64,000 nt of DNA from an uncultured Porphyromonadaceae bacterium. GTDB lineage: Bacteria > Bacteroidota > Bacteroidia > Bacteroidales > Muribaculaceae. The position numbers and the translations under genes were made by a program. The stretch covers positions 55,838 to 119,837 of the forward strand of contig CAMWLS010000001.1 in the NCBI GenBank assembly GCA_947175205.1, given 5' to 3'. The notes beneath the pieces were generated by a model. That model saw only the letters and a program-made list of their open reading frames with translations. It had not been told where the DNA came from and did not search any database. Of this stretch, positions 1 to 64,000 are shown one piece after another. Within the stretch, counting starts at the first letter, position 1, and each line of letters starts with the position of its first letter.

Positions 1-1
1 C

Positions 2-565
2 AATAAGATAATAAACAGCCTTCCTGCCGGTGAGGTGGCTGTACTTCCGCAGGACTCATATTATAAGGACTCAAGTCATGTACCGGTGGAGGAGAGGTCA
101 AAAATTAACTTTGATGAACCTGATGCCATAGAATGGCCGTTGCTGGTAAAACATCTTAAGGCTCTTAAGGCCGGACAGAGCATAGAAATGCCCACATATT
201 CATACCTGACATGCACCAGACAGCCTGAGACAGTACACGTTGAGCCACGTGATGTGGTAATTGTGGAAGGTATTCTGGTCCTGAATGATGCTGTACTGAG
301 GAATATGATGGATGTGCGTGTTTTTGTTGATGCGGATGCGGATGACCGTCTTATCCGTGTGATTGCGCGTGACTGCATAGAAAGAGGGCGTACCCCCCAG
401 ATGGTCATAGACCGTTATGAAGGTGTGCTGAAGCCCATGCACTGTCAGTATATAGAACCGTCTAAGAGATTTGCAGATCTGATAGTTCCCCAGGGTGGCA
501 GCAATACTGTGGCCATAGGATTACTAACTGACTATATTGAAAGCCGTCTTCGCCGTGGAAAATGA
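2..565 (+). CDS. udk: Uridine kinase, 5' truncated by window edge
   Basis: Frame stays open to base 2 (..[22 protein letters not shown]..); contains [44 protein letters not shown], typical of uridine kinase. Confidence 0.9.
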
Positions 566-599
566 AATAGTCAAGGATCTGGACCGGACTCTTGAGCAA

Positions 600-1418
600 A
601 TGCATAATCAGGAGGTACAGGCTGAAATAAGGGAGAACGTATCGGAAGATTGTCCTGAAGAAAATCCCGTGCCGGAGGAAACAGTACTGCGCACAGATAA
701 TCTTGTGAAGAAGTACGGCTCCCGTACGGTGGTAAATCATGTGAGCATAGATGTTAAACAGGGAGAGATTGTAGGACTTCTCGGGCCCAACGGTGCGGGA
801 AAGACAACAACATTCTATATGACCACGGGGCTTGTACAACCCAATGAGGGGCGTATTTTTTTGAACGACCTTGACATTACACGTTTCCCTGTGTATAAAC
901 GCGCACAGAACGGTATAGGATATCTTGCACAGGAGCCGTCTGTATTCCGCAAATTGAGCGTGGAAGACAACATCCGTGCCGTGCTCCAGATGACTAATAA
1001 ACCTAAGGAGTATCAGAAAGAGAAACTGGAGAGTCTGATAAGCGAATTCCGCCTGCAGAAGGTCCGTAAGAATCTGGGTGACCGTCTTTCAGGTGGTGAA
1101 CGCCGCCGTACGGAAATAGCCCGCTGTCTGGCTATTGATCCCAAGTTCATAATGCTGGATGAACCTTTTGCCGGTGTTGACCCTATTGCAGTGGAAGACA
1201 TTCAGGAGATTGTTTATCGTCTTAAAGAGAAGAATATAGGTATCCTTATTACTGACCACAATGCGCCGGAGACCTTAAGTATCACAGACAGAGCTTACCT
1301 GCTGTTTGAAGGAAGAATTCTTTTCCAGGGAACATCAGAGGAGCTTGCTGGGAATCCTGTGGTACGTGAGAAATATCTTGGTCGCGGATTTATCTTCCGC
1401 CGAAAACAATTCAACTGA
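600..1418 (+). CDS. lptB: LPS export ABC transporter ATP-binding protein LptB
   Basis: Walker [14 protein letters not shown], signature [33 protein letters not shown]. The ORF track start at 537 is a TTG; the first in-frame ATG is at 600. Confidence 0.9.
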
Positions 1419-1485
1419 GGTAGCGGACTTAATAATTAAGTACGTTAAGGTAACGTTTTTGTAATAAGGAATTATATAAGTATAT

Positions 1486-1525
1486 AAAAAATAAGACCGG
1501 GGTCAGAGCCTCGGTCTTATTTTTT
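1486..1525. terminator. Bidirectional intrinsic terminator between convergent lptB and amylase
   Basis: AAAAATAAGACCG...CGGTCTTATTTTT inverted repeat with A/T tracts on both sides. Confidence 0.85.
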
Positions 1526-1539
1526 ACCTATCACGTACT

Positions 1540-2964
1540 TTATTCTGCGTAAAGAAGAGCTGTACCGTTGGCGGGAAGTTTACCGGTCAGCTGACCTTTC
1601 TTAACCTTGAATTCAGCACCGCTTACACCGTCTGTATATGTTCCGTCCGGAAGTGTGGTTTCTACTTTTACTTTAGCAGGCTTGGTGCTGAAGTTAACCA
1701 GTGCAGCGCCCTTGTCACCGCGGGCAACTTCCATAACAGCGCCATCAGCACTTGTAAAAAGTTTTTCGGGCTCTCCGCTCATTGCGGCACGGAACTTATT
1801 GGCAGCCACAACTTCCGGATGGCGGAATTCATCATTCCCGCGTTCGCCAATGCGGTTGTTGCCCCAGTAGTTTTCACGGGTGCTTCCGGCAGGGCGACTG
1901 TAGAACAGCGGAGTTCCATACTGGCGCGCAGTCAGGAATACCCATCCTGAACGGATCTGGTCATCGGTAAGGTGCGCACTTTCGTGGGCGTTACAGTATG
2001 TGTCGTGGCTTTCTACCCAGGTGATGAGCTTGTTGGGAGCTACGGGGTGATGCCAGTCAGCAAGATCAGTGGTGCCAATATTGCCACGGTCAATAACCTC
2101 ACGGAGCACGTGCCCGTAACCACTGGCTGTCTGGTCCATATATTCGGCATACTCGGTTTCTTTAGTGTTACGGTCCTGAAGTACCTCTCCATAAATATAT
2201 ACGCTGTCAGGCATGAGCAGAGAAAGACCGTAAACGCCCTCACGTCCTGTGGCTATGTCCCAGAAGTTATTACGCTCTGATTTAGGGTCCAGAGGATCAC
2301 TGGGCAGGCCTATGTGCTTGGCAGTGTCATAACGGAAGCCACGAGCTCCAAGATTAATGAGGTCATTAACATACTGGAGGTAATAATACTGGAAGTCAGG
2401 ATTCTCCGTGTTGACATCTTTAAGACCTCCCATCTCACCTGTAGTACACTGCAGACGGTCATTATAATCCACAATGGGTGTAAAGCCGGCAGCATGATAA
2501 AGATTCTCATGTCCTCCAACGGCATTGTTCAGGCCCGGAAGCACAGCGCTGTCATCTATGGCAGTGTGGTTAGGCAGAACATCTACAATTACATTCACGC
2601 CGTAAATGCGGGCGCTGTCACACATGTTTTTGAAAGCTGCGCGGTCACCTAACATGTAGTTACCTATGGTCCAGTCTGTGGGCTGGTAATAGTAATACCA
2701 TTTGCCGGTGATGCTGTCTCCGGGCTCACTCCACAGTGCCGGGCCGGGCTCACCTTCATAACAGGCCTGAGCAGGAGATGTCTGTACATATTTGTAACCG
2801 GCCTCTGCAATATCTTTCATATTCTTGGCTATGGTATCAAAAGACCACGTCCAAGCATGGAGAATTACATTGTCATCGCTTGCTGCGGAATGCATCTTAA
2901 CCGCTGATGCCGGAAAGAATGTGCCTGCTATAGCGGCAACGAGAATAGTTCTGGTAAATTTCAT
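1540..2964 (-). CDS. Alpha-amylase family protein (GH13), secreted
   Basis: Signal peptide; GVNVIVDVLPNHTA, GARGFRYDTAKHI, YGEVLQ, TWVESHDTYCN match GH13 conserved regions. Confidence 0.85.
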   Translation of the reverse strand: MKFTRTILVAAIAGTFFPASAVKMHSAASDDNVILHAWTWSFDTIAKNMKDIAEAGYKYVQTSPAQACYEGEPGPALWSEPGDSITGKWYYYYQPTDWTIGNYMLGDRAAFKNMCDSARIYGVNVIVDVLPNHTAIDDSAVLPGLNNAVGGHENLYHAAGFTPIVDYNDRLQCTTGEMGGLKDVNTENPDFQYYYLQYVNDLINLGARGFRYDTAKHIGLPSDPLDPKSERNNFWDIATGREGVYGLSLLMPDSVYIYGEVLQDRNTKETEYAEYMDQTASGYGHVLREVIDRGNIGTTDLADWHHPVAPNKLITWVESHDTYCNAHESAHLTDDQIRSGWVFLTARQYGTPLFYSRPAGSTRENYWGNNRIGERGNDEFRHPEVVAANKFRAAMSGEPEKLFTSADGAVMEVARGDKGAALVNFSTKPAKVKVETTLPDGTYTDGVSGAEFKVKKGQLTGKLPANGTALLYAE

Positions 2965-3050
2965 ATCTGTTTTTATGGTATGATTTAGTTATGTTTTAAT
3001 AATGTAAATATATGAATAAACCGGGTGACAAAGAAATGGTTTAATTTAAT

Positions 3051-4061
3051 TTAACTAATTAACTTCCATAATAATATGCGGACTCTGTCAATACAGAAAC
3101 ATAAAAGATAAAAGCCCGACATTCCTATTATCACTGCCACGCTGAACTGCCATAAATCAAGTATCTGCCATCCCTTTATTACATAACCCTTAAATACTTG
3201 CCACACAAGCGGGTTTTTGTGAACGAGATATACTGCAAAGGCTGATGTGGCAAGGGCGTTAACGGTAGCGCTATGCAGTCTTATTCCCCTGAAAAACAGG
3301 AAAAGAGCAATGGAAGCAGAAAGTACCGCGGGCGAGTTATAGGCATAGGCCTTTGTAAAGGGCATGTAAAGTGCAGTAACCCCAATTAGCGCAACTGAGA
3401 TGAGATAAATGACTGAGGCGTAAACAGTAATCTTTTTCCCCGTTGTGGCCTGAATTGGAATATATAAACATATCACACGGCCTATAAGGTAAACCATAAC
3501 CAGCTGCATGATGGTATAACCTGTGGGATTGAATTTTCCTCCCCAATACCATCCTGACCATAGATTGAAGAGCACAAGGATGCTTACGCAAACCGTAAGC
3601 CGGGAGCGCTTCATATCATTGCATCCGGCATTTAGGAATGGGGCAAGCAGACACAATGTAAAATATGCCGGCACGTACCATAAATCATTCCTGGACAGTA
3701 CCAGAATTTGATTCAAGAGTCCATTCCAGGAAAAGGTGACATGTGGAAGAAACCCCGTGTGCAGTAATGCCACGCTGTATATTAACAGAGAATAAAATAG
3801 GCACTGGAAAAGAAAGCCTGAAATGCTTTTAAATTTGAGTCTGATGCCATAGTAACCTGAGAGGAGAGTGAAACAGTTTACACCCACTATTGTAAATGCC
3901 TCAACCCACAGGCGCCATGCACCTGAGGTTGTAATCCGGCTGAATGATGAAACGGATGGCAGTCCCAGAGAAGCACCATCAATATGTACAGCAAGTACCA
4001 TGAGCATGCTGACAATTCTGAGCAGTTCCATGTTTGACTGCCTCTGAGTCTTTGAGGTCAT
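3051..4061 (-). CDS. Acyltransferase 3 family membrane protein
   Basis: Multi-TM protein starting SNMELLRIVSMLMVLAVHIDG, typical of acyltransferase-3; start overlaps the upstream gene stop by 4 nt. Confidence 0.75.
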   Translation of the reverse strand: MTSKTQRQSNMELLRIVSMLMVLAVHIDGASLGLPSVSSFSRITTSGAWRLWVEAFTIVGVNCFTLLSGYYGIRLKFKSISGFLFQCLFYSLLIYSVALLHTGFLPHVTFSWNGLLNQILVLSRNDLWYVPAYFTLCLLAPFLNAGCNDMKRSRLTVCVSILVLFNLWSGWYWGGKFNPTGYTIMQLVMVYLIGRVICLYIPIQATTGKKITVYASVIYLISVALIGVTALYMPFTKAYAYNSPAVLSASIALFLFFRGIRLHSATVNALATSAFAVYLVHKNPLVWQVFKGYVIKGWQILDLWQFSVAVIIGMSGFYLLCFCIDRVRILLWKLIS

Positions 4062-6094
4062 TTCTTCCGGTATTTCTTCATTAATGAAAGATGCTTGTTC
4101 ATAAGGGCATCCTCACCCAGCTCTTTGTAAATATCTGCCAGACCACTGTGGACTTGCCAGCTCTCCGGATTACGAGCAAGCGCCTGTTCAAGAGCATCCA
4201 GTGCAACGCCAAGATCGCCGGATGAGAGAGCCCGAAGACCCATTTCCATCAGAGGACGGGCATCATCCGGGGCCAGTGTAGATGCCTTAAAGAGTGCTTC
4301 CATGGCAGCGTCATAATCACTCATGGCCGCCAGTATGAGTCCTTTCCCGAGCCAAGCTTCCGGATGATTTTGATATAGTGTGATGGCTCTGTCATAAGCA
4401 GCCAAGGCAACCGTGCAGTCATCTGAGCAGTCATCAGCCAGACGGGTCTGCTCATCTGCAAGCTGTCTGAAAACAGAGTCATCCGTTTCAATACGGCTAT
4501 TTAGATTCTTAATTTCCTGTTGCTGATGGATGAGCTCGCGCAGTTTCAACTTTACCAGTCTTGCAATATTGGGCTTGGACAAGTCATTTCTGTCAGCTAT
4601 GGCTTCAAAGAAACTGTCCAGAGCTGTCTCAAATTCACTTTCATTAAAGGCCTGTGCGGCTCTGGCGTAGCATGCATCGGCATGAGCACGAGCAAGCGCC
4701 TGTTCAAGAGCCTTGTGGTCATTGAACGTTTTGCTGAACTGGGTAATATATCTGTTTACAAAGATATCGCGTCTGTTTAGCGGCTTACTGAGTGTTATAC
4801 CCTCAAGTCCTGTGCAACGGCTCAGAGCCACATAACTCTGGCCACCTGAAAAAGCACCGTTTCCCATATCAATATGGATACGGTTAAAAGTCAGTCCCTG
4901 ACTTTTATGGATGGTAAGAGCCCACGCAAGTTTGAGCGGGAGCTGCAGGAAACTGCCAAGGACTTCTTCTTCCACGCTCTTGGTTTTCTCATTATACGTG
5001 TACTTGATATTATCCCAGCTGTAAGGTTCAACATCAAAACGCTCTCCTGTCTCAATCTCCACTGTGACTCTGTTCTCATCTATATTTCTAATGATTCCTA
5101 AAGTACCGTTCACCCATCTGCGCTCAAGATCATTACGCACAAAGACTATCTGTGCTCCCACTTTCAGATGCAGCTCCTGGTCAGTGGGAAAGGACTGCGG
5201 TGGGAAATTACCACTTATCTGAGCAGTGAAGATAATTTCAGGAGTGGTTAGCAGCCGCAGATGAGAGTCATTTATAAGGTCCACCGTATCACGTCTGGTG
5301 GCTATAGTCATGGTGAACGCACCGGAGTCTGAAGCATCCTGCTCATTTATGCCTTTATCTGCTGTTACTCTGGAATTTATAGCGGCTAAATCTGAGTCCA
5401 GCGGTGTATTGGCCCTTATGCGGTCCAGAATATTTATGAAGTACTCATCTTTCTGACGATATACCTTGTTAAGCTCTATGGAGACAGGTGCTAATTCAGA
5501 AAATACATTAGCGCAAAAGAAGAAATTTGCATAATAACAGCGGCTTAGCAACTCTTTGGCATCAGCTTTTACAACCGGCTCAAGCTGAAAAATATCTCCC
5601 ACAAACAACATTTGTTTCCCGCCAAAGGGCTGTCTGAAATTACGAGTTACGGTGCGCAGAATCTTATCAATGAAGTCAATGATATCAGCGCGCACCATGG
5701 AAATTTCATCAATTATGAATAAGTCAATCTCCCTGATCAGTTTAATGAGCCGGGATGAATATTTGAGACGTGCCAGCAAACGGGTCCGGTGGAAATTGGG
5801 GTCATCAGGCAGCAAAGGCTGCAAGGGTATTTTGAAGAAAGAATGAAGAGTCTGTCCCCCCACATTCACTGCCGCAATTCCGGTGGGAGCAAGGATTACA
5901 TGTTTCTTTGCTGTATGTGAAGCGATATAGCGCAGGAAAGTCGATTTCCCTGTGCCTGCGCGGCCGGTTAGGAAAATCGACTGATTAGTGTGGCATATCA
6001 GCCGCCATGCGTTCTGAAACTCCTGGTTATTTAAGTCCGGTTCCGGGAGATGAGTCTCAGAACCGGACTCGGAATCATTTTTCTTTTCTTTCAA
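4058..6094 (-). CDS. Pif1/RecD-like helicase with C-terminal TPR repeats
   Basis: Walker A LTGRAGTGKSTFLRYI, IIDEISMVRADIIDFID, ALTIHKSQGLTF, YVALSRCTGLEGI; C-terminus has TPR-like repeats (AWLGKGLILAAMSDYDAAMEALFKA). Confidence 0.85.
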   Translation of the reverse strand: MKEKKNDSESGSETHLPEPDLNNQEFQNAWRLICHTNQSIFLTGRAGTGKSTFLRYIASHTAKKHVILAPTGIAAVNVGGQTLHSFFKIPLQPLLPDDPNFHRTRLLARLKYSSRLIKLIREIDLFIIDEISMVRADIIDFIDKILRTVTRNFRQPFGGKQMLFVGDIFQLEPVVKADAKELLSRCYYANFFFCANVFSELAPVSIELNKVYRQKDEYFINILDRIRANTPLDSDLAAINSRVTADKGINEQDASDSGAFTMTIATRRDTVDLINDSHLRLLTTPEIIFTAQISGNFPPQSFPTDQELHLKVGAQIVFVRNDLERRWVNGTLGIIRNIDENRVTVEIETGERFDVEPYSWDNIKYTYNEKTKSVEEEVLGSFLQLPLKLAWALTIHKSQGLTFNRIHIDMGNGAFSGGQSYVALSRCTGLEGITLSKPLNRRDIFVNRYITQFSKTFNDHKALEQALARAHADACYARAAQAFNESEFETALDSFFEAIADRNDLSKPNIARLVKLKLRELIHQQQEIKNLNSRIETDDSVFRQLADEQTRLADDCSDDCTVALAAYDRAITLYQNHPEAWLGKGLILAAMSDYDAAMEALFKASTLAPDDARPLMEMGLRALSSGDLGVALDALEQALARNPESWQVHSGLADIYKELGEDALMNKHLSLMKKYRKK

Positions 6095-6106
6095 AATACT
6101 GTTGTC

Positions 6107-7693
6107 TTAGAAACGGAAGCCGGTGGAAATTACTATGGATTTCTGAGAGAGCTTCACATCAGCTCCGGGTGTAACATAACCTGAGTAATCAGTGTATGCT
6201 TTATACTGACTCTTGCGGTCAGTGTGAACATAAGCGGCATCAATATACCATAACTGATAACGATAGCCGAGGCCCACTGAGAAGCTCTGCGAATCGCGGT
6301 TTAATGAATAGCTCAGGTCTGTACCGCTGGTAAGAACTTCATATTTACCGTCCAGAGCTTCAGATTTTGTGTCAGAACTTTTATAGCTATATCCTGCACG
6401 TATGCTGAACTGGGGAGTTACACGGTATTCAGCGCCAATGCGGAAAATATTTGAAGCCTGGTAATAATCCTTTATGCAGTTGTTCACTTCAGTTGCGCTC
6501 TGATAGCCGCTCCAGCCGGAAGCATAACTTGTTGTCATATCACCATATGCCACGCGTTCATAGTCAGCGCTCAATATAGCATTGGTACCTACCACTCCCG
6601 CGACGCCAACCATGAAACGCCAGGGTGCGTTAAGGCGTGAATTAAAGTATGCCTCATCAGTGTCTTCGTTCCCATGAAGTTGTCTGTCAGAAGCAGGGTT
6701 ATAATAGCTGTAAGAAGTAGATGCAATAAAATTATGAGACAGAGTGTACCAGGTAGGGGTGTGAATGGCAAAGCCTAATCTGAGCTCGTTTATTGGTTTT
6801 ACGATAACGCCGAACTTCAGGTTCCAGCCTGTTCCGCTGACATACTGGTCATTGTAAAGGTCAAAGCCTGCGTTACCTGTAGTGATGCCTCCGGTAGCAG
6901 TATTATAAATGGTGCCGTTTTCAATGCTTTCACTGTAATATGAGTTGCGTGAATATGATAGATCAGTGATTCCCACGCCTAAACCCCAATATACAACGTC
7001 CTGTACATTACCACCGAAATCAATGTTATATTCATCCACATAACCACTTTCTTTGGTAACGTAATCAGCATCAGCGAGCGCACTTGAAGGCTGAAGACCC
7101 ACGTATTGTCCCGGTCTGGTGCCGTTTATCATATATGAATTATAAGCAAGGATACTAAGCCAGTCATTATTGGAATCCAGATACGGATTATAACCGGTGG
7201 AGAAGTCAAGGTCAGATGAAGACACACCGTCAGTAAAGCCTGCAATGTAGTTAGTCATGGAAGTGGGCGTTCCCAACTGATAACCTGAGGATATACGGTT
7301 GAAACTTGCCTTACGTCCATAGCTGACACCCCAGTTGAAGGTTCTTAGCGAGCCGGTGGTGCGTATGGAACCTACGTATGCCACATTATTACATGACACT
7401 TTGGTATTCTTCCAGTCACGTGAATAATTAGGCGCGGTAGAGTTAAAGGTGTTGATGGCAATATCCATTGTAGCACCAATGTCACTGCGGTTATAAACGC
7501 CTATACCGGCGGGATTCTGTCCAAGGACAGAGAGGTCGCCACCTAAAGCGGTAAACGCTCCACCCATGGCCATAAAGCGGGCGGTACCTAAATTTTCAGA
7601 CTGTGAAAGTGTGGCCGCAAGAGTAGGGGCCTGAGCCAATGCCGCTGCTGGTAATGCTGCTAATGCTGCAGCGGCCAGTTTTCTTAGCTTCAT
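6107..7693 (-). CDS. OmpP1/FadL-type outer membrane protein
   Basis: Signal peptide then ENLGTARFMAMGGAFTALGGDLSVLGQNPAGIGVYNRSDIG, characteristic of Bacteroidetes OmpP1/FadL proteins; ends in aromatic residue. Confidence 0.8.
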   Translation of the reverse strand: MKLRKLAAAALAALPAAALAQAPTLAATLSQSENLGTARFMAMGGAFTALGGDLSVLGQNPAGIGVYNRSDIGATMDIAINTFNSTAPNYSRDWKNTKVSCNNVAYVGSIRTTGSLRTFNWGVSYGRKASFNRISSGYQLGTPTSMTNYIAGFTDGVSSSDLDFSTGYNPYLDSNNDWLSILAYNSYMINGTRPGQYVGLQPSSALADADYVTKESGYVDEYNIDFGGNVQDVVYWGLGVGITDLSYSRNSYYSESIENGTIYNTATGGITTGNAGFDLYNDQYVSGTGWNLKFGVIVKPINELRLGFAIHTPTWYTLSHNFIASTSYSYYNPASDRQLHGNEDTDEAYFNSRLNAPWRFMVGVAGVVGTNAILSADYERVAYGDMTTSYASGWSGYQSATEVNNCIKDYYQASNIFRIGAEYRVTPQFSIRAGYSYKSSDTKSEALDGKYEVLTSGTDLSYSLNRDSQSFSVGLGYRYQLWYIDAAYVHTDRKSQYKAYTDYSGYVTPGADVKLSQKSIVISTGFRF

Positions 7694-7727
7694 ATATAAA
7701 AGTTAATTACGGTTATTCAGATTTAAA

Positions 7728-8942
7728 TTATCTTCTGCCGCGGCCGCCTCCTGAGGAGCCGCCGCCACGTGTGCCACCCATGCCACCTCCATAAGACCCT
7801 CCGCGTGAGCCTGTGCTGAAGCTGCTTCCACGGCTGGTTGAACCTGAGCGGTTACTGTTATTGTTATAGTTGTTTGTACGGTTGCTGGTGGTGTTTTTAG
7901 TTGTGGTTGAAGTGTTAGAACTGTTTACGGAATTACGGCCGCGTGTGTTCAGACTGGGTGATGCATTTACAGTACCGGACACAGATGACGCAGAAGGTGT
8001 AAAACCGGTATTCACAGTTGCAGAAGGTGTCTGATTCAGGACGCCCTTATTACCTGAGTTTCCGGGACGTGTGGCAGTGGCTGTCCCGGAACTGCCGGGT
8101 CGAGTGGTTGAGCCGGAAGCGGAGGGTGTGTAATACTGACGGTTACCGGAATTATATGTGGGGCGTCCCATATTACCCGGGCGTGTATTTGTGCCGGTAC
8201 CAATACTGTGTGCCACATTTGACCCACCCACCGGTCTGTGCAGTGATGATGCACCCGGGCGTGAAACAGGACGCCAGTTATAAGCGGGAGCCCATGTGTA
8301 TCCCCATCCGGGACCCCAGCTCCATGACGGATAGTACCCCCAGTAAGGATTGTAGTAGCCGTAATAGTTCCAAGAGGGACCCCAGTACCAGTTATTCCAA
8401 TACCAATTGTTCCAGTACCAGTTATTCCAACCCCAGTTCCATCCATAGTTATATGTGCAGGGATAGAGGAAAGGGTCATTGTTAACATATATATTCACAG
8501 TGGGAGAAGGCTGTGAACTGTAATACATCTTCACCAGCTCCTCATCATTACTTCCGGTTACAACATCAGGGTTGTGAAATTTCTCAAGGCGCTGGGTGTA
8601 CTGAAAGTTATCATAGCCTCCCAGTGAATCAGTATAAGCAGTCTGCTGGTCTTCTACCAGAAATGAGCCGTGACGGTTATACGCATCCACATCAAAGGAA
8701 GATGAGCCGTAACCGCCGTAATAACTATTATAGTCAGCATCATCAGCAGTGTCATAAATAACATTACTTTCAGACGTTACGGTTTTAGTTGTTTTCTGAG
8801 TATTGCTCTTATTTGTTTTCTTAGCAGGAGTGCCGTAGATGTCATCGTCGTAGTAACTCTGAGCTGACACTTGAGTGACTGTCAGCAGCCCGATTGCCGT
8901 CAGTGCCATCGGGAGAAATCTTATCATGGCGTTTGCTTTCAT
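7728..8942 (-). CDS. Secreted low-complexity protein with (WNNWYWNNWYW) aromatic repeats and Asn/Ser/Gly-rich C-terminus
   Basis: Signal peptide; YNYGWNWGWNNWYWNNWYWNNWYWGPSW repeat; long S/T/N/G/R tail. No recognised family. Confidence 0.7.
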   Translation of the reverse strand: MKANAMIRFLPMALTAIGLLTVTQVSAQSYYDDDIYGTPAKKTNKSNTQKTTKTVTSESNVIYDTADDADYNSYYGGYGSSSFDVDAYNRHGSFLVEDQQTAYTDSLGGYDNFQYTQRLEKFHNPDVVTGSNDEELVKMYYSSQPSPTVNIYVNNDPFLYPCTYNYGWNWGWNNWYWNNWYWNNWYWGPSWNYYGYYNPYWGYYPSWSWGPGWGYTWAPAYNWRPVSRPGASSLHRPVGGSNVAHSIGTGTNTRPGNMGRPTYNSGNRQYYTPSASGSTTRPGSSGTATATRPGNSGNKGVLNQTPSATVNTGFTPSASSVSGTVNASPSLNTRGRNSVNSSNTSTTTKNTTSNRTNNYNNNSNRSGSTSRGSSFSTGSRGGSYGGGMGGTRGGGSSGGGRGRR

Positions 8943-9079
8943 GTGAGTTATCTTATAAAGTCAGTGAATCTTTTTCTCTTTAGACGCATTATGAAGCGGA
9001 TAGTTTAGCCAAAGTTACACATTTTATTATAAAAATAGGCCATTATTCAGAAATAATTATGCTGTGATATATAATATCA

Positions 9080-9115
9080 GGACGCTGTGCCTGAGAAAAC
9101 CCCGGTACAGCGTCC
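9080..9115 (-). terminator. Terminator of the HdeD-like gene
   Basis: GGACGCTGTGCC...GGTACAGCGTCC, 12-bp stem with one G-U pair. Confidence 0.7.
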
Positions 9116-9141
9116 CGTTTAGCTTATATTACAGCTAAAGA

Positions 9142-9702
9142 TTATTCATTATACTCTTTAACCGGTTTCATTTCAAGTCCGGCAATGGCCACTGTGAAAC
9201 CCCAGTAAATGAAAGCTATTGCTGTAAGGAATGATACCATGAATGTATCAGACATGTAAGTTCCTTCAAGGAACAGATAACCGATGATACAGAGGAGGAT
9301 ACCGTTTATAAGCTGCAGCCACCAGCGCTTGCCGCCACGTCCTGAACAGGCACCTGCAAGGGCCTCAACACCCCAGAAGAAGAAGAGGAATGAGAGGAAT
9401 ACGGGGAATACAGCTTCAGAAAGGATGATGCTTCTTACAAGGGTAAAACCAATAAAGATATCTATCACACCTCCTGCAAGCCACCATCCCCAGCCGCGAG
9501 GACGGTTTTCTCCTGCTGATACGCATAGCTGCACAATACCTGCAAGAATCAGTAGCCAGCCAAATATCTGTGATGCAATAGCATATCCTGCTGCAGGCCA
9601 GAACCAATATGCAAAGCCTCCTATTACCAAGGCAACGCCTACTATCAATACAAGCCACCAAAGACGGGACTGTCCAAGATAAGATTTCGTTGAGTTTCTC
9701 AT
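9142..9702 (-). CDS. HdeD/DUF308 family membrane protein
   Basis: Six-TM small membrane protein with LILAGIVQL and WLAGGVIDIFIGF motifs. Confidence 0.65.
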   Translation of the reverse strand: MRNSTKSYLGQSRLWWLVLIVGVALVIGGFAYWFWPAAGYAIASQIFGWLLILAGIVQLCVSAGENRPRGWGWWLAGGVIDIFIGFTLVRSIILSEAVFPVFLSFLFFFWGVEALAGACSGRGGKRWWLQLINGILLCIIGYLFLEGTYMSDTFMVSFLTAIAFIYWGFTVAIAGLEMKPVKEYNE

Positions 9703-9792
9703 AACTGTATGTGTTGAATGTTATTAATGTAATTTTCTGAAATATTTAACAGCTGTTAAGCCGCTTCTGTTAATATAACACTTGGCGAAATG

Positions 9793-9825
9793 AGTTTGTT
9801 GAACTGATATAAATAATTAATTTTG
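9793..9825 (+). promoter_or_regulatory. Bacteroidales-type promoter upstream of mutS2
   Basis: TTTG, about 19 nt, then TAATTTTG, matching the TTTG/TAnnTTTG consensus. Confidence 0.5.
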
Positions 9826-9845
9826 CATTAAATTAAAGATGACAC

Positions 9846-12374
9846 ATGGAAGATTCCATAAAGCGTTTCAGAAGAAAGAAGACATCAGCCCGCTCCCGGG
9901 AAAATCATAAGGTAACCGCTGCGGTACTTGAGGAAAAGATAGGTTTCACAAGCATCAGGGAGGATCTTAAGGAATTGTGCCTGACTCCCCTTGGGGTTAC
10001 GTGCGTGGAAGAAATGGGTTTCATGAAAGAACCTAATTCTGTGTCACTTCACATACATTCAGTATCAGAGATGATTACAGCCATGGAAACTGATGACGGT
10101 TTCCCCATTGGTGGTATCGCGGACTTGACCTCTGAAGTAAGACGTATACGTCCGGAAGGGACCATGCTTTCAGCTAAAGAGTTTTCTGACCTGAGGTTAT
10201 GTCTGAAAGCCATGGCACGTATGTCACAGTGTATAAACGCGGTTCAGAACGGTTCTGATAACAAGCCCATGTATCCTGCCCTACATCACATTGCCGGTGG
10301 TATGACGGCGTTCCCTTCTCTTGTAAACGGAATTGACAGGATTATTGACCACAACGGCCAAGTACTGGATAATGCATCGCCGGAACTGTCTGAGATACGG
10401 GCAAGACTAACCTCAATGCAGGGTACCATCTCACGGGCCATGCGTAAGGCCTTAAATAACGCAGCCAAGGAGGGTATAATTGAGCCTGAAACAACGGTGG
10501 CCATCAGAGACGGACGTCCTGTCATTCCAGTAGTGGCAATGCACAAACGCAAAATAAGCGGCATAGTACATGATATGTCCGCCACCGGAAAGACGGTTTT
10601 TATTGAGCCGGCAGAGGTGGTGGAAGCCGGTAATAGGTTAAGGGAACTTGAGGCTGAGGAACGTAATGAGATAGCGCGTATATTAACTGCGCTTACAGCC
10701 TTACTGAGACCATTTACTGAGCAATTGCTGGATGCCTTTGTCCTGATAGGAAAAGTTGATTTCATATATGCCAAAGCTACTTATGCCCGTGAAAACAGCT
10801 GTCAGCTGCCGCGCATGTCCCGCTTCCCGGCACTTGAAATATATGGCGCGCGCCATCCGGTACTGGCTCAGTCACTGGAAGAAAAGGGAAGAGAAATCAT
10901 ACCCCTTAATTTAAAACTGGACAGTGAAAACAGAATTCTTATTGTTTCCGGTCCAAATGCCGGCGGTAAATCTGTGGTGTTAAAAACTGTAGCAGTAAAT
11001 CAGTACATGGTGCAGTGCGGAATGCTGCCATGCCTGTATTCAAACTCACGAATGGGAATCTTTGGCAGCATCTTTATAGAGATAGGTGATGACCAGTCTA
11101 TAGAAGATGATTTGTCAACATATTCATCTTTCTTGCAGAATATAAAGCGTCTTCTGATTACAGGGACTTCAAACACACTTTTTCTTATAGATGAGCTGGG
11201 AGCCGGTACTGAGCCGTCAATAGGCGGTGCCATGGGTCAGGCTATTCTTGAAAATCTCAATGAAAGGAAAATGTGGGGTGTTGTGACCACGCACTTCCGG
11301 AATCTAATTGCACTTGCAGATGAGACTTCCGGAATGATTAACGGCTCAATGCTTTATGACCGTGCGGCTATGCAGCCCTTGTTTCAACTTTCAGTGGGAC
11401 ATCCGGGCAGTTCATTTGCAATGGAGATTGCCAGACGCACCGGTATACCAGAAGCTATTATAAACAGGGCCGGAGAGATTGTGGGCGACGACTATGTGAA
11501 TGCAGACCGTTTCCTTCTGGATATTAATCGTGACAAGAAATATTATGAGAACAAGCGCAGGGAAATCAGGCAGAAGGAAAAACAACTTGATACAATTATA
11601 GAGCAGTACTCTGACCGCGTGGAAACGCTTCGCAATGAAAGGAAAGCCATAATAAAAGAAGCTAAAGAAGAGGCTTCACGCATAATAACGGGAAGTAACG
11701 CTGCCATAGAGCGCACTATCCGTGAAATAAAAGAAGCTCAGGCTGACAAAGAAAAAACACGTCTTGCACGTCAGAAATTGCAGCAGGAGAAAGCGGCAAT
11801 CACGCACTCTGATTCATCTATGGATGCTCATCCGCTTCTGAAATCAGGAAAGGCTAAAGGGAAATCCATCAGGAAAGCTGCTGCGACACCAACTACGGTT
11901 ACACCCAAGCCGGAAATCAGAAAAGGAACTAACGTGTTGCTGGATGGAACCGGTACACCTGGTACAGTACAGAGTATTGACGGGAAAAAGGCAGTGGTGG
12001 TTTTTGGCCTTTTAAAAACGACTGTGGACGTGGCACGCCTTGTGCCCACTCTTAAGCAGGTGTCATCCGGAGCAAAAGCAGCTACATTTATTTCTGCAGC
12101 TACTACAGACTCTTTGCGTGAACGACAGCTGAATTTCAATACTCAGCTGGATATCCGCGGATTCAGAGCTGATGAGGCCTTGCAGGCAGTCATGCATTTC
12201 ATTGATGATGCCTTACGCATGGAAATAAGTCCTCTGCGAATTCTGCACGGTACCGGAAACGGAATTCTCAGACAGGCAGTGCGGGAATATTTAAAAACAG
12301 TACCCGGTGTCATATCCTTCCGTGATGAGGATGTCCGTATGGGTGGCGCCGGTATAACTGTGGTTGAAGTCTGA
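9846..12374 (+). CDS. mutS2: Endonuclease MutS2
   Basis: VSGPNAGGKSVVLKTVA Walker A, LFLIDELGAGTEPSIGGAMGQA, C-terminal Smr domain LDIRGFRADEALQAVMHFIDDALRMEISPLRILHGTGNGILRQAVREYL. Confidence 0.95.
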   Translation: MEDSIKRFRRKKTSARSRENHKVTAAVLEEKIGFTSIREDLKELCLTPLGVTCVEEMGFMKEPNSVSLHIHSVSEMITAMETDDGFPIGGIADLTSEVRRIRPEGTMLSAKEFSDLRLCLKAMARMSQCINAVQNGSDNKPMYPALHHIAGGMTAFPSLVNGIDRIIDHNGQVLDNASPELSEIRARLTSMQGTISRAMRKALNNAAKEGIIEPETTVAIRDGRPVIPVVAMHKRKISGIVHDMSATGKTVFIEPAEVVEAGNRLRELEAEERNEIARILTALTALLRPFTEQLLDAFVLIGKVDFIYAKATYARENSCQLPRMSRFPALEIYGARHPVLAQSLEEKGREIIPLNLKLDSENRILIVSGPNAGGKSVVLKTVAVNQYMVQCGMLPCLYSNSRMGIFGSIFIEIGDDQSIEDDLSTYSSFLQNIKRLLITGTSNTLFLIDELGAGTEPSIGGAMGQAILENLNERKMWGVVTTHFRNLIALADETSGMINGSMLYDRAAMQPLFQLSVGHPGSSFAMEIARRTGIPEAIINRAGEIVGDDYVNADRFLLDINRDKKYYENKRREIRQKEKQLDTIIEQYSDRVETLRNERKAIIKEAKEEASRIITGSNAAIERTIREIKEAQADKEKTRLARQKLQQEKAAITHSDSSMDAHPLLKSGKAKGKSIRKAAATPTTVTPKPEIRKGTNVLLDGTGTPGTVQSIDGKKAVVVFGLLKTTVDVARLVPTLKQVSSGAKAATFISAATTDSLRERQLNFNTQLDIRGFRADEALQAVMHFIDDALRMEISPLRILHGTGNGILRQAVREYLKTVPGVISFRDEDVRMGGAGITVVEV

Positions 12375-12428
12375 ACCATGTATTATAATGAGATGTTGTT
12401 ATAATAAAAAAGGTAACAACGTCACATT

Positions 12429-13334
12429 ATGGATATTGCAAATAACATTCTTGAAACTATAGGGCGTACTCCGCTGGTAAGGATTAACAAGCTTAATCCT
12501 AATCCCAATGTCAACATCTATGCTAAAATCGAGGGTAATAATCCCTCCGGGAGTATAAAGGACAGGGTGGCTCTGAACATGGTGGAGACTGCTGAGGAGC
12601 AGGGTCTCCTCACAAGAGGAAAAACTATTATTGAGCCTACATCCGGTAACACCGGTATAGGGTTGGCAGTAGCAGGCATTGTAAAGGGCTATCCTGTAGA
12701 GATAGTAATGAGTGAGGGCGTGAGCATAGAGCGCCGCAAGATGTTACGAGCCTATGGCGCTAAGGTTATTCTTACACCGGCCTCAGAGGGAACAGATGGA
12801 GCCATAAGGCTTGCGCGTAAATTAGCTAAAGAGAATCCGGATAAGTATTTTATGCCGGACCAGTTTTCAAATGCCGCCAATTACATGACTCACTTCCGTA
12901 AGACTGCTCTTGAGATTTGGGAACAGACTGACGGCAGGGTTGATTACCTGGTGAGCGCTGTGGGTACATCCGGGACTATCATGGGGCTTGCAAAGTTTAT
13001 GCGGGCCTTGAATCCTGAGATAAAGGTAGTCTGTGCCCAACCCATACGCGGTCACTATATCCAGGGGCTTAAAAATATGAAGGAAGCTTTGGTGCCGGCC
13101 ATTTATGACCCGTCTAAGATTGATTTCCAAGAGATGATAGAAAGCGAGGAGGCTATAGAAATGGCCCGGCAGATTATACTTAAGGAAGGAATACTTGCAG
13201 GCATGAGTAGCGGTGCTGCGCTGCTGGTGGCAATCCGTACCGCTGAGCGTTTGGAAAGCGGGAATATAGTGGTAATTTTCCCTGACAGGGCAGAAAAATA
13301 TCTCTCTACGGTTATGTTTGACCCGTACGCATAG
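12429..13334 (+). CDS. cysK: Cysteine synthase A
   Basis: GRTPLVRINKL, NPSGSIKDRVALNM, EPTSGNTGIGLA, SAVGTSGTIMG, GMSSGAALLVA. Confidence 0.95.
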   Translation: MDIANNILETIGRTPLVRINKLNPNPNVNIYAKIEGNNPSGSIKDRVALNMVETAEEQGLLTRGKTIIEPTSGNTGIGLAVAGIVKGYPVEIVMSEGVSIERRKMLRAYGAKVILTPASEGTDGAIRLARKLAKENPDKYFMPDQFSNAANYMTHFRKTALEIWEQTDGRVDYLVSAVGTSGTIMGLAKFMRALNPEIKVVCAQPIRGHYIQGLKNMKEALVPAIYDPSKIDFQEMIESEEAIEMARQIILKEGILAGMSSGAALLVAIRTAERLESGNIVVIFPDRAEKYLSTVMFDPYA

Positions 13335-13446
13335 TTAATACTTTCTAACTTTTAGGGTGATATGTTGTGGTAAAATGTGCCAAAACATTGGTTTAATCAA
13401 GAAATATCTATAATTTTCCATCCTTCCATGTTGAAAAAATATGTTT

Positions 13447-13481
13447 TTTGGCATATAATTTGAAAACTATACCTACCTTTG
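13447..13481 (+). promoter_or_regulatory. Candidate promoter for the 33-aa small ORF
   Basis: TTTG ... TACCTTTG, a good -7 match with somewhat long spacing (23 nt). Confidence 0.5.
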
Positions 13482-13567
13482 CAGTGTTGTAATAGAAAAC
13501 ATTCTAACCTAAGGCTCTCCTAAGCTGCTTCAATGGAGAGTTATTGTTTAATTTAATTTTTATCACA

Positions 13568-13669
13568 ATGTTATCAATTTTCAAAAAGGCAATTGAGTGG
13601 TACTGTGAGACAACAGCCGCAGCCTATGAGATTGAGGGTGAAGATGAAGAAACTGAGTTTGCCCTTTAA
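13568..13669 (+). CDS. Candidate 33-aa small protein (MLSIFKKAIEWYCETTAAAYEIEGEDEETEFAL)
   Basis: ATG-TAA ORF absent from the supplied track; promoter-like element and leader hairpin upstream; strong hairpin downstream; amphipathic N-terminus with acidic tail. Confidence 0.55.
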   Translation: MLSIFKKAIEWYCETTAAAYEIEGEDEETEFAL

Positions 13670-13723
13670 CGTAGATTATGCTTTAAGTAAGAACACATTT
13701 AACGTCTGAGCCAGAGAGCCAGA

Positions 13724-13763
13724 CGCAGTCCGCCCCGGAGATTCTTCCCCGGGGCTGATTGCG
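13724..13763 (+). terminator. Strong hairpin terminator after the small ORF
   Basis: CGCAGTC-C-GCCCCGG-loop-CCGGGGC-T-GATTGCG, 14 paired positions; no T tract. Confidence 0.6.
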
Positions 13764-13778
13764 TGAATGTATATGCCT

Positions 13779-15479
13779 CTATTCATTCTTCAGAATTGCC
13801 ACACGATTCCGGAATGTTGTAAATGTTACAGTCCCGTCATTTACCTCTGCCGTCTGGCCTGTATATAATTCTGTAACCACGGAACCATCCGGGAAAATTC
13901 CTGCAACATTTATCGGTTTCCTATCTGTGGGTTTGACTATGATAAGAATCCTATCTTTATCATTGTAGCGCAGACAGCTGTGTGTGCCCAATGTCAGTTG
14001 TCGGCCTGTGGCTATAACCGGATTCGATTTTCTGATTTTACCTAACTTTCTGAAATGGTTTAGACTGACGCTATCAATGCTATCCCAGTTCATATCTGAG
14101 CGAAAGGCCTGTGCGCTGTCAACGTTCAGACGGGCCTCACTGAGCTTACGCCCGGTCTCATCACCATAAAATATCTGGACAGTTCCAGGTGAGAGAAGTA
14201 AGGAGGTTGCGCAGTCAATCATATTATTCATATCCGCATCACGGTGATAAGAATTATTCAGATAACTGAACGGATGCCAGCCCGGATGCATATTGATACT
14301 GTCCGCATATGCCTGCCAGGTGAAAACTATTCCGTCAAGATCACCGTGTTTAGGGAAATAGAAGTTTACGAGGCTTGAAAAACCTGCCGCTGCGTATTCA
14401 GGTTTAAAATCTATTCCGGCGCCATCATAATCACCTGTCATATAAAAGGAGTCAGTCCACTCTGAGGCCGGTTGTCCTTTGTGTGCGTTACGCCACTTTT
14501 GTAGCGCCCGGTTACATGCCCGGTTAAGTTCTTCCCAGCGGTTGAGATGAACATTTTCAACAATGTCACAGCGGAAACCGTCTAATCCAAACTCCTCTAC
14601 CCAGGCAGATATCCAGGCTATAAGATATTGGGCCGGTGAACAGTCTCGGTCCTGGCGGAGGAGTAGGGAAGCAGGATTTATCCATGCATCGTTGTCATGA
14701 GCCTCTTTATGCCATTTCTCCTTAAGAAAAGAGGGGATTTTCACAGCTTTATGGCTCTCATCCTTAAAGTCTGGCATGCCGTACACAGTGGTTTCAAGCG
14801 GGTTAGTCTCATCCCAGTTTTCATCAGGCATCCTCACCCATTCCCTGTTGTACCATCCGGACCAATTCAAGCGATTTGCAAAGAAATCATCGTAGCTCCA
14901 GTGCGGTATATGTGTGGCGGCCTCCTGTTCTGTCAATCCGGTTTCTGCAAATCCTAACTGTACGGCATCAAGTAGTGTGGGATAGCCTGGATTATTAAGA
15001 TTAGCTCCTAACATTATCCTAATTCCTTGGGAATGAAGAGTGTCCACAAGTTCACGGAACTCTTCCACAGTGCCGTAATTCTTATCTGTCTGGGTGTAAT
15101 CCAGCGGATAATAGCCATGATACCCATAGTGTGGAAAATCATTGACAGGTCCTGAGCCTGACATCCATCCGTGAATCTGTTCATATACGTCAGTCATCCA
15201 TAGAACATCCACACCCAGGTCCTTGAAATACCCCTCGCGTGCTTTATTTAAGAGTCCTCTGAAGTCTCCACCATGAAAGGTGGCAGCGTTCAGGCGCTCA
15301 CTTCCATAGTCAGTGATACGGCCATAGCTTACATCATTTGTTGAATCACCGTTAAGGAAACGGTCCGTAATAACAAAATAAACAGTGGCGCCGTTCCAGT
15401 CAAAGGTCTGTTTACCTAAACACGGATATGTAAAGAAAGCGCAAAGTATTAACACAAGGTACAGTAGGATTCTTCTCAT
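13779..15479 (-). CDS. GH13 alpha-amylase family glycosidase
   Basis: FDWNGATVYFVITDRFLNGDSTND, GLDGFRCDIVENVHL, YGDETGRKLSEARLN. ATG at 15479 precedes a signal peptide; the ORF track start at 15527 is further upstream. Confidence 0.85.
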   Translation of the reverse strand: MRRILLYLVLILCAFFTYPCLGKQTFDWNGATVYFVITDRFLNGDSTNDVSYGRITDYGSERLNAATFHGGDFRGLLNKAREGYFKDLGVDVLWMTDVYEQIHGWMSGSGPVNDFPHYGYHGYYPLDYTQTDKNYGTVEEFRELVDTLHSQGIRIMLGANLNNPGYPTLLDAVQLGFAETGLTEQEAATHIPHWSYDDFFANRLNWSGWYNREWVRMPDENWDETNPLETTVYGMPDFKDESHKAVKIPSFLKEKWHKEAHDNDAWINPASLLLRQDRDCSPAQYLIAWISAWVEEFGLDGFRCDIVENVHLNRWEELNRACNRALQKWRNAHKGQPASEWTDSFYMTGDYDGAGIDFKPEYAAAGFSSLVNFYFPKHGDLDGIVFTWQAYADSINMHPGWHPFSYLNNSYHRDADMNNMIDCATSLLLSPGTVQIFYGDETGRKLSEARLNVDSAQAFRSDMNWDSIDSVSLNHFRKLGKIRKSNPVIATGRQLTLGTHSCLRYNDKDRILIIVKPTDRKPINVAGIFPDGSVVTELYTGQTAEVNDGTVTFTTFRNRVAILKNE

Positions 15480-15560
15480 TGCAATTTTTTTGATTGCAAA
15501 GTAAGCTCTATCAAAACTTATGTGCAATACTGAAAAATAACCATACCTTGTCTGAAACTT

Positions 15561-16334
15561 CTACAATAAATTCATGGCTTTAGCTGCTGTAATTGCCTCA
15601 ATGCTGTTACTAACACTGAGTTTTTCAATTATGTTCTGACGATGACGATTAACAGTGTTTATACTGATGCCAAGTTCGGCAGCTATCTGCTTACTTAATT
15701 TTCCCTCCTGTATTAACAGCATAATTTCTTTCTCTCTCTGAGAGAGAATGGTGTTTCTGCGGTCATAAAAGGAAAGAGGTGTAATTTCACCTGATAAGCA
15801 GTTAATTATACGTGGCTCTATTCCTGAACCGGTTGTCTTTACAGGAGATAAATTATAGCAGCATAGTATGAGCCACATCATTCCGGAAGGGGACAGTTGA
15901 ACAAGCTGAGTACTGTTATTGATATATCTGTATTCTCCGTTACGGTCTTTTATTCTGATACAGCAAGTGGCCTTACATGACATTTTTTTCTCCGGAGGCA
16001 ATGTGTTTACAAATTTGAAGAACTCATATTCCAGCATCCTTTTTTCCACCAGATCCTCAGGATGCATTCTCATGTATATCTCATCTTCATCACTTGAGTC
16101 TGATTGGCTTTCAGACTTTACTCTATCAGTAAGTCCCAGGAGGGCGCACAATGTGTTAGAAAATATATAACATCGGTCACATGAAGCATCTGTAATAACC
16201 GCACATCCCAGTCCTATATCAGCCAGAATACGGGCCTCCCTTTTCGCTTTTTCAATCAGGGTTGAATCCAGATTCTCTTTTTCAAGATGTTGAGACTCAT
16301 AAATAAGATTCAGTTCTTTGCGTAAGACATCCAT
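15561..16334 (-). CDS. LuxR-family transcriptional regulator with PAS-like sensor region
   Basis: C-terminal LSQREKEIMLLIQEGKLSKQIAAELGISINTVNRHRQNIIEKL (LuxR HTH); PAS-like N-terminal half. Confidence 0.8.
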   Translation of the reverse strand: MDVLRKELNLIYESQHLEKENLDSTLIEKAKREARILADIGLGCAVITDASCDRCYIFSNTLCALLGLTDRVKSESQSDSSDEDEIYMRMHPEDLVEKRMLEYEFFKFVNTLPPEKKMSCKATCCIRIKDRNGEYRYINNSTQLVQLSPSGMMWLILCCYNLSPVKTTGSGIEPRIINCLSGEITPLSFYDRRNTILSQREKEIMLLIQEGKLSKQIAAELGISINTVNRHRQNIIEKLSVSNSIEAITAAKAMNLL

Positions 16335-16406
16335 AAATCATTGTTATTATGACAATTCAGCAAGTATAGACCTTACAAAGATAATTTAACCGGCCTAAAT
16401 AAAAAA

Positions 16407-16439
16407 ATACGTTGCCGGATATTCGCTCCAACAACGTAT
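16407..16439 (-). terminator. Intrinsic terminator of rubrerythrin gene
   Basis: ATACGTTG...CAACGTAT stem followed on the minus strand by a T-rich tract. Confidence 0.75.
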
Positions 16440-16461
16440 ATATGTTTTTTAATGGAAATTA

Positions 16462-17052
16462 TCAGATGTCCATATCCATGGCACGGTAGTGCTGATAGGG
16501 ATGGTCACAGCCGGGACATTTCTCAGGAGGTGTAGTTCCTTCAAAGATATATCCGCAAACCAAACACTGCCATTTGATGACATGGTCACGTTTCCATACA
16601 GTGCCGTTTTTAACTTGCTCCAAATATTTGAGGAAACGACGGCGATGGTGCTCCTCAACTTCTGCAATAGCGCGGAAATGCTCTGCAATTTCAGTGAAGC
16701 CTTCCTGTTCTGCAACCTCAGCAAAATTCTTGTAAAGGACCACTCCTTCATTAAGTTCTTCATTAGCGGCAATCTCAAGGTTCTCTTCAGTGGTGCCGAT
16801 GATGCCCATGTCTGTGTTTACAGGAACTGTAACTGTACCCTTGCTAAGATATTTGAAGTAAACTTTAGCATGATGCAGTTCATTATTTGCAGTATCAGTG
16901 AAAACATCAGCAATGGGGAAATATCCTTCTTTAGTTGCCTGCTGTGCATAATATGTATAGCGTGAGTATGCTGTAGACTCGGCAATATAAGATATTACCA
17001 GATTTTTCTCTGTCTGTGTCCCTGTCAGGGGCTTAGCTGTAGGTGTTGACAT
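16462..17052 (-). CDS. Rubrerythrin
   Basis: Ferritin-like domain with EVEEHHRRRF and C-terminal rubredoxin CLVCGYIFEGTTPPEKCPGCDHP. Confidence 0.95.
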   Translation of the reverse strand: MSTPTAKPLTGTQTEKNLVISYIAESTAYSRYTYYAQQATKEGYFPIADVFTDTANNELHHAKVYFKYLSKGTVTVPVNTDMGIIGTTEENLEIAANEELNEGVVLYKNFAEVAEQEGFTEIAEHFRAIAEVEEHHRRRFLKYLEQVKNGTVWKRDHVIKWQCLVCGYIFEGTTPPEKCPGCDHPYQHYRAMDMDI

Positions 17053-17283
17053 AATAGTATAGATTTATTAGTTTGTTAGTCTTGTTGTTTCTTATGATAA
17101 CAATAGAGAAATTATTTAGTTGACGTCATGAAGAAATTACTACTCAGATTCTTGGATAAATATTGTATGAATATATAAAGGAAATGTGCGTATATCCGTC
17201 TGTGATGTTTTTTGAGTATCTTTGCACTGTAGATGTGTTGTGGAGGGCCTAAAATGAGCCTGAAATTGTGAAAGGGAAATAGT

Positions 17284-18033
17284 ATGAATTTTATGAAGGA
17301 GAGGGTAATCGGGTTTATATGGCAGCATGTTTTGTTGCTGTTATCTATGTTTTTCATGACTTTTGGCGTAGCTTTATGCGTGCGTTCCAACCTTGGCAGC
17401 GGTGTAATATCATCAGTACCTATGTCTTTCAGCCTCGCCGGAGAAGCAGGGCTCGCTCCGGGTCTGACCATAGGAAGCTACACCAATATCATGAATGTTA
17501 TCCTGGTGATTGCGCAGATAATGGTGTTACGAAAAAGATTTGAACGTATCCAGCTTTTTCAGTTGTTGGTGGGTTTTATATTCGGGTGTCTTCTGGATTT
17601 TAACATGATACTGACTTCATACTTCTCCACTTATCAGACACTTACGAGCCAGGTAATTGCGCAGTTTTTTGGCGCTACAATACTTGGTTGCGCTGTTGCT
17701 ACGGAAATCAGGTGCGGTTCTGTCACAATGCCCGGAGAAGGTATACAGGTGGCTGTTTCACGCGTAACCGGCAAACCGTTTCCAACTGTCAAGATAATTG
17801 TAGACACTACATTGGTGGTTCTTGCGGTTCTGTCCGGATATTATTTCTTTGGTTCATGGCCTTGGACTGTTGTTGGTCCGGGAACACTCTTTGCCATGTT
17901 CTATGTAGGATTTGTTGTAAGGCAGGTAACCCCACATCTCAAGTGGTTTGACCGTTTACTTGATTACCGTCCCGGCTTCCGGCGCTATATTTACGGACTG
18001 GCGCGCTTCATCTACCCTAAAAGAGAGGGCTGA
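17284..18033 (+). CDS. YczE/YitT-like integral membrane protein
   Basis: FMTFGVALCVRSNLGSGVISSVP, FGCLLDFNMIL, MPGEGIQVAVSRVTGKPFPTVKIIVD. Confidence 0.7.
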   Translation: MNFMKERVIGFIWQHVLLLLSMFFMTFGVALCVRSNLGSGVISSVPMSFSLAGEAGLAPGLTIGSYTNIMNVILVIAQIMVLRKRFERIQLFQLLVGFIFGCLLDFNMILTSYFSTYQTLTSQVIAQFFGATILGCAVATEIRCGSVTMPGEGIQVAVSRVTGKPFPTVKIIVDTTLVVLAVLSGYYFFGSWPWTVVGPGTLFAMFYVGFVVRQVTPHLKWFDRLLDYRPGFRRYIYGLARFIYPKREG

Positions 18034-18091
18034 AAAAGAAACAGATGAAATATGAATCATTTCCTCGCGGAATTTTAAAATCTTTTTATAG

Positions 18092-18145
18092 GGGATGTTT
18101 GTTGTAATGACAAATAAAGAGTATTTTTGTACCTTAAATAAGTTC
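18092..18145 (+). promoter_or_regulatory. Promoter of rsfS
   Basis: TTTG, about 20 nt, then TATTTTTG. Confidence 0.5.
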
Positions 18146-18161
18146 ACACATATAACGATAC

Positions 18162-18518
18162 ATGAAAGAAAACGATATTGAGTCGCTTATCATAGATGCT
18201 ATTCAGGACCGTAAAGGACGTGATATTTCCATAGTGGACATGTCTCATATAGAGGATGCTCCCGTAAGCAAGTTCATAATAACTACCGGTAATACTCCAA
18301 CGCAGGTCTCAGCCATTGCGGACAGTGTAAGGGAGGGGCTTCTGGAAAAAGCCCGTATAAAACCATATAATTATGACGGGTATATAAACTCTGAATGGAT
18401 TGTGGTGGATTATGGAGACATACTGGTTCATGTTTTTGTTCCTCAAGCCCGTATGAGATATAACCTTGAAGAGCTTTGGAGTGATGCAGTTATATCAGAA
18501 ATCCCTGACCTTGATTAA
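18162..18518 (+). CDS. rsfS: Ribosome silencing factor RsfS
   Basis: DRKGRDISIVDMSHIEDAPVSKFIITTGNTPTQVSAIADSV, EWIVVDYGDILVHVF. Confidence 0.9.
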   Translation: MKENDIESLIIDAIQDRKGRDISIVDMSHIEDAPVSKFIITTGNTPTQVSAIADSVREGLLEKARIKPYNYDGYINSEWIVVDYGDILVHVFVPQARMRYNLEELWSDAVISEIPDLD

Positions 18519-18692
18519 GAAACGACTATTCAATATCTGTTAAGAGCAGGGCCATGGTTAAATTAACCATATACTTATAAAGATACAAGATAAGAAATTA
18601 TTTTTCAGCTAAAATGTCTGATACCTCAAATATTGATAGTAATTCCAGTTTACAACATGGATCAGGTAACAGGCACTAAGATTCATTAATTT

Positions 18693-20810
18693 ATGCCACT
18701 AAATTTAAACCCCTTAAAGAATAATTCCGGAGGTAATACCGGAGGCAATAAGCCGCGCCGCCAGTTCAGCATGTACTGGATGTACGCTATTGTTCTCCTT
18801 TTTCTTATAGGAGTATATTATCTTGACGATAACTCTGTAAAAAAGCAGGTCAGTTATTCTGACTTTGAGAAATATGTTGAGACAGGAGGCGTCACCAAGA
18901 TTACAGTTTTCACTGATAAGAAAGAGGCTGAGGCTCAGCTGACTGATTCTCTTGCTAAACAGATTTTCAAGGGCCATGAGATATCCAAGGGAACAAATGC
19001 CATGGTGTATGCAGATATACCATCTGCTGACCGCCTTGCTGAAAAACTTGACCAGTGGCGTGTGAGCGGTGTCTTCACCGGCGAAGTATCTTATGAGAAA
19101 AGCAGTCAGTGGATGTCAGTGTTCTGGACTTTCGGTCCCATCGTTCTGCTGGTGGCGCTGTGGTTCTGGATTATGAAACGTATGTCCGGAGGCGGCTCTC
19201 CCGGAGGCGGAGGCGGCGTTTTCAGCGTGGGTAAGTCCAAGGCCATGCTCTTTGATAAAGACAACGCTGTAAACGTTACATTCAAGGATGTTGCGGGCCT
19301 GAATGAAGCGAAGACTGAGATAGAGGAAATTGTTGAATTCCTCAAAAACCCTTCTCGCTATACTGACCTTGGAGGTAAGATACCTAAGGGAGCGTTACTG
19401 GTAGGCCCTCCCGGTACCGGTAAAACATTGCTTGCAAAGGCTGTGGCAGGAGAAGCTAATGTTCCGTTTTTCTCCATGTCAGGCAGTGACTTTGTTGAAA
19501 TGTTTGTGGGCGTGGGTGCCTCACGAGTGCGCGATTTGTTCCGACAGGCAAAAGAAAAAGCTCCGTGTATTGTTTTCATTGATGAGATTGATGCAGTGGG
19601 ACGCGCCCGTGGTAAGAATCTTAATATGGGAGGCAATGATGAGAGAGAGAATACTCTTAACCAGCTCCTCACTGAGATGGACGGTTTCGGGTCCAATTCA
19701 GGTGTCATAATTCTGGCGGCCACTAACCGTGCTGATATATTGGATAAAGCGCTGCTGCGTGCAGGACGTTTTGACCGTCAGATTTACGTAGACCTGCCTG
19801 ACCTTAATGAACGCGTAGCTATATTTAATGTCCATCTCAAGAAGATTAAAAAGGATGACAGCGTGGATGTGGATCTTCTGGCGCGTCAGACTCCGGGTTT
19901 CTCAGGCGCTGACATTGCCAATGTATGTAATGAAGCTGCGCTGATTGCAGCGCGTCATAACAAGAGTACAGTTACACGTGAAGACTTCATTGCTGCCGTT
20001 GACCGTATAATAGGGGGGCTTGAAAAACGGAGTAAGATTACCACAGATGAGGAAAAGCGGGCTATTGCCATTCATGAAGCCGGCCATGCCACAGTGAGCT
20101 GGATGCTCAGATATGCCAATCCCCTGATTAAGGTAACCATTGTACCCAGAGGGAAGGCGTTGGGGGCTGCGTGGTATCTGCCGGAAGAACGTCAGATTAC
20201 GCCCTCACAAGCTCTTCTGGATGAGATGTGCGCCACTCTTGGCGGCAGAGCGGCTGAAGAATTGTTCCTGGGACATATTTCCACAGGAGCGGCAAATGAC
20301 CTGGAGAGAGTAACCAAGCAGGCTTACGCAATGGTGGTGTATTACGGCATGAGTGAGAGACTTCCCAATCTTTCATATTATGACTCAAGCGGACAGGCTT
20401 ACGGCTTTACGAAACCTTACTCAGAGGAACGCGCCAATATTATTGATGAAGAAGTATCACGCATAGTGGCTGAGCAGTATCAGAGAGCTAAAGACATCCT
20501 CACCAAATATGCTGAAGGCCACGGACAGTTAGCTGATGTGCTGATTAACCGTGAAGTTATCTTTACAGAGGATGTTGAAAAGATTTTTGGTCCCCGTCAG
20601 TGGCAGTCACGTACTGATGAAATTCTTTCAGCCGGTAAAGAAGAAATTAAGGAGGACCGTCACCCTGACGCTGAGGATGTTGAGGCCGAAGATATAAGTA
20701 GTCCGGACACGAAATCAGATGGAAATAAAAAGCCTGATGGGCCATCCACTGATGTTCAGGATGCGCAGAATTCTTCAGAACAGACTCCTCCACCTTATAA
20801 AGCTAAATAA
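18693..20810 (+). CDS. ftsH: ATP-dependent zinc metalloprotease FtsH
   Basis: [21 protein letters not shown] region, zinc motif [10 protein letters not shown]. Confidence 0.97.
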
Positions 20811-20825
20811 CAAGTAATAAAAGAA

Positions 20826-20858
20826 CGAGCCGACAGTAGTATTCTATTAGTCGGCTCG
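20826..20858 (+). terminator. ftsH terminator
   Basis: CGAGCCGAC...GTCGGCTCG perfect 9-bp stem. Confidence 0.75.
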
Positions 20859-20905
20859 GGTATTAAATAACGCTATCTATATACCCTTCAGAGGGTATCT
20901 GGTAT

Positions 20906-23308
20906 ATGAATAATACAGTTAAGCTGTCCCAACTTTTACCCGGAGATACTTGCGTGGTATCAAAGGTCCACGGTCACGGAGCGTTCAGAAAGCGCGTCCT
21001 GGAGATGGGAATCATAAAAGGCCGGCCAATTCAGGTTCTGCTTCAAGCTCCCCTTAATGACCCTGTAAAGTATCGCGTAATGGACTATGAGGTTTCATTG
21101 CGACGTTCTGAAGCAGATTTGATAGAAGTGACAGAGGTGACAGATCCTCAACAGAAACATGAGCTTGTGAGTACGGGGACTGTCCTCTGTGATGAGACTC
21201 TCCAGACCATTGGTTCCCACAGCCACAAAGTCATTAATGTGGCCCTTATTGGTAATCCCAATTGTGGAAAAACGTCTCTCTTCAATATTGCCTCAGGGGC
21301 AAAGGAGCATGTTGGCAATTATTCAGGTGTCACCGTTGACGCCAAAACCGGCCATTTCAGATATAACGGCTATAGATTTAACTTTGTGGATTTACCGGGA
21401 ACTTATTCACTTGCGAGTTATTCACCTGAAGAACTTTACGTAAGGGAATATCTGCGTGATGAGAGTGCGGATATCATTCTTAATGTGGTGGATGCCTCTA
21501 ATCTGGAACGTAATCTGTATCTAACCACAGAACTTATAGATATGGACAGGCGTGTGGTTATAGCCCTTAACATGTATGATGAGCTCAGGCGCCGTGGGGA
21601 TGAACTGGATTATGAAGCTCTGGGCCGTATGATTGGAGTGCCAATGGTCCCTGTGATTGCTCGTACAGGAGAGGGAGTAAATAAACTCCTTGATACTGTT
21701 ATAGCCACCTTTGAGGGTAAACATTCTGATGTCCGCCACGTACACGTAAGCCTTGGACCGGACATGGAGGCTGCTGTACGCAAGCTGATTGACCGTCTTA
21801 AGGAGTGTGAGAACATGCATCATCACTTTTCTCCGCGCTATGTGGCCATTAAACTGCTTGAAGGTGATACCATGAGTGAGAAAATGGTGAGAAATCTTAA
21901 AGAAGGGACCACCATTCTGGAATTAAGAGATATCCTCAGGAAACATCTTGAGGATATGACTCAGCAAGATATCAGCGCTGATATAGCTGCAAATAAATAC
22001 GGCTTTATTGCCGGAGCTCTTGCTGAGACCTTTATGCCAGGCAATAAAGAGAGTAACCAAAGTACCCGTATAATGGATGCTTTGGCCACAAGTAAACTTC
22101 TGGGGTTCCCGCTTTTTATAGCCATAATGTGTTTTATCTTCTGGGCAACATTCTATATTGGTCAGTATCCCATGGACTGGATAGAAAGCGGGGTGAGCGC
22201 TCTGTCACTTTTAACTCATTCTTATCTTTCAGCCGGTCCTGTCAGAGATATGATTGCAGACGGAATAATAGGCGGAGTGGGGGGCGTCATTGTTTTCCTG
22301 CCCAATATCCTGATTCTGTATTTTTGTATCTCATTCATGGAGGACTCCGGTTATATGGCGCGCGCGGCCTTTATAATGGATAAACTAATGCATAAAATAG
22401 GATTGCACGGGAAGAGCTTTATTCCTCTTGTTATGGGGTTTGGCTGTAATGTGCCGGCTATCACAGCGTCAAGGGCAATAGAAAGTAAGAGTAGCCGTCT
22501 GATTACCATACTCATAAATCCCTTTATGTCATGTTCAGCGCGACTGCCTATTTATGTTCTCATGGTGGGAACATTTTTCCCGGCTCATGCTTCACTGGTC
22601 TTTATAGGACTATATCTTACAGGGATTCTTATGGCTGTGATTACGGCTAAATTATTAAGAAAGTCGCTGTTCAAAAAGGATGAAACCCCCTTTGTAATGG
22701 AACTTCCGCCATATAGAGTTCCAACTCTGAAAGCATCTCTACGGCATACCTGGGGCAAAGGAGAGCAGTATCTCAAAAAGATGGGAGGCCCCATACTGAT
22801 AGCATCCATTCTGGTGTGGGCACTGAATTATTTCCCAAGACCCGCTGATATTCATGATACTAATGGGGCGGCACAACAGGAAACAGTCAGCAATGACTCA
22901 TACCTTTATAGAATAGGTAAGGCCGTCACACCCGTATTGGAACCCTTGGGCTTTAACTGGAAGGCTACTGTGGCAGCCGTGGCCGGAGTTCCGGCAAAGG
23001 AAATAGTGGTATCCACCCTGGGCGTTTTATATACAGGTGATGAAGCCACTGCTGAATCAACTTTGGCTGAGCGTCTGAAAGCTGATAACGGAGAGAGTTC
23101 TGAGGCTTCAAACGATGGATTTACTTCAGCTTCAGCGCTTAGCTTTCTGGTGTTCATATTACTTTACTGCCCGTGTACAGCCACTGTTACCGCTATTGCG
23201 CGAGAAACAGGTTCATGGCGGTGGTCAGCATTCTCTGTCTTTTATAATACGGCTGTTGCATGGCTGGCGTCCTGGTTAGTATTTACAGTTACCAGGATGA
23301 TATTATAG
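20906..23308 (+). CDS. feoB: FeoA-FeoB fusion ferrous iron transporter
   Basis: N-terminal FeoA-like domain (LSQLLPGDTCVVSKVHGHGAFRKRVLEMGI) followed by G domain GNPNCGKTSLFN, NYSGVTVDAKTG, and FeoB gate domains. Confidence 0.95.
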   Translation: MNNTVKLSQLLPGDTCVVSKVHGHGAFRKRVLEMGIIKGRPIQVLLQAPLNDPVKYRVMDYEVSLRRSEADLIEVTEVTDPQQKHELVSTGTVLCDETLQTIGSHSHKVINVALIGNPNCGKTSLFNIASGAKEHVGNYSGVTVDAKTGHFRYNGYRFNFVDLPGTYSLASYSPEELYVREYLRDESADIILNVVDASNLERNLYLTTELIDMDRRVVIALNMYDELRRRGDELDYEALGRMIGVPMVPVIARTGEGVNKLLDTVIATFEGKHSDVRHVHVSLGPDMEAAVRKLIDRLKECENMHHHFSPRYVAIKLLEGDTMSEKMVRNLKEGTTILELRDILRKHLEDMTQQDISADIAANKYGFIAGALAETFMPGNKESNQSTRIMDALATSKLLGFPLFIAIMCFIFWATFYIGQYPMDWIESGVSALSLLTHSYLSAGPVRDMIADGIIGGVGGVIVFLPNILILYFCISFMEDSGYMARAAFIMDKLMHKIGLHGKSFIPLVMGFGCNVPAITASRAIESKSSRLITILINPFMSCSARLPIYVLMVGTFFPAHASLVFIGLYLTGILMAVITAKLLRKSLFKKDETPFVMELPPYRVPTLKASLRHTWGKGEQYLKKMGGPILIASILVWALNYFPRPADIHDTNGAAQQETVSNDSYLYRIGKAVTPVLEPLGFNWKATVAAVAGVPAKEIVVSTLGVLYTGDEATAESTLAERLKADNGESSEASNDGFTSASALSFLVFILLYCPCTATVTAIARETGSWRWSAFSVFYNTAVAWLASWLVFTVTRMIL

Positions 23309-23314
23309 GCCATG

Positions 23315-23902
23315 TTATATGATACCTTCACTGAAGGCTACTTCACGGTACGCGTTTATCATACGCCTGATCTGACGGTCTTCATCTATGGCTTTGTATA
23401 TACCAATGGGGAGTCCGATGACAACACCTAAAACACCTCCAAAAAATACATCCTCTGACGTATAGTAAAACACATACAGCATCAGACTTATCATGCACGC
23501 TGCAAAGATAAAGCTGACAATGAGAGTATAGCGCTGGAACTTCTGAATCTTGATGGCCCGGTGCAGAGCTTCCACAACCGGTGTATCCAGTGAGGCTATC
23601 TTTTTTATATAGGACGCAAATACGCCGTTGACAATACCCATGCTGACGCCAAAAATTATATACAGTAAAATTATCCAGATGGACATATGGGGCACTATAC
23701 GGTGCAGAAGATAACCCATGGGGAAAAAGGCAAATCCCAGGAATTCCATACGTGTGTAGCGGTGTATCAACTTTTGTGCTGCGGAACGTGCGTGTCTGGC
23801 TCGCTCAGCTATCCGTTGAATATCTGTAGTGTTTGTTGTTTCTATTCTTTGCCACTCAGCCTTAAGTATCTCAAGAGGGTCCTTTTCTAAACGTTCATTC
23901 AT
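23315..23902 (-). CDS. Membrane protein downstream of ECF sigma factor (possible anti-sigma or accessory)
   Basis: Four predicted TM segments with cytoplasmic-like N-terminus; 12 bp after the sigma gene. Confidence 0.55.
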   Translation of the reverse strand: MNERLEKDPLEILKAEWQRIETTNTTDIQRIAERARHARSAAQKLIHRYTRMEFLGFAFFPMGYLLHRIVPHMSIWIILLYIIFGVSMGIVNGVFASYIKKIASLDTPVVEALHRAIKIQKFQRYTLIVSFIFAACMISLMLYVFYYTSEDVFFGGVLGVVIGLPIGIYKAIDEDRQIRRMINAYREVAFSEGII

Positions 23903-23914
23903 GGTCAGATATTT

Positions 23915-24469
23915 TTACTTTAACACCATTGCTTTTTTCTTTAGTCTCTCTTTAATGCGGTGCAGAGAAGTTGCCACATTTGATTTGCTCAAACCGGTAA
24001 TCAGTGCTATCTCATCATAACTGCGGTCTTCCAGCCATAGCGTAACGAGTGCCTTTTCCAGTGGCTTAAGCTCAGAGATGAGTTTGCGGAGAAGCTCATA
24101 TCTTTCTTTCTCCTCAGAAGCTTTCTGAAAGTCATCACCGGCTATGGACAGAACAGGTTCATCTATGGAGAGAGTGTTAGAATGACGGGAATTCTTCCGG
24201 TGCCAGGTAATACACGTGTTCAGTGCAAGGCGGTATATCCACGTGGAGAGTTTTGCATCGCCACGGAATGAATCCAGCCCTTGCCATAGATTAATACATA
24301 CCTCCTGCCATAAATCCTCATATGATGCGTCAGCTCCGGCATAGACATAGCACACCTTGGACATGATGCTCCCGTACTCAGTCAGTAAGGCAGAGTACTT
24401 TTCTTCTCTTGCGTCGGCATTTTTTCTATGAAAGAATGAAAGAATCATAAACTGTTTTTTTAGACGCAA
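23915..24469 (-). CDS. ECF RNA polymerase sigma factor
   Basis: Region 2 YEDLWQEVCINLWQGLDSFRGDAKLSTWIYRLALNTCI; region 4 LEDRSYDEIALITGLSKSNVATSLHRIKERLKK. Start may be 24448 (MILSFF). Confidence 0.9.
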   Translation of the reverse strand: MRLKKQFMILSFFHRKNADAREEKYSALLTEYGSIMSKVCYVYAGADASYEDLWQEVCINLWQGLDSFRGDAKLSTWIYRLALNTCITWHRKNSRHSNTLSIDEPVLSIAGDDFQKASEEKERYELLRKLISELKPLEKALVTLWLEDRSYDEIALITGLSKSNVATSLHRIKERLKKKAMVLK

Positions 24470-24505
24470 GAGTATTTAAAAAAATTACACTTATGCTAAA
24501 ATAAA

Positions 24506-26311
24506 TTACAACGGCAAAGAGAAGATAGTCCCGTCAACAAGGGTTACAATAATACTGTCACTGGAAGGATTTTTTACGAAGCCATTAATCTCTCCGGTAC
24601 CAAGGGTATATGTCTTAATTACACGTCCGTCATTGCTGTCAAGGATACAGACAATTCCACGTCTTGAACCCACATATATCTTTTCGTTAACCTCTATAAT
24701 GGGGCATGGTGCATGGTCATATCCCATGCCCATGTTTGTAAGCCAGATTTCTTCATAACCGTTTCTGTTGTCCTTTATTGCCACTAATTCACCGTCCATA
24801 GTTTTTGCGTAGATGCTGCTCGCGTCTTCAGAGACACCCATACTTTCCCGAAATCTATGCGAATTATCTCTCCAGAGGGTTTCCCCTGTCTCAAGATCTA
24901 TGGCTGTCATGAACCTATCCGGAGCCACAATATATACGGTTGAATCTGTAACTGCGGGAACCACATTACCCGGACTCAGTAATCGGTTAGTCTTTCCATT
25001 TTCCCATAACCATTTTATATTCCCGGTCCCGGAATCAATACAGTACAGATGTGTATCCCAGCACCCGAAGACTATGTTTTTACCGTCAGGTGAAATAACC
25101 GGTGCGGCCTGACAGTAACCTTGAATACTGTCCGTAATAACAGCGATGTTGGATAACCCGATATCTGAACGGAGGAAATATCCGTGTCCGCCCTGATAAT
25201 AGTAGTCCCCGAGAACAGCTCCGTCAGCAACAGAAGGCTTATTTGCCGGAGAAGTAATATAATCAGTCTGCTTACCGGTTTTAATATCAAGGATACAAAT
25301 GCCCTTTGTTGCTGGGACTGCAACTCTATCTTTCAAGACCGTAGGACGTCCAAAAATAGCCATACCTATAGGCTCAGAGGTCCATAAAAGTGTTCCATCA
25401 GTAGCGTTAATCGCCTTAATCAAACCTGTAGATGTACCGTAAAATACTGTATCTCCGGCAACCACCGGGATTGTAAATATTGAAGCATCCTCTTTTACAA
25501 GCGGTTTAATATCCGGTGACGGAATACTAACCTCAATTGACTCCGGATGCTTCAGGCTGATTGTGTACATCAGTGTTGGAACCTCGGAAAGAAGTTTCTC
25601 ATAAAATACAGCTGTATCCTGATTAATATATACCAGAGAATAACCCAGTGAACCGTCTTTCATCTGCAAGGCGCGAACCATCACTCCGGGAATATCTCCC
25701 AGCGTATATTGCATCCAGTGGTGATAATGTCCGTTAATATGTATTACTGTGGGATATTTCTGTAGTATGTCCAGGTATTGCTGCCAGTTATCAAGATCAT
25801 TCTCTCTGATGGGATAATGATTAAAAGATACTACTCTACGCCCGGGAACTACAAGGCGTCCCAACTCCCTATCTAACATCAGCAATTCATCAGTGTTTGC
25901 GTGTCCATCACCCATTTTCATAAACGGACCACAATTAATACCCGCAATAACTGTGGAATCTATGACATCAAAGAAAGTGGTCCCTTGCCATAGTCTGGGG
26001 AAGGTGGTACCACAACTTTCGCTCCAATTATTTTCATGATTTCCGGGAATTACGTATAGCGGATGTGTGATAGAGTCCAGTTTACTTTTTACATTTAGCA
26101 GTTCTGCGTCATCGCCTTGATTGGTAAGGTCTCCGCACACAATTACAGCATCAAGATTTAAAGTGTTGATTTCCCGTACTGCAGCTGTGAGTGCTGAATC
26201 ACATCTGTTTCCCGGAGTCACGTGAATATCACTAAGAACAGCAAACTTCTGTGCAGAAACAGAGGTAAAGGTAGCAATAGTTGCAAAAATCAGGAAGAGA
26301 GGAAGTTTCAT
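24506..26311 (-). CDS. Secreted metallophosphoesterase fused to PQQ-like beta-propeller
   Basis: AVLSDIHVTPGNRC, VICGDLTNQGDD, PGNHENNW, FNHYP, GHYHHW; then PQQ-type repeats (GTLLWTSEPIG, GNIKWLWENG, GETLWRDNS). Start set to ATG before the signal peptide. Confidence 0.85.
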   Translation of the reverse strand: MKLPLFLIFATIATFTSVSAQKFAVLSDIHVTPGNRCDSALTAAVREINTLNLDAVIVCGDLTNQGDDAELLNVKSKLDSITHPLYVIPGNHENNWSESCGTTFPRLWQGTTFFDVIDSTVIAGINCGPFMKMGDGHANTDELLMLDRELGRLVVPGRRVVSFNHYPIRENDLDNWQQYLDILQKYPTVIHINGHYHHWMQYTLGDIPGVMVRALQMKDGSLGYSLVYINQDTAVFYEKLLSEVPTLMYTISLKHPESIEVSIPSPDIKPLVKEDASIFTIPVVAGDTVFYGTSTGLIKAINATDGTLLWTSEPIGMAIFGRPTVLKDRVAVPATKGICILDIKTGKQTDYITSPANKPSVADGAVLGDYYYQGGHGYFLRSDIGLSNIAVITDSIQGYCQAAPVISPDGKNIVFGCWDTHLYCIDSGTGNIKWLWENGKTNRLLSPGNVVPAVTDSTVYIVAPDRFMTAIDLETGETLWRDNSHRFRESMGVSEDASSIYAKTMDGELVAIKDNRNGYEEIWLTNMGMGYDHAPCPIIEVNEKIYVGSRRGIVCILDSNDGRVIKTYTLGTGEINGFVKNPSSDSIIVTLVDGTIFSLPL

Positions 26312-26321
26312 AAATCCGGAT

Positions 26322-27551
26322 TTATTCTGATATTTTATCTGTATATTTTGATGGCAATTCTTTAGAAGTCTTAACTCCAAGTTTGTAAAGAGAATCAGCC
26401 CTTGATATCAAATTCCCTTTCCCTCCGGTAAGTTTTGAAAAAGCGCTGTCCCATGCATCACGTGCATTATCAAGAGAACGGTCAATTTTATCCATGTCTT
26501 CCAGAAAACCACGCATTTTCTCAAGCATTTTTGATGCTTGATTAGCTATCTCAACAGCATTTTTAGTCTGCTTGTCATGTCTCCACATCTGCTCTATCAA
26601 TTTTACCACAGACATCAGGTGAGTGGGAGAGACAATAATTATCCTGTTATCAAAGGCATATTCCCATAAACTCGGGTCAGTATTCATTGCAGCGAGGTAT
26701 GCGCCCTCGTGAGGAATAAACATCATTACAAAATCCACGCTGTTGCTTCCAACATAGTCCTGATATGACTTATTCTTAAGCTCAGAGATATGAAGCTTAA
26801 CAGACTGAGCATGAGCTTTCATGGCTTTGTCCGCCTCGGCTGCATCTGAAGCATTAAGAGCCTGAAGATAGGCCTTCATGGAGGTTTTGGAATCAATAAT
26901 TACGGTACGTCCGTCAGGATAATTCAGAACGGCATCCGGCCGTATTTTTTTACCTTGCTCATTCTCTGATGTAAACTGCAGGAAATACTCACGTCCTTCT
27001 GTCAAACCTGAACGTTTCAGTATGTTATCCAAAATCATCTCACCCCAGTCACCCTGAACTTTATTATTACCTTGTAAAGCCTGAGTCAGCCGCTTTGCTT
27101 CAATACCAATACAATGATTTAATTCCACAAGCTCCTTGATTTTTTCAGATAAAGAAAAACGCTCACGGGCCTCCTTGTCATATGATTCCTTAAACGCGTT
27201 TTGAAACTGGCGTAAGTTATCTGCCACAGGGTTGATAATTTCAGATACGCGGGTATGGCTCAACTCTGCCAAATCCATGGCAGAACGCTGAAGCACTTCT
27301 GCCGCAATGCCCCTCATTCTTTCTTCTGTATCCTTGCGGTCCTCATGAATACGTTTAATTTCGCGCTCATGTTCAGATGTAATTCTGTCCAGCTGTTCTT
27401 TAAGGACCTTGTTTTCAATCTGCATACCAGTAAGCTGCTGTGTCTTTTCATTAAGCTCAGCAGTCTGTTTTTTTAGTTTCTCTTCAGTTTTGAGGTGAAA
27501 TACAAAAATTATTATGAAGAAAATGGACAGGAGGATAAATACTATTTCCAT
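26322..27551 (-). CDS. rmuC: DNA recombination protein RmuC
   Basis: N-terminal TM plus coiled coil, QGDWGEMILDNILKRSGL, RPDAVLNYPDGRTVIIDSKTSMKAYLQ, DFVMMFIPHEGAYLAA. Confidence 0.92.
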   Translation of the reverse strand: MEIVFILLSIFFIIIFVFHLKTEEKLKKQTAELNEKTQQLTGMQIENKVLKEQLDRITSEHEREIKRIHEDRKDTEERMRGIAAEVLQRSAMDLAELSHTRVSEIINPVADNLRQFQNAFKESYDKEARERFSLSEKIKELVELNHCIGIEAKRLTQALQGNNKVQGDWGEMILDNILKRSGLTEGREYFLQFTSENEQGKKIRPDAVLNYPDGRTVIIDSKTSMKAYLQALNASDAAEADKAMKAHAQSVKLHISELKNKSYQDYVGSNSVDFVMMFIPHEGAYLAAMNTDPSLWEYAFDNRIIIVSPTHLMSVVKLIEQMWRHDKQTKNAVEIANQASKMLEKMRGFLEDMDKIDRSLDNARDAWDSAFSKLTGGKGNLISRADSLYKLGVKTSKELPSKYTDKISE

Positions 27552-27573
27552 ATCTTAATTTGAGGCTTAAAAC

Positions 27574-27620
27574 CAATAATGACGGAGTATCAGAGCTATT
27601 GCTGACACACCGCCATTATT
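27574..27620 (-). terminator. rmuC terminator-like hairpin
   Basis: AATAATGaCGG...CCGcCATTATT stem. Confidence 0.45.
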
Positions 27621-27671
27621 TCAAATTATGTCTTATAAGACTAAGTTACAGTCTAATAAGTTCCAATAACT

Positions 27672-28862
27672 TTACCGTGGGAGGATATTTATTTTAAGAG
27701 CAGCATAGGCGCGGTCAGCTTTCTCTCTTGCCGTTTCAACGGTATCCGCGGTAGCAAGGATAACTCCCATTCTGCGGTGACCCTTAATTTCAGGTTTACC
27801 GAATATGCGTATCTGTACGCCGGGCTCAGAGAGGACATTTTCAAGATTGTCCATCTCAATCTTATCAGTATCACCTTCAACTACTATGGCACGGGAAGCA
27901 GACGGGCCATAGAATCTGATGGAGGGTACAGGAAGACCAAGCAATGCGCGCGCATGCAGCCCAAACTCGCTGAGATCCTGAGAAATCATGGTTACCATAC
28001 CGGTGTCATGGGGTCGGGGAGATACTTCACTGAAGATTACCTCATTATCTTTTATAAAGAGTTCTACGCCAAATATTCCGTAACCTCCCAGAGCATCTGT
28101 AATGGCTTTAGCTGCCTTGCGGGCTTCCTCCAGCGCATGTTCTGTCATAGCCTGAGGCTGCCATGACCATCTGTAATCTCCATCTACCTGAATGTGACCT
28201 ATGGGCTCACAGAAAACAGTACCTGCAGAGTTGCGCACAGTAAGAAGGGTAATTTCGTAGTCAAAATCAATGAATCCCTCCACTATGACACGTCCCGCAC
28301 CGGCACGGCCGCCTTCCTGTGCGTTACGCCATGCCTTTTCTATATCTTCCTGTGTCTTTATTGTGCTCTGGCCATGACCTGAAGAGCTCATTACCGGCTT
28401 TACTACACAGGGTATTCCTATTTCAGCTACAGCCTTACGGAATTCCTCATAATCAGATGCAAATCTGTATGGAGATGTCCGCAGGCCAAGTTCCTCTGCA
28501 GCCAGACGTCTTATTCCTTCACGATTCATGGTTAGCAGAGCTGCGTTAGCTGTAGGAACAACATGAAACCCTTCCTTTTCAAGCTCAACAAGGGTGGGAG
28601 TTGCAATGGCTTCAACTTCCGGAATAATAAAATCTGGTTTCTCCAGTTCAACAATCTCGCGTAATTTAGCCCCATCAAGCATGTTGAATACATGGCTGCG
28701 GTGAGCTATCTGCATGGCTGGCGCATTGGCGTAACGGTCACATGCCACTACCTCAACACCGTAACGCTGCAGTTCTATTGCCACTTCTTTCCCAAGTTCT
28801 CCACTACCCAACAAAAGGGCTTTAGTACCAACGGGAGTTAAAACTGAACCAATTTTTGTCAT
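27672..28862 (-). CDS. purT: Formate-dependent phosphoribosylglycinamide formyltransferase
   Basis: [54 protein letters not shown]. Confidence 0.95.
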
Positions 28863-28936
28863 TATATTAAGTTTAAGTGATAAATGAAAGGTATCTTAAA
28901 TTATGGGACTTAGTCCTATAAGTTTAAAGCGGGCTT

Positions 28937-29506
28937 TTATTTAGAGCGCTTTACTTTTATGAGGCTGCGTTCTGTTATTACATAATCCACAGCTACATCA
29001 TGGGGCATTACATCATCAATGCTATCCACCAGTTGGAAATGGTATGCTACTCCTACACGGACCGCTTTTGTCTCTGCAAGTAAACGGTCATAGTAACCTT
29101 TCCCACGCCCTACGCGATTACCCTGACGGTCATAAGCTACTGCAGGCACAACTACCATCTCTATCTGATCCATGGATATGCTGTCATCCCCGTCAGGCTC
29201 TTCAATATTGAAAGCACCCAGATGTAAACGGGAGCGGTCATAAGGTAAAATATCAAGATTTACTCCATTAACTCTGGGAAGGAAAAAGCGCTTGCGAGTG
29301 TGCCATTTATCAATGAACTCAAGCGTAGATAACTCATCCGGCAGAGAGTGGTACATGAGAATGTTATCTGCCATCATGAAAGCTGCAGTCTGTTCCAAAG
29401 CTTCAAAAACAGCAGCTGCGGCAAGCTGTTTTTCTCTTGGACTTAACAAACTTTTCTGCGCCTTAATAGCGGTTCTTATATCCTGTTTTGTTTTCTTTTC
29501 CTTCAT
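28937..29506 (-). CDS. 5-formyltetrahydrofolate cyclo-ligase
   Basis: VVVPAVAYDRQGNRVGRGKGYYDRLL. Confidence 0.92.
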   Translation of the reverse strand: MKEKKTKQDIRTAIKAQKSLLSPREKQLAAAAVFEALEQTAAFMMADNILMYHSLPDELSTLEFIDKWHTRKRFFLPRVNGVNLDILPYDRSRLHLGAFNIEEPDGDDSISMDQIEMVVVPAVAYDRQGNRVGRGKGYYDRLLAETKAVRVGVAYHFQLVDSIDDVMPHDVAVDYVITERSLIKVKRSK

Positions 29507-29545
29507 GACATTAGCGTGTTAATAATACAATAACGCAGCTGTAGG

Positions 29546-31165
29546 CTAAGGCATTATGGGGAAATGTGCTTTGCCGGTTTCCAATTCTTTGACAGCCTGC
29601 TGTACAGCCTTGTCATCTTGCTGGTAAACCTCATAGAAGAATTTGCTGCCCAAAATGTCCTGAGCAATAACTGCTTTTATTTGATTAACAATCAATGAGC
29701 CACTTTGGCTTATATAATAAGGGCGTTTTTTTATTCCATGCTCTCTTGCATAGTCTGCGAAACTTTCAAGAATTATACGGTCAGGAGGTAGCAGTTTCAG
29801 TAGCTGGTCAAGAGTCTTACATCTGCTCAGCTGAGACCGGTTAAGGTCTACATATTCATAAGCATATGCACCCGGAAGATTCTCTCTCATAATACTAAGG
29901 TAATAGCTGTTGAAACCTGTAGTATCCGTTGGAACGAATACATCCGGTATTATTCCGCCGGCACCATACATCTTACGGCCCGTGGTGGTAAGGAATGTTC
30001 TGGACTTGTCCGTGACAATACTATCCGCGCTGAAAAGTTCACCGTGGTCTACCCGGTCAAATAATTCCAGTTCATATGAATTATTGCCGTTCTTATAATC
30101 TTTCTGAATACAACGTCCGGATGGAGTGTAATATCTCTGTACAGTGAGGCGCACCTCACTGCTGTCAGGAAGGATAAGGGGCTTTTGAACAAGACCCTTA
30201 CCGAAAGAACGTCTTCCTATAATAAGGCCGCGGTCATTATCCTGTATGGCGCCTGCAAAAATCTCACTTGCGCTTGCGCTCTGTTCATCCAGCAGAACTG
30301 CCACCTCAAAATCACGGAACAAGCCGGTGCCGTCACTGAGCACTATGTTATTACTGCCTGGCGTGCGCCCGCGCGTCTCAACTATAGTGCGGCCTGGAGT
30401 AAGGAATTCATTTACCATCATTATGGCCGGCTCCATATAGCCTCCTGTATTACCGCGTAAATCAATTACAAACTTCCTTGCGCCTGAGAATGCCAGTGAT
30501 GTGAGAGCCTTGTAAAACTCATCATAAGTGGTGCGGGCAAATTTGTCCACTTTAACCATACCTATGCTGTCTGTCAGCATATAAGCGGCAGAAACGGAAG
30601 GCTGGGGGATATTACCGCGTGTGACGGTGTAGTTGCGTACGGTCCCGTCAGCGGGTCTGAGAACCGTGAGTGTAACAGTGGTACCTATTTCTCCGCGCAA
30701 GTGTGAAAACACCATCTTTTCATCAATATCCTTACCGGTAAAATTCTCGTTGTCCACTGCAATAATCCTGTCACCGGCCAGAAGTCCAACTTCCTCCGCC
30801 GGACCTCCCGCAACAATTTCAACGAGACGTATGGTATCATTAAGAATATGGAATTTGACTCCCACACCTCCAAAAGAGCCTTCTAATTCTTCTGATATCT
30901 GACGCTTATCTTTCAGCGCTATATATGCAGAATGAGGGTCAAGATTCCTCAGAATCTCCGGTATAGACATTTCCACAAGTGAATCTATACTTACGGAGTC
31001 AACGTACTCTTTATCTATCATTTCCAGCAATGACAGAAGTTTCTTTTGTGAGGGAGTAAGCTCAGGCTGATGCGGAAGAAGATAATATCCTCCCCAAAGC
31101 CCTATTATCATACAGATGGCTCCAATAATAGGAGTCCAGTATGTGAGTTTATTCTTTACTTTCAT
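29546..31165 (-). CDS. S41 family C-terminal processing peptidase
   Basis: PDZ GGPAEEVGLLAGDRIIAVDNE, SASASEIFAGAIQDNDRGLIIGRRSFGKGLVQ. Confidence 0.93.
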   Translation of the reverse strand: MKVKNKLTYWTPIIGAICMIIGLWGGYYLLPHQPELTPSQKKLLSLLEMIDKEYVDSVSIDSLVEMSIPEILRNLDPHSAYIALKDKRQISEELEGSFGGVGVKFHILNDTIRLVEIVAGGPAEEVGLLAGDRIIAVDNENFTGKDIDEKMVFSHLRGEIGTTVTLTVLRPADGTVRNYTVTRGNIPQPSVSAAYMLTDSIGMVKVDKFARTTYDEFYKALTSLAFSGARKFVIDLRGNTGGYMEPAIMMVNEFLTPGRTIVETRGRTPGSNNIVLSDGTGLFRDFEVAVLLDEQSASASEIFAGAIQDNDRGLIIGRRSFGKGLVQKPLILPDSSEVRLTVQRYYTPSGRCIQKDYKNGNNSYELELFDRVDHGELFSADSIVTDKSRTFLTTTGRKMYGAGGIIPDVFVPTDTTGFNSYYLSIMRENLPGAYAYEYVDLNRSQLSRCKTLDQLLKLLPPDRIILESFADYAREHGIKKRPYYISQSGSLIVNQIKAVIAQDILGSKFFYEVYQQDDKAVQQAVKELETGKAHFPIMP

Positions 31166-31172
31166 TTTCCGG

Positions 31173-31604
31173 TTAATCCAGAGACGGGATGTGCTGACAT
31201 TCTACCCCGGCACGCCTTAGAAGCTCTATGCCGTCTGCCAGTCTGTATCTTTCATTAAATACCACTCTTTTAATACCAGCCTGAATTATGAGTTTTGCAC
31301 ATTCAAGGCATGGTGAAGCAGTAACATATAATGTGGCTCCGTCGCTGCTGTTGTTACTTCGTGCAACTTTTGTAATAGCGTTTGCTTCTGCATGGAGGAC
31401 ATAGGGTTTAGTATAACCCTCCTCGTCTTCACAGACGTTTTCAAATCCGCTGGGGGTCCCATTGTATCCATCAGAAATTATCATCTGGTCTTTAACAATA
31501 ATAGCTCCTACCTTACGTCTCTGACAGTAAGAGTTTTCCGCCCATATATGTGACATACGGAGGTATCTTTTGTCTATTGTCTCTCTCTTTTCCTGACTTT
31601 CCAC
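31173..31604 (-). CDS. dCMP deaminase family protein
   Basis: HAEANAI and PCLECAKLIIQAGIKRVV zinc deaminase motifs. Confidence 0.93.
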   Translation of the reverse strand: MESQEKRETIDKRYLRMSHIWAENSYCQRRKVGAIIVKDQMIISDGYNGTPSGFENVCEDEEGYTKPYVLHAEANAITKVARSNNSSDGATLYVTASPCLECAKLIIQAGIKRVVFNERYRLADGIELLRRAGVECQHIPSLD

Positions 31605-31674
31605 GTGTGTTGAGTTTTAAAACTGCACAAAGGTAATGAAAATATGAAGTTTTTAGCTCAATAATGAGGAAAAA

Positions 31675-32955
31675 TCATTCAAATCTCATTGTAGATGTGG
31701 GATCAAGTCTTGCGGCATACCCGGCGGGAATATAAATTATACACCATGCCATGATGAGAACGGCCGCATTGAGAATGGCAAGTTCTCCCCATGGGAAGCG
31801 CACCGGCACAGTGTCAAGATAGTACATAGTAGCATCAAGGTTTACAATGGAATATGTTTTCTGGAGGTATAAAAGGCCTAATCCCAGAGCATTACCTATA
31901 AACATACTGTAGAGTGTAATCCGCATGGCCATGAACATGAAAGTTCTGCGCACAAGGGAACCTGAGGCTCCAACGCTCCGTAAGATTCCTATGGTCCTGA
32001 CTCTTTCAAGTATAATAAGAAAAAGACTGGAAACAAGAGTAAACCCGGCAACACATGCCATAAGGACCAGTATTACAATGACATTGGTGTCTATAAGCGA
32101 GAGCCAGTTAAGGTAAACGGCACCGCTTCCTAATATTGAGTCTGTGGAATAAGTGTCTGTGAGCTCTTGATTATATACACCCTTTGCAAGCGCCCGGCGC
32201 ACTTTCTGTTCTGTTATATCGGCGTGGTCTATTCCAGGGCCTGAAATGTCTATCCGGGTAACCCTGTCAGAAGCAAGATGAGCCACACTGCGTAGCGCAA
32301 GCGGCGACGCAAAAATTATATTACGGTCATAGTCTTTAAATCCTGTATCATAAATAGCAGCTACGGTATATTTGCGCGAACGCAGTTTCCCATTTATCAT
32401 AAAGACTGCATCAACGCGTTCACTGCAAGACAGGTTTAAACGTGAGGCAGTAAAGGATGAAATTACAATATTGTTTATAGACGAGGAATCTGAGAAATCC
32501 GGCCACTCTCCGTTTACAATAGAAGTTCTTCCTATATCATAGGCACTGGGGTTGTCCGTATATGCCGTGAATCTCTGAGCAGCAAAATTATCTTTAGTTT
32601 TTAATATTCCCGGGACAGCAATCACACCGGTGATTTCTGCGTCCGGCAGTTCTTCCTTGATAAGTGACCGTAGCTGAGACGTCAACTCAACTGTGGCCAG
32701 GTTCTGAGTTATATCACCTTCCTCTATGCCATTTGTTTCCGGATATATCTCACCTGGCATAACAGTTACCTCAGCCTCAAATCCTGAAAGCTTCTGTCTT
32801 ATCTCATACTTAAAACCGGTTACTACGGCAAGGCTGAACTCCATAATCATAACAGCCAAGGCAATACCACAGACTGCTATAATGATGGCAGAAAGTGTGG
32901 TACCGCCTGTGTTAAGTCTTAGTTTGCGGGCCAGATATAGTGCCAGTTTATTCAT
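31675..32955 (-). CDS. ABC transporter permease (FtsX/MacB/LolE-type)
   Basis: MNKLALYLARKLRL..., periplasmic domain, C-terminal ILERVRTIGILRSVGASGSLVRRTFMFMA. Confidence 0.8.
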   Translation of the reverse strand: MNKLALYLARKLRLNTGGTTLSAIIIAVCGIALAVMIMEFSLAVVTGFKYEIRQKLSGFEAEVTVMPGEIYPETNGIEEGDITQNLATVELTSQLRSLIKEELPDAEITGVIAVPGILKTKDNFAAQRFTAYTDNPSAYDIGRTSIVNGEWPDFSDSSSINNIVISSFTASRLNLSCSERVDAVFMINGKLRSRKYTVAAIYDTGFKDYDRNIIFASPLALRSVAHLASDRVTRIDISGPGIDHADITEQKVRRALAKGVYNQELTDTYSTDSILGSGAVYLNWLSLIDTNVIVILVLMACVAGFTLVSSLFLIILERVRTIGILRSVGASGSLVRRTFMFMAMRITLYSMFIGNALGLGLLYLQKTYSIVNLDATMYYLDTVPVRFPWGELAILNAAVLIMAWCIIYIPAGYAARLDPTSTMRFE

Positions 32956-33006
32956 ACCTGAGCACAAAGGTACGCTTTTTCCGGTATATGTATCCTCCGG
33001 GAGAGA

Positions 33007-33714
33007 TTATTTTGTCCCTTTATATTGAGTCAAAACAGGTACAGGGAATTTTGAAAACAGAGTTTGCACTGCCTGAGCTATTCCTTCAAGATTCCTGAAC
33101 TGTCCCATGCCGTTGCCATCCATAATGGTGGCAACAGAAGCGGAATACAACGGCAGATGCTGCTGCAGATTTACAATATCCATGGTCAGTACGCCTTCCT
33201 TATACATTCCGGTTATTACCTGTGCGTTGGAGTAATATGCCTGTGGATAATAATACTGTCTGGGGTATATAAAAGCAGGGTAATATCCGTTATAAACCGG
33301 AGGAATGGGACCTACAACCGGTGGCCTTACTCCAACTGGGCCGGGAGGTACGGGGACCGGAGGCACTGCAACCGGAGGTACGGGTGCCGGTACAGGGGCA
33401 ACGGCTGCAAGAGGCTCAGTTTCCAACTCCTTATGAACCGTAAGACCTATATTAACTAAAATGGGTGATGAAGCATCTTCTGTATATCCACGCTCCACCA
33501 TCTGCTCCCTGATGGCGGCTGCAATATTGTAATAAGTCACCATCTGCATCCCGTCAGGGAGCTTACCCTCATCCGGGGTTACTATACGGAATGTGTGATA
33601 CTCAGCAAGATCAGCATTATTATATACCTCACTGTTTACAAGTGCATACTGCGAGCAACCGGTAAATAATACTGTACTCAGACACATAATCAAAAAGCCG
33701 TAAATCTTTTTCAT
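33007..33714 (-). CDS. DUF4136-like lipoprotein with Pro-rich insert
   Basis: Lipobox-like VLFTGC; proline/valine repeat APVPAPVPPVAVPPVPVPPGPVG; start set to MKKIYGF. Confidence 0.65.
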   Translation of the reverse strand: MKKIYGFLIMCLSTVLFTGCSQYALVNSEVYNNADLAEYHTFRIVTPDEGKLPDGMQMVTYYNIAAAIREQMVERGYTEDASSPILVNIGLTVHKELETEPLAAVAPVPAPVPPVAVPPVPVPPGPVGVRPPVVGPIPPVYNGYYPAFIYPRQYYYPQAYYSNAQVITGMYKEGVLTMDIVNLQQHLPLYSASVATIMDGNGMGQFRNLEGIAQAVQTLFSKFPVPVLTQYKGTK

Positions 33715-33848
33715 GCAGCTCAATTGTTTAATGAATAAATATATAAATAAAACAAACCATCTGAAGCAATAGTTCTCTCTTATATTCTCTAATATTATTG
33801 TGTACACGGCTCTTTTTAACTACCTTTGCAACGCTAAAAGGATGTGCA

Positions 33849-34592
33849 ATGATAATAAGATACAATAAAGTAGATATACTTAGAAAAGAGCTTGTGGTAC
33901 TCAAAAAAGTGAGTCTGCAGATAAAGCCGGGAGAGCTGGTATATCTCATAGGCCGCGTGGGTAGCGGAAAAAGCTCATTAATGAAAACCCTTTACGCAGA
34001 AGTCCCCGTAAAGTGTAATGACGCTGATTCAGTGGCAGAGGTTCTGGACTATAATCTTTGCAAGTTAAAACGTAAGCAGATTCCTTTTTTACGGCGTCAG
34101 ATAGGAATAGTATTTCAGGATTTTCAGCTTCTGACCGACCGTAGTGTAAAGGCAAATCTTGACTTTGTACTTCAGGCAACCGGATGGAAGGACAAGGCGG
34201 CCAGAGAAGAACGTATAGAAAGTGTACTGCGGCAGGTGGGTATGACAAATAAATCATACAAGATGCCTCATGAATTGAGCGGCGGAGAACAGCAGCGTAT
34301 AGCTATTGCCAGAGCCATGCTTAATGACCCGTCTCTGATTCTTGCTGATGAGCCCACCGGTAATCTTGATCCTGAAACAGGAGAACAGATTATGGCCGGA
34401 TTGTATGAACTGGCAATGTCAGGTAAAGCGGTTATAGTGGCTACACACAATATGGGGCTCATGAGAAGATTCCCCGGCATTGTATATAGATGCGAGGATA
34501 AGGCTCTTATACGGGAAGAAGATTCGTATGAGAGAAATAGTCCGGCCCTTACTGGAGAAAATGCCGGATTCAGTATTGATGAACATGAATGA
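33849..34592 (+). CDS. ftsE: Cell division ATP-binding protein FtsE-like
   Basis: IGRVGSGKSSLMKTLY, LSGGEQQRIAIARAMLNDPSLILADEPTGNLDPETG. Confidence 0.85.
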   Translation: MIIRYNKVDILRKELVVLKKVSLQIKPGELVYLIGRVGSGKSSLMKTLYAEVPVKCNDADSVAEVLDYNLCKLKRKQIPFLRRQIGIVFQDFQLLTDRSVKANLDFVLQATGWKDKAAREERIESVLRQVGMTNKSYKMPHELSGGEQQRIAIARAMLNDPSLILADEPTGNLDPETGEQIMAGLYELAMSGKAVIVATHNMGLMRRFPGIVYRCEDKALIREEDSYERNSPALTGENAGFSIDEHE

Positions 34593-35928
34593 ACAAGAAG
34601 GAATGAAAGTACTTAAATTCGGCGGTACTTCAGTTGGTAATGCCGCCCGTATAAAGCATGTTGGAGGACTTATATCAGAAAGGAAAGGTAATCTCGTGGT
34701 TCTTTCTGCAATGTCCGGGGTTACCAATACTCTCACAGAAATAAGTGATTACCTGTATAAGAATAATATTCCGGGAGCGCAGGATACGCTCAATGCTCTT
34801 GAAATGAAGTATCAGGGTGTTGTGGCTGAACTCTATGATGATGCTAAATGGGCTGATGAGGCTCTCAGCGTCATAGGGAACAGTGTAGGTTACATCCGTG
34901 CCCTTATTCAGGGGGACTTTGCTGTAGCTGAAGAGAAGGAAATTCTTGCTCAGGGTGAGCTTGTTTCCACTGCTCTGCTTTTAAATCATCTTAAGGAACG
35001 CGGGCTAAATGCTGTAATGCTTCCTGCCCTGGAGTTTATGCGCACTGACCATAACGGGGAACCGGATATGAAGTATATTTCCACCCGTTTGCTTCGGATG
35101 CTGGATATGACAGAGGAGGCTGACGTGTACATCACTCAGGGATATATATGCAGGAATGCATATGGAGAGGTGGATAATCTTAAGCGAGGTGGCTCTGATT
35201 ATACGGCGTCTCTCATAGGCGCGGTGCTGGAGAGCGAGGAAATTCAGATATGGACTGACATAGACGGAATGCATAATAATGATCCGCGCTATGTGGAGGG
35301 TACCCGTCCCGTGGGTGAATTGAATTTTGAAGAGGCTGCAGAGCTGGCATACTTCGGAGCCAAAATTCTGCATCCTAATTGTGTTCTTCCGGCTAAACTG
35401 AACAATATACCTGTACGTCTTCTTAATACTCTGGAGCCCTCAGCCCCCGGAACTGTAATTTATAATTTACCGCCAGACGGAGACATAAAGGCAGTGGCAG
35501 CCAAAGATGGTATTACAGCTATTAACATTAAGAGTGGCAGGCGACTGGTGGCGTACGGTTTCATGCACAAGGTATTTGAAACCTTTGAGAATCATAAAAC
35601 CGGTATTGATATTCTGGCAACGTCAGAAGTGGGTATTACAGTGGCCATAGACAATGATACAAGGCTTGCTGATATAGTAGATGACCTGAAAATGTTCGGT
35701 ACAGTGAGTGTGGATCAGGATATGGTTATTATATCAGTTGTAGGTGATTTACACTGGCACCATGCCGGATTAGCTGTGAGAGCGCTGCATGCACTGGAAG
35801 ATATTCCCGTCAGACTTGTTTCTTACGGTGGAAGTAACTATAATATCTCTGTTGTAATTCCCAAGGACTTTAAAGTGCAGGCACTCAGGAAGCTGAGTGA
35901 GCATCTCTTTAATTCTAATCCCCAATGA
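34585..35928 (+). CDS. lysC: Aspartate kinase
   Basis: [36 protein letters not shown]-terminal ACT-like regions; start ambiguous (34579/34585/34603). Confidence 0.93.
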
Positions 35929-37079
35929 ATTTTGAAACACTGCTGAAAAATCAGGAACATCTGCAGACGCCCTGTTACTATTATGATTTAGAACTGCTGA
36001 GGCAAACCCTGGATGCCATGCACAGACTCACGGATATGCATGAGAACTGGCATGTACATTATGCAATGAAAGCAAATGCTGACCCTATCATAATGGAGGA
36101 GATTAGAGCAGCAGGGTTGGGCATTGATGCAGTAAGCGGCGGTGAGATAAGTCAGGCGCTTGAAGCCGGATTTATGCCACAGAGTATTGTGTTTGCAGGT
36201 GTTGGTAAGACTGATGATGAAATAAGGCTGGCTCTCCGGGAAAAGATAGCTTGTCTGAATGTAGAATCAGTGGAGGAGCTTGAGGTAATAGAACATATAG
36301 CCTCTGAGATGGGAATAAAAGCTCCGGTAGCACTGAGAATTAATCCTAATATTGACGCCCATACGCATAAATTCATTACCACCGGTCTGGAAGAAAATAA
36401 ATTCGGCATCAATCTGAGCCTCTTGGACAGTACGGTGGACCGTGTTATTTCTTCACAATGGCTTCAGCTGTGCGGACTTCACTTTCATATAGGTTCCCAG
36501 ATAACGGTTGCAAGACCTTTTGAGATATTATCTATGACCATTAATAAAGTGGTAAGTAATCTTGAAAAAAGAGGGGTCAAGATAGACATGATTGATGTGG
36601 GAGGTGGACTTGGAGTTGATTATTATGAGCCGGATTTAAATCCCATTCCGGATTTCCGCACTTATTTCGGAGCGTTCAGTAAATATCTGAAGCTGCCTGC
36701 TCACGTTCAGGTCCATTTTGAATTAGGCAGAGCGATAGTGGCGCAGTGCGGAGCCTTAGTAAGCCGAGTGCTGTATGTCAAACAGGGTATCAGTAAGAAA
36801 TTTGCTATTATTGATGGTGGATTCACAGAGCTTATCAGACCGGCGCTTTATGGTGCCCACCACCGTATAGAAAATATTTCCGCTGATAATAACGATTTTG
36901 AGACATACGATGTCGTTGGCCCGGTGTGTGAGAGTACTGATGTCTTTGATGAGAACGCGATACTCCCGCATACAGAACGCGGACATCTACTGGTGTTGAG
37001 AACTGCCGGTGCCTATGGTGAGGTAATGTCCATGCACTATAATGGACGATCTCTGAAGCCTACTATTTATAATATCTAA
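35925..37079 (+). CDS. lysA: Diaminopimelate decarboxylase
   Basis: HYAMKANADPIIMEEIRAAGLGIDAVSGGEI, GLHFHIGSQI, DVGGGLGVDY, VGPVCESTDVF. Confidence 0.93.
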   Translation: MNFETLLKNQEHLQTPCYYYDLELLRQTLDAMHRLTDMHENWHVHYAMKANADPIIMEEIRAAGLGIDAVSGGEISQALEAGFMPQSIVFAGVGKTDDEIRLALREKIACLNVESVEELEVIEHIASEMGIKAPVALRINPNIDAHTHKFITTGLEENKFGINLSLLDSTVDRVISSQWLQLCGLHFHIGSQITVARPFEILSMTINKVVSNLEKRGVKIDMIDVGGGLGVDYYEPDLNPIPDFRTYFGAFSKYLKLPAHVQVHFELGRAIVAQCGALVSRVLYVKQGISKKFAIIDGGFTELIRPALYGAHHRIENISADNNDFETYDVVGPVCESTDVFDENAILPHTERGHLLVLRTAGAYGEVMSMHYNGRSLKPTIYNI

Positions 37080-37100
37080 TTATAGTATCTAAAAATATAG

Positions 37101-38729
<1,629 letters not shown>

Positions 38730-38749
38730 CTAACTTAATTTTTACAATT

Positions 38750-39043
38750 ATGGTAAAACATATAGTAAGTTTCAAGCTGACAGGGACAGCTGATGAGAGA
38801 AAAGCTGTAGCAGAAAAATTTAGAGAGGCATTACTCAAGCTTCCAGAGCAGATAGATGTCCTTCAAAGTATGGAAGTAGGAGTGAACCAAAATCCGCAGG
38901 AAAGCTGGGATGTAGTACTCACTGCCGTTGTTCCCACAATGGAAGATGTTGCCACATATGCAAATCATCCGGCCCATGTGGCAGCCGCAGCCCTCCTTAA
39001 TGGACATAAGGAATCCCGCGCCTGTGTGGATTACGTTTGTTAA
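38750..39043 (+). CDS. Dabb (stress-responsive A/B barrel) domain protein
   Basis: MVKHIVSFKLTG...NPQESWDVVLTAVVPTMEDVATYANHPAHVAAA. Confidence 0.85.
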   Translation: MVKHIVSFKLTGTADERKAVAEKFREALLKLPEQIDVLQSMEVGVNQNPQESWDVVLTAVVPTMEDVATYANHPAHVAAAALLNGHKESRACVDYVC

Positions 39044-39082
39044 AATAAGGTATAGATGCCAGTCTAAAGACTTCTGAAACAT

Positions 39083-39129
39083 AAAATCCCGTTTCCCAAT
39101 ATCATTAATTATGTGGGGAAACGGGATTT
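39083..39129. terminator. Bidirectional terminator between Dabb and purF-like genes
   Basis: AAATCCCGTTTCCC...GGGAAACGGGATTT, perfect 14-bp stem. Confidence 0.85.
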
Positions 39130-39195
39130 ATATATATGTCCTGATTTTATAAGTCTGAATCGTTATCCTTCAATCAGTGATAAATGCATAACTGT

Positions 39196-41079
39196 TTAGC
39201 GGTCCAGAGTTCTGCCTTCGTAAAAGTTTATATAAGCTCTGTTAACAAGAGTATAAGCTCCGGGGGTAGGGTAATTGCCGGAGAAATACCAGTCACCGGG
39301 ATGCTGAGGAACTGCTTCATGTAAGCCATCAATGGTCTGGAATAAAAGGTCAACCTTTGCATGTGTCCCGGCCGGTGTCAGCATCTGAGCCATTTTAGCG
39401 GAAATTTCTTCCTCAGTAAACGGCGCATAAATCTCTTTCACTGCGTTAATCCGTTCTTCCTCAGGAAGTGTTAGCTGCCTTTTAGCCTCTATATAAACTT
39501 TTTCAAGAACTTCTGACATGTTACGTTCCTGCAGCAGTGCAACAGCTGCCCTGAATGCAGCAAACTCGCTCATGCGTGACATGTCTATTCCATAATAATC
39601 CGGGTAACGCACCTGAGGTGAGGATGAGACCACTATGATACGTTTAGGATGCAAGCGATCTAACATCCCAATAATGGACTGTTTCAGAGTGGTGCCGCGG
39701 ACAATGGAATCATCAATGACAACCAGTGTATCACGGTCATTCTCTATGCAGCCGTAAGTAACATCATACACATGTGCTGCCAGGTCATTACGGCAGTTGC
39801 CTTCTGCAATGAAAGTACGCAACTTTATATCTTTAAGCGCAACTTTCTCAATGCGGAGCTTCTGTTTCATAATGGCATAAAGTGCGTCATGATTCAGTTT
39901 ACCGGCAGACATAAGAACTTCAATAGCATCCAGTTTAGACTTATCCAACACTTTTTCCAGCCCCTCTGTCATTCCCAAGAAAGCAACTTCAGCAGTATTA
40001 GGAATAAATGAGAAAACAACGTTCTTAAGGTCCCCGTCCAGCATGCCCACCAGTCTGGGGACCAGGCTGCGTCCCAGTGCCTTACGCTCTTTATAAATAT
40101 CAGCGTCTGAGCCTCGGGAAAAGTAAATTCTTTCAAAGGAACATCTGGCATTTTCACCAGGTTCAAGAATCTTTTCTACACTGAACTTACCTGATTTATT
40201 AACAATGAGGGCGTAACCGGGCTGTAGTTCGTTAACCTGAACGCGCCGTACGTTGAATGCCGTCTGAATAACCGGTCTCTCTGACGCAACCACTATTACC
40301 TCGTTATCGTAGTAATAGAAAGCTGGGCGTATGCCGTGAGGGTCGCGCATGGTGAACATATCTCCTGAACCGGTGGCACCACAGATGACATATCCACCAT
40401 CCCACAGCGGGGAGGACTCCTTAAGAACTTGCGAGAGGTCAAGCTGTTCATCTATGGCTTCAGAAAGTCTGGGTTCCTGCAGAGTGTCACGGAGCTCTCT
40501 ATAGTGCCTGTGATTCTCCGTGTCAAGCGCATGCCCCAGTTGCTCAAGCAACATAAAGGTATCACTGTAAATACGTGGATGCTGTCCGCGGCTTACTATG
40601 GACTCAAATATGCGGTCAACATTAGTCATGTTGAAGTTACCGCAAAGGAACAGATTCCGGGATCGCCAGTTGTTGCGCCTAAGGAATGGATGAACGTAAG
40701 AGAGCCCGCTTCGGCCTGTGGTACTGTATCTCAGATGGCCCATGTAAATCTGCCCTATGAAAGGTGTGAATTCATCAATCTCATCCAGACTCATGGCTTG
40801 GATATCTGATCCAATCTGAGCACCTATCTTTTCAAAAATTTCAGAAATAGCGCCAGTCCCGAGGGCTCTCTCTCTGAACATATATTCGTGACCCGGAGGC
40901 GCATTGAACTTTACTACACCAACACCGGCGGCTTCCTGACCACGATTGTGCTGTTTCTCCATGAGCAGATACAGCTTATCCAACCCAAAGGCCACAGAGC
41001 CGTATTTCTCTTTATAGTATTCAAGAGGCTTAAGCAGGCGTATCATGGCTACGCCACACTCATGCTTCAGCTGTTCCAT
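39196..41079 (-). CDS. Amidophosphoribosyltransferase-like protein
   Basis: MEQLKHECGVAMIRLL, HNRGQEAAGVG, YMGHLRYSTTGRSG, LVVIDDSIVRGTTLKQ (PRTase site), GIDMSRMSEFAAFRA. Confidence 0.88.
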   Translation of the reverse strand: MEQLKHECGVAMIRLLKPLEYYKEKYGSVAFGLDKLYLLMEKQHNRGQEAAGVGVVKFNAPPGHEYMFRERALGTGAISEIFEKIGAQIGSDIQAMSLDEIDEFTPFIGQIYMGHLRYSTTGRSGLSYVHPFLRRNNWRSRNLFLCGNFNMTNVDRIFESIVSRGQHPRIYSDTFMLLEQLGHALDTENHRHYRELRDTLQEPRLSEAIDEQLDLSQVLKESSPLWDGGYVICGATGSGDMFTMRDPHGIRPAFYYYDNEVIVVASERPVIQTAFNVRRVQVNELQPGYALIVNKSGKFSVEKILEPGENARCSFERIYFSRGSDADIYKERKALGRSLVPRLVGMLDGDLKNVVFSFIPNTAEVAFLGMTEGLEKVLDKSKLDAIEVLMSAGKLNHDALYAIMKQKLRIEKVALKDIKLRTFIAEGNCRNDLAAHVYDVTYGCIENDRDTLVVIDDSIVRGTTLKQSIIGMLDRLHPKRIIVVSSSPQVRYPDYYGIDMSRMSEFAAFRAAVALLQERNMSEVLEKVYIEAKRQLTLPEEERINAVKEIYAPFTEEEISAKMAQMLTPAGTHAKVDLLFQTIDGLHEAVPQHPGDWYFSGNYPTPGAYTLVNRAYINFYEGRTLDR

Positions 41080-41090
41080 AAAAATAAATA

Positions 41091-41127
41091 CAGACAGCCC
41101 CCACATTTATACAAGTGGGGCTGTCTG
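41091..41127 (-). terminator. Hairpin between the purF-like and glutamine synthetase genes
   Basis: CAGACAGCCCCCAC...GTGGGGCTGTCTG long stem. Confidence 0.7.
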
Positions 41128-41145
41128 TCTAAAAATTAATTCAGA

Positions 41146-43335
41146 TTAACGTATAAAAAGTAATTCACGATATTTGGGCAGAGGCCATATTTCATTGTCC
41201 ACCAAAAGCTCAAGTTTATCAATATGATAACGTATGGCTTCCATAGCCGGAATGACATTATCATGATAAGCAATTGCTTTCTCACGCTCACTACTAATGT
41301 TATTGGCTTCCTTACGAGCGCGTACCATACGCTGTACTTCAGCTTTGATGGCGCTACTGTTGCGTGCTATACGCTCTATTGTATCCAGGTCATGGCTTAC
41401 AATCTCGTTTCCACGCTCACCGGGGAAGAGTTCTTTGAGTTTAACCACATTGTCAACAAGCATGCTCTGATAGCGGGTGGCAACAGGAATAATATGATTT
41501 ATGGCAAGGTCACCCAGCACACGAGCTTCAATCTGTACTTTTTTAGTGTACATTTCCCATTTCACCTCGTTACGGGCCTCAAGCTCAACTCTTGAGAAAA
41601 CACCGGTCCTTGCAAACATTTCCTCTGACTGCTTGCTCAGATATGCATCAAAAATCTTGGGAGCAGATGTCTCGCAGTCAAGGCCTCGGCGAGCTGCTTC
41701 TTCCTTCCACTCATCAGAGTAGCCGTTACCGTCAAAGTGAATAGCTTTGGATTCAATGATGAGCTTGCGAACCTCTTCAAGAATGGCCGTTTCAAGGTCA
41801 GACCCTTTGGCCATACGCTCATCCACGGCTTTGCGGAACATGTTGAGCTGGTCAGCAACTGCAGCGTTAAGAGCAATCATTGCAGAGGCACAGTTGGCTG
41901 ATGAACCCACAGCACGGAACTCAAAACGGTTTCCTGTGAATGCAAAGGGTGAGGTACGGTTACGGTCAGTGGAGTCAAGCTGAATTTCAGGAATCTGTGC
42001 CAGACCCAGTGATACACGTTCCTTGGTGGCAAGATCTGTAAGACGGTCAGAATCAGCATTCTCAAGGAGGTCAAGAATCTTGGCCAGTGATGAGCCGGTG
42101 AAGATGGATATGATGGCAGGAGGTGCCTCGTTTGCTCCAAGTCTGTGCGCATTTGTAGCCGACATGATGGACGCCTTAAGTAGGGCATTGTGTTTATGTA
42201 CGGCTGCCATTGCGTTTACTACAAATGTTATAAACTGAAGGTTCTCTTTAAATGATTTTCCGGGAGCAAAAAGGAGTACTCCGGTGTCAGTTCCAAGACT
42301 CCAGTTATTATGCTTACCTGAGCCATTAACGCCCGCAAAAGGCTTCTCGTGGAGAAGAACACGGAAGTTGTGACGACGTGCCACTTCCGCAATCAGTGAC
42401 ATTAGAAGGAGGTTGTGGTCGTTTGCCAGATTAGCTTCTTCAAATATAGGAGCAAGCTCAAACTGGTTGGGGGCTACCTCATTGTGACGTGTCTTTGCAG
42501 GAATACCCATGCGGTGACATTCCAGTTCAAGGTCAAGCATAAAGGCCTCTACGCGAGAGGGAATAGCACCAAAATAATGGTCTTCCAGCTGCTGATTCTT
42601 TGCAGACTCATGTCCCATAAGGGTGCGTCCGGTAAGCACAAGGTCAGGACGAGCGTTATAGAGTGCTTCATCCACCAGGAAATATTCCTGTTCCCATCCC
42701 AGATAAGCGTTAACATGCTTTACCTCAGGGTCAAAGAGCTGTGCAACAGCTGTTCCGGCCTTGTCAACGGCATTAAGAGCTCTTAGGAGAGGTGTCTTAT
42801 AGTCCAGAGACTCACCGGTGTAAGAGATAAAGATGGTGGGAATACAGAGTGTTTCACCCAAAATGAATGCAGGAGATGATATGTCCCAGGCAGAATAGCC
42901 GCGGGCCTCAAAGGTATTACGGATGCCACCATTGGGGAAACTTGAAGCGTCCGGTTCCTGCTGAACCAGCAGTTTTCCGGTGAATTCTTCTACTACTCCG
43001 CCTTTACCGTCATGATCTATAAAGGAATCATGCTTTTCTGCAGTACCGTCTGTAAGAGGATGAAACCAGTGTGTATAATGACGGGCGCCATTTTCTATAG
43101 CCCATCGCTTCATACCTTCTGCCACGCTGTCTGCAACATCACGGGTGATGGGTTCTTTGTTATCAATTGCTTTTACAAGAGCATCATAAGTTTTCTTGGG
43201 AAGGTATTCAAACATCTTTGAGCGGTTGAATACTTTCTCAGCATAGTAGCGTTCAGGACGCTCAGGAGTTACTTCTACTGGAACAGCTTTACGGTTGGAA
43301 GCCTCCTCAACAACTTTAAATCTTAGAGTAGACAT
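41146..43335 (-). CDS. glnN: Glutamine synthetase type III
   Basis: 729 aa; HYTHWFHPLTDGTAEKHDSF, GGIRNTFEARGYSAWD, KHNNWSLGTDTGVLLF, FAFTGNRFEFRAVGSS. Confidence 0.95.
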   Translation of the reverse strand: MSTLRFKVVEEASNRKAVPVEVTPERPERYYAEKVFNRSKMFEYLPKKTYDALVKAIDNKEPITRDVADSVAEGMKRWAIENGARHYTHWFHPLTDGTAEKHDSFIDHDGKGGVVEEFTGKLLVQQEPDASSFPNGGIRNTFEARGYSAWDISSPAFILGETLCIPTIFISYTGESLDYKTPLLRALNAVDKAGTAVAQLFDPEVKHVNAYLGWEQEYFLVDEALYNARPDLVLTGRTLMGHESAKNQQLEDHYFGAIPSRVEAFMLDLELECHRMGIPAKTRHNEVAPNQFELAPIFEEANLANDHNLLLMSLIAEVARRHNFRVLLHEKPFAGVNGSGKHNNWSLGTDTGVLLFAPGKSFKENLQFITFVVNAMAAVHKHNALLKASIMSATNAHRLGANEAPPAIISIFTGSSLAKILDLLENADSDRLTDLATKERVSLGLAQIPEIQLDSTDRNRTSPFAFTGNRFEFRAVGSSANCASAMIALNAAVADQLNMFRKAVDERMAKGSDLETAILEEVRKLIIESKAIHFDGNGYSDEWKEEAARRGLDCETSAPKIFDAYLSKQSEEMFARTGVFSRVELEARNEVKWEMYTKKVQIEARVLGDLAINHIIPVATRYQSMLVDNVVKLKELFPGERGNEIVSHDLDTIERIARNSSAIKAEVQRMVRARKEANNISSEREKAIAYHDNVIPAMEAIRYHIDKLELLVDNEIWPLPKYRELLFIR

Positions 43336-43494
43336 ATATTGACTATTGGAATTAAATTAGCATGTATGTATGGTAATAACTTGAGATGGGTAAATTATAA
43401 ACGAATCTCAAAGGAAGTGAGAATGTTACAAGTAATTATGCGCCGAGAGAAGGCGCTGTCGAAAAACAGCAGACATGACTTCAAAAGTATATAA

Positions 43495-43671
43495 AAATAA
43501 AAAAACCGGAACTCTGTATAAGTGCAGCAGAACCGGATGTGCGTATTTTGATATATGATTTGTAAAGTCAGAGCGCAAACTCATGGCAGCCCATAGGCGT
43601 TTATCACTTTTACTAAAGCGTAAAACCGATACTTTACCGGGACTATAGATATGAGTGGCAAGAATCATGCC
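43495..43671 (-). ncRNA. Candidate short transcript or leader upstream of glnN
   Basis: TAATTTTG promoter motif on the minus strand just upstream of 43671, and a CCGGTTCTG...CAGAGTTCCGG hairpin followed by TTTTTTTATTTTT at about 43495-43536. Confidence 0.4.
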
Positions 43672-43800
43672 GCAAAATTAAGGCATAATTTTGTTTCCTG
43701 CAATAGTAAATACTTTTTTTGAGTAAAAAAGTTATGACGACACAAGCGATACTTGCATTGGAGTGGAATGCATACTAAGCATAATTAAAAAGTCTGAGCA

Positions 43801-46338
43801 TCAGAACGTAATATGAAGTGCCACACGAACTCCGTTTTTACTAATGGAGTATCCGGGGTCAAGGTACGTAAGGCGGCGTACAAAGTCCACTCGCAGGCAT
43901 TTGAGGATGTTGTCTATACCGGCACTTATTTCCATATAGGGGCCATGGTTCATGGTATTGACCGGCAGTTCTCCGGGGAACACGGGCAAATGATGATTCT
44001 TTGATGGATTATTTTTATCGGACAGATAACCGTATGCGCCCCTGAAAGCTATTACCTCTCTTAATTTCAATTTCTTAAGTAAGGGTATGCGATTAAAAAG
44101 CACACCGTTAAGCCAGTATGTTATGTCCCAGCTTCCCATGGAATCAAAAGCCCATTCCATGGGATTCATAAGTTGCATGGCTTCAGGCTGGATGGTATAA
44201 GAAAGGTTTACATTGGGTGTAAGTAACCAGGGATAGGGTACGGCTGAGAATATATGTCCGGCAGATATAAATGTGTCCAGATAACCGAAAGCCGAGAGCC
44301 AGAAGCGCTTGGCGGCTTTAAGTGTGGTAAAATTCAGAGTATATTTTGCACCAAGCCATCCTGCCGGAGCATATGTATGTTCCAGCTCTATTACCGGAGC
44401 ATCAAGATTAATGGGAATTCTGTGAGTGCGTGTCTGATAAAATTTCTCACCCGGTGCATATCTAAGTTTTAATCTGAATCCGGAATTTGAAAGATTACTG
44501 AGCGAGGTACCGTCAGACAAATCAAAATTCATCCACATGGAAGGTGTGAAGCGTGTATTAAAGGCCTCAGCCTGAACGGAGAAGTTATTCTCTAATTCTA
44601 ATATGTATTGGAATGACGTATGACGCCTATATACTACACGGGTATCAGGACAACGTTTCCAAGCAAGGACAAAGTTATCAGGGCTGGTAAAAAGATAATT
44701 CTGCCCCAGTCTATAAAGATTATACGAGTGGCCTATCCGCAGTGCATTTACAGGAAATTCACGACTGTGGTTTTCTTTATCTATGAATGAATATTCAGCT
44801 TCCGCTGTGTATTTCCATCTGTGGTCACGGAAACCGTATGCTACGTTTCCACGAAAGAATATCCTTTTAGAAAGACGTGCAGTGGTAATCCCTCCGGCTT
44901 GGAGGCGAAGGCCCTCTGCCGTATTCCATGTAATGGTGGAGTTGAGCGGACCGAAAAGGAAGTAATCCGGCTTCCCTATCGGGACATAGCCTGTAAAGAT
45001 AAGTTTTAAGATTTTTTCACCCCAATAGAATGCCGGAGCTTGCCTCAGATGTGTCATAAACTTATCTGCGTTTTCTTCCCCGTGGCTAAGCGGTACAAGT
45101 CTGTTTTGCTCCCAAAAAGTATCAGTTTCTCTGTTACTGTCAGCAACTTTAGTTTCTGAGCCTAAAGACAAGAATACTTCTGCGTCAGGGGCTTCAAATG
45201 AGTGACGGTCATAATAAGCCTCTTTAGAAACCTGAAGCTCCGGTGTCCCTGGGACAGGACGCGCAAGAAACCCAAAAGTTTCATAAGAAAGAATCCTTGA
45301 GCCATCCGAAGCTTTAGCGTATTCCTGCTCTATGTTAAGGGCTGTGATAAAGTTAAGGTTTATATCCTTGGGAACGGATAATTCCACTTTTTTTATAAAC
45401 ATGGTGGAATCATTAACAGGGACATAAATATGCCCCGTAAATCCGAAATCCGCTCTGTTTCTTGGGTAAAAAGCAAGCGTAAGACATGTGTCAGCTCTCA
45501 CTACAGCTGTATCCACAAGATAATACTCATAAAAGTCAGGGCCAATGGGTGACAGCGGACTTACAAATTTATTCTGAAGAATAGTAATGTCCCGGTCATA
45601 TAGATTAATACCACGCAAAACATCTTCATAAAATGTTTGCATACTGGCCACATCTGCTATTTCATCTATTCCGTCAGCCTTTATACCACGAACAATAGTT
45701 TTTTCATTGCGCGGGGTCTTTCTGTAATAATGTTCAGAAACTTTCTCTCTTAAGGCAACATTAAGTACCGGTACATCACTGAAATAACCGGTTGATATAT
45801 GCTCTTTCAACTCCGGAATACGCCTGATGAGGCCATTGGCAGAGGTGGTATCAAAGTCATTCAGAGCTAATGAGATCTTTTCATAACTGCGATATGAGTA
45901 ATACGGATTATTCCTGGGGTCTGTAAGGTGTGATTTCTTGCGTATGGAGGTTACAAAATCTACTGCGGGGTTATTCTTCTTGGTGTATTTTTTCTTCTTA
46001 ATTGTAATTTCTTTTAGCTCCGTAACTGATGGGGTAAGGTATATCACATACAGGTTTATACCATTCTTCTGTAAGTTTACACTCCCGGGATTATAACCCA
46101 TGGCCGTGGCATTCAGGGTAGAGACCTCTTCAGGAAGATTAAATTCAAATATCCCTCTCCCATCAGACAATGTCTTAAGTCCGGTAACACTTTCCGTAAC
46201 TGATACGTATGGAAGTGGTTCAGATGTAACACTGTCCCGCACAACACCCTTTATTACGGTAGCTGTGGAAGTTGTTGGTAGAAGCAGCATTACTAACGCT
46301 ACAAAGAGCTGTGACTTTATGAATATTTTTTTTTGCAT
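43801..46338 (-). CDS. DUF5686/carboxypeptidase-like regulatory domain outer membrane protein
   Basis: Signal peptide; CarboxypepD-like VIKGVVRDSVTSEPLPYVSVTESVTGLKTLSDGRGIFEFNLP; C-terminal beta-strand rich ending VALHITF. Confidence 0.8.
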   Translation of the reverse strand: MQKKIFIKSQLFVALVMLLLPTTSTATVIKGVVRDSVTSEPLPYVSVTESVTGLKTLSDGRGIFEFNLPEEVSTLNATAMGYNPGSVNLQKNGINLYVIYLTPSVTELKEITIKKKKYTKKNNPAVDFVTSIRKKSHLTDPRNNPYYSYRSYEKISLALNDFDTTSANGLIRRIPELKEHISTGYFSDVPVLNVALREKVSEHYYRKTPRNEKTIVRGIKADGIDEIADVASMQTFYEDVLRGINLYDRDITILQNKFVSPLSPIGPDFYEYYLVDTAVVRADTCLTLAFYPRNRADFGFTGHIYVPVNDSTMFIKKVELSVPKDINLNFITALNIEQEYAKASDGSRILSYETFGFLARPVPGTPELQVSKEAYYDRHSFEAPDAEVFLSLGSETKVADSNRETDTFWEQNRLVPLSHGEENADKFMTHLRQAPAFYWGEKILKLIFTGYVPIGKPDYFLFGPLNSTITWNTAEGLRLQAGGITTARLSKRIFFRGNVAYGFRDHRWKYTAEAEYSFIDKENHSREFPVNALRIGHSYNLYRLGQNYLFTSPDNFVLAWKRCPDTRVVYRRHTSFQYILELENNFSVQAEAFNTRFTPSMWMNFDLSDGTSLSNLSNSGFRLKLRYAPGEKFYQTRTHRIPINLDAPVIELEHTYAPAGWLGAKYTLNFTTLKAAKRFWLSAFGYLDTFISAGHIFSAVPYPWLLTPNVNLSYTIQPEAMQLMNPMEWAFDSMGSWDITYWLNGVLFNRIPLLKKLKLREVIAFRGAYGYLSDKNNPSKNHHLPVFPGELPVNTMNHGPYMEISAGIDNILKCLRVDFVRRLTYLDPGYSISKNGVRVALHITF

Positions 46339-46362
46339 GTGATTATTTTCTATCTTTGTCAC

Positions 46363-46893
46363 ATGGGAAAAGAGATTGAACGTAAGTTTTTAGTTAACGG
46401 GAATGCTTATAAGGCATTGGCTGTTAAAGAAATACATATGTGTCAGGGATATTTGTGTACGGACCCTCACAGGACTGTGCGTGTACGCATAGCAGATGAT
46501 GTAGCTTACCTGACTATCAAAGGAATAACAACAGGCGCTTCCCGTAGTGAATGGGAATACAAAATCCCAGTAGATGATGCTCGTGCCATTCTTGAAGAGT
46601 GTTGTGCCGGCAAATACCTTTCTAAAACACGATATATTATTCCAGTGGAGAATTGTAACCTATTCTGGGAAATAGATGAGTTTCACGGACAACTCTCAGG
46701 TCTTGTCCTGGCTGAAATTGAACTTCCCTCAGAGGATATGCTGATAACTCTCCCGGAGTTTATAGGCAGTGAAGTTACCGGTCAAAAGACCTATTATAAC
46801 TCCTCGCTTCTTAATTCACTCTTTTCTGCAGACGCACCACGTTCTCAACATGATGAGTGTGAGGGAACATGTCCACCGGCTGAACAGCCGTAA
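46363..46893 (+). CDS. CYTH domain protein (triphosphate tunnel metalloenzyme)
   Basis: MGKEIERKFLVNG, GYLCTDPHRTVRVRIADDVAYLTIKG, ProtEYKIPVDDA-like segment. Confidence 0.88.
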   Translation: MGKEIERKFLVNGNAYKALAVKEIHMCQGYLCTDPHRTVRVRIADDVAYLTIKGITTGASRSEWEYKIPVDDARAILEECCAGKYLSKTRYIIPVENCNLFWEIDEFHGQLSGLVLAEIELPSEDMLITLPEFIGSEVTGQKTYYNSSLLNSLFSADAPRSQHDECEGTCPPAEQP

Positions 46894-48232
46894 CCATATA
46901 TTTACTGTCCAGGAGCGCCAGATCACGAGCCTGGGTTGCCGGATTACAGCTTACATATACAATTCTTTCCGGAGCAGCATTCAAAATTACATCCACAACG
47001 TCAGCGTGCATACCGGCTCTGGGAGGGTCCACAATCATTACATCCGGAACTCCGTGTTCTGAGACAAAGGCATCTGTGAGAATGTCTTTCATGTCTCCCG
47101 CATAGAAAAGAGTGTTCTCTATCCCGTTAACTTTGCTGTTGACACGTGCATCGTCTATAGCCTCAGGGACATACTCTATACCTATTACTTTTGAAGCTTT
47201 CCGACTGACAAAATTAGCAATAGTACCCGTTCCTGTGTAAAGGTCATATACAAGTTCACCACCTGTTAAATCAGCAAAATCACGAACTACGCAGTAAAGG
47301 CGGTAGGCCTGAAGAGAATTGGTCTGGTAAAATGATTTGGGGCCTATTCTGAATTTAAGGCCTTCCATTTCTTCTTCTATGTATTCTTTGCCGGAATGGA
47401 GTTTGATATCAAGGTCAAACATGCTGTCATTCATTTTAAGATTTACAGCATACATGAGTGAAGTTATTTCCGGGAACTCATCTCTTACCGCATCAAGCAC
47501 CATACGAATCTCATCAGGCCTGTCAGCTCCAAAAGATAACACCAGCATGACCTCTCCAGTGGATGCAATACGAATCATCATGGTGCGCATCAGGCCTTCC
47601 TGAGCTTTTAAGTCATAAAAGTCAAGGTTATGATTCTTTGCAAAGTCACGAATAAATAGACGCAGCCGGTTGCCTAAATCATCCTGAAGATGACAGCAGG
47701 AAATATCAAGCACCTTATCAAAAGCTCCAGGAATATGAAAACCACAAGCGTTACGGTCAGGAAAATCTTCTCCGGAGTTGAGCTGTTCATACGTGAGCCA
47801 CTTCTTATTTGAAAAGGTGTATTCCATCTTATTGCGGTAAGCCCATATATTTTCAGAACCGAGAATGGGCATAACTTCAGGAAGTTCTATATGTGCTATC
47901 CTGGTCAGAGCATCCACAACCTGCTGCTGTTTGCAAGTAAGCTGATAGTCATAGGGCAGATGCTGCCACTTACACCCCCCACACATGGTGAAATGCTCGC
48001 AAACAGGCTTAATTCTGAACGGGGAAGGCTTTATCAGATTTACAATATGTCCTTCAGCAAAAGAGCTCTTCTTTTTATCAAGCTTAACATCTGCAATGTC
48101 TCCCGGAGCTCCGTAGGGTATAAAAGTTACAAGACCGGTTTCCGGAAGACGTGCAATACTTTTACCTTCCGCAGCTACTCCGGTTATTTCAAGTCCGTTT
48201 ATTACGGGTAATTCTTTTCTTTTCCGTGCCAT
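46811..48232 (-). CDS. rlmD: 23S rRNA (uracil-C5)-methyltransferase RlmD-like
   Basis: TRAM-like N-terminus, CEHFTMCGGCKWQHLPYDYQL, VYDLYTGTGTIANFVS, VDPPRAGMHADVVD, YVSCNPATQARDLALL. Confidence 0.92.
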   Translation of the reverse strand: MARKRKELPVINGLEITGVAAEGKSIARLPETGLVTFIPYGAPGDIADVKLDKKKSSFAEGHIVNLIKPSPFRIKPVCEHFTMCGGCKWQHLPYDYQLTCKQQQVVDALTRIAHIELPEVMPILGSENIWAYRNKMEYTFSNKKWLTYEQLNSGEDFPDRNACGFHIPGAFDKVLDISCCHLQDDLGNRLRLFIRDFAKNHNLDFYDLKAQEGLMRTMMIRIASTGEVMLVLSFGADRPDEIRMVLDAVRDEFPEITSLMYAVNLKMNDSMFDLDIKLHSGKEYIEEEMEGLKFRIGPKSFYQTNSLQAYRLYCVVRDFADLTGGELVYDLYTGTGTIANFVSRKASKVIGIEYVPEAIDDARVNSKVNGIENTLFYAGDMKDILTDAFVSEHGVPDVMIVDPPRAGMHADVVDVILNAAPERIVYVSCNPATQARDLALLDSKYMVTAVQPVDMFPHTHHVENVVRLQKRVN

Positions 48233-48314
48233 AATATAAAATATGGTGCAAAGATAATGAAGATATTTGGGTTTAGCCTCGTTCAGCTAAGAAAACTGGA
48301 GCTATGGGATGTAA

Positions 48315-48777
48315 GACCCCATACTCCACTATTTGTTAAGGCAGAGCTATGCGATGGAAAGGTAATTTTATCCGTTAGCACACAATTTTATAAGCCACAC
48401 ATCAGTTATGAGATTTTAGTAATTTATAACTGATTGGATTATATTTGGTTATACAACAGATTTTTTTGGGGGGGCTGGAATCATTCAGACGATTAAACAG
48501 AAAATATGAGCAATTCCTGCACACCGCCAAAGGGATTGCTATGGCTGCATGTGTACTGTTTATGTTACGGTTCGTATAGTTGAGCCTAATACTCAAATTA
48601 GTCACTGTCTTATTTCCCGGATGTCAGTAGTAGTAGTAACCTTCGCCTCAGCCAATCGTCATGCATCTGCGTCCGCTTGTTTCGGTAGCAATGCAACCGC
48701 ATTGCTCCCTCATTACGCGAACACATCTGCATAACACTTGACCGCCCCTGCCTTAACAAATATTGGGGAACGGGGTC
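48315..48777. mobile_element. Degenerate IS remnant bounded by imperfect inverted repeats
   Basis: 48315-48344 GACCCCATACTCCACTATTTGTTAAGGCAG versus reverse complement of 48748-48777 GACCCCGTTCCCCAATATTTGTTAAGGCAG (26/30, 15-bp perfect core), enclosing a transposase-like C-terminal fragment. Confidence 0.6.
48451..48579 (+). pseudogene. Truncated IS5-like transposase C-terminus
   Basis: Frame reads LGGLESFRRLNRKYEQFLHTAKGIAMAACVLFMLRFV*, resembling the WLxxFRRLxxxYE...A C-terminal signature of IS5-type transposases; no N-terminal part present. Confidence 0.5.
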
Positions 48778-48993
48778 AAAAGCTTTGTATGATGCAAGAA
48801 AGCATAATCCACTTTAAGGCACTTTAAGCTCTGAAAAATTAGGTGGAATATTAAATATCCTTTATTATAGATTTTTGAAAAAAAAGACATATCTTTGCAG
48901 AATAATAGATACAAGCGTCTGTCATGACGCTGTCATGAGCATGCAAAGAATAATATAAATTATTTTAACTCAATAAATTAACTTCACAGACGT

Positions 48994-51708
48994 ATGAAAA
49001 GAGTTTATACATTCGGTGACGGTAAGGCAGAAGGTAATGCTTCAATGCGTAACCTTCTGGGTGGCAAAGGTGCCAACCTCGCTGAAATGAATCTTCTGGG
49101 TATGCCCGTACCTCCCGGTTTTACAATTACCACAGATGTGTGTACAGAATATACCCAGTACGGTAAAGAAGAAGTGGTAAAGCGCCTTAAAAAGGATGTG
49201 GAAGAAGCTATAGCCCACGTTGAAGCGCTTACCGGAAAGAAATTTGATGATCCCAAGAACCCTCTCCTTGTTTCAGTACGTTCAGGCGCGCGTGCTTCCA
49301 TGCCCGGCATGATGGATACCGTACTTAACCTGGGTATGAATGATGCCACTGTTGAATCGCTGGCAGAAAAGAGCGGCAACCCCCGTTTTGCATGGGACAG
49401 CTACCGCCGCTTTGTTCAGATGTACGGTGATGTGGTTCTGGGCATGAAACCTAAAAGCAAGAATGACATTGATCCTTTTGAGGAAATCATGGATAAGGTC
49501 AAGGAAGCCAAGGGCGTGAAACTTGACACTGAACTTGATGTAGAAGACCTCAAGAATCTGGTAAAGCTTTTCAAGGCCGCAGTAAAGGATTTCACAGGTA
49601 AAGACTTCCCTGAAAGCGCTTGGGAACAGTTATGGGGCGGCATCTGCGCTGTATTTGACAGTTGGATGAATGAGCGCGCCATTCTTTACCGCCGAATGAA
49701 CCAGATACCTGAAGAGTGGGGCACCGCTGTTAACGTACAGGCCATGGTTTACGGTAACATGGGTGACAATTCAGCTACCGGAGTTGCATTCTCACGCGAT
49801 GCTGCCACAGGTGAGGATATATTCAACGGTGAATATCTGATTAATGCACAGGGTGAAGACGTTGTAGCCGGTATCCGCACGCCTCAGCAGATTACCATCG
49901 AGGGTTCACGCCGCTGGGCTGCACTTCAGGGTATCTCTGAAGAAGAACGTAAGTCTAAATATCCTTCCCTTGAAGAGTCCATGCCTGACTGTGCACAGGA
50001 ACTGTTTAAGATTGCAGACCGCCTGGAAGACTACTACAAAGACATGCAGGATATGGAATTCACCATACAGGACGGCAAGCTGTGGATGCTACAGACACGT
50101 AACGGAAAGCGTACCGGTGCCGCAATGGTAAAGATAGCAATGGACCTGCTTCGTGCCGGCGAAATTGATGAGAAGACCGTTCTGATGCGTATGGAACCCC
50201 AGAAGCTGGATGAACTGCTTCACCCTGTATTTGACAAGTCTGCCCTTAAGCGTGCAGCCGTTGCCGCCAAAGGTCTGCCTGCATCACCCGGTGCCGCAAC
50301 AGGTCAGATAGTATTCTCAGCTGATGATGCAGAAGCCTGGGCTGAGAAGAAGAAAAAAGTTGTTCTGGTACGTATAGAGACTTCTCCTGAGGACCTACGC
50401 GGTATGGCTGTTGCACAGGGTATTCTCACCATGCGTGGCGGTATGACATCTCATGCAGCTGTTGTGGCTCGTGGTATGGGCAAATGCTGCGTTTCAGGTG
50501 CCGGAGAAATTAAAATTGACTACAAGGAAAAAACTGTTGAAATGGGAGGAAAAGTTTACCATGAAGGTGACTGGATTTCTCTGAACGGTTCAACAGGTGA
50601 AGTATATGACGGACAGGTCCCCACTACTGAACCGGAACTCGGTGGTGATTTCGGTGCCATCATGAACCTTGCAAGCAAGTACACCAAGACTCTGGTGCGC
50701 ACAAATGCTGATTCTCCCCGTGATGCAAAACAGGCCCGTCATTTCGGTGCTCAGGGTATTGGTCTGTGCCGTACAGAACACATGTTCTTTGAGGGTGACC
50801 GTATCAAGTCAGTGCGTGAGATGATTCTTGCTTCTGATGAAGAAGGACGTCGCGTGGCTCTGGCCAAGCTTCTTCCCATGCAGCGCGGTGACTTTGAAGG
50901 TATCTTTGAGGCCATGGACGGCTTTGGAGTGACCATCCGTCTGCTTGATCCGCCGTTACATGAATTTGTACCTCATCAGACTGCCACCCAGAAAGAGCTG
51001 GCTGATGAAATGGGTATAAGCCTTGCAGAAGTAAAAGCAAAGGTAGACAGCCTTGAAGAATTCAACCCCATGCTGGGTCACCGTGGCTGCCGTCTGGGTA
51101 TCACATATCCTGAAATTACAGAAATGCAGACACGCGCCATCATTGAGGCCGCTCTTGCATGTAAGAACCGCGGTATAGACGTTAAACCTGAAATTATGAT
51201 TCCTCTGGTGGGTTCACTCAAGGAAATTCAGCACCAGGCTAATGTCATCAACACTACCGCCGCAAAGGTATTTGATGAGAAAGGCCAGTCAATTCCCTAC
51301 ATGGTGGGCACAATGATTGAGGTTCCCCGCGCAGCCCTGACCGCTAATGAGATTGCAACCGTTGCAGACTTCTTCTCATTCGGAACCAATGACCTTACCC
51401 AGATGACATTCGGTTTCTCTCGTGATGACGCTCCCAAGTTCCTGAAGTTCTACAAGGAGCATGGTATCATCAAGACTGATCCCTTTGAAGTTCTGGATCA
51501 GGAAGGCGTTGGCCAGTTAGTACGTATGGGCGTAGAAAAAGGCCGTAGCGTGAAGCCGGAACTGAAAGTGGGTATCTGCGGCGAGCATGGCGGTGAACCC
51601 TCATCAGTTAAGTTCTGCGCTAAGTTAGGAATGAACTACGTCAGCTGCTCACCCTTCCGCGTGCCCATTGCACGTGTAGCTGCGGCGCAGGCCAGCCTTG
51701 AAGATTAA
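48994..51708 (+). CDS. ppdK: Pyruvate, phosphate dikinase
   Basis: LLGGKGANLAEM, TMRGGMTSHAAVVARGMGKCCVSG, GICGEHGGEPSSVKFC. Confidence 0.97.
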   Translation: MKRVYTFGDGKAEGNASMRNLLGGKGANLAEMNLLGMPVPPGFTITTDVCTEYTQYGKEEVVKRLKKDVEEAIAHVEALTGKKFDDPKNPLLVSVRSGARASMPGMMDTVLNLGMNDATVESLAEKSGNPRFAWDSYRRFVQMYGDVVLGMKPKSKNDIDPFEEIMDKVKEAKGVKLDTELDVEDLKNLVKLFKAAVKDFTGKDFPESAWEQLWGGICAVFDSWMNERAILYRRMNQIPEEWGTAVNVQAMVYGNMGDNSATGVAFSRDAATGEDIFNGEYLINAQGEDVVAGIRTPQQITIEGSRRWAALQGISEEERKSKYPSLEESMPDCAQELFKIADRLEDYYKDMQDMEFTIQDGKLWMLQTRNGKRTGAAMVKIAMDLLRAGEIDEKTVLMRMEPQKLDELLHPVFDKSALKRAAVAAKGLPASPGAATGQIVFSADDAEAWAEKKKKVVLVRIETSPEDLRGMAVAQGILTMRGGMTSHAAVVARGMGKCCVSGAGEIKIDYKEKTVEMGGKVYHEGDWISLNGSTGEVYDGQVPTTEPELGGDFGAIMNLASKYTKTLVRTNADSPRDAKQARHFGAQGIGLCRTEHMFFEGDRIKSVREMILASDEEGRRVALAKLLPMQRGDFEGIFEAMDGFGVTIRLLDPPLHEFVPHQTATQKELADEMGISLAEVKAKVDSLEEFNPMLGHRGCRLGITYPEITEMQTRAIIEAALACKNRGIDVKPEIMIPLVGSLKEIQHQANVINTTAAKVFDEKGQSIPYMVGTMIEVPRAALTANEIATVADFFSFGTNDLTQMTFGFSRDDAPKFLKFYKEHGIIKTDPFEVLDQEGVGQLVRMGVEKGRSVKPELKVGICGEHGGEPSSVKFCAKLGMNYVSCSPFRVPIARVAAAQASLED

Positions 51709-51735
51709 GACTTAGTCTAACATTTCCCGAGACTT

Positions 51736-51772
51736 AGGCTGTAACGCTCCGATAAAAAGGAGGTTACAGCCT
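51736..51772 (+). terminator. ppdK terminator
   Basis: AGGCTGTAACgCTCC...GGAGGTTACAGCCT. Confidence 0.8.
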
Positions 51773-51815
51773 TTGGTATTCTTTGGGGGTTCGTTCACTT
51801 GACATCACTTTGTGA

Positions 51816-51895
51816 GTACAAATGCGCGGAAAAGTGTACAGAATGTTGTACACAATTTTTGAGGCGTGTACAGGCGTGTACAACTGATGTGTACA
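51816..51895. repeat. TGTACA iteron cluster upstream of integrase
   Basis: TGTACA at 51835, 51847, 51867, 51877 and 51890, plus AGTACA at 51815. Confidence 0.7.
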
Positions 51896-51969
51896 AATGG
51901 AATTTAATTACAGGACAAATAGTTAAGTGTAATTTTCAAATAAACTTCATAAAAAATATTGGAACATAG

Positions 51970-53466
51970 ATGGCAACTTTCAAAGCAACTGTCCGGGGAG
52001 AACGCGCAGACGGCTTCATGCAGGTGTATATCCGCGTGACTCATAACCGCGCTCACGGATATATCAAGACTGACAAGATGATAACCCGGAAAGAACTTGG
52101 GAAAAGTAAGGAAATCACTGACCCTTTCGTTATGAATTACTGCACGGCTCTAATAATGGAGTACAATGAGCTGCTCAACCGCAAGGACATCAGCAAATGG
52201 ACAGTTGCGGAGGTGGTAGAGTTTCTGAAGCATGGCGATGAGGATATTTGTTTCAGCGACTATGCACGCCTGCACATTGACCGACTGATTGACAACGACC
52301 AAGAGCGGACATCGCGCAACTACAAACTGGCTCTTCAACACATGGAGCGTTTCTTTGGCACGAACAAAATCATGTTCGGGAAGCTTACCTCTATACAGGT
52401 CAATCGTTGGATAGCGACTTTGGAGCAGACGCGCCGGGCAAAGGAGATGTATCCAGTTTGCATGAGGCAGGTGTTCAGAGCTGCCTTAACGGAGTTCAAT
52501 GATTACGACAACGGCATTATCCGTATCAAGACCAATCCGTGGGGCAAAGTGAAGATACCGACTGCGGACCGGTCCGAGAAGATTGCCATTTCTCCCGAAG
52601 AGTGCCGGGCGTTCTTTGCGGCTCCGCTCCCTGCCACGCGGATGATTGACCCCCTGCCCGAACTGGGGCGCGATGTGGCTATGCTTGTGCTATGTCTCGC
52701 AGGGATGAACACGGCAGACATCTATGAGCTGCGCAAAGAGAATTATCGTGACGGCGTGATATGTTACAAGAGAGCCAAGACCCGAAAGAGCAGACGCGAT
52801 GATGCCTACATTGAAATGCGCGTTGAGCCTATCATCGAGCCTATCATCAAAAAATATCTTACAGATGATGATGACCCCTACCTGCTGAACTTTCATAAGC
52901 GGTACTGCGATTTTGACTCTTTCGGGGCAAATGTCAACAATGGCATTCGGCAGGTGTGCAAGTCAATGAATATCCCAAAGGAGAAATGGTATTGCGTTTA
53001 TACGTTCCGGCACACATGGGGAATAATCGCGCAGAACGATTGCGGAGCGAGTATTGCAGAGGTGGCTTTTGGTATGAACCATTCTCACGGATATAAGATA
53101 ACAAGAGATTATCTGAAGAAAGATTTCACTCCGGCCTGGGAATTGAACGCGAAAGTGATTGACTTTATATTTTTCTCAACGGAGAAAGGCAAGCAGGGAT
53201 TGGCGCGAGATGTGGATGAGCCGAAAGACAAGATGTTCCGGCTCTCTCCCAAATACATGGTCTACGCTCGTGCCTATTTCCGTGGGGAGGTGCTTGCGGA
53301 GGTCAGCGACATTGGCTTCGGGACCGTTGGCGATGTTGTCAGCCGACTGGCAGAGCAGTTGCCCGACACAATCCCGATAGGCTGTGCCGTCCAGTTCCGC
53401 ATCAAGAACGTGGACACCGACCGCGAGGTTGTGTATGAACACACCAAAGGCAAAGGGTTCTTTTGA
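51970..53466 (+). CDS. Tyrosine-type site-specific recombinase/integrase
   Basis: SAM-like core-binding region; catalytic domain with LCLAGMNTADIYELRKENY, YTFRHTWGIIAQNDCGASIAEVAFGMNHSHGYKITRDYLK. Confidence 0.9.
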   Translation: MATFKATVRGERADGFMQVYIRVTHNRAHGYIKTDKMITRKELGKSKEITDPFVMNYCTALIMEYNELLNRKDISKWTVAEVVEFLKHGDEDICFSDYARLHIDRLIDNDQERTSRNYKLALQHMERFFGTNKIMFGKLTSIQVNRWIATLEQTRRAKEMYPVCMRQVFRAALTEFNDYDNGIIRIKTNPWGKVKIPTADRSEKIAISPEECRAFFAAPLPATRMIDPLPELGRDVAMLVLCLAGMNTADIYELRKENYRDGVICYKRAKTRKSRRDDAYIEMRVEPIIEPIIKKYLTDDDDPYLLNFHKRYCDFDSFGANVNNGIRQVCKSMNIPKEKWYCVYTFRHTWGIIAQNDCGASIAEVAFGMNHSHGYKITRDYLKKDFTPAWELNAKVIDFIFFSTEKGKQGLARDVDEPKDKMFRLSPKYMVYARAYFRGEVLAEVSDIGFGTVGDVVSRLAEQLPDTIPIGCAVQFRIKNVDTDREVVYEHTKGKGFF

Positions 53467-53822
53467 GTACAAAAGCGGCCAAGGCCGATAATTGAGCGCG
53501 GCCCCCTCTTCCCCTTAAATCTTTTTCGCCCGACTTTGTTTCTTGCTGCGCAAGCGGCAAGCCGATGACATCAGAGCCGGGTGTTTGATTTTGTCCAATG
53601 TCGGCGGCACTTGGCATAGCCGGAGCAGGCTCCGCTCTGCCCTCGTTGGCACGACATTCCAATACTTAAAAGTTCAGTGCAAAGATACCGCTGTAAATTA
53701 GCAGTCAAATTATAACTTTTGAAATTCAAACTATAACGATGACCTTATCAAGAGTAATTGACTTGTCGCTTTGCTATGCAAAGAACGGTCACCATATCCG
53801 AAGCAAAAGTATCTATAAAGAA

Positions 53823-53995
53823 AGCGAGCCTCGGATCCAACTGGAGGTTGGTGACGAAGCTCGCTGTATGAGTTAGCGATTAACTCGCCTACACTCGTTG
53901 AGCTAAAAATTGAAGCCTTTTGGTCAAAACCTTAGGCTCAATTCTTCGCCAGGCGAAGCGCCAGAGGCGATTTACGAAAGCGCGGCGGCGATGCC
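53823..53995. repeat. Cluster of short inverted repeats/hairpins
   Basis: AGCGAGC..GCTCGCT (53823-53865), GAGTTAgcgatTAACTC (53870-53886), AATTGAaGCCT..AGGCTCAATT, CTTCGCCaGGCGAAG, GCGGC..GCCGC in succession. Confidence 0.65.
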
Positions 53996-54005
53996 GCAAC
54001 TACCA

Positions 54006-55454
54006 TTATTTTATGATTATTTTTCGGGTTTCTAAACCGGATTTTGATTTCCAAATATATATTCCTTGCTGAATATTAGACCATTCATAGAGTTTGACAT
54101 TGTTCTGCACAAGAATGCCGTTCAAAGCATATAGGTTACCGACAGAATTATTTAAATCAGCTGTAATATCTTCAATGCCTGAACCGGACTGAGACTGTGG
54201 AAATACAGGAAGTGACGGAAACCAGTAGTTGGAAATCATAGGATATTCCTTGATGAGATTTCCGTTGGCATCAAAACGACGGGTCACGTATGTCGGATCG
54301 ACAAACTTATGAAACATCGAGGCATATAATTCGTCGGTAACAGGATGGATTCCCAATGAACATCCATATACATGCCAGTCGCCTGGTTCTTGCGAGAAGT
54401 CTAATAATTTTTCTATTTTCCCTGAATCAATATCAAAACGAAATATCCGATAATTAGTAAACCAACTGTTCGGGCCCCCGCACCAGTACAGGCTGTTGGT
54501 GACAGAAGAGGCGCAGAATGGGTCAGGAGTCCAGGCATACCATGAATTGGATGGAGGGAAAATATCATCGCCCTCAATCTTTATTACTTCACGCTGGAGG
54601 GTTGCGGGATCCAATCTTATGATATATGGCACGGTGGCACCTGTTCCCTGAACATTTTTTGATGCCGAATACCACAAATTTCCATCCTTTGACATTACGA
54701 TAGTGGATCCGATGCCTGACATTCTGCGCGGTCTGCTGCCTGTGTCACGCTCAATGGCATCATCTACAATTTCCATATCCAGTACTTCAATAACCTTGTC
54801 TGATGAAGGGTCAATTACTAACATGCCATATTGCTGATGTACAGCAAATACTTTCCCTTGAGCAAGAATCATTGTGCCGGTTTGCCCAAAATATAGAGAA
54901 CTTGTCGGGTCGCTATTAGGTTTGTCATTATCTCCACCGGCGTTAGGATTGGCAGAGCCTTCCACCTGGCCTTCAATCTCGAGAGTGTTGAGATTCAAAA
55001 CCCATATCCCATTGCTTGTGGAAACGTAACCTTTATCTTGGTCAACTCCGCAGAATGCCCTGCCGTCACACTGATGCCCCGACGGGTCAATCAGTTGAAG
55101 CTGTTTAATCAGTTTCATTGTCGTGGCATCGGCAATAGATATCCTTCCGCCTGTGATACTTGCTCCGGGGTCCTTTTCCTGCTTTGCAATCATATACAGC
55201 CTGCCGTTCCATATCGCTCCATACTGGTTTGTACACCCGAGCTCCATACCCGGATTCTCAGTCTGAATTACCCGGTAATACCAATAGTTTTCATCCGGGT
55301 CGTCAGGCAGAAGGTAGTTGACAGTCGAGTTCTGATGTCCATACCAGTCCTCGTTGATAAAGATTACCCCTTTTGAGTAATCAATATCTCCTGCAGCGGC
55401 ACAGGCTGCCGCTGCAAGAAACATTGAGAAAACAAGTGACAGTTTGCGTATCAT
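54006..55454 (-). CDS. Secreted beta-propeller (DUF5074-like) protein with T9SS-like C-terminal tail
   Basis: Signal peptide; propeller-like repeats; C-terminus GNLYALNGILVQ...QQGIYIWKSKSGLETRKIIIK; homologous to the C-terminal half of the next gene upstream. Confidence 0.75.
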   Translation of the reverse strand: MIRKLSLVFSMFLAAAACAAAGDIDYSKGVIFINEDWYGHQNSTVNYLLPDDPDENYWYYRVIQTENPGMELGCTNQYGAIWNGRLYMIAKQEKDPGASITGGRISIADATTMKLIKQLQLIDPSGHQCDGRAFCGVDQDKGYVSTSNGIWVLNLNTLEIEGQVEGSANPNAGGDNDKPNSDPTSSLYFGQTGTMILAQGKVFAVHQQYGMLVIDPSSDKVIEVLDMEIVDDAIERDTGSRPRRMSGIGSTIVMSKDGNLWYSASKNVQGTGATVPYIIRLDPATLQREVIKIEGDDIFPPSNSWYAWTPDPFCASSVTNSLYWCGGPNSWFTNYRIFRFDIDSGKIEKLLDFSQEPGDWHVYGCSLGIHPVTDELYASMFHKFVDPTYVTRRFDANGNLIKEYPMISNYWFPSLPVFPQSQSGSGIEDITADLNNSVGNLYALNGILVQNNVKLYEWSNIQQGIYIWKSKSGLETRKIIIK

Positions 55455-58400
55455 TTGATTATTATTTTCTTAGATAAACCATCGTTAGATACAAGGATAT
55501 AGACACCCGGGCTGAGGGTGACAGTGTGGATGAATTGGTCACCGTCGGCCGTAAACGAATCCACAGCCAGGCCTTGAACATTAACGATATCAAATGACAT
55601 ACCTTTATATCCGATTACAGTGATTGTATGTCCGTCACTGCTGATTCGGCGCACTGAATCTTCAACTGAATCCACTCCGGTGGTACCTTCATTAACTTCT
55701 ATACCGACAGTATGATTTATCACCTTACCGTTTGACTCTATGGCAAGTCCCACTGTATGATTACCGACAGCTTTTGGTGTCAACGTAAGTTTATTGCCTT
55801 CGAGCGCTACTTCAACAGGCTGCTGACCGGCTTCATTGGCCATCATTCGAGGATCACTTATGAGCGAGTAGCGGATGTTTGCATCATTGTTATCGCGGTC
55901 AGTTGCATTGATGGTGATTTCAACAGGTTCATCGTCAAGTTTCAACTTGACATCATCTATAGCCTCTACTTCCGGATCGTAAGCATCAGGGAATATCGGC
56001 ATGGACTGGAACCAATAATAGGGTCTGAGTTCCACCGTAGCGTTGAATGTTCCATCCTCGGCATTGATGAAATGAGTCCAGTTGTAGCGATAATGTCCGG
56101 AAGCCTTTGATTCTGTTGTTCCGGCAATAATTTCACCGGTTCGGTCATCATAACGCACCGTTCCGTAAGCACCTTGTTTCAGGCCAGGAGTATGAGCGGG
56201 AAGTCCGGCTACCTTTGCTATGTGTCTGAACTCTTTGGTATCAACGTCATATCGCCAGTAGTCACCGTCACCACCATTGGCAATGCTGCTGCCGCCGGAG
56301 AAGAACAGTGAATTGACGGAGTGAGCGCCGGTGAACTGAGTCGTGCGCCAGGCACCCCAACCGCAAGTAACCACTCCACATTCTTCCGGAACATCCACTC
56401 GGTCTGATTCCTCGAGCGACAGATGGTCAATGGCTACAAACACGCTATGGCCATCCTCCTTGGTTGCATACCACACGCGGCCATCGGCTCCCTGGGTAAT
56501 ACCTTGTACATTCTTGTCAGCTATTGACTTGACAATCATATCGGAATCAATATCTACAATGTAAACACCGGCATCCTGTTTGATAGCAAATACATGATTA
56601 CCCGCAAGTACCATATCACCTATCTGACCGCTGTAAAGTGAGCCTGAGGGATCGGTATTCGGTTTGCCGTCATCTTCATCATCTATGAGTTCCTGACTTA
56701 CCTTTCCAAGAATTTCAAAATTTTCAATATCTATGACATAGATACCATTATTTGTACCCATGTAAATGCGGCCCGTACCGGCGCCACACAGCGCGCGACC
56801 GTCGGCACTTCTTGCTTCATCTTCAAGTTTGATTTCATCTATTGAACCGAGGCGCTGAAGCGTAGCTGCATCGGCAACCACGAGCCGACCTCCGCCGGGT
56901 AAAGGATCTCCACCGTCGGCAGCCTGTTTTGAACTTACAATCAGTTTGTCATTATAGATTAATCCATACTGCGATGTGCAACCGAACGACATGCCGGGAT
57001 TTTCACGCTCGTATGCCTGATAAGTTACACTATAATCAGGTGCAAACCAGTTAAGGCCACCGTTAGTGTGTCCGAACCATTCCTCATTGAGCATAATTGT
57101 ACCGGTGGTGTAATCAATCACACTTTCGCGTTCCTGTTCAACAACTTTCACGGGAATTTCCTTTGTAAAGCCTGAACCGTCGGTCGCAGTAACCGTCAGC
57201 TTACACTCACCCACGCGATGTCCGGAAAGCTCGTAAGGTGTCATGCGGGTATTATTCTCATCCCAAAGATTGACCTTATACATCGTAGCGATATAATTGC
57301 TCATGGCCGAACCGTTGTCCGATAATGATAAGGTAACATCAGCTATATCCGGATCAGCAGGCGTGAATATCGGGAACAAACCGGTCATTTCCTTTGGAGT
57401 CAAAGTCAGAACGCCATCTTCGCCGACAGCCTCGAAAGTGATGTCCTCTACAGGAACTTTCAAGGATGAAGTAAGCGAATAGCCGGCTGTAATGTCAGTG
57501 TTAAAAGCATAGGTAGCCGTAATGTCTGCATCACCGGCAGTTTTTGTGGTGGTGACTACACCCGTTGAAGCCACGGTTGCTGCACGTGTATTAGAACTTT
57601 TATACGTCATTTTTGTGTATGTAGCGTCAGCCGGTTCAATAACGAGTGTATTATCAACCGTATGGCTGAGTCGCGCATCAACTTCAGGCAGCTCGTAGCT
57701 CATGGATGTGATCGGACGCACCGGGTTTCGCAATACGATTTTAGCATTGTTCGAGAACACGTATTCTGCTTTAGTTGTACCCGGGGCAGTGTAAGAACCG
57801 CGAATCTGCACGCTTCCTTCGGTCGGTGCAAAGTTGCTGTAAGCTGTCACATGTCCCATCAGATTCTGTACATTCGTTGCAGAAATCATGGAAAAATCAG
57901 ACTTGATCCACGTAAATGCAGTATTGATTTTTCCTCCTTCGGGCAACTGGATAAACACAGGCAGCTCGAGATTTTTATCAGCAAGAGCATAGTCAATATA
58001 TGACGGCACAGTGAGAATCTGCTCCGAATCAAGCGCCGGTCTGAACAGGACGTATGGCAGTTCTACCGATGCCGTTTCCTTCGGTTGGTGTGAAAAAATC
58101 ATTACAGCATTCGGATTAAGCCATCTGCCTGAATTGACTTTATTGAAATCAGCGTCAATGGTACGCTTCACATAGCAGTTCCAGGTATCCGACACATCAA
58201 CATGATCATAAGCACTTGTAATCTTGCCGTCGTGGTCGGAATCATACGTGAGCAGCAGCTGACTGCCGGATTTGGAGAACGACATACGCGGATCAGCGTT
58301 GGCTATGTTGGTTATAACTGTCAGCAGGTCATCGTCCCAACCACCGCTCCAACGATAACCGTAAACAAGATTTTCAGGTCCGCGTCCGTCGTTAAACTGA

Positions 58401-59302
58401 AATATCACTGTAGCCGCCTTTTCACCTGAACCGACCCAGAATGTCACATCCGACTGATCTATGGGTTGAACAGCTTCAGCAGCCTCGTGCATTTCCTCAC
58501 CCCAGTCAGCCATATCGTAATTGAGGGTTTCAGCCAGTTCGCCACCCATATATCCGATACCGTCACCGTTGAATATGATATATTTCCACGCTTGCACACA
58601 GCCGTCAGTCAATACGGTGCTTGACATTCCCAGACCGGAATATCCCATATAGTCATAGTCGTTTGGCCCGTGCCAATACGACCAATAGCCGTCATACCAT
58701 CCTGACCGCCACCGATACTCCGGGGCTTCAAAGCCCTCTTCCAGTTGCCAGTAATCATAATCATAGGCCGGATAACCGTAGAAAAATGCATTGAGCGGAT
58801 GCTCGATAATGCCGGTTTCTTTTGCGCGGTTGATAGCGTCAATACACATATGTTCGGCCTCATAGCCCGGTGCGGTTTCCTGCCCCATGGAGATGTTGGG
58901 ATCGAAGAAGCCGAATGACACCTCGCCACCGATTGCCGCGCGGTCAAAATCGTAATGCAGGTAATCCAGTTCCTCCCGGTTTTGACTCACTCCAAAGGCG
59001 TTCAGGGTTGAGCCCATTGTGCCGGTGTACTGAATCATTGCAGTCAGAATACTGCTCTGTGATGCCACAGCGCGGATAAGATCCTCGCCTGTCTTTGTGC
59101 CGTTCCAACGGTAGCCCCATACCAGTGACTCCATTCCCTCGACATCCTGAAAGTCAATCACTAGAGCACACTTTTTTTCACCATTGGGATCTCCGGCCCA
59201 ATGTTGGATTTGATCCCAGTCAACCCAGTCAATATACTCGACTGCGCCAACTGTGAATGTCTGTACTACTAGAGCAAGACATAATAATAGAACTTTTTTC
59301 AT
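55451..59302 (-). CDS. 1283-aa mosaic surface protein: two GYRW-type repeats, Ig-like region, DUF5074-like propeller, T9SS-like tail
   Basis: Repeat units CALVIDFQDVEGMESLVWGYRWNG and ATVIFQFNDGRGPENLVYGYRWSG; Big2-like YKSSNTRAATVASTGVVTTTKTAGDADITATY; propeller; C-terminus SPGVYILVSNDGLSKKIIIK. Confidence 0.75.
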   Translation of the reverse strand: MKKVLLLCLALVVQTFTVGAVEYIDWVDWDQIQHWAGDPNGEKKCALVIDFQDVEGMESLVWGYRWNGTKTGEDLIRAVASQSSILTAMIQYTGTMGSTLNAFGVSQNREELDYLHYDFDRAAIGGEVSFGFFDPNISMGQETAPGYEAEHMCIDAINRAKETGIIEHPLNAFFYGYPAYDYDYWQLEEGFEAPEYRWRSGWYDGYWSYWHGPNDYDYMGYSGLGMSSTVLTDGCVQAWKYIIFNGDGIGYMGGELAETLNYDMADWGEEMHEAAEAVQPIDQSDVTFWVGSGEKAATVIFQFNDGRGPENLVYGYRWSGGWDDDLLTVITNIANADPRMSFSKSGSQLLLTYDSDHDGKITSAYDHVDVSDTWNCYVKRTIDADFNKVNSGRWLNPNAVMIFSHQPKETASVELPYVLFRPALDSEQILTVPSYIDYALADKNLELPVFIQLPEGGKINTAFTWIKSDFSMISATNVQNLMGHVTAYSNFAPTEGSVQIRGSYTAPGTTKAEYVFSNNAKIVLRNPVRPITSMSYELPEVDARLSHTVDNTLVIEPADATYTKMTYKSSNTRAATVASTGVVTTTKTAGDADITATYAFNTDITAGYSLTSSLKVPVEDITFEAVGEDGVLTLTPKEMTGLFPIFTPADPDIADVTLSLSDNGSAMSNYIATMYKVNLWDENNTRMTPYELSGHRVGECKLTVTATDGSGFTKEIPVKVVEQERESVIDYTTGTIMLNEEWFGHTNGGLNWFAPDYSVTYQAYERENPGMSFGCTSQYGLIYNDKLIVSSKQAADGGDPLPGGGRLVVADAATLQRLGSIDEIKLEDEARSADGRALCGAGTGRIYMGTNNGIYVIDIENFEILGKVSQELIDDEDDGKPNTDPSGSLYSGQIGDMVLAGNHVFAIKQDAGVYIVDIDSDMIVKSIADKNVQGITQGADGRVWYATKEDGHSVFVAIDHLSLEESDRVDVPEECGVVTCGWGAWRTTQFTGAHSVNSLFFSGGSSIANGGDGDYWRYDVDTKEFRHIAKVAGLPAHTPGLKQGAYGTVRYDDRTGEIIAGTTESKASGHYRYNWTHFINAEDGTFNATVELRPYYWFQSMPIFPDAYDPEVEAIDDVKLKLDDEPVEITINATDRDNNDANIRYSLISDPRMMANEAGQQPVEVALEGNKLTLTPKAVGNHTVGLAIESNGKVINHTVGIEVNEGTTGVDSVEDSVRRISSDGHTITVIGYKGMSFDIVNVQGLAVDSFTADGDQFIHTVTLSPGVYILVSNDGLSKKIIIK

Positions 59303-60543
59303 TTGTTGTGATTTTTGTATTTGGTTAATGATTTGTTATTCAACGGATCAGGCAATGGAATGCCGGGCAGTGCAATGTGCAGGTCCTGAGCGCGTGCAAT
59401 CTCGGTGGATGTTTCGCCGAGCCATCCACAATACTGATTCAGACCGGTATAAACCCTTACGAAGTCAATTCCGGGCAGATGAACCGGAGTGCCGTCAGAG
59501 TCAACTGCCATGGAAATATCAAAAGAGTTCAAGTCGGCATAGTCGTTAGGATGATTGTCCACGTAGCCGTAATCGTAGGCATATAGGACATAATAACGCC
59601 CCGTGCCGCTGAGATCTATGCCGTTAGGCGCCAGTCGTGACCCGGTAAAGGTCAGTTCGTTTTCATCGGTCCACTTTGGGAAATACTCCTGAGAGTGGAA
59701 TATATTCTTTGCGATGTATCCGTTCATTCCTTCCGAATCAGTCCATGGAATGTATGTTATATCATCAAGATAGCCGGTATCATCCTCTTCCGGAATATGT
59801 CCGGGTATGGGTCGGCGGTAAGTTATCCGGTAATTATGAAGAGTTTCGGGCTTATAGTATTCACTGCCGGCCAGTTCATACCAATCGTCATCCGGAACAC
59901 CGTTACAGTTTGCATCGTAACTGACCATAACTATTCCGGGTTCGGCTGAGCCTCCCCTGGCTTCAGGATTTGTAAGCTCGTAAAATGCGTTACCCCATAT
60001 TCTGAAATCACTCTCACCGGCCACATTCATCACCGTGTGGTCAAATCCGAATGTGACATATCCGCCGTAACCGCCGAGTGTTATCATTATATCATTCGTC
60101 CCCGATATTGATTCCTCGGCTTTCCGGAGAATATCGGCATAAGTATCACCCTCTTCATACCGTGGCATTTCATTGACAAACTGTCCCGGTGCCGGACAAT
60201 ATTCATATACCCGTGAGATATAAGGTGAATACTCCACCTCTTCGTGAAGCACGTTTATGGTAAATTCAAAATGATAGGGCGTGTCATCATCAATTATATC
60301 AAACGTCAGGTTGTAGATGCCTTCATCCTGCGCTATAAAAATATAACTGCGGTCAGCCGACACTTTCACTCCATTAACTGTCCAGAGATATTCTTCACCC
60401 GTCAGCGCAGACTCCAGCGGCAATTTTGACATACGCGGTATATAGTACGTATCGTCAATGCCAAGATTCACCATAGGAATTTCGGAAGTGCAACCGATCA
60501 GTGACATCAGGCCGGTGATATATATCAAAAGCTTCTTATTCAT
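59299..60543 (-). CDS. Cell-surface lipoprotein of cobalamin-locus type (PKD-like N-terminus)
   Basis: Lipobox LMSLIGC; PKD-like EEYLWTVNGVKVSADRSYIFIAQDEGIYNLTFDI; large C-terminal domain; embedded in the riboswitch-controlled operon. Confidence 0.7.
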   Translation of the reverse strand: MNKKLLIYITGLMSLIGCTSEIPMVNLGIDDTYYIPRMSKLPLESALTGEEYLWTVNGVKVSADRSYIFIAQDEGIYNLTFDIIDDDTPYHFEFTINVLHEEVEYSPYISRVYEYCPAPGQFVNEMPRYEEGDTYADILRKAEESISGTNDIMITLGGYGGYVTFGFDHTVMNVAGESDFRIWGNAFYELTNPEARGGSAEPGIVMVSYDANCNGVPDDDWYELAGSEYYKPETLHNYRITYRRPIPGHIPEEDDTGYLDDITYIPWTDSEGMNGYIAKNIFHSQEYFPKWTDENELTFTGSRLAPNGIDLSGTGRYYVLYAYDYGYVDNHPNDYADLNSFDISMAVDSDGTPVHLPGIDFVRVYTGLNQYCGWLGETSTEIARAQDLHIALPGIPLPDPLNNKSLTKYKNHNK

Positions 60544-61690
60544 TTTTCAAGAATGTTATATGTGCCGGAATATCACCTGTACGCACACTCCATTTTTTCT
60601 TTCCGTCAGGCCGGAAACAATAAAGTGTTCCCGATGATACATAGTTCTTTGCATCTGTCACGAATATGTCGCCGGTTTCAGGATGAATTGCAATCCCGTA
60701 AGGAATCGTTATATCTTTTTCAGTCCCGTCGGTAATGAAATTATCTGAAATCTTTTCCTTGGTGCGGACATCAATTATCCCGTAAGTGATTGTGTTGGTA
60801 GCGCTGTAATTATTCCACTCCGTCGCGTAATAATACATATAATCACCGAAGAAAGCCATATTGGAACATGCCACCGGAATTGTATCTGTTACCACCATTT
60901 GATTGAATCCCGGTTTCTTCTGCATTACATACAGCCGGGAAGGACGGCTCTGATAATCACCGCGAGATGTCACCCACAGTTTATTATACCGGTCTTTCTT
61001 CAGACGATGGAGATTAATTCCCACCGGAATCTGCTGAACCTGCTTGAAATCCACCATCTGAATGACTGAAACAGTGTTGTCATAATTCGGGGCACGGTAA
61101 CCGCCTGAGTTGGCTACATACATATAGTCATCCACAATCTCCATTTCTTCAGGCTGATAGCCTACCGAAACTTTTCGCGTAACGGCCAAGGAAAGTGTGT
61201 CAACCTCATAAACTGCCCCCTTTGGGGCATTGGGATCAATCAGTACCGGTCCCACATAAGAACTTACGTATGCCTTTCCGCGATGAAATCTGATGTATCG
61301 GCAATTAGGAATATCAATCTGTCCATGCCTGATACCGGAATGAGCATCAAGCACCTCCACTTTATGCGAGCAGTTGACCACCACATACAGCTTGCTACCA
61401 TAGATTCCGATGTCATTTCCCACATCACCAAGTTCCTTTATCACATTAGGATTTCGTTCGGCGTAAAAGTTGCGTGAATAGAGTCCGGTATGATAGTCAT
61501 AATAATCCAGCGTACATTTGTTGGATCCCATATTCCCTTCGTTAACCAGATAAAATCCTCGCAGGGAGCCGTCAAGTTTTTCATCACCTATAATATCATA
61601 CTCCGTGGGCACCACAAGTTCGTCCTCACGACAACTTGTGGCGACCATCAAGAGCGGCAGAAAATATAAGAAAAATTGTTTTGTTGTCAT
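60536..61690 (-). CDS. BtuG-like surface beta-propeller lipoprotein (predicted cobalamin binding)
   Basis: Lipobox LMVATSC; YVTN/YncE-like propeller repeats; directly follows the BtuB-like receptor under a cobalamin riboswitch. Confidence 0.75.
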   Translation of the reverse strand: MTTKQFFLYFLPLLMVATSCREDELVVPTEYDIIGDEKLDGSLRGFYLVNEGNMGSNKCTLDYYDYHTGLYSRNFYAERNPNVIKELGDVGNDIGIYGSKLYVVVNCSHKVEVLDAHSGIRHGQIDIPNCRYIRFHRGKAYVSSYVGPVLIDPNAPKGAVYEVDTLSLAVTRKVSVGYQPEEMEIVDDYMYVANSGGYRAPNYDNTVSVIQMVDFKQVQQIPVGINLHRLKKDRYNKLWVTSRGDYQSRPSRLYVMQKKPGFNQMVVTDTIPVACSNMAFFGDYMYYYATEWNNYSATNTITYGIIDVRTKEKISDNFITDGTEKDITIPYGIAIHPETGDIFVTDAKNYVSSGTLYCFRPDGKKKWSVRTGDIPAHITFLKNE

Positions 61691-63678
61691 ATTTCTACAG
61701 TAAGAGTAAATCTGTAATTACGTTTCGGCATCGGATAGTTGAGAATTACATCATAATCTTGACTAAGGAGATTGTTTATTTCAATAAGACCGCGAAGACT
61801 AACTCGCCCCAACATAAAATCCTTACTCAAGGAGACATCGGATGTGTACCATGGTTGGGTATAGTTATACCTGATATTCTCCTGTTGATTGTATCGTTCT
61901 CCAACATATATCCAAGAGTAATTGAGACCCCAACCTTTCCACTGAGCATTTACAACTGCTGCTCCGGAATGGCGAGGTATATACGGAATCTGATCTCGGT
62001 AGTAATTATCAGACGGATTAGTTATATCTATTGCCCGTTGAAAAGTATATTGAGCGCGAACTGTAAGATATATATCACGATATGGATTTAGTGTCAAAAG
62101 TCCTGTAACATCTATTCCTTGAATATCTACGAGCCCAAGGTTAAGCATTGTCCATCTGAACTGTTGACCTTTGGGGTACGCGACAATCTTATCCTTAACT
62201 CTATTATAATAAATATCAGTGCTTAAGCGAGCGGCGGAAATAAATGTGTAAGAATTATGGTCGTAAAGTAAACCGATGTTATATTGTGTTACTCTTTCCG
62301 GTGAAAGTTGAGAATTGCCCATATCTGCATAATACAGGTCATTAAATGTAGGCATTCGGAACGATTGCTTAAAGAAAACTCTGATTGAGAAATCTTTTTT
62401 ATGAAAAGGGTATGTATTTAAGAATATGGCGGGAGAAAAAACATGTTTATCATCCGGTGCCTTTTGACCTCTTATCTTATCGTGAATAAATGTGCCAAGA
62501 GCGCTTGCTTGAATTTTAATACGATTAAAGTTCAACGCTGTAGCAGCAGATAAAAATTGCGATATCCGATCAGGCTTAACAAATCCATACACATCTGCAT
62601 CAAGAGTGTTCCACATAAAATCATAGCTTGCTGACACACTACAAAAATTTGTTACCTCGTACTCATTTGCAGAAGAAAAATAAACCTCCTTTTGCTTATA
62701 TAGATTGTCAATTTTTACCTGCTTGTCATCGTTGTTGACGTAGTGAGTGCGATAAAACGCATATTTGATATTATTTAAGGTTGTGAATTTCCCAAAAAAT
62801 CCAGTATACCGACCTTGTGCAAATGAGTTGGTATCCCATATACGTTCCCCCCTTCGCCATACATTGTTGACAATTGCTCCCGGGACTCCTCTCTCCGAAT
62901 TGTAATTATAAACTTTGAAATTCCAAGAACCGGAGTTCAGTATGCCATGAGTGTTCAACTCAATTCGGGTGGCATTTATATCCCCGTTCTGTCTAACCGC
63001 AGTAGTATCATATGCAAGTTCTCCCGCGGGATTAACTCTACGATAACGGAATTTATATTTACCACTTGAATTAATCCACTCTGCACTTAAAGACGTAGAA
63101 ATCCTCTCGCTAAGTTTCAGTTCAATAAGAGCAGAAGGATTTAATAAATCAAAGGAGCCGGTACGAACTGTGGCTCTTGCATGGTAGTTTTCCCCATCAT
63201 TGAACACAGGAGTCCGAGTCCTCATATATATGGTGCCTGCAGAGCCAAAATCTTTAGCAGGTTGCAATATTTCGCTTTTCTGACCATTGTAGAGTGATAA
63301 AGCTTCAATATTATCCAGCGAGAATTGACCTAAATCTATTTGACCGTTCTGTGCATTTCCGAGTTCCACCCCATCATAAACCACACCCGTATGGTTTGTC
63401 CCCATAGACCGAATATTGACGGTTTTGATTCCGCCAACGCCACCGTAATCTTTTACTTGGACACCCGAAAAATAACGTAAGGCATCCGCAACACTATTAC
63501 TGTTTAATCTATGTAGCTCTTCACCCGACAGTGTCTGAGCCGGTATAATGTCTTCATTAAGTTTACGTGCGGTTACCACTACTTCCTTTAATTGATAAGA
63601 AAGGGAGTCAAGCGGTACGTCCGCAAATGCCTCAAAAGGGATGATATTAAGAATCACCAATGAGAATAGATATTTCAT
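61687..63678 (-). CDS. btuB: BtuB-like TonB-dependent receptor
   Basis: Plug region LKEVVVTARKL, SVADALRYFSGVQVKDYGGVGGIKTVNIRSMGTNHTGVVYDGVELGNAQNGQIDLGQFS; beta-barrel ending RNYRFTLTVEI; cobalamin riboswitch upstream. Confidence 0.85.
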   Translation of the reverse strand: MKYLFSLVILNIIPFEAFADVPLDSLSYQLKEVVVTARKLNEDIIPAQTLSGEELHRLNSNSVADALRYFSGVQVKDYGGVGGIKTVNIRSMGTNHTGVVYDGVELGNAQNGQIDLGQFSLDNIEALSLYNGQKSEILQPAKDFGSAGTIYMRTRTPVFNDGENYHARATVRTGSFDLLNPSALIELKLSERISTSLSAEWINSSGKYKFRYRRVNPAGELAYDTTAVRQNGDINATRIELNTHGILNSGSWNFKVYNYNSERGVPGAIVNNVWRRGERIWDTNSFAQGRYTGFFGKFTTLNNIKYAFYRTHYVNNDDKQVKIDNLYKQKEVYFSSANEYEVTNFCSVSASYDFMWNTLDADVYGFVKPDRISQFLSAATALNFNRIKIQASALGTFIHDKIRGQKAPDDKHVFSPAIFLNTYPFHKKDFSIRVFFKQSFRMPTFNDLYYADMGNSQLSPERVTQYNIGLLYDHNSYTFISAARLSTDIYYNRVKDKIVAYPKGQQFRWTMLNLGLVDIQGIDVTGLLTLNPYRDIYLTVRAQYTFQRAIDITNPSDNYYRDQIPYIPRHSGAAVVNAQWKGWGLNYSWIYVGERYNQQENIRYNYTQPWYTSDVSLSKDFMLGRVSLRGLIEINNLLSQDYDVILNYPMPKRNYRFTLTVEI

Positions 63679-63713
63679 TCTTCCAGTTAGAAGGTTAATA
63701 CTCAGAAAATAAA

Positions 63714-63752
63714 TTCCCGTCTGCGTACTAACAGAATGTACACAGACGGGAA
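63714..63752 (-). terminator. Strong hairpin with T-rich tail between riboswitch and btuB
   Basis: Minus strand TTCCCGTCTGTGTAC-ATTCTGTTA-GTACGCAGACGGGAA then TTTATTTTC; 15-bp stem with one wobble. Confidence 0.75.
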
Positions 63753-63850
63753 AATATATTAACTTCTAACGAGCGTCAAACGACGTTATGCTCTAATACC
63801 AGAACTTTATAAGCTGCCCATAATCCCGCAGGCACATTCATGTTTACGGC

Positions 63851-64000
63851 AAAGGCAGGTCTTCTGACTTATCCCAATCTATTACGCCTTCTCAAGACTA
63901 AACAGTCTCAATGACTTAGTGCAATAGACTTTGGTATAGGATTCACAGCAGCGGGTACTGTCCCGGATTCTCACCGGATTCCCTTTTAAATCTCCTGAAT
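63851..64000 (-). promoter_or_regulatory. Cobalamin riboswitch, 5' end cut by window edge
   Basis: Minus strand AAAAGGGAATCCGGTGAGAATCCGGGACAGTACCCGCTGCTGTGAATCC...AGTCAGAAGACCTGCC, matching the conserved cobalamin (B12-box) core. Confidence 0.93.

Follow-up and report, generated by a model that had tools for sequence, protein, structure and literature searches.

The window, i.e., the whole 64,000-nucleotide stretch that was analysed, contains five minus-strand genes which we read, with a probability of about three in four, as a riboswitch-repressed, translationally coupled operon for extracellular cobamide capture, whose fourth gene encodes a tandem of a hitherto unnamed domain with a predicted transcobalamin-type fold. 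Operons of this type are already known; the new part, as judged from structure models, is the predicted transcobalamin-like tandem of gene 4 together with the wide riboswitch-linked family of this domain.

A cobalamin riboswitch and five overlapping genes

Across the window, Rfam matched a single RNA family, the cobalamin riboswitch aptamer RF00174 (63837-64000, minus strand), with 85.4 bits (cut-off 31.5; E=1.3e-19) over model positions 29-189 of 189. Its 5' end (the first 28 model positions) is missing, since the source contig does not extend past window base 64000. This search of the right edge bears out the preliminary description, which had placed a cobalamin riboswitch ahead of five minus-strand genes. 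According to the ORF list these are btuB (gene 1, 61687-63678), btuG (gene 2, 60536-61690), btuH (gene 3, 59299-60543), gene 4 (55451-59302) and gene 5 (54006-55454), all on the minus strand and overlapping, in this order, by 4, 8, 4 and 4 nt, in agreement with the overlaps of 4-8 nt between stops and starts described before. Solely from these overlaps we infer that the five genes are co-transcribed; promoter and terminator scans gave results near shuffle level. A tyrosine-recombinase-like integrase (51970-53466, plus strand) converges on the 3' end of the operon. The idea that it marks a mobile element was set aside, the remaining listed flanking genes looking like housekeeping genes.

Gene 1 encodes a BtuB1-type TonB-dependent cobamide transporter of 663 aa (E=1.8e-129 to PDB 8blw_A, BtuB1 of B. 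theta; TonB plug domain, 3e-15) and gene 2 a BtuG surface propeller of 384 aa (E=5e-39 to the propeller half of 8blw_B), which also scores with the DUF5074 propeller family and, by eye, has a lipobox-like ATSC at its N-terminus, so that the earlier naming of the first two genes as BtuB and BtuG stands. The roles of genes 3 to 5 had been called not obvious from sequence, which no longer applies to gene 3: the 414-aa protein matches BtuH (E=6e-73 to the H domain of 8blw_B and 7e-50 to PDB 7biz, BtuH2) and combines a PKD-like N-terminus (PKD_3 slightly below cut-off) with the BtuH B12-binding domain, again with a lipobox-like motif by eye (LIGC). By sequence it is homologous to the C-terminal B12-binding domain of BtuH, a known B12-binding family. 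Genes 4 and 5 turned out to carry DUF5074 propellers, and the truly unusual part is the N-terminus of gene 4. Taken together, RF00174 and the identities of BtuB, BtuG and BtuH argue for the cobamide-capture function that had been suggested for the operon.

A second B12 locus and a BtuC-type permease in the same genome

The genome itself holds a second RF00174 on contig C6, followed by BtuB, a BtuH-like protein and BtuG. In this second B12 locus (L004, G000:C6:48000-66000, about 6600-11400) BtuH precedes BtuG, the reverse of their arrangement in the window, and the BtuH-like protein, with 312 aa, is without the N-terminal PKD-like part. BtuCDF genes had been reported as not visible in the window, and this is matched by a genome-wide search for FecCD (BtuC-type), which located the single copy on another contig (C32), preceded by a BtuF-like ORF and followed by an ABC ATPase. 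CbiC was not found in the genome search, which thus gave no sign of corrin-ring synthesis; the single FecCD permease between these two neighbours and the missing CbiC fit a cobamide scavenger.

Architecture of genes 4 and 5

The 1283-aa exported protein of gene 4 comprises, from its N-terminus, a predicted transcobalamin-like beta-grasp domain A (58478-59227, minus strand; aa 26-275, about 100 of them in an insertion), a second transcobalamin-like domain B (57995-58477, minus strand; aa 276-436, family HMM 5.8e-27), a Big_2 domain, a DUF5074 propeller (55988-57103, minus strand; aa 734-1105, PF16819 E=2.1e-87) and a type IX secretion sorting tail (55454-55615, minus strand; aa 1230-1283, TIGR04183). 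TIGR04183 has a cut-off of 23 bits and scored 20.7 bits on the protein alone and 25.9 bits in the genome scan. With this C-terminal sorting domain and a full-length SprA in the genome (2712 bits), gene 4 has the attributes of a type IX cargo. Gene 5 encodes a 482-aa exported DUF5074 propeller (PF16819 E=6.4e-108) that also matches a DUF5074 relative in the PDB (9s6c, E=1.4e-11). Its C-terminus, RKIIIK, looks T9SS-like by eye, and no T9SS model matched it as a C-terminal sorting domain in the protein scan or the genome scan. Genes 4 and 5 both lack a clear lipobox.

DUF5074 alone was rejected as a blanket B12 marker, given that it matches 259 of the 295 genomes of the order, mostly with the modest scores and the length of about 360 aa that BtuG-type proteins give. 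For the high-scoring subfamily, ten loci (L142-L151) were picked solely for a high DUF5074 score: RF00174 was present in seven of them, BtuB, BtuG or BtuH homologues adjoin the propeller gene in eight, and the other two (L148 and L151) have neither the riboswitch nor such homologues. By sequence, the propellers of genes 4 and 5 appear to belong to this subfamily, which is usually located in B12 loci.

The N-terminal domain of gene 4 and its linkage to B12 loci

Residues 26-436 of gene 4 consist of two copies of one domain, each half retrieving the other by phmmer. A family HMM, built with these two copies included, scored them at 6e-29 (A) and 6e-27 (B). The gene 4 N-terminus had no match in Pfam or NCBIfam scans, and searching PDB sequences with profiles of the family alignments returned nothing beyond chance-like matches (ribosomal L5, BLIP-II, congerin). 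Relatives were gathered purely by protein similarity, riboswitches not being consulted, and on this basis the domain is present in 8 out of 295 class-level and 30 out of 295 order-level genomes. A scan using a seven-sequence alignment yielded 58 named loci, which on the Bacteroidota side come from Bacteroidales, Flavobacteriales, Crocinitomix, Chitinophagales and Saprospirales, and otherwise from Phycisphaerae and other Planctomycetota, Chthoniobacter, Spartobacteria, Kiritimatiellia and Lentisphaerae. The domain occurs singly, in tandems of two to four copies, or fused to DUF5074 propellers or other modules; many Bacteroidota members carry T9SS tails and one planctomycete member a PEP-CTERM motif. 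In L088, L089, L091, L092 and L094 (Flavobacteriales, mostly Crocinitomix) as well as L095 and L097 (four copies), the secreted protein is nearly all domain, in three or four tandem copies. Crocinitomix-type tandem proteins sit directly before btuB and btuG, and L091 comes from a cultured strain, Crocinitomix catalasitica ATCC 23190, whose protein (L091:5941-7482) has three copies.

Among the 61 loci scanned with Rfam (window included), 56 have RF00174 upstream of the domain gene on the same strand, in 40 cases within 400 nt, and three of the five loci without it (L029, L057 and L133) start near a contig end. By chance, a random 17-kb stretch would contain RF00174 in roughly 2% of cases, because the genome under study has two copies in 2.15 Mb. 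Moreover, BtuB or BtuG homologues were found in 60 of 94 domain loci. The locus L048, from a relative in the same family, runs from the riboswitch through BtuG, BtuH, domain, domain plus DUF5074 and DUF5074 to BtuB, the two domain copies of gene 4 being divided between two genes. Ten loci from Planctomycetota, Verrucomicrobiota and Kiritimatiellia (L101-L106, L110, L111, L113 and L124) lie behind cobalamin riboswitches, and the stretches fetched for them contain neither a BtuB nor a BtuG homologue; these members may use a different uptake route. For L102, L104 and L105, the true start codon is probably located further downstream, because the start of the longest ORF overlaps the riboswitch.

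In many loci the transcobalamin-like gene and btuB also flank the gene for a conserved protein, about 325 aa long and starting with ..PPAAGQ.GSTAI.. (e.g., L061:8797-9780, L064:6822-7817, L107:7097-8068, L112:6666-7640 and L024:8873-9865). The Pfam scan of the L061 and L107 proteins returned a T9SS tail and nothing else; the protein represents another unassigned B12-locus family, which is perhaps distantly related to BtuH. In addition, a fluoride riboswitch lies near a B12 locus on the opposite strand (L025:10363-10428).

Predicted fold of the domain

The AlphaFold2 model of domain A from the window (49 sequences) reached a pLDDT of 73.5 and a pTM of 0.78, with the core strands and the helix above 90 and the insertion at low confidence. 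In Foldseek searches of the PDB, its ranks 1-12 were all transcobalamin, although with weak leading E-values (0.24-2.2), and rank 13 was 3u7z, a Ruminococcus gnavus protein. For the compact relative L076, from a Bacteroidales metagenome-assembled genome, the model reached a pLDDT of 95.7 and a pTM of 0.91, and every match at ranks 1-16 was to intrinsic factor or transcobalamin (probability 0.97-1.00, E 0.0099-0.067). One of these, 5np4, is the isolated beta domain in complex with cyanocobalamin (TM 0.58 by target length). Both models have a hairpin between the helix and the next core strand (E60-65 and E68-75 after H46-56 in L076; E65-71 and E77-84 after H51-61 in the window domain). The nearest fold is predicted by these models to be the beta domain of transcobalamin and intrinsic factor, a beta-grasp.

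Sequence comparison with Pfam DUF4430, which we take to be the transcobalamin-like C-terminal domain, left all 28 members of the main family below the cut-off, while four of the seven members of a divergent subgroup matched (best E=1.7e-9, 38.4 bits vs a cut-off of 23.8). Profile-profile comparison showed subgroup and main family to be homologous (99.5%), over a match that spans the N-terminal half of the domain only. Some DUF4430 proteins may bind ligands other than B12.

These data bear on a different explanation, namely that this is an ordinary Bacteroidetes btu operon in which the gene 4 N-terminus is a generic beta-rich surface module, resembling transcobalamin merely through a common fold. 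The beta-grasp is indeed a common fold, the Foldseek E-values are modest and no direct sequence match was obtained. Yet the PDB contains many ubiquitin-like beta-grasps, and the top 16 matches of L076 are nevertheless all B12 carriers, with the probability dropping to 0.15 at the match thereafter; furthermore, the divergent subgroup forms a sequence bridge to DUF4430, and the riboswitch linkage extends across several phyla, so that we consider this explanation very improbable.

Discussion

Based on the combined evidence, we propose that the operon is switched on when B12 is scarce, which would supply BtuB as the transporter, BtuG as the lid and capture propeller, BtuH as the surface binder and two more exported propeller proteins. 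The gene 4 protein would most likely reach the surface or the medium by type IX secretion, where it would grip cobamides via its beta-grasp domains, possibly also via its propeller, and hand them to BtuG/BtuB. A structure of an isolated transcobalamin beta domain in complex with cyanocobalamin exists (5np4). The N-terminus of gene 4 would be a secreted, transcobalamin-like module that presumably binds cobamides.

The strongest rival to this proposal is that the domains serve as docking or assembly modules, anchoring the secreted propellers on BtuB/BtuG or linking them to one another, with the ligand being bound only by BtuG, BtuH and perhaps the propellers. Adaptor roles are frequent among beta-grasp domains (PMC1796856), and BtuL and BtuK2 of B. 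theta, although encoded in B12 loci, bound no B12 (PMC12751083). Many relatives, however, are simple secreted proteins of nearly nothing but one to four domain copies, encoded first after the riboswitch, and the Planctomycetota and Verrucomicrobiota copies occur with no BtuB/BtuG homologue in the fetched stretch. In addition, the closest folds are B12 binders, among them the isolated beta domain with bound cyanocobalamin. A role in docking alone is in our view unlikely.

Returning to cobamide binding by gene 4, it is possible but speculative that a clamp of propeller and beta-grasp cap replaces the toroid-cap clamp of the animal carriers. A more far-reaching version, which we put forward tentatively and with considerable doubt, is that gene 4 and its relatives encode the bacterial equivalent of transcobalamin, a secreted protein: the cobamide would be clamped between the beta-grasp cap and the propeller of a T9SS-exported carrier that is then recovered by BtuG/BtuB. 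If true, this would be a siderophore-like protein carrier for B12, with a domain family common to Bacteroidota, Planctomycetota and Verrucomicrobiota.

Gut and marine communities are shaped by competition for B12, and functions are only now being assigned to the accessory uptake proteins of Bacteroidota. A family that is linked to B12 riboswitches and has the predicted fold of a human B12 carrier offers a concrete set of proteins to test; it connects type IX secretion to B12 capture at the outer membrane and is relevant to the origin of the beta domain of the animal carriers. Our literature search, with subscription journals and preprints mostly outside its range, found no publication that describes a domain of this sort in B12 loci of Bacteroidota.

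Comparison with known systems

The closest described system is cobamide uptake operon 1 of B. theta (btuK1 btuK2 btuH1 btuB1 btuGH btuJ1, BT_1486-1491), with which the window has in common a cobalamin riboswitch, a BtuB1-type transporter, BtuG and BtuH domains and extra surface proteins. In the 8blw complex of B. theta BtuGH is one fused protein, whereas BtuG and BtuH are encoded by separate overlapping genes in the window, and the accessory proteins of B. theta are lipoproteins, whereas gene 4 has a T9SS tail and a clear lipobox is missing from genes 4 and 5. The transcobalamin-like domains of gene 4 are a further difference from operon 1. With respect to the other accessory proteins, one of the two B. 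theta copies of BtuK binds B12 (PMC12751083), and the Pfam scan gave no DUF4465 (BtuJ) match among the five proteins of the window. The B12-binding BtuJ/DUF4465 proteins are, like gene 4, extra secreted or surface proteins of riboswitch-controlled B12 loci, but they have an augmented beta-jelly-roll fold, in contrast to the predicted beta-grasp of the gene 4 domain.

The beta domain of transcobalamin and intrinsic factor belongs to the transcobalamin-like clade of the SLBB beta-grasp superfamily (Pfam DUF4430). The gene 4 family resembles these carriers in that its members are secreted proteins in a B12 context, and differs from them in lacking the alpha/alpha toroid partner, instead of which propeller fusions or tandems of up to four copies occur. 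Unlike the transcobalamin-like clade, the main-family sequences fall short of the DUF4430 model, and their association, in Bacteroidota and relatives, is with BtuB/BtuG and cobalamin riboswitches, as opposed to the CbiO/CbiQ transporters of Gram-positives (PMC1796856).
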